From Promethearchaeota archaeon (GTDB lineage: Archaea; Asgardarchaeota; Lokiarchaeia; Sigyniarchaeales; SOKP01): 43,197 bases of DNA. This document shows, one piece after another, positions 1-43,197 of this stretch. The notes under the pieces are model-generated. The model was not told where the DNA came from. It made no database searches and saw only the letters and a program-made list of their open reading frames with translations. How positions within the stretch are numbered: position 1 is the first letter of the stretch; every line of letters starts with the position of its first letter. The stretch spans positions 1 to 43,197 of the forward strand of contig SHMU01000009.1 in assembly GCA_008080765.1 (NCBI GenBank). Direction: 5' to 3'. Both the position numbers and the translations under genes were made by a program.

Positions 1-237
1 GACGTACGGCTTCACCTCGACAATGATGGAAAGGCTTTTTCTTCCCAATGCTATCACTCCTACCCTACGGAGTACCACGATAGCGGGAGACAGGGCAACG
101 GTCAGGTGCAAGAACTTGGCGTCAACCGAAGGTGTCATGACCACTCCATCGTAGCGGGATTTCTCCACGCTCAGTCTGGTAAACTAGGGCGTTCGTGTTG
201 ACACGAAGCCCATCCCTTTAGGGATGGGTAGTTCACT
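1..237 (-). mobile_element. Truncated end of a palindromic IS200/IS605-like non-autonomous element (copy 1)
   Basis: This GC-rich block stands out sharply from the AT-rich surroundings and has no convincing ORF. Read on the minus strand it begins AGTGAACTACCC and runs into a hairpin at 209-228 with 8-bp perfect arms and a 4-nt loop. A second hairpin and a third follow. The same ordered structure and much of the sequence recur on the plus strand at 37128-37507. The subterminal palindrome and the TAGTTCAC end resemble IS200/IS605-family ends, the kind that carry TnpB guide-RNA scaffolds. The window edge cuts this copy, so a neighbouring tnpB outside the window cannot be excluded. It could therefore be the 3' end of a full element and not a solo one. 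Confidence 0.7.
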
Positions 238-257
238 CCATGCTTAGTTCTTCTATA

Positions 258-1349
258 TTATCTTATTAATTCATCCAAGGAGTCCATTATCAATTCTGCA
301 AACGGTTTGCTCTTTCTTGTCAAGCTGATATCCTCGAATTGAGAATAATTAACCCCATTTGGATAGAGATTAAATAATAGAGTATCTGCAAAGGTATCAA
401 ATTGCGTAGCGCATAGATCATATCCCACCACTAAAAATCCATTATCAATTGCTAATTTCTGGAATTCTACTGAATATTCCTTGTCTGTAGGAATTCTCCA
501 CTCAATTATATTCCATTTGGAATATTTTTGAAGTATCGCCTTGATATTTTTCATGTAGCCTGTAATACTGACAATCCCTTTATAGAAATCTTCACTCATT
601 GCATGAGAAACTTTTTTTCGCACTTGTTCTTCTTTAGATTTTGTTTGAATTTGTACGATATCAGATTTCATTTCCCGTCTATTAATTTTATTGACGATAT
701 TATAAGCCATATGAATATGCTCATCATCATATAAATAAATAGGATTTTTGCGTTTTTCCCAAAAATTATTAAATGGTTTTGAGTACATTACCACAGGTTC
801 CAATTTTCCTTCGGTAAACGGTTTTCCTTTTGAGGGTTTAAACTTACGTTTATCGGCATAGTTATTATAATTTGCAATATACCCATAAGGAGAACATCCA
901 ATCTTTTCTATGAATTTTTGTGAATTATATGTTTTAGCTCGAATATCTGTTTCTAAACGGAGGATACCTTCGAAAACATCTTGTTGATATAATGAGCGTA
1001 CTCCTATGGTGCCTAATATCCCTGCAAATCCTTTTCCCTGATACTCTCTTTTACATACTAGTTTTGCTGCAAACATAGTATGGTGATTAATTTTTTGAAG
1101 CACACCTCCACCTAAAATTACTTTTGTTTTCAGAGGTTCTACTACAATCCACCATTGATTTTTGTCAGAGAGCGCTTCCTTAAACAAAGTATCATCATAT
1201 ACCCATGGATAGAGATACTCATAGCCGTATACATCAATATAGAGATCTACCATCTGGGAGGCATCTTTTGGTATCCCCAATCTTAATCCATACAACTCAT
1301 CATCCGTATAAAACGTATGAAGATAATCTTTTTCTAATTCTTGAATCAT
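258..1349 (-). CDS. GNAT-family N-acetyltransferase-like protein with extra C-terminal domain
   Basis: The first ~190 residues look like a GNAT acyl-CoA-dependent acetyltransferase. The acetyl-CoA pyrophosphate-binding motif is seen as REYQGKGFAGILG at residues 101-113 (the R/Q-x-x-G-x-G/A signature), after a beta strand with MFAAKLVCK. The remaining ~170 residues are a separate part with no motif I recognise, so the protein (363 aa) is about twice the length of a minimal GNAT. The substrate cannot be told. It is transcribed alone, towards the mobile-element end at 237, and a 600-bp spacer lies upstream. The ATG start fits the beginning of the domain and no alternative start is needed. Confidence 0.7.
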   Translation of the reverse strand: MIQELEKDYLHTFYTDDELYGLRLGIPKDASQMVDLYIDVYGYEYLYPWVYDDTLFKEALSDKNQWWIVVEPLKTKVILGGGVLQKINHHTMFAAKLVCKREYQGKGFAGILGTIGVRSLYQQDVFEGILRLETDIRAKTYNSQKFIEKIGCSPYGYIANYNNYADKRKFKPSKGKPFTEGKLEPVVMYSKPFNNFWEKRKNPIYLYDDEHIHMAYNIVNKINRREMKSDIVQIQTKSKEEQVRKKVSHAMSEDFYKGIVSITGYMKNIKAILQKYSKWNIIEWRIPTDKEYSVEFQKLAIDNGFLVVGYDLCATQFDTFADTLLFNLYPNGVNYSQFEDISLTRKSKPFAELIMDSLDELIR

Positions 1350-1948
1350 TATTTCTCACTTTGTATCATTAAAGAGATTTCTTTAATCTATGTAATGCAT
1401 ATCTTTCTACAGACTACTACTCCCATTTAAAGCCTATATACATATTATTCGAACCTCTTTATAAAATTTATCTTAATATTATGATCAACAGTATTGCTCA
1501 CGACTGCATTTGGTTGTGCTGTGGATGTCCATAAAAGAAAAAAAATTTTGATAATGGTCTTCCGGTGTTCTTTTTCTCTCTATTTTAATATATTAGTGTG
1601 TAATATTTAAAGCAAGTTAGTAAAAAAGTGAAGTATCATTTTTTTGAAAGCAACAATACATCTTCATGCTAATTTGAATGGTAAGATTCTTGAATAGTTT
1701 TATTCAGTTTTTAAATCTTATGTAAATAATTAGTTATTTTTAATAAAATTTCAAAAAAATAAAGATATTATAGATTAGAGAGATTAAGAGCAGCGAAATA
1801 TACTATTTGATTAAATAATATAATTAAAAAACCTCATTTCAACTTCTTACTTGCTTTGAATAATGAACAATAATCATATTAATTATAGAATTCTTATCTT
1901 CATTATAATTACATTTATTAATTTACAAATACTTCTCACAGAAAAAAA
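1350..1948. other. Intergenic spacer, AT-rich
   Basis: This 599-bp spacer lies between divergent genes and should hold both promoters. I see only AT-rich DNA, no convincing ORF, no tRNA and no strong hairpin. A short ORF from 1863 is out of frame with the downstream gene and looks random. Confidence 0.5.
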
Positions 1949-2695
1949 GTGGATTTTGCCAACTATATAGAGAGTAAACAAGGCACGCATCCTGTTGTAC
2001 TCTCATGTCCTCACGGAGGATTCTTAAAGCCCCGCCATATTGAAGATAAAACGGGTGGCTTTAATATTCCAGATAGAGGCAGTTTTCTTATCTCAAAACA
2101 CATTTTAAATGTACTATCAAAGGAAAATATCAGTATTCATTATCTTTTAAGTAAAATCCATCGATGTAAAATTGACTTTAATAGACCTCCCCGAGGCTCC
2201 GAGGCATTTAACCAAGATCATCCTTCTAAAGACCTTGCAAATCAAATTCATGATTTGTATCATCGTAGGTTAATGGACTTAGTCGAATCATGCATTTTAG
2301 AATATGGCAAATGTTTATTTATTGATTTTCATGGATTTACAAAGCCTCATGACGATTATCCAGATATTATAATCGGAAATCTTTTTGGAAATACCTTAGA
2401 TATTTATACTGAGGAAGAAGATGAGGAGGATAATCAAATTGACGAGGAATATTATTGGGGTTATTCAGAGCTAATTAATGAATTGAAGCAACATTTCCAT
2501 CTCGATGACGGACTTGCCATCACTCAATATAATATTGCTTATTCTGGAGGATATATTATCTATCAGTTTTATCAGAAAGCTTACGTGAATGCCATCCAAT
2601 TAGAAATCTCTGACAAAATTAGAGAAGACCTCTCCCTTTTACGTGAGTTTATTTCAGATATTACAAGTGCCATAAAAAATTGTCTGCTTGAGTAA
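1949..2695 (+). CDS. N-formylglutamate amidohydrolase-like protein
   Basis: A 248-aa protein with the motif set of the N-formylglutamate amidohydrolase (HutG/FGase, PF05013-like) family. These are SCPHGG at residues 19-24, DFNRPPRG at 76-83 and the metal-binding IDFHGF at 125-130. Members are zinc-dependent hydrolases of formylated or acylated amino acids and related amides. No other histidine-degradation gene lies nearby, so the true substrate is open. The start is GTG: the frame upstream is closed by a TAA at 1919-1921 and offers no ATG. An acidic insert (EEEDEEDNQIDEE) near residue 155 is unusual and probably a surface loop. Confidence 0.72.
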   Translation: MDFANYIESKQGTHPVVLSCPHGGFLKPRHIEDKTGGFNIPDRGSFLISKHILNVLSKENISIHYLLSKIHRCKIDFNRPPRGSEAFNQDHPSKDLANQIHDLYHRRLMDLVESCILEYGKCLFIDFHGFTKPHDDYPDIIIGNLFGNTLDIYTEEEDEEDNQIDEEYYWGYSELINELKQHFHLDDGLAITQYNIAYSGGYIIYQFYQKAYVNAIQLEISDKIREDLSLLREFISDITSAIKNCLLE

Positions 2696-2742
2696 TTATT
2701 AAAAAGAGAAAAAAGAGAGAAAAGAGAGCGGGAAATATAGGA

Positions 2743-3426
2743 TTATAACTTCAGTTTTGCTTTTCGAACAACCCTTAATCTCTTAATACGTCTTTGCATG
2801 CTTACTACAATTACGATAATGAATGAGAATGAGAATAATATGGTTGCCCATTCTATTATTGGCATTATAATAAAAAATCTAAATGCAATATTTACTGCAG
2901 TTGAGAAAAACCCATAGAGTGCCACATTTCGCGTAAATTTATATTTGTAAAGAGCGATTGAAGGAAAAAAGGTGACAAAAATCGAAACTGTAAAGAAATT
3001 TATTGCCCAAAATCCATGGACCTCCAGATTATCAATTGGATTAAGCCCAATCATAATGATTGAGAAGGCTAGATAAACTCCGCAGACTTGCGTAGCGATA
3101 GTAAGAATCATGTTGCGGCGGCCACCGATATACCATTCATAGAGCCCCAGAAAAAAGGGAATAAGCGTTATACCCGTTACCACGCATCCTAAATTAAAAT
3201 AGAATCCACCTTGAGGATTTGCTTTTAAACTTCCTAAATCGCTCATCCAGTTATTAAATGGGCTATATCCTGGATAATAATACCCCGCTAAAAGTATGAA
3301 TATCCAGAAAAAGATAAAGGAAGCAATTCCCGAAACAACCGAGATGGGAACATCTCGAGGGATGGGAAATTCTTTAAGAATATCAACCGCTTTATGTAAT
3401 GAATCCGAATTAATACGATTTACCAT
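2743..3426 (-). CDS. DUF998-like integral membrane protein
   Basis: A 227-aa hydrophobic protein with about six transmembrane segments, a basic C-terminal tail (RRIKRLRVVRKAKLKL) and a short soluble N-terminus. The pattern after TM1, GYSPFNNWMSDLGS followed by NPQGGFYFNLG, matches my memory of the DUF998 family, in which the S-D-L-G motif sits at the membrane face. Function of this family is not established. It is convergent with the hydrolase upstream and divergent from the nitrilase downstream, so it is probably transcribed alone. Confidence 0.65.
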   Translation of the reverse strand: MVNRINSDSLHKAVDILKEFPIPRDVPISVVSGIASFIFFWIFILLAGYYYPGYSPFNNWMSDLGSLKANPQGGFYFNLGCVVTGITLIPFFLGLYEWYIGGRRNMILTIATQVCGVYLAFSIIMIGLNPIDNLEVHGFWAINFFTVSIFVTFFPSIALYKYKFTRNVALYGFFSTAVNIAFRFFIIMPIIEWATILFSFSFIIVIVVSMQRRIKRLRVVRKAKLKL

Positions 3427-3567
3427 TATTTTAACCTTATAATAATTGTCGTGAGTAATAAATGAGAATAAATTTTAGTATATTCAAGACCTAATTACTT
3501 TAAGGAATTAATATTTTATAAGGTATTTATATTTTTTTATAACTAAATTCTTGGAAAAATTTATAAT

Positions 3568-4350
3568 ATGATTGAAATTGCCATCATTCAAATGGAAATT
3601 AGAGATGGAGCAAAGGATCACAATTTACGGAAAGTTCTTTCCATTTTAAAAGAACTAACATTTAAAGATTCTCCGCCAGATATTATATGCTTACCAGAAC
3701 TCTTCACTACAGGGTATGATTTGACCAGTGTAAACCAATTAGCAGAGCCATTAATGGGTAAAACGCTAACTAAGATTCGGGAAATCATCATTGATAACTC
3801 ATGTGTAATAGGTACAATTTTGGAAAAAAATAAAGATAAGTTCTATAATACAGCTTTTATTTTAGGCAAATCCGGAGATATTTTAGGACTATATAGAAAA
3901 GTTCACCTATTTTCACCAATGTTAGAGAAAGAATATCTTACCGCGGGAACTACAATAACACCGTTTATCATTCCTGAGCTTCAAAATATAAAGGTGGGAC
4001 TTGCAATTTGTTATGATTTACGATTTCCCGAATTATTTAGAAAATTGACTCTTCAAGGTGCTGAGGTTATTTTTGTTCCTTCTGAATTTCCGACTCCAAA
4101 AAATGATATTTGGAAAACTTTGTTAATTGCACGCGCTATTGAAAATCAAGTTTTTATTATAGGGACTAATAGAGTGGGGAGGGGACATTCCGATTCTTTT
4201 TTTGGTCATTCAATGATTACAGATGGAGATAGCCATTATATCTTAGGAAATCTACCTACTGTCAAAACTTGTATATTAGACTTTTCTAATCTGGAGCAGA
4301 TCAGAAAGAGTTTGCCCCTATTAAAAGATAGAAGAGAAGAGCTCTATTAA
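3568..4350 (+). CDS. Carbon-nitrogen hydrolase (nitrilase superfamily, omega-amidase-like)
   Basis: The full catalytic triad of the nitrilase superfamily is visible: Glu44 in LPELFTTGYD, Lys111 in YRKVHLF and Cys148 in LAICYDLRFPELFR. Length (260 aa) is normal. The family cleaves amides or nitriles with a covalent Cys-acyl intermediate. The LRFPELF context around the Cys is typical of the omega-amidase/Nit2-like branch, which hydrolyses alpha-ketoglutaramate and similar short amides, but specificity is an inference. The protein is cytoplasmic with no signal peptide. It is convergent with the flavodoxin/ferredoxin gene only 14 bp away. Confidence 0.85.
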   Translation: MIEIAIIQMEIRDGAKDHNLRKVLSILKELTFKDSPPDIICLPELFTTGYDLTSVNQLAEPLMGKTLTKIREIIIDNSCVIGTILEKNKDKFYNTAFILGKSGDILGLYRKVHLFSPMLEKEYLTAGTTITPFIIPELQNIKVGLAICYDLRFPELFRKLTLQGAEVIFVPSEFPTPKNDIWKTLLIARAIENQVFIIGTNRVGRGHSDSFFGHSMITDGDSHYILGNLPTVKTCILDFSNLEQIRKSLPLLKDRREELY

Positions 4351-4364
4351 TTTGGTTTGAAGCC

Positions 4365-5258
4365 TTAAAAGTAAAGTTCGTTATGCAAATATTTGTAGAA
4401 ATGCTTAAAATATCCCCTGGTTTTTTTCGTGATATACTCTTTTTTCATCTCTTTAGTTATTATTTTGTTTACTGGTTGATATTGATTCCTTAGTATCATG
4501 AAGTTCATATATTTATTCGTTATTGCATGCTCTGGACAGCGATAGGTGCATCTCATACAGAAACAGCAGCGATCTCCGAAAATAATTCTATCGTTCTTTA
4601 TTGTAATATTATTTGTAGGGCAGAGTTGTATACATTGCTTGCAAAGGGTGCAATTTTCATCTGCGATAAGATACCTTCCAAAATATTGTGCTCCTATAGT
4701 TTCCAACAAGCTGGAGACATTGGAAATTATATTTAATATTTTTGAATTTGGCTGCAGTTTATTTTTGGAATTTAGGATTTCATATGCATAGAGATTAATC
4801 TTCCTAGATGCAACATGGTAGAGTTGATTTTTTAATTCTTTTGGATAATCTATCACAATATTAGAGGGCATAACCAAGAAATCTTCATGAAAAATGTCAT
4901 AACCCTTCCTTTTTAGCATTAATCGTATTTTTTTAGTACTTCCTCCGAAGAAAAGAGGATCTCCCATCGTTTTGAAGAGAAAGCTTTTTTTTCTTTCCGT
5001 TAAATTCGGAATTTGATGTATAAAAGTATAGAAAATGCTAGGAGCGCTAAATGCATGAACGGGAAACCCAAATCCCAGCATTTCATATTTATCAAAATCT
5101 ATTTCTATATGATTTTTAAGAATGTGTTCAATTTGATAGAGATCCACCGTTGCTTGTCTTTGTCTCAATCTAGAAGCATATATCTGTGCTACCTCTTTCG
5201 TATTTCCCGTTCCAGAGAAATAAAAAATTGCAATATTTATATATTCAATCGATACCAA
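4365..5258 (-). CDS. EFR1-type flavodoxin-ferredoxin fusion protein
   Basis: The N-terminal ~150 residues are flavodoxin-like, with an FMN-phosphate-binding loop FSGTGNT at residues 14-20. The C-terminus is a bacterial-type 2[4Fe-4S] ferredoxin. It has C203-x2-C206-x2-C209-x3-C213-P and C231-x2-C234-x2-C237-x3-C241-P. This architecture matches the EFR1 family of putative electron carriers. It probably moves single electrons between an FMN and two iron-sulfur clusters in an anaerobe; the partner is not obvious. Residues 58-80 (YEMLGFGFPVHAFSAP) are also typical of this family. Confidence 0.82.
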   Translation of the reverse strand: MVSIEYINIAIFYFSGTGNTKEVAQIYASRLRQRQATVDLYQIEHILKNHIEIDFDKYEMLGFGFPVHAFSAPSIFYTFIHQIPNLTERKKSFLFKTMGDPLFFGGSTKKIRLMLKRKGYDIFHEDFLVMPSNIVIDYPKELKNQLYHVASRKINLYAYEILNSKNKLQPNSKILNIISNVSSLLETIGAQYFGRYLIADENCTLCKQCIQLCPTNNITIKNDRIIFGDRCCFCMRCTYRCPEHAITNKYMNFMILRNQYQPVNKIITKEMKKEYITKKTRGYFKHFYKYLHNELYF

Positions 5259-5571
5259 TAGTAAGACCCCTTTTTTCTATACTTTAATAGTTTCTTATTC
5301 CTTAGTTTTATATTGGTCTATATTAGTTTTATATTAGTTTTATATTAGTTTTCCATTTATTTTAGCTTTTGTATAAACTAAAATGATAAAATTTTTGGGA
5401 TATACAGAAAATCGAAAAAACGCGAATGTATTATAGAAATCCCATTTATATTACAACTATTATTTTGATAGATGTATAAGGCGGTTCATAGTATTAATGA
5501 ATAATTATTCATTCATATTAGTACTAATTATATTATAGAGTAAAAATGATCATTAGGATTGAAATACAATT
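5259..5571. repeat. Spacer with short tandem repeat (11-bp unit)
   Basis: This 313-bp spacer between divergent genes contains three near-perfect direct copies of ATATTAGTTTT at 5320-5352, preceded by degenerate copies from about 5303. The rest is AT-rich and should hold the promoters of both flanking genes. I see no ORF. Confidence 0.6.
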
Positions 5572-6327
5572 ATGAAAATTGGGGGCATCATTGATATCTC
5601 CACGAAAGATATTCCCGGAAAAGCATGTATGGTAATATTCACTGTTGGATGTAATTTTGGGTGCCAATTTTGTCATAATAAGCATTTATTAAGAGATGAT
5701 GCGGGAAGGAAGTATTCTATCAAGCATCTTATGAGCTTAGCAAAGAATAATTATCTTGTGAACGCGGTGAGTATATCGGGAGGAGAACCAGCCCTTCAAC
5801 CCGATTTACCCGATTTATGCCATAAATTAAGCGAACAGAACAAATTTGTGAGTATTGATACAAATGGTTCACATCCAGATGTTATCGAGAGGGTTCTCCC
5901 CAGCATTAAGAGAGTAGCATTAGATCTAAAAACATCGCTTTCTATAAAAAGGTATGAGCAAATTACTAATACATCGGTAAATATTGACAATATACTGAAG
6001 ACTTTTCATCTTTTAAATGATGCTACCCACATACAATTTGAAGTACGAACTACTTATATTGATAATCTGTTAGTTGAAGACGATATTAAAGAGATAATTA
6101 CATTTCTCAAGGAAAATCTATTTACTGGGAATTTTGTCCTTCAGCAATATCAATATTCGGAAGGCGTAGGAGAAGAATTTAGAGAAAAATTTCAAAAACC
6201 GGAGCACAATACCCTTTTAAATTTTCTCAAACCGTATTTAAATGACGATTTTTCATTTGATATATACCTTCGGGATGAGGTTGTGGGGTACTCAGAGATT
6301 CATGATGTATTTCAACAAATATTATAG
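5572..6327 (+). CDS. Radical SAM activase, anaerobic ribonucleotide-reductase-activating type
   Basis: A 251-aa radical SAM enzyme. The cluster-binding C27-x3-C31-x2-C34 motif (GCNFGCQFCHN) is followed by the SAM-binding GGEP at residues 70-73 and a SIDTNG strand near residue 114. The order fits the NrdG2 branch of anaerobic ribonucleotide reductase activases, which make a glycyl radical on NrdD. No nrdD lies in the window, so a different glycyl-radical partner is possible. The gene is followed after 32 bp by an HdrD-like Fe-S protein on the same strand, which suggests an operon and maybe an electron supply for cluster reduction. Confidence 0.78.
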   Translation: MKIGGIIDISTKDIPGKACMVIFTVGCNFGCQFCHNKHLLRDDAGRKYSIKHLMSLAKNNYLVNAVSISGGEPALQPDLPDLCHKLSEQNKFVSIDTNGSHPDVIERVLPSIKRVALDLKTSLSIKRYEQITNTSVNIDNILKTFHLLNDATHIQFEVRTTYIDNLLVEDDIKEIITFLKENLFTGNFVLQQYQYSEGVGEEFREKFQKPEHNTLLNFLKPYLNDDFSFDIYLRDEVVGYSEIHDVFQQIL

Positions 6328-6359
6328 GAACCATAATAAGAGGGACAGGATAAAGGAAA

Positions 6360-7502
6360 ATGGATGAAAAAGAAATTTTAAAGGAAATTAATTCTTGTAT
6401 TGACTGTAATAATTGCTTGGAAGTATGTGATACCTTTATTGAGACAGGAAATGAATTGCAATCGCCAAAAGGAAGATTAAAAATTGGTGATAAAGCATTT
6501 CGAAATCAAGAAATTAGCGAGGAAGAGCGATTTGGGCTGTATACATGCACATTATGTGGGCTTTGTGATTTAGTATGCGGGCAAAATATTGACATTTCTA
6601 CAATAATTCACCAAACGAAAATCAAGCAAGCATACACATCAAAAGGTCTATATGATATACAGACCAAGATTTCTAAGGGGATTATTGAAAAGGATAATTC
6701 TGTAAATGGTACTCCTGAAGAACGCTTGGATTGGTTGACCCCAGAACTTCGGAAAACTGAGGAATTTGACAAAAAAGAGTCTGATACACTCCTATTTTTA
6801 GGATGTATGTCTTCTTTTAAAGTCAAAGAAAGTGCGATCTCAGCATATATGCTCTTAAAAAAAGCTGATTATGATTTTAAAATCCTTAAAGAAGAGCCTT
6901 GTTGCGGGGAATATCTTTATTCAACCGGTAATTTCAACAAGGCAATGGAATATATTCCAAAAGTCCATAAGCTCTTAAAGCATCAGGGGGTTAAAAGGCT
7001 CATTGTGACTTGTGCGGGGTGTCTCTATGCGTTTAATAATGTCTATCCAAAATATCTGGATGACTGGAATATTGAAGTAAAGCATATTATCCAAGTGATT
7101 AAAGAATTAATAGATGAGGGGTCGCTAAGAATTGCAAAAAAGCACTCAGACCAAGCTGTTCTGTATCATGATTCTTGTAGAATGGGTCGTAAACTTAGAG
7201 AATTAGAAATATTTGATCAACCGAGGAGTCTCTTGATTAAAAGTGGCGTAAGAATTAAGGAATTGAATAAAAATTGTATTGAATCTCCATGTTGCGGAGC
7301 GGGTTCAGGTTTGAGAGGTGTAGACAAAGAATTATGTATTGACATAGGCTCAAAAATTCTTCAAGAGATGGACGATGAGATATTGGTCTCGAGCTGCCCT
7401 CTGTGCGTATTTAATTTTCGCTACATAAATTATAAGAATCAAGGGGATAAAAAAATAAAATATATCACCGATTTTCTTCTTGATGCTATAGAAAAAAGTT
7501 AA
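6360..7502 (+). CDS. HdrD/GlpC-like (Fe-S)-binding oxidoreductase subunit
   Basis: The N-terminus carries two [4Fe-4S] motifs: C13-x2-C16-x2-C19-x3-C23 and C63-x2-C66-x2-C69-x3-C73. It is followed by two CCG domains. The first has C149, CCG at 181-183 and C218-x2-C221. The second has HDSC at 270-273, CCG at 311-313 and C346-x2-C349. This is the layout of heterodisulfide reductase subunit D and the related GlpC/lactate-utilisation proteins. CCG domains can hold a noncubane cluster or bind disulfide substrates. Length (380 aa) is in family range. Likely co-transcribed with the radical SAM gene. The real substrate is unknown. Confidence 0.82.
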   Translation: MDEKEILKEINSCIDCNNCLEVCDTFIETGNELQSPKGRLKIGDKAFRNQEISEEERFGLYTCTLCGLCDLVCGQNIDISTIIHQTKIKQAYTSKGLYDIQTKISKGIIEKDNSVNGTPEERLDWLTPELRKTEEFDKKESDTLLFLGCMSSFKVKESAISAYMLLKKADYDFKILKEEPCCGEYLYSTGNFNKAMEYIPKVHKLLKHQGVKRLIVTCAGCLYAFNNVYPKYLDDWNIEVKHIIQVIKELIDEGSLRIAKKHSDQAVLYHDSCRMGRKLRELEIFDQPRSLLIKSGVRIKELNKNCIESPCCGAGSGLRGVDKELCIDIGSKILQEMDDEILVSSCPLCVFNFRYINYKNQGDKKIKYITDFLLDAIEKS

Positions 7503-7635
7503 ATTCAAACTTTCTCTTTAATCATTTTCTTTTCCTTTTAATTAATACTTGCTTTTAAAATCAATAATCTAAAGTCTCTTACTTCAACTAATAGATTTAA
7601 TGATAAAAAACAAAAGAGAATACGTTTTGCTTTTA

Positions 7636-8355
7636 TTAGAGCCTTTTCTTAATGAAATTGGGTAATAAAAATCCCATATAAAACAAGAAGGAGCCCAAAA
7701 TTAGAATCACACGGGATATAATTAATGCTGGGGGAATCAATGAAAATACACCCACATCTAAAAATCCTCCCAAAATATAACATACTGAAGCAGAAATTAA
7801 TAATTTTCCTCTCATATTAATATCTTTCTCAGAAGATTTCAATGATTCCCTCCCCAGCATAATTCCAGATACAGCTACAGTGATATTGATAAACATTAGA
7901 TAGACCGCCATTAGCGGTTCATATTCAAAATTACCAATACCAGCATAATCACCAATAGCCGTATAATCTATGGATAAGAACGTAAGGATATAGATATCTA
8001 CGATGATTGTTATTGCTAAATAAAAACCCAGAATTAATTTCTGTCTTTTCTTAATGATTAGCTCTGTTATCCCCATGAGCCAGAAGGTACCCGTGACTGG
8101 AATAAAAAAGCTTCCAAAGAAGATATAAAGTCTGGGATCTAATCTTTGAGTTTCGGTAAAAACTACAAACAGGAAATCAAGAGTAGAGGGCCACCAAGGC
8201 TGATAAATAGCCATCCAAGCTAACCCGATATATAACAATTCGATTTTTCTCACTTGAAAATATCGAATTACTATAATCAATCCTACAATAAAACAGATTA
8301 AAATGGTAAATAAAGCAAAGAGTCCATTTAAAAAATCACTAATCGATATACTCAA
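7636..8355 (-). CDS. Seven-transmembrane protein of unknown function
   Basis: A 239-aa protein with about seven hydrophobic helices (roughly residues 10-30, 38-57, 74-97, 105-127, 145-168, 182-202 and 206-229) and charged short loops. There is no soluble effector domain and no motif I recognise. The topology resembles the 7TM sensor module found at the N-terminus of many signalling proteins, here standing alone. It is convergent with the HdrD-like gene and divergent from guaA, so there is no operon partner to suggest a role. Confidence 0.6.
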   Translation of the reverse strand: MSISISDFLNGLFALFTILICFIVGLIIVIRYFQVRKIELLYIGLAWMAIYQPWWPSTLDFLFVVFTETQRLDPRLYIFFGSFFIPVTGTFWLMGITELIIKKRQKLILGFYLAITIIVDIYILTFLSIDYTAIGDYAGIGNFEYEPLMAVYLMFINITVAVSGIMLGRESLKSSEKDINMRGKLLISASVCYILGGFLDVGVFSLIPPALIISRVILILGSFLFYMGFLLPNFIKKRL

Positions 8356-8602
8356 CTTAATTACCCCTAATTATAAAATTATTTGAATGCTATTATATAT
8401 TATAGATTAGATTCATCATATATAAATATTAAGTTGAAATCTGAGAAATAACAAAAATTAATTGTTATTAAATTCATACCCTTACATTTAAAACTGAAAT
8501 CTTTTAAGCTAATTTGAAATCTTTAAAATTAATTATAAATCCTTAATTAGCACAATTGAGAAGAAAAAATTAATTCTTAAACAAAAAAAAATTTGAAATT
8601 AG

Positions 8603-10162
8603 ATGGATGAAATACTTGTTTTTGATTTTGGTGGTCAATACTGTCATTTAATCGCAAGAAGAATCCGAGATCTTGGCGTGTTTGCGGAGATTGTTCCGTT
8701 TAATATTAATATTGATCTATTGAAGAAGAAAAATCCTAAAGGGATAATCTTTTCTGGAGGACCTAGTAGTGTATATGAAGCTGATAGCCCTAGAGTGAAG
8801 GATGAGATCTTCCAATTTATTTTAAAAGAAAAGATCCCTATTTTAGGAATATGTTATGGACACCATTTAATAATACATCAGCTAGGAAAAAAAATAGAGC
8901 CCCATGATAACAAAGAATATGGGCGCACCGAATTAACCATCATCAACTCAAAAACTCTTTTCAACTCATTAACGACTAATGAGATTGTATGGATGTCTCA
9001 TGGAGATCAAGTTGTAACAATGCCCGAGGGGTTTGAAGTGCTTGCAAAAACCGGGACTTGTCCGATCGCGGCGTATGGAAATAAAAACCTTAAATTGTAT
9101 GGTGTGCAATTTCATCCTGAAGTTGTCCATACACCGAGGGGAAATATTATTTTGGAGAACTTTATTTCAAATATTGCTAAGGCAAAAAAGGAATGGAAAT
9201 TGGGAGATTGGATAGACCACTCCATTGAGGAAATTAGAAAAACGGTGGGTGATAATGAACGTGTGATTCTTGGGCTAAGCGGAGGTGTCGATTCTTCGGT
9301 GGCTGCTGCATTGCTCAATAGAGCAATTGGAAATCGCCTACATTGCATTTTTGTAAACAATGGCCTTCTGAGGAAAAATGAAGAAAAACAGGTACAACAA
9401 GTCTTCCAAGAGGAGTTAGGATTTCAGTATTTTCATTATGTTGATGCCGAAGATGTTTTTTTAAAGCGACTGGAGAAGATTGAGGAGCCTGAGGAAAAAC
9501 GCAAAATAATTGGTCATACATTTATTGAAGTATTTGAAAACAAAACAAAAGAATTAGAGCACAAATTTCCCAATATACATTATCTTGCTCAAGGAACAAT
9601 CTATCCCGATCGAATCGAATCCAGTGCCCCCAGTAAATCGGCGGCAAAAATCAAATCACATCATAATCTAACTTTACCAGAAGATATGAAGCTGAGGGTA
9701 ATTGAACCCTTAAAAGATCTCTATAAGGATGAAGTTCGTAAAATTGGATTAAAATTGGGATTACCCAAACGTATGATCACTCGGCATCCCTTTCCGGGAC
9801 CGGGATTAGCGGTCAGAATCTTAGGGGCGATCACTAAAGAACATTTGGATATCTTACGTGAGGCAGATTGTATTTTGCTAGAGGAGATTCGAAAAGCAGG
9901 TCTTTATGATGAAGTATGGCAAGCGTTTTGTGTATTTCTCCCATTAAAAACCGTAGGTATCATGGGGGATTACAGGACTTACGAGTATCTTTGTGCGATA
10001 CGAATTGTAGAATCGTTAGATGCCATGACGGCAAATTTTGCAAAACTTGAGTGGAATGTATTGGAGCATATAAGCACCAGAATTATTAATGAAGTTAAAG
10101 GAATAAATAGAGTGGTATATGATATCTCTAATAAGCCTCCCAGCACTATAGAATTCGAATGA
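8603..10162 (+). CDS. guaA: GMP synthase (glutamine-hydrolysing), fused single-chain form
   Basis: This 519-aa enzyme makes GMP from XMP, ATP and glutamine. The class I glutamine amidotransferase domain has its nucleophile Cys84 in GICYGHH and the His171/Glu173 pair in VQFHPEV. The ATP-pyrophosphatase domain has the P-loop GLSGGVDSS at 224-232. The dimerisation domain follows with HPFPGPGLAVR and ends KPPSTIEFE, close to the usual RPPATIEWE. Bacterial GuaA is about 525 aa, so it is full length. Many archaea encode the two halves as separate genes, so the fused form is the bacterial/eukaryotic layout. The ATG follows an A-rich stretch without a Shine-Dalgarno, consistent with a short or absent leader. 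Confidence 0.95.
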   Translation: MDEILVFDFGGQYCHLIARRIRDLGVFAEIVPFNINIDLLKKKNPKGIIFSGGPSSVYEADSPRVKDEIFQFILKEKIPILGICYGHHLIIHQLGKKIEPHDNKEYGRTELTIINSKTLFNSLTTNEIVWMSHGDQVVTMPEGFEVLAKTGTCPIAAYGNKNLKLYGVQFHPEVVHTPRGNIILENFISNIAKAKKEWKLGDWIDHSIEEIRKTVGDNERVILGLSGGVDSSVAAALLNRAIGNRLHCIFVNNGLLRKNEEKQVQQVFQEELGFQYFHYVDAEDVFLKRLEKIEEPEEKRKIIGHTFIEVFENKTKELEHKFPNIHYLAQGTIYPDRIESSAPSKSAAKIKSHHNLTLPEDMKLRVIEPLKDLYKDEVRKIGLKLGLPKRMITRHPFPGPGLAVRILGAITKEHLDILREADCILLEEIRKAGLYDEVWQAFCVFLPLKTVGIMGDYRTYEYLCAIRIVESLDAMTANFAKLEWNVLEHISTRIINEVKGINRVVYDISNKPPSTIEFE

Positions 10163-10250
10163 TAGCTAAACCATACATTTCAGAATAGCTTGTCCTTCTT
10201 TTTTGTAAAATTACTAAATTTCTCTAAGGGAGTATTTGAAATATTAGCGG

Positions 10251-11843
10251 TTAATAATCACATTCTCTTTGTACACTATGTTGAATATTGTGAGACATCT
10301 TATGGCATAATTTCAGCAGTAGCTCTAATTTTTTATCCTTATATTCATCATCATCCCATAAATTATTTTTTTCATGAGGATCTTTATTTAAGTTGAAAAG
10401 TTGTCCAAAATCATCTGAGAGAGTCATTCTCCATTCATCTTCAACGATAGTCCGAGTTTTTTGATCTGTATAGTTATCATCCATTTCAATTAATATGTTT
10501 GGGTTAATTTTCACATTAGGATCAGTAAATATGGGAACCATACTTTTTCCTTTCATATAAGAAGGTATTTCTACTCCAGCAAACTCCAAGAGTGTTTCCG
10601 GAATATCAATTGAACTTACCAAAGAATTCGAGATAGAATTCTGACTCATTCCGGGTACATACATTAAAAATGGAATGTGGATTAACGCATCATAAATGAA
10701 AGGTCCCTTGAAGAAAAAACGATGATCTCCCCCTAATTCTCCATGATCTGTTGTATAAATGATAATTGTATTATGCGCAATACTCAGTTTTTCCAAGGTT
10801 TTTAATATGTCACCTACAGCATCATCAATCATTTTTTCCATTCCATACATAGCAGCAAGAGCTTTTTTGGCTTCTTGTTTTGTAAGGTCCTTTGCATGGG
10901 GAAAATCCTTATCATTTGTGCCTTCTGTTTTTTTTGAATGAAGAAAATGTTCACGAAAGAATTTTATTCCTTCATGGTGGTCATCGCTAAAGGTTTCTGG
11001 TAAAGGAACATCTTCGGGATTATACATGTCGAAATATTTTCCTGGAGGCGTAAAGGGAGCATGTGGGTCTGGAAAGGAGCAAAAGCAAAAGAAATTATCC
11101 TTTTTATATTTTCCTTGAGCAAACCGATTTAAAAACCCAATCGTGGTTTCTTTTACAAAGTTCGTGGAATATAACTCTTCCGGGACTTTATGTTTGAACA
11201 CTTGGATCTCTACATCACATTCTTTAATGATAAAATGAAAACACTTTTTAATTTTCCGCTCTAAAGTCTTATCTGAGCTCCCTGATTTGATGTTCAGTTT
11301 TGCTTGAAGGTTCTCGTTGCGCTTGAGCTTCTCAATCATCCATTTTTTATAATCGGGATGTCCTAAGAAAGTTCCATGCCCAGAAATAATCTTAGTCTCC
11401 TCAAGCCCAAAATATGGTGACCGATGAGTAAGATTCTTATAATCTTTTTCATACACAAATTCTTGACTTCTGGTGGGATTGTTATATTTTTCTCCATACG
11501 GAGCTCCAAAATAATTCAGATGAATTTTTCCAAAACTAGCAGTATGGTACCCATTTCTTCTTAAAATCTCAGCAAATGTTTCTGTTCCTTCCGAAAGATT
11601 CCTTCCATTTGTAGTAACCCCATGAATCGAGGGATATTGCCCCGTAAAAATCGTGCTTCTGTTTGGCATGCAGATCGGGTTATTGCAGTAAAAGTTGGTA
11701 AATCTTATTCCCTTTTCTCCAATACTATCAATATTTGGCGTTTTTAACGGAATATTTCCACCATTATAACAACTCAAATGATCGCGTCGTTGCTGATCGC
11801 ATATAATCAACAGAATATTATACTTTTCTTTCATTAAAATCAT
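10251..11843 (-). CDS. Cys-type sulfatase (alkaline phosphatase superfamily)
   Basis: A 530-aa arylsulfatase-like enzyme. The formylglycine motif C58-M-P-N-R62-STIFTG is a canonical C-x-P-x-R core. The metal ligands appear as CDQQRRD near residue 16 and as TTDHGE with GDH further on. Such enzymes cleave sulfate esters after the Cys is converted to formylglycine, either by FGE or by anaerobic anSME. Neither maturase is seen in this window. No signal peptide is evident, so the enzyme should be cytoplasmic. Start is ATG (MILMKEKYN), with Met4 as an alternative. The second-best reading is a phosphonate or phosphate monoester hydrolase of the same superfamily. Confidence 0.85.
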   Translation of the reverse strand: MILMKEKYNILLIICDQQRRDHLSCYNGGNIPLKTPNIDSIGEKGIRFTNFYCNNPICMPNRSTIFTGQYPSIHGVTTNGRNLSEGTETFAEILRRNGYHTASFGKIHLNYFGAPYGEKYNNPTRSQEFVYEKDYKNLTHRSPYFGLEETKIISGHGTFLGHPDYKKWMIEKLKRNENLQAKLNIKSGSSDKTLERKIKKCFHFIIKECDVEIQVFKHKVPEELYSTNFVKETTIGFLNRFAQGKYKKDNFFCFCSFPDPHAPFTPPGKYFDMYNPEDVPLPETFSDDHHEGIKFFREHFLHSKKTEGTNDKDFPHAKDLTKQEAKKALAAMYGMEKMIDDAVGDILKTLEKLSIAHNTIIIYTTDHGELGGDHRFFFKGPFIYDALIHIPFLMYVPGMSQNSISNSLVSSIDIPETLLEFAGVEIPSYMKGKSMVPIFTDPNVKINPNILIEMDDNYTDQKTRTIVEDEWRMTLSDDFGQLFNLNKDPHEKNNLWDDDEYKDKKLELLLKLCHKMSHNIQHSVQRECDY

Positions 11844-12002
11844 CTATATTAGTCATAAGACTCTTTTGAATAAATTTTTCTCATATAAAATCTTTGAGTA
11901 TTTAACCACAAAAAATTGATTTGGTATCGTTTTCTTCACAAAACTTTTTATTTAGTTTATATTTAACTCTCCATAGCTTAATTTATGTATAATGGTTTTT
12001 GA

Positions 12003-13355
12003 ATGTCAAAAGAGTCGAAAATATCAATAATCGGTATGGGTTTTGTCGGCTTAGTCACAGCATCGTGTTTTGCTGATAGGGGATTTAAAGTAATTGGGTC
12101 CACCTTAGATGAAGAGGCCGTGAAGTTGATTAATCAAGGGCTCTCTCCTTTTTATGAAAGAGAGTTAGATCCGATTTTAAAGCGGGCAGTGCAAAATGGA
12201 AATTTAAAGGCAACATTGAGTAATGAAGAGGCTGTCTTAAATTCGGATATATCATTTATCTCCGTAGGTACGCCCATGAGAGAAGATAAAAGTATTGATC
12301 TTTCCTATATTGAAAACAGTTCTAAAGAAATTGGGCGCGCGCTGAAGAATAAGGACTCATATCATCTTGTCGTTGATCGCAGTACGGTAGTGCCCGGAAC
12401 TACTCGAAACATTATTGGAAAAAATGTTGAGACGGAAAGTGGAAAAATTATGGGAAAGAATTTTGGATTATGTATGCAACCAGAATTCTTGCGCGAGGGA
12501 AACAGTGTATACGATACGCTCCATCCCAATAGAATTGTTATAGGAGAGTTAGATAAAAGAAGCGGTGATCTTTTAGAAAGTGTATGGAAATCGTTTTACG
12601 GTGATGCTCATATTCCCCTCTTGCGGATCAATATTGAAAGTGCTGAAATGGTTAAGTATGCAAACAATTGTCTACTGGCTACTAAAATTAGTTTTGCTAA
12701 TGAAATATCGCGAATTTGTGAAATTCTTCCCAATATGGATATTAAACAGGTTATGGAAGGTATTGGTTTAGATGATCGAATCAGTCCTAAATTTTTAAAT
12801 GCAGGTGCAGGTTTTGGAGGGTCATGTTTTCCTAAAGACGTCAATGCAATCCTTGCATTTGCCCGAGAACATCATGTAAATCCCAAACTATTATCGACAG
12901 TGTTAGAAGTAAATGATGATCAAGCGGATCATTTAGTTAATTTAGCAGAAAATTTAGTCGGAGATTTTAAAAATAAGAAAATTTCAATCTTGGGATTGTC
13001 ATTTAAACCGGGTACCGATGATATACGGGAAGCCTCAAGTATAAGAGTGATTAATGAACTTATTAAAAGAGGAGCCGACCGTATAATTGGATATGATCCT
13101 CATGTTGATGGTGTGACCGAAAAATATCTGAAAAAAAACATTGAATATGCACAATCCGCAGAGGAGGCTCTTAAGGATGCCGAATGTGCTTTTCTTATTA
13201 CAGAATGGGATGAATTTAAATCTTTAACACCCGAAGATTTTAAACGCTTGATGAAAACACCGAATTTAATTGATGGACGTCGAATTTATCCCTATAAACA
13301 ATTTCACAAAGAATTGTTATTTAGAGCTATCGGGCGAAATGATAACAAAAAGTAG
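12003..13355 (+). CDS. UDP-glucose/UDP-sugar 6-dehydrogenase
   Basis: A 450-aa member of the UDP-glucose/GDP-mannose dehydrogenase family, which oxidises a nucleotide-sugar CH2OH to a carboxylate with two NAD+. The NAD-binding GMGFVG lies at residues 11-16, the catalytic Cys275 in GAGFGGSCFPKD, and the central helix carries SAEMVKYANNCLLATKISF. The C-terminal sugar-binding domain contains LGLSFKPGTDDIREA. All three domains are present and the length is normal. It probably supplies uronic acids for surface glycans or glycosylation. UDP-ManNAc dehydrogenase is the main alternative. It stands alone on this strand. Confidence 0.9.
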   Translation: MSKESKISIIGMGFVGLVTASCFADRGFKVIGSTLDEEAVKLINQGLSPFYERELDPILKRAVQNGNLKATLSNEEAVLNSDISFISVGTPMREDKSIDLSYIENSSKEIGRALKNKDSYHLVVDRSTVVPGTTRNIIGKNVETESGKIMGKNFGLCMQPEFLREGNSVYDTLHPNRIVIGELDKRSGDLLESVWKSFYGDAHIPLLRINIESAEMVKYANNCLLATKISFANEISRICEILPNMDIKQVMEGIGLDDRISPKFLNAGAGFGGSCFPKDVNAILAFAREHHVNPKLLSTVLEVNDDQADHLVNLAENLVGDFKNKKISILGLSFKPGTDDIREASSIRVINELIKRGADRIIGYDPHVDGVTEKYLKKNIEYAQSAEEALKDAECAFLITEWDEFKSLTPEDFKRLMKTPNLIDGRRIYPYKQFHKELLFRAIGRNDNKK

Positions 13356-13582
13356 AAAGAATTTATTTTTCAATATACTTTTATTTTCCCCAAAAAATCA
13401 CTAAATTCTATTCTTTTTATCTAATTTTCGAATTTTATTTCAAATCTTCTATTCGATTTATCTACCTCTTTCTCCTTACTAGATCCAAAAATTTTTTTAT
13501 GAAAATCCGCTTTTTGAATTAATTTTTGTAAACTTAATTATAAAAATAAAATTAAAAATGTGTAATTGATAAATCACGCAAA

Positions 13583-14929
13583 ATGCAGCTTAAAAAAAGA
13601 ACCTATAAAGTTGTGTTTATTGGTCCCTATTATACCGGCTTCTTTATTAATTCCTCCACTTTAATAGATAAAGGTTATACCAATATTCAAGCGAAAATGT
13701 TAACTTCGTTAAAAGAAATAAATGATCAAGGATGGTTTATTGAGATGGATAATAAAGAAGATGTATTATGGGATGTAGAATTTAGCTCCATGTATGGAGG
13801 TACTACAATGATTCCTGCCTCTTTTCTTGGGAGAGTCGTGAACTTTACTGATAACATCATTGTTTTTGAGCAATTTCAGTTTACCATCGTGAAAGTATTA
13901 TTTTTCTATCATGACTATGGAGTGGGCACTTTCCGGGTAAAGGTTGAGGTCAATGTTGATAGAGAAATTGAAGTGAGCGGATTTAGACAACTAATTGAAC
14001 AATTTAGTGCTCAACTTGGAAACATCATTAATCCATTGATAGAAAAAGATACACTCACATTAAAGTCTTATCTGGAAAAGTTTTCAATACCTCTCGAATC
14101 TTATGAACAAATTAGTGAAGAGTTAAAAGAAAAACATTTAGACCATATCCCTATCCGAAGCTCCCTTTGGTTTCATCGGGTATTTCATTTTTATCTCGAG
14201 GAAAAGCGTCCAGTAACCGAGGATGATTATCTAAAATACAAAGATGTACTTTATTCCTCACAAATGGACGGTCCGAAAAACTGTTCCTTAAATGAATATG
14301 CTCAAGTATATCCCTCGTTTAATTTCTCTCTATTTCTTTATCATCCGGAAACCAGACCAAAAGATATATGCCTCAATCGAGTTTTAGAAATCGCAGAATA
14401 TTATTATGCTGCAACATCTCTTTTAGATACAATATTGTTTAATGAATTTGCGAAATTTGCAAGAAAAAAGGAATATCCTCCAAAAATTAAGAAGCTGGAA
14501 GACGAATTGAAATCCCTAAAAAACCTCTCAAGCCAATTAGATCTATTCCTCTTGACCTTAAAGGATTCTATTATTAACTTATCACCAAGTTCTATTCTCA
14601 TGTGGCGCAATATTGATAGAGAATGGTATTATACTTCCATGTTGGAAACTCTTAAAGAAAAAAGTAATCTTCTGACCACGCAAGTAAATGAAACTTTGGA
14701 CGAATTGAATCAGAAGCGTGCTCAAATACTTAACCGCTTTGTAAAAATCTTTACTTTATTGGCCATTATTGGACCTGCTTTAGAAATTTATGTTCTTATT
14801 CAAGACTTAAACATCATAAATCTCGTATTGTCTCATCTTGGGATATTCCTCTCGATTAGCATTCCCATTGTATCTGTAATTATAATTCTTTTCTTATATT
14901 ACACCAAAAAATTAATGTTCGATTATTAA
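13583..14929 (+). CDS. Unknown protein with C-terminal two-helix membrane anchor
   Basis: A 448-aa protein I do not recognise. The first ~220 residues look alpha/beta and soluble. The middle has charged, coiled-coil-like helices (around EDELKSLKNLSSQLDLF and ETLDELNQKRAQILNRF). Two hydrophobic helices lie near residues 386-406 and 414-441, and a short tail ends FDY. This overall topology recalls CorA-type or RMND1/DUF155-like proteins, but the GMN motif of CorA channels is absent, so magnesium transport should not be claimed. The gene stands alone between the dehydrogenase and glutamate synthase. Confidence 0.55.
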   Translation: MQLKKRTYKVVFIGPYYTGFFINSSTLIDKGYTNIQAKMLTSLKEINDQGWFIEMDNKEDVLWDVEFSSMYGGTTMIPASFLGRVVNFTDNIIVFEQFQFTIVKVLFFYHDYGVGTFRVKVEVNVDREIEVSGFRQLIEQFSAQLGNIINPLIEKDTLTLKSYLEKFSIPLESYEQISEELKEKHLDHIPIRSSLWFHRVFHFYLEEKRPVTEDDYLKYKDVLYSSQMDGPKNCSLNEYAQVYPSFNFSLFLYHPETRPKDICLNRVLEIAEYYYAATSLLDTILFNEFAKFARKKEYPPKIKKLEDELKSLKNLSSQLDLFLLTLKDSIINLSPSSILMWRNIDREWYYTSMLETLKEKSNLLTTQVNETLDELNQKRAQILNRFVKIFTLLAIIGPALEIYVLIQDLNIINLVLSHLGIFLSISIPIVSVIIILFLYYTKKLMFDY

Positions 14930-15107
14930 AGAAAGAAATTAAACCTTTTTTATTTTTATTTACTGAATTATGCTAATTTAAACGAATATTTGGATGAAAA
15001 ATAGATGAATGGGAATATTTCAATAATCTAGGATTAATTGGTTAAGATAAAATAGAATAAAAAGTTAAAATAGATCAAAATAAATATTTGATTTCTATTG
15101 CGATTTC

Positions 15108-16748
15108 TTAATAATTTCCGGAATAGATTTGGTTTTTAACTTGCTCTAAATCGAGGTCTTCTTGGGATTTAATCCCTATATCCCAATGACGGCATACATC
15201 AACGGCACGTTGAGAAATACATGCAATATCTTCCCGATCGATAAGGTCTAATTTAAACTTTCTCGTACCCGCAAGTAACTGCTGAATACCCGTACCTAAC
15301 TTACTGCTGAAATAGGTATAAAGTCCTACTGCTGCAGGGGGTATTTCTTTATTAGGATATTTTCGCTTCAATTCATCATATTCAACGAAGGCTTCTTTCA
15401 GAGTCAAACTATGTGGATCTTTGGTTTTGGGGAATCCTAAATTAGTAAGCATTGCCGGTGAAACTTTATTTTTCTGAATTCTGTCATCGACAAATTTCGA
15501 TTTCATCACAGCCGTAATAGGGGATCGTGCCATAGCAATACAAGTCACATAGGGGGCTCCCATTGCTAAGGCTTTAAACATCTGTGTTTCTCTCGCAAAT
15601 CCTCCCGCAATGGCTATTGTTGGAATTTTTGCATTGGGATTTTTTTTCTTAATCATATCCAAGCAGCCAACAACAAGAGCTTCTAAATATGCCGTAGGAA
15701 TAGAGCCTTCATTCATCATGCTTACGGGACTCATCCCCGTTCCACCACCTGCACCATCGAATGTCATTCCATCAACTCCTCCTTCAACACCCATACGAAT
15801 GATCCAAGCTGTTGCTGCGGGTCGGTATGCTCCTGTCTTAATAAAGATGTTCTTCGCACCCCCTTCTCTGATTTCATCAATCTCTCCCAAAACATCTTCG
15901 GTCGTTGAAAGACCCACTCTGCTATGCCGTTCAAAGTCCGGAATCAAGCCATTTTTCCATTGGTCAATTATTACCGGATCACTTGGATCAGGAATTACTA
16001 AATAACCTCTATTTTGTAAGAGTTGGGCTCGTTCCAATGTCTTTAATCGAACCTCACCCCCGATAGCTTTTGCTCCTTGACCAAACTTGATTTCAAATGA
16101 ATCAACTTCTAACTTGCTCTGACAGTAAGGAAACACCCCAAGACGAGTATCTTCTACATTTTTTTGAATAATAATATCTCCATGTTTCCCATCCCAGAAC
16201 TCTCGAAATGCCTCAACTCGATATTTCATATCTATAGTATCTACTACTTTGGGATATGCAGCTCCATTCTCAAATTGAGCATTTTCGTCCATACCAACTA
16301 CGTTTTCTCCTACAGTCACACTTACACCCGCTAAAGCGGAACCCATCGCAAGACCTTCCCAATTTTGCTTTGCAACATAGGTACTGCCAAGCCCCGCAAT
16401 GACGATTGGTAATTTTTGATCAATATTTCCCCATTTAGAGGATACATCTGCATTTGGGAAAATAACCGAGTCTTCATGGGCTTCAATTCCCTCCGCGCCT
16501 CTTACCTCAAATTGTATCTGAAAGTCACTATAAGAAAAGCCAAAATCTTTAGGAGTCCCCGCGGTGGAGTCTCCAAAGTATTCCCGTAGGGGATATAACA
16601 CTTCTCTGCCCCGCAACGCTGCCTTACTTACTTCACAGAACACAGGACAATCAGCGAGACAAATGGGACATAACCCCGATTCACAAGAGTCCTGAACCCG
16701 CGTGCGTGTTCCTATCATGCTGTTGATATGTGTCACCATATTTTTCAT
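15108..16748 (-). CDS. gltB: Archaeal FMN-type glutamate synthase (central/FMN domain)
   Basis: A 546-aa stand-alone version of the FMN-binding glutamate synthase domain, which forms glutamate from 2-oxoglutarate and ammonia. The flavin and substrate region is seen as MTFDGAGGGTGMSP, followed by an IAGGFARETQMFKALAMGAP-type strand and helix. A Cys-rich stretch at the N-terminus (C22, C27, C30, C34, C38) probably binds an iron-sulfur cluster. In this archaeal type the amidotransferase and ferredoxin-like parts are separate genes; neither is adjacent here. Glutamate dehydrogenase lies 3.7 kb away on the same strand, so two routes to glutamate are encoded close together. Confidence 0.87.
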   Translation of the reverse strand: MKNMVTHINSMIGTRTRVQDSCESGLCPICLADCPVFCEVSKAALRGREVLYPLREYFGDSTAGTPKDFGFSYSDFQIQFEVRGAEGIEAHEDSVIFPNADVSSKWGNIDQKLPIVIAGLGSTYVAKQNWEGLAMGSALAGVSVTVGENVVGMDENAQFENGAAYPKVVDTIDMKYRVEAFREFWDGKHGDIIIQKNVEDTRLGVFPYCQSKLEVDSFEIKFGQGAKAIGGEVRLKTLERAQLLQNRGYLVIPDPSDPVIIDQWKNGLIPDFERHSRVGLSTTEDVLGEIDEIREGGAKNIFIKTGAYRPAATAWIIRMGVEGGVDGMTFDGAGGGTGMSPVSMMNEGSIPTAYLEALVVGCLDMIKKKNPNAKIPTIAIAGGFARETQMFKALAMGAPYVTCIAMARSPITAVMKSKFVDDRIQKNKVSPAMLTNLGFPKTKDPHSLTLKEAFVEYDELKRKYPNKEIPPAAVGLYTYFSSKLGTGIQQLLAGTRKFKLDLIDREDIACISQRAVDVCRHWDIGIKSQEDLDLEQVKNQIYSGNY

Positions 16749-17001
16749 ATTCTATTAACACCTCTCTTTCTAAGAATCAATTAGAACCTTTTTTACCTAT
16801 CTATTTCATAAAACTTTCGAAAGGAGATAAAATAGCGATTCCTTTGAAAACGTGGCAAAACTATTCTAATTAGCATCTTAACATAGGTTTTTTTATAATT
16901 TAATTATACTAGTTAACATATATAAAACAAGTTATTTAATATATTTCTGGTTAAACACACATACTTAATATAACTGATATATCCCTAAGAAAGATTATTA
17001 A

Positions 17002-17505
17002 TTTTCATGTAAGCAAGGAATAACTAATCTTTCAGAGGTAAAAGGATTACTTGAATTAGTCTCACTTGAAAGACTTGATTTAAGACTTAATCATTTGAGA
17101 AATCTCCCGAACTCTATAGACAACTTTATATCCTTAAAAGAACTAAATATAAGCTCTAATAATCTAGAAATTATTCCAGAATCATTTGGAAACCTCTTTC
17201 CTTTCACTCATTTAAATTTAACTAATAATAAGTTAATAAAACTCCCTAAATCATTTGGAAACCTCTCTTCGCTTCCCTATTTAGATTTAGCAAATAATTA
17301 CTTGATCAAACTACCAGAATCCATAGGGAACCTCACATCACTAACATATTTAAATTTGTGGGGAAATTATGAGCTGACGATTCTTCCAGAGTCGATGAGC
17401 AACCTAAAATCACTCCAAACGCTGGATTTAAGATATAATAAGCTTATTAAAACCTCCAGGATGATAAAAAAGTTGAAAAAACAAGGGATTACCATTTTAA
17501 AATAA
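17002..17505 (+). pseudogene. Leucine-rich-repeat fragment lacking a proper start
   Basis: The frame is open from 17002 (after a TAA at 16999-17001) to 17505 and encodes about six plant-type LRRs of 23 residues (LPESIGNLTSLTYLNL style). The ORF track starts it at a TTG at 17095, but that codon is the Leu of an LRR, and good LRR sequence (LVSLERLDLRLNHL) continues upstream of it. No ATG or GTG exists in the upstream frame. The 5' part of the gene seems lost. The repeat style matches the large LRR gene at 22693-24543, so it may be a decapitated paralogue. Translation from an unusual start remains possible. Confidence 0.55.
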
Positions 17506-17600
17506 ATCTAGTGAAGCCCCGAATCATATTGATATCAGAATGAAAGAAACCACATTATAATATCGATCGTATTTATTCTTTTTAGGGCTTGGTAATTGAT

Positions 17601-20210
17601 TTATTCAAGATATAATATTGCAGTTTGCTCTATGGGATTAGCATAAAATTTTAGTTCCCGATCTTCAAGTCTTGAAGATTCTGAGACCCAAATAATATCT
17701 TCATATTCCTTTAATTCGGGAAATAATTTCGCAAGCATATTTTTCGGTTTTGTAAATAAATCCTTATTTAATACAGAATTCTTTTTTTCTGGATAGATGG
17801 CAATGTATACCATATTATTTTCCACCAAATCATTAAAAAAGTGTGTACCGAGCGAGGCATCAGGCATGAGATGTTTATGCATTTCTATAATTTCACATAT
17901 AATGGATGCTCTGTCTATTTCCTGAAAATTTACGGGAATCCCCAAAGATGGACTTTTCGTTGCCCATCGTCCTGGTCCCGCAAGGAGCACGCAAGTATCT
18001 TCTGACCAAGGTGGGATCTTGTTTATTTTCCCAATAATTCGCGCAATTTGATATCGTTCTTTCATGGATAAGGTACTATATTTTTCTGGAGATACATAAA
18101 CAATCCTATCAACTGATTTTGCCACTCCATGACCGATTATAGGTCCATTGGTTTTTAATAAAATATTACGGAGAGAAATATTAGTGGGAACTTCAAATGA
18201 TTTCATTTCACTAATAATTTGAAAGGGTCTACATTGGAGAATGAAAATTTTGTATTGTGTTTCGTTATAGAAATTAATGGTAAATTCTAGATCTATTTCA
18301 TGATTATAAACATCTGAAAGGATGTGAAGAATTTGCTTCATATCTTCGATTATATGTTCCTCTGCTATAATTTCATCCAAATTCAAGCGATAAATAGAAT
18401 AATCAAGATTTCGATATTTTAATTGCTTTTCCGTTTCATAATCTCGTTTTGCAAACAATTTTACTACCAATTCTGAAGCAGTAGGAGCAATTTCATAAAA
18501 ATATCTGATATCAAATTGGTTATTTTGAAGATCAAGAACATCAACTTTTCTTTGAGTAAATTTTTGAAGCTCATCATAACCCGCTTCGGGTCGTTTTAAG
18601 GGGGAGTTAAGTGCCACAATGCGCACATAATCATCATCGTATCTTTCAACCGCTCTTGTACCTAAGCCATAGACTAATCGAATCATCCCCGCTTCGGGAT
18701 TAATGTTTTTGTTCCAGATAAAGGGATTAAAGGAATAGCCAACTCCTGCCAATTGTGGGTAAAATAAATTTCCATAGGTTGAACCCGAAACCCTTTGAAT
18801 GAGAATAGCCATTTGTTCATCTTTATCTAAGATTCCTCTGCGTAGTCGGTACATTAGAGCTTTTTCGCTTTTAGTACTTTTATAGACAGTACGTACCGCA
18901 TCAAGAAGAGCTTCCAACCGCTTTTCAAGTGTGCCTTGATTAACCAAAAATACGCTTTCATATTTACCAGAAAAGGCATTTCCATAGGCATCTTCCAATA
19001 AACTGCTACTCCTCACGATTATAGGGGATTGCCCATAGTAGTTTAACATATTTCTAAATTGAACAATAATATCTTTTGGAAACTTCCCCTTTTCTAAAAT
19101 TGTCCTTGCTTGCGCTGCCAAATCAAGAAACTCATCAGATCCGGAACTCTTTCGTATTTTGTACCGTATCCACCAGCATCCATTTATGACCAAGTAGCTG
19201 TAAAACACATCTGAACCAATGAAAAAAGAATCATGTTGCTCTAATTTTTCCTTCCATTGTGGATCTGTTTTCTTTAAAATGAATTGAGCAAGAAGCATGC
19301 CCGCAGACTTTCCTCCAATCAATCCAGTGCCAATCATTCTTCGCCCAATCTTAAGCAAATCTGAAAGCGAAAAATAGGTATTTACTAATTCGAATAATTT
19401 CTCATCCCGCGTAATTATCATTCGTATTAATTTTCTTTTCATCTTATTTGCTTCTTCTTCATTAATAGCACCTTCTTTTTGATCATATAAATATTTATAT
19501 GCATTCTCAAAGATTCTGGACCAAATATCCTTTACTTGAGATTTGAAACTAACCCATGGTTGGGTATACTCCGATAAAATCTCAGAAATCATATCGCTTC
19601 GATTTACGGGGATAAATTGTTTATCTTTCCAGAGGTGAAGCATAAACATAGTTGGCGAATATCGTTTCCATACCTTTAGGGGTTGAATATAACATTTGCC
19701 TCCTTTATTAAACACGTCAAGAATTATCTGAGCTGTTTCATGGATTCTAATGATAGTATATTGGCTATGATTATCCCTTATTAATGAAAAATAAGTCGCT
19801 GTATCAAAATCAAAAAGATAAGGACAAGTGAGCATGAAGAAATTAGCAACCATTCGGTCGCTATTCCAATCTACTGCCAACTTTGAAAGAGAGTCAAAGA
19901 TATAGGCTGCTCCACGCCCATATTTTTCAATTACCGTAAATATTTCATCAATAAAATGTTCAAATCCCTCTTCTGGATGAAGATAAAAGATCTGAGCGTT
20001 GATATTTTCAGGAATTAATGATTCATGCTCTGCAAAACGGAAATAAATCAAATCTCGTTGCTGTCTGTCATTCTCCAAACAAAATTTATGCACGAAAGGT
20101 ATATAATCGCTTATCTGATCCACTTGAAATACTATATTATCTCCTGGGCGAACATTATGTAGCATATCATCCAGTTCTGGAATACCTGTGCTAAAAGATA
20201 GATCATTCAT
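17601..20210 (-). CDS. PEP/pyruvate-binding-domain protein with degenerate RecA/KaiC-like N-terminus
   Basis: The middle of this 869-aa protein is a PPDK/PEP-synthase ATP-grasp domain: GLIGGKSAGML at 296-306 and IIVRSSSLLEDAYGNAFSGK at about 397-416. The phosphohistidine swivel and the PEP-binding TIM barrel of true PEP synthase are not seen. Instead the C-terminus has LLAGPGRWATKSPSLGIPV and SLGTHFF, a tail I recall from a bacterial family of PEP-synthase-like proteins. The first ~200 residues begin STGIPELDDMLHNVRPGD, the entry of KaiC/RecA-type domains, but the Walker A GKT is replaced (GDNIVFQVDQI). It is probably regulatory or phosphotransferase-like and not a gluconeogenic PEP synthase. 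Confidence 0.72.
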   Translation of the reverse strand: MNDLSFSTGIPELDDMLHNVRPGDNIVFQVDQISDYIPFVHKFCLENDRQQRDLIYFRFAEHESLIPENINAQIFYLHPEEGFEHFIDEIFTVIEKYGRGAAYIFDSLSKLAVDWNSDRMVANFFMLTCPYLFDFDTATYFSLIRDNHSQYTIIRIHETAQIILDVFNKGGKCYIQPLKVWKRYSPTMFMLHLWKDKQFIPVNRSDMISEILSEYTQPWVSFKSQVKDIWSRIFENAYKYLYDQKEGAINEEEANKMKRKLIRMIITRDEKLFELVNTYFSLSDLLKIGRRMIGTGLIGGKSAGMLLAQFILKKTDPQWKEKLEQHDSFFIGSDVFYSYLVINGCWWIRYKIRKSSGSDEFLDLAAQARTILEKGKFPKDIIVQFRNMLNYYGQSPIIVRSSSLLEDAYGNAFSGKYESVFLVNQGTLEKRLEALLDAVRTVYKSTKSEKALMYRLRRGILDKDEQMAILIQRVSGSTYGNLFYPQLAGVGYSFNPFIWNKNINPEAGMIRLVYGLGTRAVERYDDDYVRIVALNSPLKRPEAGYDELQKFTQRKVDVLDLQNNQFDIRYFYEIAPTASELVVKLFAKRDYETEKQLKYRNLDYSIYRLNLDEIIAEEHIIEDMKQILHILSDVYNHEIDLEFTINFYNETQYKIFILQCRPFQIISEMKSFEVPTNISLRNILLKTNGPIIGHGVAKSVDRIVYVSPEKYSTLSMKERYQIARIIGKINKIPPWSEDTCVLLAGPGRWATKSPSLGIPVNFQEIDRASIICEIIEMHKHLMPDASLGTHFFNDLVENNMVYIAIYPEKKNSVLNKDLFTKPKNMLAKLFPELKEYEDIIWVSESSRLEDRELKFYANPIEQTAILYLE

Positions 20211-20427
20211 AGTCTATTCTCAAGATCTTCTATACAAAGATATAAATTTAAATTATCTATAAGAAACAATAAGATAGTAGAAAATGGGAAAAAAAAGTGA
20301 AAAAGAATGAACTAAAAATGAAAAAAAATGATCCAAAAATAAAAAAAATGAACTAAAATTGAACCAAAAATTAGATTAAAATTAAACAAGAAATAAGAGA
20401 AGGTAATTTCTATAAATTATTTAAAAA
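20211..20427. other. Purine-rich spacer
   Basis: This spacer between two minus-strand genes holds degenerate A-rich repeats (AATGAACTAAAA-like words recur at about 20307-20360). It should carry the promoter of the PEP-synthase-like gene. No ORF or hairpin is evident. Confidence 0.4.
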
Positions 20428-22232
<1,805 letters not shown>

Positions 22233-22613
22233 TTACAATAGCTCGAGCTTTTCTTCAATATTTACTCTAAATTCGGTAGATTTAATGAACTTTTCACAAA
22301 AAGATTTGATCTCTTCCCACTTTTTTTCAGTTTCTGTTTTTTCTAATCCAAATGGTTCGCTCAAATTGGGCTCAAATACATTGACTTCATGCTTGTATTT
22401 CTTGATATACTCATATAACTCCTCGCAAAATTGTTTGAACTTTTTACTATTGAATTCAAGCCCTAATGTATCTTTCAGATCGTAATCCTCCCCCAAATCG
22501 ATTTGGGTTAGATTTGTCCACGTAATATCAGTTCCTTTTGTAGGAATAATTCCGTTATGGTGCGTTTCGACTAATTTGAGCTCATGTAAACACTTATTAT
22601 TCCTCGGGAGCAT
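22233..22613 (-). CDS. Small hypothetical protein downstream of the LRR gene
   Basis: The ORF track opens this frame at 22712, overlapping the end of the LRR gene by 20 bp. The first 33 residues are hydrophobic and low in information. The Met at 22613 (MLPRNNKCLHELKLVE) gives a cleaner soluble protein of 126 aa and no overlap, so I prefer it. The rest is charged and helical, ending in KSTEFRVNIEEKLELL. I do not recognise a family. It lies 79 bp after the LRR stop on the same strand and may be co-transcribed with it. If the longer start is right, the two genes overlap. Confidence 0.45.
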   Translation of the reverse strand: MLPRNNKCLHELKLVETHHNGIIPTKGTDITWTNLTQIDLGEDYDLKDTLGLEFNSKKFKQFCEELYEYIKKYKHEVNVFEPNLSEPFGLEKTETEKKWEEIKSFCEKFIKSTEFRVNIEEKLELL

Positions 22614-22692
22614 TATTTCCAAAAAAATGAAACATCCAAGAAATATGGAATCTGGGGGTAACGGAAAGCTGTAAAGAGGGACAGAATATGCC

Positions 22693-24543
22693 CTATTCAG
22701 TAACAGATACACCTTTTTTCTCGAGATTTGTTAAAAGCTTTTTGGAGCGTGAATCTAAGGGATTCTCCTGTATATATAAAGAACTAAGAGCTGAGAGGTT
22801 TGATATTGACTCTGGGAGTGTCGTCAACTGATTACCCCATAATGATAGTTCTTTCAATGAGGAGAGATTCGATATGGACTCTGGGAGAGTTGTGAATTCA
22901 TTACTACTTAAACTAAGGTGAGTGAGCGATTTTAGGTTCGATATTGACTCTGGGAGTGTCGTTAATTTATTACCCTCTAAATATAGACTTTGGAGAGATT
23001 TTAGGTTTGATATTGACTCTGGGAGAGTTGTGAATTCATTACTACTTAAACTAAGGTGAATGAGCGATTTTAGGTTCGATATTGACTCTGGGAGTGTCGT
23101 TAATTTATTACCCTCTAAATATAGACTTTGGAGAGATTTTAGATTTGATATTGACTCTGGGAGAGTTTTTAACTTGTTCCATCTTAAATCCAGTGTTTGG
23201 AGTGATTTTAGTTCGGTTGTGGACTCTGGGAGAGTCGTGATCTTGTTGTTATTTAAACGTAGAATTTCAAGTGATTTTAAGTCGCCTATTGACTCTGGGA
23301 GAGTCTTCAATTGATTATACTCTAAATATAGTTTTTTCAGTGAGGAGAGGCTTGTTATGGACTCTGGGAGAGTTGTGAATTCATTCCCACTTAAAATGAG
23401 AGAAGCAAGCGATTTTAGATTTGATATTGACTCTGGGAGGGTCTTGAAGTTATTATTATCTAAATATAGTGTTTGGAGTGATTTTAGTTCGGTTGTGGAC
23501 TCTGGGAGAGTCGTGATCTTGTTGTTATTTAAACGTAGAATTTCAAGTGATTTTAAGTCGCCTATTGACTCTGGGAGAGTCTTCAATTGATTATACTCTA
23601 AATATAGTTTTTTCAGTGAGGAGAGGCTTGTTATGGACTCTGGGAGAGTTGTGAATTCGTTACTACTTAAACTAAGGTAATTGAGCGATTTTAGGTTCAA
23701 TATTGACTCTGGGAGAGTCGTGAAGTTATTATTACCAATATTAAGGTAAGTGAGCGATTTTAGGTTGGTCATGGACTCTGGGAGAGTCGTGAAGTTATTA
23801 TTACCAATATTAAGGTAAGTGAGCGATTTTGGGTTGGTTATAGACTCTGGGAGTGTCGTTAAATTATTCTCATATAAATCCAGTGTTTGAAGTGATTTTA
23901 AATTACCTATGGACTCTGGGAGTGTCGTTAAATTATTCTCATATAAATCCAGTGTTTGAAGTGATTTTAAATTACCTATGGATTCTGGGAGATTTTCAAT
24001 TTTTTTTTGACTTAGATTTAATCTATTATTTATTATGGGTATTTTTTCACCATGATATTCAAACCAGTTAACACCTATAGCTTCGAGCTCTTCTTTAGAC
24101 AGATAATTTATATAGGATTCCCCCAATAGAAACTCTATAACTGTAGAACATCCACTCGACAATCGTTTGGCAATTTCATCTTTAAGCACTCGTGTTGCTA
24201 TGGGATCTCCAGCATCCGACAATTGTTTTAACAATGGAAAGGCAAGACGCATTTCTAAGAGGCGTGTGTCATACTTATGCTCCGCCCATGCTTGCAGATT
24301 TGAACAATGCCCCCAAAACTCTGTTTCTGGATCGAGTAATTTTTTATTTTCTTCGTGTTCATGACTGTAAAGTTCGATTGCCTCATCAATGCTCTTAATA
24401 TGCTCATAGTTGTTCACCTTGTCTGTTTCAATATTGAAAAGCAGATACTTACATGTCATAAATTTTTGATCGGCAACATAAATAACTGTTTCCTCATCTT
24501 CCAACTTTACCGAGAGAAATTCATTGATTTTAAATTCCTTCAT
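22693..24543 (-). CDS. Leucine-rich-repeat protein with Asgard-type N-terminal domain
   Basis: Residues 1 to about 170 form a helical domain with the motif FWGHCSNLQAWAEHKYDTRLLEMRLAFPLLK. I associate it with LRR and other proteins in Lokiarchaea-like genomes; its function is not known to me. From about residue 172 to 612 there are some nineteen 23-residue LRRs of the plant-type/Shoc2-like consensus LPESIxNLKSLxxLxLxxNxLTT, and the end carries a C-cap. The protein is cytoplasmic, with no signal or membrane segment. It is probably a protein-interaction scaffold. The repeat DNA is highly self-similar (69-bp unit), and a 191-bp stretch occurs twice without a difference that I can see, so the copy number changed recently. 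Confidence 0.85.
   Translation of the reverse strand: MKEFKINEFLSVKLEDEETVIYVADQKFMTCKYLLFNIETDKVNNYEHIKSIDEAIELYSHEHEENKKLLDPETEFWGHCSNLQAWAEHKYDTRLLEMRLAFPLLKQLSDAGDPIATRVLKDEIAKRLSSGCSTVIEFLLGESYINYLSKEELEAIGVNWFEYHGEKIPIINNRLNLSQKKIENLPESIGNLKSLQTLDLYENNLTTLPESIGNLKSLQTLDLYENNLTTLPESITNPKSLTYLNIGNNNFTTLPESMTNLKSLTYLNIGNNNFTTLPESILNLKSLNYLSLSSNEFTTLPESITSLSSLKKLYLEYNQLKTLPESIGDLKSLEILRLNNNKITTLPESTTELKSLQTLYLDNNNFKTLPESISNLKSLASLILSGNEFTTLPESITSLSSLKKLYLEYNQLKTLPESIGDLKSLEILRLNNNKITTLPESTTELKSLQTLDLRWNKLKTLPESISNLKSLQSLYLEGNKLTTLPESISNLKSLIHLSLSSNEFTTLPESISNLKSLQSLYLEGNKLTTLPESISNLKSLTHLSLSSNEFTTLPESISNLSSLKELSLWGNQLTTLPESISNLSALSSLYIQENPLDSRSKKLLTNLEKKGVSVTE
22877..23990 (-). repeat. Nested 69-, 138- and 276-bp duplications inside the LRR gene
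   Basis: The unit is 69 bp, one LRR, marked by the plus-strand word GACTCTGGGAG. Longer duplications are visible. 22877 onward repeats at 23015 (shift 138 bp). 23192-23382 equals 23468-23658 (shift 276 bp). A 69-bp pair lies at about 23718/23787, and another at about 23856/23925. All shifts are multiples of 69, so the reading frame is kept. Confidence 0.85.
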
Positions 24544-24702
24544 TTCTGCCTACCTACTATTTTCATCTTTTAATATAGATTCTCTATAATATCATAAGAA
24601 GATGTTAATAAAAATATCTTTCTTTCGCTTATAAATTCCAGAATTTGGAGAGATGAATACGTTTTAAGAAATAATTGATAATCTCTCTCATTTCACATTT
24701 TT

Positions 24703-25230
24703 TTAATCAGCCTTTTTTCTTAAAAGTTCAAGATAGACATCACTTATTTTTCCCATTATTCCTAATCCTTTAAGCAAAGAAATAAGTTCAGATTTTTGTT
24801 TTTCAGACCAATTCATAAGTTCCATTGCTATCATGTCAGCAGTCTCATCTATATACTCGCTTGGGATTAGGTGAGCCCCATAAATACGAAACTTCTGGAT
24901 AAGAGACTTGCATTTCCTTTATTAAAAAAGCTAACTGAATCAGGAAATCCCATTGCAAAAAAATCGTAATTGCCAGTGCGGAGCGTTTCAAGAGCCATTT
25001 CACGGCAATATTATAGTTATTTTTTCCGTGCGGAGCTAATGTGCGGCGAGTTCTTGGGCTTATGTAGGATTCAAGCCACGTATATAATTCCTTCACAGAT
25101 ACATGGCTCATTCCCAAAAACTTTTTCTAAAAAACGGACTTTCTTGGACATTGTCAAGGCAGCAAGCTGAACCTCTTTGCATAATTGCTTGGCTTCCCTC
25201 TATAAGCTTATGAAAGAATGTTATATTCAT
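24703..25230 (-). pseudogene. Frameshifted remnant of an unrecognised protein gene
   Basis: No single frame is open, but coding-like sequence continues across three frames on the minus strand. It starts MNITFFHKLIEGSQAIMQ at 25230 and goes on as LTMSKKVRFLEKVFG. The next frame, in the 24845-25117 ORF, reads MSHVSVKELYTWLESYISPR. Then comes NYDFFAMGFPDSVSFFNKGN, and finally IPSEYIDETADMIAMELMNW, ending ELLRKKAD before TAA at 24703. The repaired product would be about 175 aa. It begins 5 bp after the stop of the antitoxin-like gene, so it may be that gene's former partner. I do not recognise a toxin family in it. Confidence 0.55.
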
Positions 25231-25235
25231 TTTTA

Positions 25236-25604
25236 TCACTTTTTCTGTTCACTTTTGAAGTTGAATAGGTAAGGAAAAAAAGAATATATAGATGTTAGAT
25301 CTAAATTATTCACGATCTTAATTCCTAATTCTGTTTCTTGCTCCGATAAATCTAATTGAATTCTTTTTTTTCCACATATTTCAATAAATTCCCAGAGATT
25401 GAGATTAGCCAATTTAGCTGCATTGCCTAAGGATACTTTACCTTTTCTATATTTATCTAGAGCGGTTTCAATTTTGAAATTATGAATAGATTTTGATAAT
25501 AAATGGCGAATTACTGTATTTTTATCCATTTTTAAAATTTCTTGCAATTATTCAATATCCTCATTCATTTCAGATGGGATTATTATTGACATTCTTTTGC
25601 TCAT
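25236..25604 (-). pseudogene. UPF0175-type (antitoxin-like) gene with an in-frame stop
   Basis: Reading from the ATG at 25604 gives MSKRMSIIIPSEMNEDIE, then TAA at 25548-25550, then LQEILKMDKNTVIRHLLSKS and on to 25236, all in one frame. The ORF track starts only after the stop (TTG at 25547). The full 122 codons match the UPF0175 antitoxin layout: a ribbon-helix-helix-like N-terminus, then YRKGKVSLGNAAKLANLNLWEF. A single base change (for example AAA or GAA to TAA) explains the stop. Either the gene is dead, or it is translated from the TTG without the DNA-binding strand. No PIN toxin is adjacent. Confidence 0.65.
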
Positions 25605-25802
25605 ATTAATTTTCCTCAGATAAAATGATTAAGCAGTGAAAAATAGAGCGATTTCATTTTAATTTAATTATATTATAAAACAAGTAAGGTTATTATATCT
25701 TAAAACAATGATCATATAATAATCATTAATATCTCAGAATTACTATGATTTCTTTCTTAGAGAGCTAAAAATTTAAAAAATTATTCAAAATTATACTATA
25801 AG
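25605..25802. other. Divergent spacer
   Basis: AT-rich spacer between the antitoxin-like gene and fdhD. It carries the near-palindrome ATGATCATATAATAATCAT at about 25708-25726 and should hold both promoters. Confidence 0.35.
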
Positions 25803-26615
25803 ATGTTTAAGCGCAAAATCGAAATTACTCGTATTAAGAAGCACGACAAAACCAAGCTGATTGATGAGGTGTTAATCGAACAATCGGTAAATATTTTCAT
25901 TAATTCTGAACCTATTGTAGATATTATTTGTTTGCCAAAAGATTTGAGAGAGTTGGCAATCGGATTTCTCTATTCCGTGGGCATCATTGATTCTTTTGAG
26001 GAAATTAAGTCAATAGAAGTGGATGAGATCGAATATAATATTTATGTGGATTTACAAGAGGCGAAAGGGTTCAATTCTGAGAATTTAAAAATCAATTCTG
26101 TTAGCCGTGTGATAGACACCACCTGCGGCATTACATCTCCATGGCGAGATACGATTAAAAAGGTCTTAGATGAGAAGAATGTCTCTGAACAAATACTCAA
26201 TAAAAACCCCCTCCTTAACGCAGATCAAATTTATACTGCGATTAAGCAGATGCAAACAAGCACGTCATTGTATCGGGAGACTGGAGGGTGTCACGGAGCT
26301 GCAATTTATGATTTTAATACTAAGTCATTAAGTTTGAAGGAAGACATTGGACGCCATAATGCAATTGACAAAGTATTAGGAGATTTACTTCAGAAGAATC
26401 ATAATTTTCAAGAAGTACTCCTTACATCAACGGGAAGATTAACGGGTGATTCTGTTTTAAAAGCAATTAGAGCCCAAATTCCCATAGTCGCATCGGTATC
26501 CGCAGCAATAGAATCGGGGATTCGATTAGCATTTGCGTATGGGATTACATTAATTGGTTTTGTGCGAGGCGCTCGAATGAATATCTATACACATCCAGAA
26601 CGCATACAAATCTAA
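25803..26615 (+). CDS. fdhD: FdhD-like formate dehydrogenase accessory sulfurtransferase
   Basis: A 270-aa FdhD family protein. Known FdhD passes sulfur from IscS to the molybdenum or tungsten cofactor of formate dehydrogenase. Seen are LPKDLRELAIGFLYSVGII at the start, TGGCHGAAIYD, EDIGRHNAIDKVLG, LTSTGRLTGDSVLKA and the C-terminal ITLIGFVRGARMNIYTHPERI. The usual C-x-x-C loop appears as TTCGIT: Cys108 is kept but residue 111 is Thr. No formate dehydrogenase or molybdopterin genes are in the window, so the client enzyme is encoded elsewhere. It is convergent with cysK. Confidence 0.88.
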   Translation: MFKRKIEITRIKKHDKTKLIDEVLIEQSVNIFINSEPIVDIICLPKDLRELAIGFLYSVGIIDSFEEIKSIEVDEIEYNIYVDLQEAKGFNSENLKINSVSRVIDTTCGITSPWRDTIKKVLDEKNVSEQILNKNPLLNADQIYTAIKQMQTSTSLYRETGGCHGAAIYDFNTKSLSLKEDIGRHNAIDKVLGDLLQKNHNFQEVLLTSTGRLTGDSVLKAIRAQIPIVASVSAAIESGIRLAFAYGITLIGFVRGARMNIYTHPERIQI

Positions 26616-26636
26616 GGTAAAAAATAAGATGTTGAA

Positions 26637-27566
26637 TTAAATTTCAAATAAGTCGGTGGATAAGTATCTTTCACCCGTATCGGGTAGAATTATAACCAAA
26701 TTCTCTCCCTTTTGGAGTTCTTTTGCTGCTACATTTAATCCTGCCCAAGTAGCAGCTCCCGCAGATATCCCTACAAAAATCCCTTCCATTCGTGCGAGCT
26801 TACGAGAAGTTTTTTTCGCATCTTCATAGCTCACTTGAATGATCTTGTCGTATATGTCCGTATTTAAGACTTCGGGGATGAAGCCTGCTCCCATGCCTTG
26901 GATTTTATGGGGTTTAGGAATTCCACCGGAGAGTACTGGAGAGGCTTTAGGCTCAAGAGCATATATCTTAATATTATGACCGCATTTTTGTTTTAATACC
27001 TCTCCTACGCCCGTTATGGTGCCTCCCGTTCCAACCGCCGCAACAAGACCATTCACTTTCCCTTCTAAATCGTTATAAATTTCTAATGCTGTAGTTTTTC
27101 TGTGAATTTCAGGATTTGCCGGATTTTGAAACTGCTGGGGAATGTATATGCGGGAGTTCTCTTGGGACAGCTGTTCTGCTTTTTTGATGGCAGCGTTCAT
27201 CCCCTTCTCTGCGGGAGTTAAAATTATCTCTGCCCCAAGTGCTTTCAAGATCTTCCTTCGCTCTATGGTGACACTCTCTGGCATAATTAAAATACATTGA
27301 TACCCTTTGACAGCACAAACTAAAGCCAACCCGATTCCTGTATTCCCGGAGGTTGGTTCTACAATGATAGATTTTTCATCAATATGTCCTTTTTTTTCTG
27401 CCCTTTCCATCATCGCCATCGCAACGCGATCTTTCACGCTTGCCATCGGATTGAATGCTTCCATTTTTACAAACACATTGGGTCGCACATTCTCAGCAAT
27501 TCTATTTAATTTGACCATTGGGGTATTCCCAATTGTCTCAATAATCGTATTATAAATTTTTCCCAT
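26637..27566 (-). CDS. cysK: Cysteine synthase A (O-acetylserine sulfhydrylase)
   Basis: This 309-aa PLP enzyme makes cysteine from O-acetylserine and sulfide. The PLP lysine is Lys45 in MASVKDR. The substrate loop PTSGNTG is at 71-77 and the phosphate-binding loop GTGGTITG near 176-183. The C-terminal GISAGAATWAG and LPDTGERYLSTDLF are typical. It lies downstream of the serine acetyltransferase gene on the same strand, 175 bp away, making a cys pair that turns serine into cysteine in two steps. Length is normal. Confidence 0.94.
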   Translation of the reverse strand: MGKIYNTIIETIGNTPMVKLNRIAENVRPNVFVKMEAFNPMASVKDRVAMAMMERAEKKGHIDEKSIIVEPTSGNTGIGLALVCAVKGYQCILIMPESVTIERRKILKALGAEIILTPAEKGMNAAIKKAEQLSQENSRIYIPQQFQNPANPEIHRKTTALEIYNDLEGKVNGLVAAVGTGGTITGVGEVLKQKCGHNIKIYALEPKASPVLSGGIPKPHKIQGMGAGFIPEVLNTDIYDKIIQVSYEDAKKTSRKLARMEGIFVGISAGAATWAGLNVAAKELQKGENLVIILPDTGERYLSTDLFEI

Positions 27567-27741
27567 GATTAATAACCAAGAATATTAGTTTTATCAGTAT
27601 TTTAAATTGTCTTCTACTATTTATTCAATTAGCTTATAGGTCAAAAACTTTGAACACTTTTTAAGGTGGATGGTTTAATGGTAAATCCAAAAGATCTTTT
27701 GATAGCTTTTCTTAAGCGGAAATTATTAGCGAATATTTCAA

Positions 27742-28566
27742 TCAAGTGTTTCTTTCCTCATTAGATTTAGATTCTTCAGAGTGCAAAATATATTCCTCTA
27801 ATCGTTTTAATCTTTTTTCAAAATTAGCCAGAGAGATTGAATAGGGGTCAGGCAAATCACCGTGAGAAAGATCCACCTTATGAATTTTTTCACCCTCTCG
27901 TGAAATAATTTTTCCCGGGACTCCTACGACCACAGAATTTGCCGGAACATCCTCAATAACTACGGAATTAGCGCCAATCTTTACGTTATCATTTATTTTA
28001 ATTGCTCCTAATAATTTTGCACCAGTTCCAACCACTACATTATTTCCTAATGTGGGATGACGCTTTACAGGCTTATTAGTAGTTCCTCCCAGCACTACAC
28101 CTTGATATAAGGTGACATTATCTCCAATTTCGGAAGTCTCTCCAATAACAACACCGCCTCCATGATCGATAAAAAATTCCGAACCGATTTTTGCCCCCGG
28201 ATGTATTTCAATACCCGTAATTTGGCGTGCGATTTCTGAAAGATAGCGGGGGATAAAAGGCATCTTAATAACCCAAAAGAAGTGTGCGATCCGATATAGC
28301 AATACAGCTTTAATTCCCGGATAACTGGTGAGCACTTCTAAAATGCTATGAGCAGCAGGATCTTTTTTAAAAGCAGAATTGACATCAGAAATAAAAAAAT
28401 TCAAGATTTTTTGTAAGGTATCATCAAGTACATCTCTTTGAATATCTTCTATATTGAAATCTATGGTTGAGATGCACTCAACGCAATAATTATGTTGTTC
28501 TTCCGATTCCGAACCAATTTTTTTTCCACAATTTAAACATTTTAAAAAATCTTTCAAAAAATTCAC
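27742..28566 (-). CDS. cysE: Serine O-acetyltransferase with N-terminal zinc-ribbon extension
   Basis: Residues ~45-230 are a left-handed beta-helix serine acetyltransferase: [43 protein letters not shown] and YQGVVLGGT, all typical of the short EpsC/CysE type. It acetylates serine for CysK encoded downstream. Unusual is the N-terminus: C10-x2-C13 and C28-x2-C31 form a small zinc ribbon that normal CysE proteins lack. The C-terminus also carries a charged helical tail ([17 protein letters not shown]) of about 30 residues. The ribbon may regulate or tether the enzyme. The ATG start is supported because the ribbon starts right after it. Confidence 0.9.
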
Positions 28567-28989
28567 CTTTAAATCCTTCTCTGGTAAAAAGAAAAAAAGC
28601 TGTAATAAAAATTTATCTGCAATAATTTCATAGATATACGTATAAATTGAGTATAAGTTCTAAGATTACTAGCAATGGAATTCTAATCTATTAATATGAG
28701 TACTTAAAGAGAAATTAAAGGATAGTGTATTTTCTCCTATTACCAAGCATATTGCATTACTATCTTCTGCCTAATAAAAGTAATATGTTTATTAAATCAG
28801 CTTTTAATTTTTAAAAAAAGCTATAGAAATCTCAATAAAGAAATTGCTTGAACACAAATTACTTAAAGATAGAAACTACAATCAATAAGTCAGATGAATA
28901 ATTTAATTATTTAATAGAATAATAATTATAAAAAGCAATAATACTCTTTCATATGATATAGAAATTGAATAATTTCTAGGTAGATATCC
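28567..28989. other. Intergenic spacer, AT-rich
   Basis: A 423-bp spacer between the divergent cysE and longin-like genes. I see no ORF, tRNA or strong hairpin. Confidence 0.4.
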
Positions 28990-29487
28990 ATGATTAGGAA
29001 TATATTTATTATAAAAAACGGGCTTGCCTTAGTAAAGCTTCATTTTGGCGAATGTCATTCCTTAAAACAAGTTGATAACCTAATTGCAGCATTTATTAGT
29101 AGTTTAGATTCTTATTCTAAAAAGGCAATGGGAGCTTCAATAAAAAATATAACACTTGGGAATTATATATTTTATTTAATGAAAGATGATCTTAGATCTA
29201 ATTTACTCTATGTGTGTATTTTGGATAATAATGATAGTGATGCTGATGTTCAATTTAAGATGGAAAAAATCGCAGAGCTATTTTATAATGAATTTGCTTC
29301 GGTAATTGAAAATTTTAATGGAGAAATAAGTAGATTTGGAGCTTTTAAAAAAAAATTACTTGAGATGAATTTAGCTAAAAAAAATTGTGGCGGACGGCCC
29401 GAATGTGAGGGATGTCCAAATAGCTCTCGGGTTCCGGGCTTTTTAAATTTCTTCAAAAAGAGAGGCAGAATTTTCTCAAAAGAATAA
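28990..29487 (+). CDS. Longin/roadblock-like small protein with Cys-rich tail
   Basis: A 165-aa protein beginning IRNIFIIKNGLALVKLHFGE. It continues with a helix (LIAAFISSLDSYSKKAMG), strands (IKNITLGNYIFYLMKD and NLLYVCILDNND) and a long helix (FKMEKIAELFYNEFASVIENF). This beta-beta-alpha-beta-beta-beta-alpha order, with F..G..L at the start, resembles the longin-like domains that Asgard archaea encode in large numbers and that in eukaryotes act with small GTPases in membrane traffic. It ends with CGGRPECEGCPNSS, a possible metal-binding knuckle, and a basic tail. Family assignment is by pattern only. It has no operon partner. Confidence 0.5.
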   Translation: MIRNIFIIKNGLALVKLHFGECHSLKQVDNLIAAFISSLDSYSKKAMGASIKNITLGNYIFYLMKDDLRSNLLYVCILDNNDSDADVQFKMEKIAELFYNEFASVIENFNGEISRFGAFKKKLLEMNLAKKNCGGRPECEGCPNSSRVPGFLNFFKKRGRIFSKE

Positions 29488-29908
29488 AACTATTTATTGA
29501 AAGAAAAGAATAAAAGAAGGAAATATATCAAAAAACTTGCTAATATTTAACCTATCGTGTTCCTTTGAGGTTCACCTTACTTAAAAGGAGAATATTCTTT
29601 TACTTAGAAGAGATGAGACTGATTTTTTAGCTCACTCCGTTCTTTGAAAATTAATATCTTCTCCAATAAATTTAAAAACATGCTTAAAACACACTATAAA
29701 GTTAAAAGTTAAGATAAGTTAAGTTTTAATACAACAAAACATTTGAGGAGAACTTGAGAATCAAATGAAAAAAGTAATGTATTTTTTGAATAAAAAGGAT
29801 TTGTAATTCTCATAAAAAAAAAATAGATTTCCATAACACTGATTCTTGTATAGAATGAAAATAAAAAACTCTAATAAAAATTATAGAATTTGGTTAAGGT
29901 GTTAAAAA
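29488..29908. other. Intergenic spacer, AT-rich
   Basis: A 421-bp spacer in front of the methyltransferase gene. Nothing recognisable is seen apart from A- and T-rich runs. A weak AAGGTG lies just upstream of the next ATG. Confidence 0.4.
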
Positions 29909-30838
29909 ATGAAAACTAATATGCAAAATAATATCTTGTCAGAAATACCTGCCTCCAATAATGACGTGTCCGATCATATTAGCTTAGATCAAGCTATCCT
30001 TATGAGGGATGTTTCCGATAGCAGTGAAGCGTTATTAAATACGGTCGAAAATGAAAAAAATAAATTTTATAATCTCCCAAGATATTATGATCTGGCATTT
30101 GAGAGAAATATAGAAAGGGATATAGTCTTTTTCCAAAAGTGCTTTCAAATGTATTGTGATGGAGATGTCAAGCGCATTCTTGAGGTTGCATGCGGGACGG
30201 GAATGTTTTTGGAATATTTGCCTCATTATGGGTATCAAACAGTGGGATTTGATTTAAGTGAGGCTATGGTAATGTATACTAAAAAGCGATTGCATCTTGC
30301 TGGTCTAAACAAACATCAGGCAAAGGTTGTGTTAGGAGATATGAAAGATAAGGTGTTTAAAAAGAAATTCGATGCGGCTTTTGTCTGTGTTAATAGTTTA
30401 GGTTATCTTACTCGCGATGCTGATATCTGTGATCATTTTAAAACGATGGTTAAAAATCTAAGAAAAGGAGGTATCTATATTGTTGAAATTAGTTGTAAAT
30501 GTGAAAATCTGTTAAACGAAAAAAGGGTTGATGAGACATGGCATGTCTCTAAAGAACATATTGATTTACAATTAAAGTGGAGACCTTTTCTCTATGATTT
30601 AAAGCATCGATTACGATTTATTGATTTCGAAATGCAGGTAAATGATGATCAGATGATAATTGAGATTAAAGAAGTTCATAAGCTTCGCTTGTGGCTATTT
30701 GAAGAGTTTAAGCAATTTACATCGAGTAATGGATTTACAATTGTTGGAATTTATAATCAAAATTATGAAGAAATCTCCCTTTCAATGCCAATTACGGGCG
30801 AACTAGGTGTATTGTTTTTTGTTTTAAAAAATGATTAA
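29909..30838 (+). CDS. Class I SAM-dependent methyltransferase
   Basis: A 309-aa Rossmann-type methyltransferase. The SAM-binding motif I is ILEVACGTGMF at residues 90-100, followed by the acidic residue ending beta 2 in VGFDLSEAMV and by motif FDAAFVCVNSLGYL. The first ~50 residues are a polar, probably flexible extension. The enzyme core starts around FYNLPRYYDLAF. The substrate cannot be deduced. AAGGTG, 8 bp before the ATG, may serve as ribosome-binding site. It sits next to, but is not clearly part of, the corrinoid methyltransferase region. Confidence 0.8.
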   Translation: MKTNMQNNILSEIPASNNDVSDHISLDQAILMRDVSDSSEALLNTVENEKNKFYNLPRYYDLAFERNIERDIVFFQKCFQMYCDGDVKRILEVACGTGMFLEYLPHYGYQTVGFDLSEAMVMYTKKRLHLAGLNKHQAKVVLGDMKDKVFKKKFDAAFVCVNSLGYLTRDADICDHFKTMVKNLRKGGIYIVEISCKCENLLNEKRVDETWHVSKEHIDLQLKWRPFLYDLKHRLRFIDFEMQVNDDQMIIEIKEVHKLRLWLFEEFKQFTSSNGFTIVGIYNQNYEEISLSMPITGELGVLFFVLKND

Positions 30839-31153
30839 TAATCGTAGAAAAAAACCATAGTATAAAAGAGAAATATTTGACCCCCTCTTCTTTCTTTTCA
30901 GCTATGATATGGATAAAAAATTAGTAATCTTGTTTTTTTATACTTATCTTTATTTTTTTAACAATCTCATTCCTGTTTTTTATTCTATTAAAGTTCCTCA
31001 AGAAGAGATAAAAATCAAGCAATAAAAGAAAATTCTTAAGTATAAAAAATCTCAAAAAATAGAAAAAGCATTAAATATTGATAAGCTATGGTGTTATTCT
31101 AGGAAAAAATTATCACAAATAGAATAGAAGAAAAATAAAATGAAAAAAACATT
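30839..31153. other. Intergenic spacer between convergent genes
   Basis: A 315-bp spacer between convergent genes. It holds T-rich tracts (around 30930-30965) that could end transcription of either gene. No ORF is convincing. Confidence 0.4.
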
Positions 31154-32302
31154 TTAGTAAGAACCAAACTCTTGAATACCCTTAAATAATGCAATGATAT
31201 TTTCGGGTTTTTGATCTAATAACCAATTAGTAGGACCAGGAATATATCTTCCATTCTTTCCAAGAGTCTGAATTTTGTGTTTGATATCTTTTCGTACCTC
31301 ATTGGGTGTGCCGTTTACTAATAAATCAGAATCATCAACAGTTCCAAGTAAAGTTATCTCAGGAAATTTATTTCGATATAACTCTAAATTATTCAGATGT
31401 GGTTGTAAAGAATCTATTCCATCTATCCCCAATTCAACGAAGTCAGGAAATAATTCTTCGATAGCGCCGCAACAATGTAAAAGAAATTTAATACCCGCAT
31501 CATGGACCATATCTACATATTTCTTTAAAATTGGTTTGAAAAACTTTTGCCATTGTCTCAATGGGAGTTGTAGCCCATTATTATGTCCAATATCATTGCC
31601 AATCATAATGACATCAGGTTTAGTTTTTAACAATAATTCAAGCGATTTTTGTTGGATATTCTCCCAGAGAAAATTTATATGTTTCTCTAAGAATCTTGGA
31701 TCTTTTCGTGCTAATTTTGCAAAATTTAAATAACCAATACTCAGCACGCACTTTTCAAAAGGACCATTGATACCTGAAGCGACGACTATATCATATTTTT
31801 TCATCTTTCTACGATTTTTTGATAATATTCGAAATCGTGATTTATCTGGCTTTTGATCCTCTATTCGTTCCCAAAAAGCTTCTATCTTTTCTTTTGTAGT
31901 CAAAGAAGGACCCATATACCAATATGATGGAATACCATCATCACTTACTATAAATTTATAAATCTGTCCGCCATAACTTATAAGCTCATCGGGATTTTCT
32001 CCTCTTTCAAGCTGGACGGGTTCTACAACTTCCCAGCATAAATCGATTTTCGCATCTAATCCTCCCTCATATATATCAGGAGATGAGAATTTTGCCAATA
32101 AAGGTTGAGTATTGAGGAATCGTGGGGAAAGATCATCATTCAAAAAATGTTCAATATCTTTCTCTGTTAGGGCATATGGAGAGTCCATAAAAAGATCAAT
32201 AAATTTAAAATCAGCTCCTAAACATATACTTGGCACGCGGTCCGGAATTTCTCCTTCTAAAACCATATTTATTCTTTCAAAAGCACTCAGACTGTTTTCC
32301 AT
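31154..32302 (-). CDS. Uroporphyrinogen-decarboxylase-like methyltransferase (MtaA/CmuA type), HCCG variant
   Basis: A 382-aa URO-D superfamily TIM barrel. The entry FERINMVLEGEIPDRVP and the region FLLHCCGAIEELFPDFVELG are those of MtaA/MtbA/CmuA-type cobalamin-dependent methyltransferases. His276 and Cys278 form the H-x-C half of the usual zinc site that activates a thiol acceptor. I do not see the third Cys ligand near the C-terminus, where the sequence reads YIPGPTNWLL. It starts directly after the stop codon of the SCP-2-like gene (TGA ATG), so the two are translationally coupled. It is probably the last gene of a four-gene operon with a GPH transporter. Confidence 0.8.
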   Translation of the reverse strand: MENSLSAFERINMVLEGEIPDRVPSICLGADFKFIDLFMDSPYALTEKDIEHFLNDDLSPRFLNTQPLLAKFSSPDIYEGGLDAKIDLCWEVVEPVQLERGENPDELISYGGQIYKFIVSDDGIPSYWYMGPSLTTKEKIEAFWERIEDQKPDKSRFRILSKNRRKMKKYDIVVASGINGPFEKCVLSIGYLNFAKLARKDPRFLEKHINFLWENIQQKSLELLLKTKPDVIMIGNDIGHNNGLQLPLRQWQKFFKPILKKYVDMVHDAGIKFLLHCCGAIEELFPDFVELGIDGIDSLQPHLNNLELYRNKFPEITLLGTVDDSDLLVNGTPNEVRKDIKHKIQTLGKNGRYIPGPTNWLLDQKPENIIALFKGIQEFGSY

Positions 32303-32659
32303 TCAGAATACACTCCCAATTTTTCCTAAAATTGCTAAAATGTTGTCGTTTTTAATTTGAATAATTCCTTCAGAGAGTCCCTTAAGAATACTAGTTACAT
32401 CAGCCAAAAGATAATCGGATGGTATCGTGATATACATATTGGTGGGAATACGGTTAATATCCTCAACTTTTCTAATTTCTTCCAAGATTTCAATTTTAAA
32501 ATCTCCGTTTTCAATAGCTACCAAGAATGCAGGAGGAGCATCAGTAATAAGAAATAAAATCCTTGCATCAGGTATTTCTCTCTTAAGAATTCCAAATTTT
32601 TTAAGAACCCATAAACCTGAATAAATAATTGCTGGAAACCCTGTATATAAAGAATTCAT
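32303..32659 (-). CDS. Small SCP-2-like sterol/lipid-carrier-type protein
   Basis: A 118-aa protein. The strand pattern DARILFLITDAPPAFLVAIE / GDFKIEILE / NMYITIPSDYLLADVTSILKG / IIQIKNDNILAILGKIGSVF resembles the SCP-2 sterol-transfer fold, in which a five-stranded sheet and helices make a hydrophobic pocket. The first 25 residues are hydrophobic. It is followed with no gap by the URO-D-like methyltransferase gene, so the two proteins are probably made in step. A role in binding a hydrophobic methylated substrate is a guess. Family confidence is moderate. Confidence 0.5.
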   Translation of the reverse strand: MNSLYTGFPAIIYSGLWVLKKFGILKREIPDARILFLITDAPPAFLVAIENGDFKIEILEEIRKVEDINRIPTNMYITIPSDYLLADVTSILKGLSEGIIQIKNDNILAILGKIGSVF

Positions 32660-32693
32660 TTTTAATATCTAATTTTGTTTCTAAAATTTTATT

Positions 32694-33047
32694 TTAATTT
32701 TGCTTTATTATTTTTTTGATTTTTATCTTAATTAAAGTAAAAAAATGGATTGAATTGATTACAGCGTATTTTATTTTCTCTACTTGATTGTTTAGTTTTA
32801 TTCCTAATTTTTCTTCCTTTTTATCTTGTATGGTTTTAAAAACTTGCAAAAAGGCATTTAGAAATAAGAATATGAATATGAAAATGTACATGTAAATGTA
32901 TATGTAAATGTATATGTAAATGTAAATGAATAGTATTTGTAAATAATCTATTCCCATCTTCATAATTGGTTCTATGAAATAGTCCAATATTTTTTTCTCC
33001 CATAGACTTGAAGAAAGACTCGCAAATGTGCTTTCTAAATTATCCAT
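32694..33047 (-). CDS. Small membrane protein with (Ile-Tyr/Phe)n transmembrane helix
   Basis: A 117-aa ORF located in order and on strand between the transporter and the SCP-2-like gene (gaps 39 and 34 bp), so it fits the operon. Residues 1-38 are soluble-looking (MDNLESTFASLSSSLWEKKI). A long hydrophobic stretch follows, with IYIYIYIYIYIYMYIFIFIF. Then comes NAFLQVFKTIQDKKEEKLGIK, and the end is basic. The repeat stretch is written by a hexanucleotide repeat. The flanking sequence on both sides reads as normal protein, which argues for a real gene and against a chance ORF. Function unknown. Confidence 0.55.
   Translation of the reverse strand: MDNLESTFASLSSSLWEKKILDYFIEPIMKMGIDYLQILFIYIYIYIYIYIYMYIFIFIFLFLNAFLQVFKTIQDKKEEKLGIKLNNQVEKIKYAVINSIHFFTLIKIKIKKIIKQN
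32868..32933 (-). repeat. Hexanucleotide tandem repeat, about 11 units
   Basis: On the plus strand the units read GAATAT, GAATAT, GAAAAT, GTACAT, GTAAAT, GTATAT, GTAAAT, GTATAT, GTAAAT, GTAAAT, GAATAG. On the minus strand each unit encodes Ile-Tyr or Ile-Phe (one Met-Tyr) in the frame of the small membrane protein. Confidence 0.85.
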
Positions 33048-33086
33048 ATTCTTTTCTTATAATACAGTTATTATAATTAGGTCTTT

Positions 33087-34511
33087 TTATAAGTTAATTT
33101 GTTTTAGTTGCTCTTGTATTCGTAATTTCTTTTCTCCATACATATCATAAAACATTAAAAAGAAAATTCCCGCAATAATGCAAAGAATGCCACCGATCAG
33201 CCCACTATGAATTCTTACCCCTAAAACCGCAATGCCTACTTGGTACTCCGCAATTGGATCAAATCCAGTAAATACATGAATTGCTGCAATCGCTCCTGCT
33301 GCAATCATATAGGAAAATCTGAAAAAGAAATTCGTCACCCCTTGTAAAGTTGCCTCTTGATGTCTGCCTAAAGCAGCCGTAATTTCATCATAAGTATCAG
33401 AAATTATAGGCATAAGCAGAACTGCAGAAGCACCATATAAAAATCCCGCAATACTATAATAAATCACATATTCCAAAACAAATCTACCCCACATAAAAGG
33501 TAAAAAGGCGCAGCCAAGCAATATGTAGCCCATTCCAAACGTTTTAGCATGACCAATCTTTTTTCCAACCTTAATCCATACCGGAATAGAAACTAAAAAC
33601 CCAAGAATAAAACCCATTTGAGAAATCATGCTTACACTAATATCTGCTCTTAATACATCCGTTATGAAGAGAAGAGTAGATAAATAATTTAAATTATAGG
33701 CCACGCTAAAACTTAAATAGGCAAATACATATACAAGAAAATTCTTATTTGTTACAGCAGTCTTTAAAACTTTTTTTAGCGAAACCGGATTTTTGGTTGA
33801 TGTTTCACATCCAGAAATATATCGTTCAGTAAGAGCTTTAGGTTCAATCATTCCGGGAATAATTAATACACTGTTTGCAAGTAAGATGATTAATGCTACA
33901 AAGGCAGCTGTCGCATACGAACCTAGATTCCCTTGCTGAATGAATAGTGGAATTACTAATGCAGTTGCAACAAATGTGCCAAGTGTTGAAAATATTAACG
34001 CAGAAGCTCCGATTTTTCTCCGATCTGAATCAGTCCTAAAAATTGATACTGACGCAGCAGTGTAATTTGAATTAAAAATAGTGTAGAAAAGATCATATAA
34101 GCATACCACGATTACAAAATAAATGAAAATTGGCCAAGGTGTCGACGTAGCATCAACGCTTGGAGGAAAATAGATGAAAAAGAACATTATTGAGGTTCCA
34201 AAAGCTCCTGCAAGTATCCATATCGTTCTTAATCCAAACTTTCTGCTCCATGAACGTGGTTTCTCGGTAAAATAAGCCAATAGCGGGTCATTAATCGCAT
34301 TCCATATGCTAAAAATTGTATAGGCTAAGGCAATCAGTATAACATTAAGCAATATTTCTTTTTCATAGAAATAGAATACAACTTGTCCAAAAAATGCTAA
34401 AAAAAAGCTATCCATAAACCATGCCGCAGAATAAGATAAAAATTTCCCTTTGGAATACTTTTGGCTATCTTCTAAACAGAATCCTTGTGTCGAATCGTTA
34501 GTTTCAGTCAT
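33087..34511 (-). CDS. GPH-family (MelB-like, MFS_2) transporter 1
   Basis: A 474-aa polytopic protein with about twelve transmembrane segments. The loop after TM2, WNAINDPLLAYFTEK, matches the N-D-P signature of the glycoside-pentoside-hexuronide:cation symporter family. The N-terminal FLSYSAAWFMDSF and the central loop KNPVSLKKVLKTAVTNKNFL also fit. Such proteins import sugars or other small solutes with Na+ or H+. It leads a minus-strand operon that includes a URO-D-like methyltransferase, so the cargo may be a methylated compound. Expression is probably set by the 150-bp divergent promoter at 34512-34661. Confidence 0.85.
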   Translation of the reverse strand: MTETNDSTQGFCLEDSQKYSKGKFLSYSAAWFMDSFFLAFFGQVVFYFYEKEILLNVILIALAYTIFSIWNAINDPLLAYFTEKPRSWSRKFGLRTIWILAGAFGTSIMFFFIYFPPSVDATSTPWPIFIYFVIVVCLYDLFYTIFNSNYTAASVSIFRTDSDRRKIGASALIFSTLGTFVATALVIPLFIQQGNLGSYATAAFVALIILLANSVLIIPGMIEPKALTERYISGCETSTKNPVSLKKVLKTAVTNKNFLVYVFAYLSFSVAYNLNYLSTLLFITDVLRADISVSMISQMGFILGFLVSIPVWIKVGKKIGHAKTFGMGYILLGCAFLPFMWGRFVLEYVIYYSIAGFLYGASAVLLMPIISDTYDEITAALGRHQEATLQGVTNFFFRFSYMIAAGAIAAIHVFTGFDPIAEYQVGIAVLGVRIHSGLIGGILCIIAGIFFLMFYDMYGEKKLRIQEQLKQINL

Positions 34512-34661
34512 TTTTTTTTATTAATTTTTATTCTGTTAAATGATATATAGTAGATATATTTTTAAATGTTTGGGATAGTATTTAAGTAGTTAAATGTTCA
34601 CAATTATAAATATATAAATTTATATACATATTATATAAATATTAATAAAAAAGGTTTTAAA
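34512..34661. promoter_or_regulatory. Divergent promoter region with TATA-like and repeated TTAAATGT words
   Basis: This spacer separates transporter 1 from the HLDG-type URO-D protein. A TATA-like TTATATAAAT at 34631-34640 lies about 25 bp before the plus-strand ATG, and minus-strand TATATATC-like DNA lies at about 34541-34560. TTAAATG occurs three times, at 34536-34542, 34562-34568 and 34590-34596, at a spacing of 26 and 28 bp. The last two extend to TTAAATGT. These may be operators for the winged-helix protein encoded at 36020. Confidence 0.45.
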
Positions 34662-35849
34662 ATGATATTTGAAGATAATGATATTCAACAAACCAAGGAT
34701 CGTTTAAGTGCATGGTGGAATAACGAAGGATTAGACAGACCATGTATTGGTTTTAATTTTCCTTTTACAAATTCAAAAATTACCAGTGTAGATGAGATCA
34801 CAGACTTTTTTATGTCTTTTTGCTTGGCAAAGAATCCAGATGGTATTAAAAGCTGCATGGACAAATTTGAAGAATTAAAAGAAAATTTATATGCAGGAGG
34901 AGAAAGTATCTATAGTTTTAGACCTAATTATGGTGCTGGCTCTTTGGCTGCTGTATTTGGAGTTGAACCCGAATATATGAAGGGTTCAGATAAATTTGGA
35001 CCTTTAGCAGAAACAGTATGGTATCTTAAAGAAATGGCTCCCGATGAGGCAATAACCCTTTTAGAAGAGACCAAATTAGATAAAAATAATGAATGGTATT
35101 CACGATTCCTAAATATTGTTGAATACGCTGCAAAAAGAGCAGAGAAAGGAAATTATACTATTGCAATGATTGATTTAGGAGGTGTGCTTGACGTTCTATC
35201 CTCTTTATTAGGACCAAAAAATATTATACTGAATATGAAAAGAAATCCTGAGCTTATTGAAAATGCATGTACTCTTATCTTAGAAAAAGAGAAAAGAGTC
35301 TTTTCTGATCTTCAAACAATTATTGATAAGCATTCTCTAGGTTGTAATAGTTGGCTAAATTTATGGTGTCCTAAACATTATTATCCTGTTCAAAGTGACT
35401 TTAGTGCCATGTTATCCCCGAAGTGGTTCAAGAGATTTGCACTCCCATATATTAAGGAGCAGGCCGAGGATCTTGACTTTGCGGTATATCATCTTGATGG
35501 AGAAAATCAAATTGCTCATTTAAACGATCTCTTAAGCTTAGACTGTTTAGATGGGATTCAATGGGTACCCGGCGCAGGAAAAGAAATTACTTCCAGTATG
35601 CAATGGATGCCATTATATGAAAAAATTCAAGCTGCTGGAAAGAAAGTTATTCTTACCAATTTTGAAGACTCTACGATGATTCCTCTCTTCTATGAAAAAT
35701 TAGATCCCGATCTTCTCTATATATCAAGATTTTTTTTAGATCGTTTTAGAGCAGAATTTTATCTTCCCGAATTTATCGGTGGCAAGGGCGGAAAAGGCAA
35801 TTTTCGAAAATTCAAAAGAGAAAGAAAAAAAGAAATTAAAATGGAATAA
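34662..35849 (+). CDS. Uroporphyrinogen-decarboxylase-like protein, HLDG variant
   Basis: A 395-aa protein of the URO-D superfamily branch often labelled 'trimethylamine corrinoid protein 2' in databases. It starts with a TKDRLSAWWNNEGLDRPCIG module. Its barrel contains IDLGGVLDVLSSLLGPKN, SPKWFKRFALPYIKEQAEDL and FAVYHLDGENQIAHL. The zinc-ligand motif H-x-C-G of MtaA-type enzymes is H277-L-D279-G here, so a Zn-thiolate mechanism is unlikely in its usual form. It ends with GGKGGKGNFRKFKRERKKE, a basic tail that may bind nucleic acid or membrane. It is divergent from transporter 1. Confidence 0.72.
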   Translation: MIFEDNDIQQTKDRLSAWWNNEGLDRPCIGFNFPFTNSKITSVDEITDFFMSFCLAKNPDGIKSCMDKFEELKENLYAGGESIYSFRPNYGAGSLAAVFGVEPEYMKGSDKFGPLAETVWYLKEMAPDEAITLLEETKLDKNNEWYSRFLNIVEYAAKRAEKGNYTIAMIDLGGVLDVLSSLLGPKNIILNMKRNPELIENACTLILEKEKRVFSDLQTIIDKHSLGCNSWLNLWCPKHYYPVQSDFSAMLSPKWFKRFALPYIKEQAEDLDFAVYHLDGENQIAHLNDLLSLDCLDGIQWVPGAGKEITSSMQWMPLYEKIQAAGKKVILTNFEDSTMIPLFYEKLDPDLLYISRFFLDRFRAEFYLPEFIGGKGGKGNFRKFKRERKKEIKME

Positions 35850-36019
35850 AATTAGAAAAATACATCAGTAACCTTAAAGCCAATGCATATAAATTTTAAT
35901 ATATCCTTTTTATTATAAATTAAGGAAATAATTCACAAGTTTATCAGATATTGTAATGAAATTCATCTTGTAAAATACTGATCAGAAAATTTGAATTAAG
36001 TAGAACTGAGGGTATCAAA

Positions 36020-36805
36020 ATGGAAGAAATTAAAAATAAATTAAATCAAAAAATTCAAGTTTTAAAATTGTTAAATACAGTAACACGTTTGAGAATTATT
36101 TTAGTCCTTATGGTGTATGGAAAGCAAAGTCTTGCTCAATTAAGGGATAAGACAGGGAAAACGAAGGCAACCATCACCAATCATATCAAAAAATTTGAAA
36201 ATTTAGGAATCATTAACACCTCAAGAAAAGATGCGAAAGGATCAATTGATGCAAAAGTATATGAATTAATTCCGGGTTTCATAGATCTCATTAAACTCAA
36301 TCCAGAAGATATTAATTTGCTTTCAGAGGAAGAACAAAAGATCGTGCTTAAGTTCTTTATTTTACGGGATAAGTGGATGTTTGAAATGATGAGAAATATA
36401 TTTCAACTGCTTACTCTTTATTATTCCGAATTAAAAAATCAGGACATAGATTTTGAGTCTAAAGAAACTGTGGAATCAGATTTCGAAAAAAAAGAAGAAT
36501 CTGACTCTAAGAAAGATGATTTATTTGATTTTAAAAATCTTGAAGAATTTAAGAATCATTATTTTGAATCTATTGCGAAATATCAAATTCTCTTCTTAAA
36601 TGAGGGAGCGAAACGATACTATGATGCTCTGCTTATGGAAAGTAAAACCAAATTACATGAAAAAATTAAAAAAGATGATGACCTAATAAATGACTATAAA
36701 CGTCCCTATTTAGTATTTGATACGATGATACCTTTGGAAAATATCCTAAGATTTGATCCCGAAACGCGACAATTTATCCGATTTTTTAAGGTTTTTGATA
36801 AATAG
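36020..36805 (+). CDS. ArsR-like winged-helix transcriptional regulator
   Basis: The N-terminal ~95 residues form a winged helix. LNTVTRLRIILVLMVYGKQS is helices 1-2, LAQLRDKTGKTKATITNHIKKFENLGII is the helix-turn-helix, and a wing follows (SIDAKVYELIPGF). The rest (to 261 aa) is a charged helical sensing or dimer domain, with an acidic linker at about 145-170 (ESDFEKKEESDSKKDD). It has no obvious metal site. It lies downstream of the HLDG-type URO-D gene on the same strand and is the only regulator in the methyltransferase region, so it probably controls it. GAGGG lies 10-14 bp before the ATG, a possible ribosome-binding site. Confidence 0.78.
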   Translation: MEEIKNKLNQKIQVLKLLNTVTRLRIILVLMVYGKQSLAQLRDKTGKTKATITNHIKKFENLGIINTSRKDAKGSIDAKVYELIPGFIDLIKLNPEDINLLSEEEQKIVLKFFILRDKWMFEMMRNIFQLLTLYYSELKNQDIDFESKETVESDFEKKEESDSKKDDLFDFKNLEEFKNHYFESIAKYQILFLNEGAKRYYDALLMESKTKLHEKIKKDDDLINDYKRPYLVFDTMIPLENILRFDPETRQFIRFFKVFDK

Positions 36806-37127
36806 AACCCCGGGAATTATTATTAAAATGCTAAACTTTCTTATTTATTTTGTATTGGATTAAATTATCATTTTTTAAGCTATTTCTGATGATTTAATCG
36901 GCATTTGATTTCAACATTTAGTTCTTTATATATGCAGTCAAACATTTAAATAGTATCAATATTTAATATATCTTAGGTTAAAATTGGTTATACAGAAAAT
37001 GTGATGTTCATTTAGTTCAATTAAAGATTTGAACATTAGGAGCAGTATTAACCATTTTATTAAAGTCAAAACATGCATATATTTTCAATATTATAATCTA
37101 TGAGTTAGAATGGATTCAAAAATTTAA
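36806..37127. promoter_or_regulatory. Spacer with candidate operator, upstream of the corrinoid gene
   Basis: A 322-bp AT-rich spacer ahead of the inserted palindromic element. It holds ACATTTAA (36942-36949, the reverse complement of TTAAATGT) and AAATGTGATGTTCATTT at 36997-37013. The latter matches 13 of 17 positions of the perfect palindrome at 41529-41545. No ORF is seen. Confidence 0.4.
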
Positions 37128-37507
37128 GTGAACTACCCTCGCCTGAAGGCGAAGGCTCTGTGTGTCTACGGAGCTCTTAGTTCACCAGACTGAGCATGGA
37201 GAGATTCATGCTACGATGGATCGGTCATGAAACCTTCGGTTGCCGCCAAGCCCTTGCACCAGACTGTTGCTCTGCAATCGATGGTTAATAGCCCCGAAGG
37301 GTAGGGGTAGTGGCATCGGTTTAACAAGCCTTTCCATCATTGTCGAGGTGAAGTCGGATTCCTTACCTGCTCATGCGGCATGGATACGCACTACTCGATG
37401 AAGCCCCTTTGCGTGAAAACGGGCGGAGGAAGATTTACTCGAGGGAGTATACACTTCACGCAAAACGTCTGATTCCTCTCCCCCTTAAAAGGGGAGTGTT
37501 CTCAGAC
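37128..37507 (+). mobile_element. Complete 380-bp palindromic IS200/IS605-like non-autonomous element (copy 2)
   Basis: This GC-rich, non-coding island starts GTGAACTACCC and has a hairpin at 37136-37155, a second at 37155-37174 and a third at 37193-37212. It ends with GTCTGA...TCAGAC (37467-37507) enclosing a CTCCCC...GGGGAG hairpin. GCGTGAA and TTCACGC at about 37411-37461 also pair. About 240 bp align with the minus strand of 1-237. Three stems differ between the copies by paired changes that keep base pairing. No transposase gene is inside, so movement would need a TnpA supplied in trans. It may produce a structured RNA. Confidence 0.72.
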
Positions 37508-37552
37508 TAAATTTATAAAATAAGAACAGAAATTAATAAATAATAATAAAAT

Positions 37553-37558
37553 GGAGGT
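37553..37558 (+). promoter_or_regulatory. Strong Shine-Dalgarno of the corrinoid-protein gene
   Basis: GGAGGT lies 6 bp before the ATG at 37565 and fixes that start. Most genes in this window show no such motif, which suggests high expression. ATTTATAAAATA at about 37511-37522 could be a TATA box between the element and the gene. Confidence 0.75.
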
Positions 37559-37564
37559 TAAATA

Positions 37565-38194
37565 ATGGAATTTGAAAAACTTACTGAACTCTTAATCGAG
37601 TTAGAAGTTGATGATATTGAGGCAGCCGTAAAAGAGGCATTAGACGAGGGAAAGGACCCATTTAAAGTGCTAAATGCACTTACCAAGGGAATGGATGAAG
37701 TGGGACGGCGCTATGAAGCAAAAGAATATTATCTAACTGAACTGGTATTAGCAGGAGAAACAATGAAAGAAGCTTTCAAAGTATTAAAGCCCGCCTTAGC
37801 AGCTCAAGAAAACATAGAGAGCAAACCCAAAGTTATTTTAGCGACAGTTAAAGGTGACAATCACGATATCGGTAAAAATATTCTGGGCTCATTATTGTTG
37901 AGCTCCGGATTTGAAATCTACGACTTAGGTATGGATGTTGATGAGAATACTATTGTTGATAAAGTGAAAGAGACAGGTGCACAAATAGTTGCGCTAAGTT
38001 CTTTGCTCACGATGACCGTGGAACAAATCGAGGTGGTACATGAAGCCCTTCAAGAAGCCAATCTTCGTGATAAAGTTAAATTAATTGTTGGCGGAGCTCC
38101 CTTAAACGAAGATCTTGCGAAAAAATTGGGTGCAGACGATTTTGCCGAAGATGCTGTAGAGGGTGTAAATCACATAAAAGCACTGGCTCAATAA
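37565..38194 (+). CDS. Corrinoid (cobalamin-binding) methyltransferase protein, MtbC/MttC/MtaC-like
   Basis: A 209-aa cobalamin carrier. Residues 1-85 are the helical cap (DPFKVLNALTKGMDEVGRRYEAKEYYLTEL). Residues 88-205 are the Rossmann-like B12 domain. Its lower-ligand motif D98-x-H100-x2-G103 sits in KGDNHDIGKN, followed by YDLGMDV, ALSSLLTMT and VGGAPLNEDLAKKLGADDFAEDA. It receives a methyl group on cobalt and hands it to a second methyltransferase. It is followed on the same strand by an HSDG-type URO-D protein after 110 bp. It is the only corrinoid protein in the window, so all three URO-D-like proteins may use it. Confidence 0.92.
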   Translation: MEFEKLTELLIELEVDDIEAAVKEALDEGKDPFKVLNALTKGMDEVGRRYEAKEYYLTELVLAGETMKEAFKVLKPALAAQENIESKPKVILATVKGDNHDIGKNILGSLLLSSGFEIYDLGMDVDENTIVDKVKETGAQIVALSSLLTMTVEQIEVVHEALQEANLRDKVKLIVGGAPLNEDLAKKLGADDFAEDAVEGVNHIKALAQ

Positions 38195-38304
38195 GTTTGA
38201 GTAGTTCTTAAATGATGCTCTACCTCTCTATTAATATAATTTTATACAATCTTTTTTGCAAAAATTAAAATCAATATCAAATTTAAAAAATATTATGAGA
38301 AAAA

Positions 38305-39492
38305 ATGGATGCTCAAGAAAGAGTGCTAAAAGCAATTAACCATGAAGAACCGGATAAAGTACCCGCATTTGAAAGTACCATTACAAATAATGGATTAAAG
38401 AAATATTATGGGATTGAAATTGAAAAAAGTGAGATTCAGCTCTATAAAAGCTTGAGCAAACTCGGGAAGAAAGGTGATAGACTCCTTCAAAAAGGCTATT
38501 GCAATAAAAATATAGTTAAATCCGTTATGCGAAATTTCTATGAATTCTGCAAAAGAGCTCACCTAGATCTTGTTCTGAGCATGGGGGCTCTGTTTAATAG
38601 GAAATTGTTAGAGAATGGAGAAGGATTTATCGATGAATTTGGTCGTATTATGAAATTTGAATCATACGTTGATAAAAATGGAATTGAAACTGTAATTGTA
38701 GGATATCATGGAAGTGTAATTAATTCTTTCGAAGATTATGAATCGTGGGAACAACCCGATCCCAATTGGGAAGCGAGACTAATTAATTTCGAAGCGGGAA
38801 GGGAAGTCCAAGAAGAGATGAATAATAGGGTATTTTCTATTCCTGCCATCAGCGCATTAATGGAAGTCACATGGGAGTCTTTTGGCTTAGAAAACTTTTC
38901 TAAGCTTTTTGCGCGGTCGGCTCAAATTAAAAAAGTTTTTGATGATCGCGGCAAATTTACTCTAGAATTAGTGAAAATCCTAGCGGAGCATGATGCAAAG
39001 ATTATTTTGCTCTGGGATGATTATGGGTATAAAAATGGCTTATTCATGAGTCCCAGAAATTATCGGAAGTATGTGTTTCCCTGGATTAAACGCATCTGTG
39101 ATGCCGCCCATAGGATGGATTGTAAAATTATGCTTCATTCGGATGGGGACTTAACGGAGATTCTTGATGACATTGTTAATAGCGGTGTTGACGTTTTAAA
39201 TCCGATTGAACCGACCACTGCAAATCCTGATTATACGATTTGCAACTTAAAAGAAAAATATGGAGATAAATTAACCTTATCGGGAAATATATCACCCATG
39301 CTTCTTGCATCAGGACCAATCCAAGAAATCATATCTTATTCAAAAAGATTAATCAAAGAAATTGCTCCTGGTGGAGGGTTTCTATTCGGCTCTGGACACA
39401 GCATAAATCCCGCAATCCCTCCCCAACATTATGAAGCAATGCAGCAGATAAAAGAACAATATGGTAGTTATCCAATAGACCACAATTTTTAA
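38305..39492 (+). CDS. Uroporphyrinogen-decarboxylase-like methyltransferase, HSDG variant
   Basis: A 395-aa URO-D superfamily barrel starting QERVLKAINHEEPDKVPAFE. The motif region reads KIMLHSDGDLTEILDDIVNSGVDVLNPIEP (shortened: LHSDGDL), so the Cys of the H-x-C zinc site is Asp280. LSGNISPMLLASGP and GGGFLFGSGHSINPAIPPQHY complete the barrel. HSDG-type members are common in anaerobes next to corrinoid proteins and probably move methyl groups between substrate and corrinoid, but their exact reaction is not established. It directly follows the corrinoid gene and is followed by a T-rich repeat array that may end transcription. Confidence 0.8.
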   Translation: MDAQERVLKAINHEEPDKVPAFESTITNNGLKKYYGIEIEKSEIQLYKSLSKLGKKGDRLLQKGYCNKNIVKSVMRNFYEFCKRAHLDLVLSMGALFNRKLLENGEGFIDEFGRIMKFESYVDKNGIETVIVGYHGSVINSFEDYESWEQPDPNWEARLINFEAGREVQEEMNNRVFSIPAISALMEVTWESFGLENFSKLFARSAQIKKVFDDRGKFTLELVKILAEHDAKIILLWDDYGYKNGLFMSPRNYRKYVFPWIKRICDAAHRMDCKIMLHSDGDLTEILDDIVNSGVDVLNPIEPTTANPDYTICNLKEKYGDKLTLSGNISPMLLASGPIQEIISYSKRLIKEIAPGGGFLFGSGHSINPAIPPQHYEAMQQIKEQYGSYPIDHNF

Positions 39493-39929
39493 CTTCTTAA
39501 TTTTTTCATTTTTTCATTTTTTCATTTTTTCATTTTTTCATTTTTTCATTTTTTCAACTTTTCAACTTTTCAACTTTTCAACTTATCTATTTTTTTATGA
39601 TAAAATGGCTTAAAAATAATAAATTCATACATATTTCATCTAAAATGTTTTTCAATGGCACTTTAAAATTTCAATATTTTTTCAAATCATTATTCTATTA
39701 AACTCAATAAACTACCTGGATACAAATTTATAGTTGTTTAAAATTAAAAAATACGGAAATAAGGAAAAAAATATAGTTTTTTAAGAGGATCTTTATGAAT
39801 TAAAGAATTTGCAGAGATTATGGAATAAAATGGTTAATAGAAAATATTGAAATATTTCCTATCTATCAAATATTAAGGATTTTTTTCTTTTTCATTATAA
39901 TTTGATTATTTGTGAGTATTAGACTTATC
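39493..39929. repeat. 8-bp tandem array in two phases, then AT-rich spacer
   Basis: Starting 9 bp after the URO-D stop there are seven copies of TTTTTTCA (39501-39556). They are followed without a break by three copies of ACTTTTCA (39557-39580), all on the same 8-bp period. The T runs would suit an archaeal terminator on the plus strand. The rest of the 437-bp spacer between these convergent genes is AT-rich with no ORF. Confidence 0.8.
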
Positions 39930-41426
39930 TCATTTCGATTTATCTGATCGTGGATTTCCTAATTCTTTAATATATTTATCCCGTCTTTCTGCATGAATTT
40001 TAAGCAGTTCACCTTTCATTTCCTTGACGATATCTCCAGTTAAAGGGTAACCAAGTGTCCATATAATAAATCCTAAAAGTGCTACTAGCCCCGGGATGAG
40101 CCCAATTGCGATACTTACTCCCAGAAACGCATTAAACGCTCCCATAGTCGGTTGGAGCTTATCTCCAACATAGACTAATCCAAATAACGTCATGAGGGTA
40201 GTCGGTGTGATAAAGGCGAGACTTATCATAGGTTTACTGATTAGAGGTCCAATACCCGCATATAACCCTTCTCTACGTTCTCCTGAAATCTTCCACAAGT
40301 CATAATCAATAGTATCTGCCCACATAGGATAATGAAGAATGAAATCTCCAGAATAGGCAAGAAAAACTATGGAGATTCCTATACAGACTAAATACCATAA
40401 CCCGGTAAATGAAAATGCAAACGAAAGTAAAAATCCGAGAGCTAACACTCCTTGGTAAAAACTAAGTGCTGTTTTAATGGAATATATATTGGCAAGTCGT
40501 AGTTCAATAATTGCGCCGACGATAAGACAAATTAATGGTGGAATCCAGAAAATTAACATTTCTATCCCAGAATTCATCATCGGTGAAATTACCCATGTAA
40601 GAAAGAAAGGAAGTGTTGCCATACTCACATTTATTATGTATACGCTTACACCATCATATATCATATAGATAAGATAGGATTTGTTTTTAAATGCTGATTT
40701 CACAGCTTTTTTCAAGGGAGTAGGTTTCTCTGGAATGTGCTCAGGATGCTCTCTGACAACATATGCTGCGAAAAGATAAGGAACTAAACCAAAAATTGCA
40801 ATCCCAATCACTAAAAATTGAAATATTCTTATTGACTCCACTGTGGGATTCACCAAAAAAGCTAATGGCAAGAAAAATCCCAGCATAACTCCTGGTAAGG
40901 TAAATAATGTTGAATATATTTGAATCTTTTCCCTCTCCTTTTGGTCTAACGTCATTTGAGGCAAAAGTGCAACGTGGGCACCAAGCACAAGGGTAAACAT
41001 GGAATCATATGCTATTTGGCTTACCATATACCATACAAATAACCAGACTTGGGAACCCAGTGTTTGAGTTCCTCGAAACGCCTCTGGTGGGAAAAAAACC
41101 ATAGCAAATGCGATACTAAAAAGGGGTGCCCCATATTTGATATAGGGAATATATCTTTGAATTTCACCCCGCTTTTTATTGTAAAATCTAGTATTATTAA
41201 TTTTATGACCAAATAGTGGGTCATTTGCGGCGTTCCATATCATATAGGCAATTTGGCCAATGATAATCCATACGTTTTGTAGCCCCATCCACGCATAATA
41301 AAAAGCTTGTATTAAACCCATAACGGAATGGTAAAACGTTCCGGGCATTGTAGCAAAGGCATACGCAAGTTTTTCCTTTACAGGGACATATTCATAATTA
41401 TTATCATCTGCTTTCGTAGTACTCAT
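39930..41426 (-). CDS. GPH-family (MelB-like, MFS_2) transporter 2
   Basis: A 498-aa polytopic protein with about twelve membrane helices. The signature loop IWNAANDPLFGHKIN matches the N-D-P motif of GPH symporters, and DTIDYDLWKISGERREGLYAGIG is the conserved late loop typical of the family. It is only distantly similar to transporter 1, so it is not a recent duplicate. It converges on the corrinoid/URO-D pair. A perfect 17-bp palindrome lies about 103-119 bp upstream of its start. The cargo is probably a small polar, perhaps methylated, compound (inferred from neighbours only). Confidence 0.85.
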   Translation of the reverse strand: MSTTKADDNNYEYVPVKEKLAYAFATMPGTFYHSVMGLIQAFYYAWMGLQNVWIIIGQIAYMIWNAANDPLFGHKINNTRFYNKKRGEIQRYIPYIKYGAPLFSIAFAMVFFPPEAFRGTQTLGSQVWLFVWYMVSQIAYDSMFTLVLGAHVALLPQMTLDQKEREKIQIYSTLFTLPGVMLGFFLPLAFLVNPTVESIRIFQFLVIGIAIFGLVPYLFAAYVVREHPEHIPEKPTPLKKAVKSAFKNKSYLIYMIYDGVSVYIINVSMATLPFFLTWVISPMMNSGIEMLIFWIPPLICLIVGAIIELRLANIYSIKTALSFYQGVLALGFLLSFAFSFTGLWYLVCIGISIVFLAYSGDFILHYPMWADTIDYDLWKISGERREGLYAGIGPLISKPMISLAFITPTTLMTLFGLVYVGDKLQPTMGAFNAFLGVSIAIGLIPGLVALLGFIIWTLGYPLTGDIVKEMKGELLKIHAERRDKYIKELGNPRSDKSK

Positions 41427-41728
41427 AATTGTGTTATAAAAATTTTTTTTAAATTTTTCTAAACTATTTTAATATAATATTAAACGTTAGATAATTTAAA
41501 TTATATACCTATCTTTGTGCTATGAGTTAAATGTGAGTCACATTTGTAGTAATTCAATCACAATAGCACAATTAAGAAGCAATTCTAATTAAGATCTACA
41601 ATAGTATAAAAACATTTTATATTCTGCGTATGAAAAAATAAAAAAGCGTAAAGCTTAAAAGGTAAAATTTCTCAACTAACTTAAACTATATATAAATATG
41701 TATACTATTGTTAGGGGTTTATTTATAA
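41427..41728. promoter_or_regulatory. Divergent spacer with a perfect 17-bp palindrome
   Basis: AAATGTGA-G-TCACATTT at 41529-41545 is a perfect inverted repeat, the form of a dimeric repressor site. It overlaps TTAAATGT (41527-41534), the word repeated at 34562 and 34590 and inverted at 36942. The spacer serves transporter 2 and the gene at 41729. The rest is AT-rich. Confidence 0.55.
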
Positions 41729-42598
41729 ATGAATATGAGCGAATATGTTATGATAAAATGTCCCATTTGTCATATGGAAAAGAAAGTAGAAATACCAACT
41801 AATCTTATTGACGAAGCAGCCCATCTTACGGCGGTGCTCATACCAAAAAGTATTGTCTGCGAGCATACATTTCATGCCTTTGTAGATAAGAATTTTGCCG
41901 TTCGCGGCTATCAGAAAACGGATTTTGAGCTTCCTATAAATATCCAAGAGGAGAAGATTGAAGAAACAACCTTGTTAGAATCGGAGTTAAATGATTTTGA
42001 GAATCTGAAATGGAATATTTCTCCTAAAAATTTAAAATATATTTTTAGGGGGATAATGTTCAATAAACCTACTGTATTCATCCTCCCAGATTCCAGAAGT
42101 GAATTAAAAGAAATTGTGGAGAGAACCATTAACTTCCTCTTCAATGATACCTTCAAGCATAACCTCACCATTCTCTTAAAATCGAATTATAAGAAAATAA
42201 AAAGTGATTTTAAGAATTACTTGGTGATAGGGTGGGAAAAAATTCTTAGAGACAAAGATAAGATAATGAATGATCAAGATATGGAAGTAGAAGAAAAAAT
42301 AGTCAGAGCCTTCTTTCGCAATGCCTCAAAAACAGATGCAATTATTAATTTAGAATTTGAAATCAGGAATATCTACAAGATAAGTCAAAATGTAATATCC
42401 ATTATTGAAAATTTGGAGAAAGACAAAGATATCGATATTATGACGCTAAAAGACCGCTTAAGGGTGCAATTCTCACTAGACCTTGATATTCAATATCTCA
42501 GATATATTTTAACCATCGTCCGATATTATTTTAAAGTCTATGTTCCGGTAAATGATTCTAATGAAATTCAAGAGTTTTTAGATATTCTCTCAAGTTAA
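41729..42598 (+). CDS. Unknown protein with N-terminal zinc-site domain (Asgard-type)
   Basis: Residues 8-67 contain C11-x2-C14, then the conserved-looking IPKSIVCEHTFHAF (C44, H46) and VDKNFAVRGYQKTDFEL. Together these could bind one zinc. I have a sense of this N-terminal module recurring in Asgard proteins, but not of its function. The remaining ~220 residues are helical and charged, with FNKPTVFILPDSRSELKEIVERT and a C-terminal helix pair. There is no membrane segment or enzyme motif. Met3 is an alternative start. It is divergent from transporter 2, with which it may share the palindromic operator. Confidence 0.55.
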   Translation: MNMSEYVMIKCPICHMEKKVEIPTNLIDEAAHLTAVLIPKSIVCEHTFHAFVDKNFAVRGYQKTDFELPINIQEEKIEETTLLESELNDFENLKWNISPKNLKYIFRGIMFNKPTVFILPDSRSELKEIVERTINFLFNDTFKHNLTILLKSNYKKIKSDFKNYLVIGWEKILRDKDKIMNDQDMEVEEKIVRAFFRNASKTDAIINLEFEIRNIYKISQNVISIIENLEKDKDIDIMTLKDRLRVQFSLDLDIQYLRYILTIVRYYFKVYVPVNDSNEIQEFLDILSS

Positions 42599-42698
42599 GT
42601 GATGCTCTGAACAATTACTAAACACAACAAATTCTTCTTTTCACTTCAGAAGCACTTCATTTTATCAAACTGAGAAAAAATATACGATAAAAGTACGA

Positions 42699-42742
42699 TT
42701 GAAGCCTCCCCGCCCTAAAGGACGGGGATTCCCGCGAGTCCA
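42699..42742 (-). mobile_element. Right end of the TnpB element with terminal hairpin
   Basis: Read on the minus strand, the tnpB stop is followed by GGGAATCCCCG, a hairpin (42707-42728; about 9-bp arms, loop TTTA, one mismatch), then GGAGGCTTCAA ending at 42699. This is the familiar IS605-type right end. The transcript of the tnpB 3' end plus this hairpin would be the guide-RNA (omega RNA) scaffold, and the host DNA below 42699 would act as its guide. Confidence 0.75.
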
Positions 42743-43197
42743 CTAAGCATTAGCTGACGGGCATATCTTAGGGCTGTTTGTCGCGGTAAACCCCTTCCAC
42801 GTGCGTAGAAAGGATTCCTCCTTCAAGGAGGGTTGATGCGATAAGTCATCGGATGTCAAGAACTTTACCATGATATTCACGGCGGAATTTAAGTCCCTAT
42901 CCATCTTATGACCGCATTCGCAAGTAATAGTACGCTCGGACAATGAACGCTTTACTCTTTTCCCGCATTTCGCACAGGTCTGTGTGGTGTATGATTCATC
43001 AATTCTTATTACTCTTTTGCCTATTTTTTGTGCTTTATAGGTTAAGAATTGGACAAATCTTCCCAACGAGCCCGTGTTTTGCATTGAATGATGAAGAGTC
43101 TTGTTCGATTTGTTTTGTCGGGGCGATTTGGTGGTTTTTTTCTTCCGTGCCATCGTTTTCACAGTGAGCTCTCCCACAATAATCGTGTTCGCTTTCG
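42743..43197 (-). CDS. tnpB: TnpB (IS200/IS605-type RNA-guided nuclease), C-terminal part
   Basis: The C-terminal ~150 residues of a TnpB. The ORF track starts it at a GTG (43177), but the frame stays open to the window edge with KANTIIVGEL, so the gene continues outside. Seen are the linker SLGRFVQFLTYKAQKIGKRV, the zinc ribbon (CAKCGKR...TCECGHK) and the final RuvC motif DRDLNSAVNIMVKF with its catalytic Asp. The last ~35 residues (LKEESFLRTWKGF...) overlap the DNA that encodes the guide scaffold. TnpB is an RNA-guided nuclease that helps retain the element. No TnpA is visible in the window. Confidence 0.9.
   Translation of the reverse strand, partial: KANTIIVGELTVKTMARKKKTTKSPRQNKSNKTLHHSMQNTGSLGRFVQFLTYKAQKIGKRVIRIDESYTTQTCAKCGKRVKRSLSERTITCECGHKMDRDLNSAVNIMVKFLTSDDLSHQPSLKEESFLRTWKGFTATNSPKICPSANA

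Follow-up and report, generated by a model that had tools for sequence, protein, structure and literature searches.

The gene and its surroundings

The features found in the window, i.e. the whole stretch of 43,197 nucleotides that was analyzed, are collected in Table 1. The intact open reading frame (ORF) under study has 165 codons, starts with ATG and encodes a protein, P0001, with the N-terminus MIRNIFIIKNGLALVKLHFGECHS and the cysteine tail NCGGRPECEGCPN, just as an earlier note made from the sequence alone had described it. Judged from full-length homologues with the same tail elsewhere in the phylum, the frame is a genuine gene and no chance ORF, because a homologue in a Candidatus Lokiarchaeota MAG (L048) is full-length and 50% identical, and because 30 tailed full-length copies occur in 29 of the 228 Asgard genomes searched. 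The Lokiarchaeota homologue also bears out the Asgard origin that the note had proposed.

The P0001 gene stands alone at its locus. Upstream on the opposite strand lies a hexapeptide-repeat, serine acetyltransferase-like gene, and about 420 bases downstream a methyltransferase gene. Further away, a cluster of uroporphyrinogen-decarboxylase-like methyltransferase genes includes a corrinoid protein and an MFS-type transporter; by eye, it is probably concerned with methyl-group metabolism. Two HEARO RNAs (IscB omega-RNA type, RF02033) scored above the Rfam cut-off. No IscB-like ORF follows the forward-strand copy, the corrinoid-protein gene being next; this copy may be a guide-type RNA that stands alone in a Loki genome. 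Of two reverse-strand ORFs, one resembles part of a TnpB-type protein and the other, with its long YIYIYIYI run, is probably no gene.

Table 1. Coordinates of the P0001 gene, its parts and other features of the window
Feature	Position	Strand	Basis
Cys-tailed longin protein P0001, 165 aa (stop 29485-29487)	28990..29487	+	ORF and orthologues
Longin domain (predicted), residues 1-128	28990..29373	+	AF2 (mean pLDDT 56), Foldseek, profiles
FGECHS motif, residues 19-24, b2-a1 loop	29044..29061	+	C22 in 29/30 tailed copies
C22 codon	29053-29055	+	within FGECHS motif
Cys knuckle NCGGRPECEGCPN, residues 132-144	29383..29421	+	conserved across family
C133 codon	29386-29388	+	
C139 codon	29404-29406	+	
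C142 codon	29413-29415	+	
Basic amphipathic C-terminal segment, residues 145-165	29422..29484	+	sequence and AF2
Hexapeptide-repeat, serine acetyltransferase-like gene	27742-28566	-	
Methyltransferase gene	29909	+	
Cluster, probably of methyl-group metabolism	31154-39492		by eye
Corrinoid protein (in cluster)	37565-38194		
HEARO RNA	37128-37358	+	99.7 bits
HEARO RNA	4-236	-	88.4 bits
ORF with long YIYIYIYI run from simple repeat	32694-33047	-	
ORF like C-terminal part of TnpB-type protein with Cys4 ribbon, contig end	42743-43177	-	

Fold of the product

The earlier note had called the protein longin/roadblock-type. Profile matches, the order of strands and helices and Foldseek results, taken together, make a longin fold very likely. 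P0001 alone matched no Pfam longin model. When single members of its family were compared with Pfam (E<=1), 5 of the 24 reached Longin (best 9.6e-4) and 5 of the 24 reached Fuz_longin_1 (best 2.7e-5). The family profile, compared with the PDB, gave MON1 as its best match at a weak 0.007, followed by VAMP7 and Bet5 near 0.1.

Structure prediction and a fold search, which the note had recommended as a check, point the same way. AlphaFold2 (AF2) models of P0001 and its homologue, which rest on two sequences and have mean pLDDT values of 56 and 49, show the identical element order b1b2-a1-b3b4b5-a2-a3, predicted for P0001 as b1 2-9, b2 12-18, a1 25-45, b3 51-56, b4 59-65, b5 72-78, a2 84-107 and a3 117-129. 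Confidence is low, and lowest in the tail, so that no Cys-Cys distance can be read from them. A helix at 148-158 of the C-terminal segment is predicted, again with low confidence; the basic amphipathic character of this segment is shared by several Loki copies and is weak or absent elsewhere. Using the first model, Foldseek returned mostly eukaryotic longins, with chains of TRAPP, VAMP7, Sec22b, AP and Ykt6 among them; E values were about 1e-4 to 1e-3, and TM, scaled by the length of the target, reached 0.70 over the longin body. Roadblock chains mostly ranked below the longins and both models are without a helix ahead of the first strand; the roadblock/LC7 fold, and with it that half of the earlier description, was rejected. 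Two narrower identities were also set aside: the roughly 35 residues after a3 are too short for the SNARE motif of a longin SNARE, and P0001, with 165 aa and one domain, is no MON1/FUZ/HPS1 protein, i.e. a large Rab GEF subunit with several longin domains.

The cysteine-tailed family

The same tail was sought in other Asgard longins, as the note had advised, with a profile (A1) built from 24 full-length homologues that had themselves been found, in several Asgard families, with one protein query. Over the 228 genomes, tailed copies scored at E 1e-47 or better and other longins came next at 1e-30 and weaker. The 30 tailed copies are spread over five families (f1, f7, f8, f17 and f28 in the anonymous scheme of the search), and A1 members across these families are 24-50% identical to P0001. 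A copy in G187 is cut at a contig end, yet has FGECHS; that in G144 is broken, and the gene is therefore also decaying in places. By this comparison the tail CGGRPECEGC noticed earlier is real and conserved, and is a defining feature of this longin family, no private oddity of P0001. Distribution of the family is patchy. In the tree, copies cluster for the most part with others from their host family, which is easier to reconcile with an old Asgard gene that was often lost than with recent spread. No homologues were found in phages or viral contigs.

Recurrent cysteine columns in A1 are four only: 22 (23/24), 133 (24/24), 139 (24/24) and 142 (23/24). C22 sits between strand 2 and helix 1, and the tail cysteines are spaced C133-x5-C139-x2-C142, which gives the family two motifs, FG-x-C-[HQN]-S in the b2-a1 loop and C-G-x3-[DEN]-C-x2-C after helix a3. 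The "F..G start" of the earlier note is present and is better seen as part of the first of these motifs (residues 19-24), which brings a fourth conserved cysteine, C22 of the body, to the three of the tail. Among all 30 tailed copies, C22 and C142 are each present in 29. The sole tailed copy without C22 (G001) has Trp instead, and an extra Cys three residues after C142 (CEDCPNC); in G060, Tyr replaces C142 with no evident substitute Cys. As for the approximately 36 tail-less longins that were read, nearly all are without a Cys at position 22, the exceptions being G055 and one unsure alignment. The four putative ligand residues thus come and go together, with two exceptions of one residue each (G001 and G060). 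As a separate observation, another tail-less longin group of f16/f17 (L140-L145, in G062, G063, G060, G061, G059 and G055) carries KC[YF]GG-x-TC, a C-x5-C pair located at the b2-a1 loop.

In f28, the longin gene is usually the last of an operon (L090-L097, L116-L139) whose preceding genes encode, in order, a PRTase-like protein (by eye, with no Pfam match), a rubrerythrin-like protein (PF02915, 1e-6) and two proteins for which no Pfam or PDB relatives were found. Most f28 genomes retain genes 1-4 whether or not a longin accompanies them; the longin is thus optional in this operon, which was rejected as a functional link. Four copies at the end of this operon (G222, G217, G191 and G206) stop at helix a3 and have no tail. 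A fifth tail-less relative (G224), on a separate small contig and with a damaged frame start, is nearly the same as the G222 copy. All five are without C22. In the tree they branch at two separate points within the tailed family, and the AU test rejects a grouping of all tailed copies as one clade (p=0.0185, a modest value). On this evidence the loss of C22 went along with that of the three tail cysteines at least twice, two losses being few. The four cysteines are therefore most likely one site, and the zinc or cluster binding that the earlier note had suggested for the tail gains support from their concerted loss.

A putative metal clamp, its alternatives and known systems

The reading that we favor, with moderate confidence, is that P0001 is a single-domain longin whose C-terminal segment is clamped to the body by one metal centre held by four cysteines. 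The b2-a1 loop would supply one ligand, C22, and the knuckle after a3 the other three, C133, C139 and C142; the centre (Zn2+ or a [4Fe-4S] cluster) would fold the C-terminal segment back and fix it onto the longin body. Reasoning from general longin topology, the ends of b2 and a3 should share one sheet edge. The spacing C-x5-C-x2-C with a further Cys at a distance is common among metal sites. As far as conservation allows a judgement, the site probably binds Zn or an Fe-S cluster; zinc is slightly favored, by judgement only. The clamp may set the position of the tail, and hence of a partner-binding or membrane-touching surface.

P0001 would probably act as a dimer-forming adaptor or regulator. 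The fold suggests a dimeric platform and makes GTPase binding plausible; small GTPases are often held by longins and roadblocks (PMC10933270). With TRAPP and other longin platforms as a guide, the likeliest type of partner would be a small GTPase, which is the weakest step of the model. Paralogues in the genome of P0001 include longin-GTPase fusions (L003, L017). No conserved GTPase neighbor was found for the family, GTPase genes being present within 6 kb at 3 of 21 loci; this says little, because in MK-D1 GTPase genes are generally not in operons with longin genes (PMC10933270).

A different use of the four cysteines seems unlikely, namely a switch of redox or thiol type (with disulfides, or as a persulfide carrier) in a protein of sulfur or redox metabolism. 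Some copies do adjoin sulfur-transfer genes: the G083 copy has DUF169-ThiF-TusA, two DsrE genes, a second TusA and a radical SAM gene as neighbors, one G084 copy has DUF169-ThiF-TusA-OsmC-CysK, and CysE/CysK/FdhD genes lie near P0001 (ThiF, OsmC and CysK being assigned by eye); TusA genes are moreover few, 2 to 6 per genome. However, this adjacency was spotted only in hindsight, within a single family and in two of its genomes, and most copies have no sulfur-gene neighbors. Ferredoxin-type genes are no commoner near the family (5/13 loci) than in 20 random regions elsewhere on the contigs carrying the gene (7/20), and the cysteine spacing with its distant fourth member is typical of metal sites.

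That P0001 is an ordinary Asgard longin paralogue, with a cysteine tail useless beyond stability, appears quite unlikely: longins are many in Asgard genomes (41 reported in Loki, PMC10933270) and this family is missing from most genomes (tailed copies in 29 of 228) and broken in some, G144 being one, but in a family whose members share 24-50% identity with P0001 over five host families the cysteines belong to the best conserved positions. We regard as improbable a tail that, in the manner of the VARP Zn-fingernail, serves as a partner-docking microdomain without touching the longin body. Trafficking proteins do contain peptide modules of 10-12 residues with four Cys (PMC7539009), and no firm structure is predicted for the tail; against this, only three cysteines are conserved in the tail, the fourth being the body C22 that is lost with it, and few residues separate the end of a3 (129) from C133. 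Lipidation as a membrane anchor, as in Ykt6, a longin SNARE with lipidated C-terminal cysteines, is highly improbable despite the basic and amphipathic tails of several Loki copies, since the motif lies inside the chain, keeps a constant spacing and includes one Cys of the body, the basic tail is not common to all families, and Lokiarchaeum is listed without prenyltransferases and fatty acid transferases (PMC4917890).

Returning to the metal clamp, it is conceivable, if rather doubtful, that body and tail share a metal or Fe-S centre which controls the longin surface; the protein would then be a GTPase-recruiting platform able to sense metal or redox state, one that an early Asgard ancestor already had and many lineages lost. 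Longin domains belong to the components that connect Asgard archaea with membrane traffic in eukaryotes, and hardly any of the Asgard copies has a known job. A putative built-in metal site, together with a tail-less comparison set, offers a handle on the role of at least one of them, and on whether longin platforms served metabolism or metal sensing besides traffic.

No account of a Cys-tailed longin subfamily was found in the open-access papers searched. Asgard longins are already known, and the variant with four cysteines and a putative clamp is apparently new. P0001 resembles the Asgard longin domains of Loki and Odin (PMC10933270, PMC4917890) in fold and phylum; unlike its family, these other longins are tail-less, and nearly all of those read have no C22 equivalent. 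The first longin domain of MON1/FUZ/HPS1 (PF19036) is both the best curated-family match of single members (2.7e-5) and the best PDB profile match. MON1, however, is a large multi-longin GEF subunit without a Cys tail, and the match to the P0001 family spans residues about 26-96 only. Over the longin body, Foldseek matches P0001 with TRAPP core proteins (Bet5/TRAPPC1, Trs23/TRAPPC4), VAMP7, Sec22b and AP sigma/mu, at a sequence identity of about 10-20%; we know of no cysteine knuckle in any of these. The VARP Zn-fingernail, which binds VPS29 (PMC7539009), is likewise a microdomain, short and rich in Cys, of a trafficking protein, but there all four ligands lie within CHPLCxCxxC on a long flexible linker, whereas P0001 would combine three tail cysteines with one from the body.
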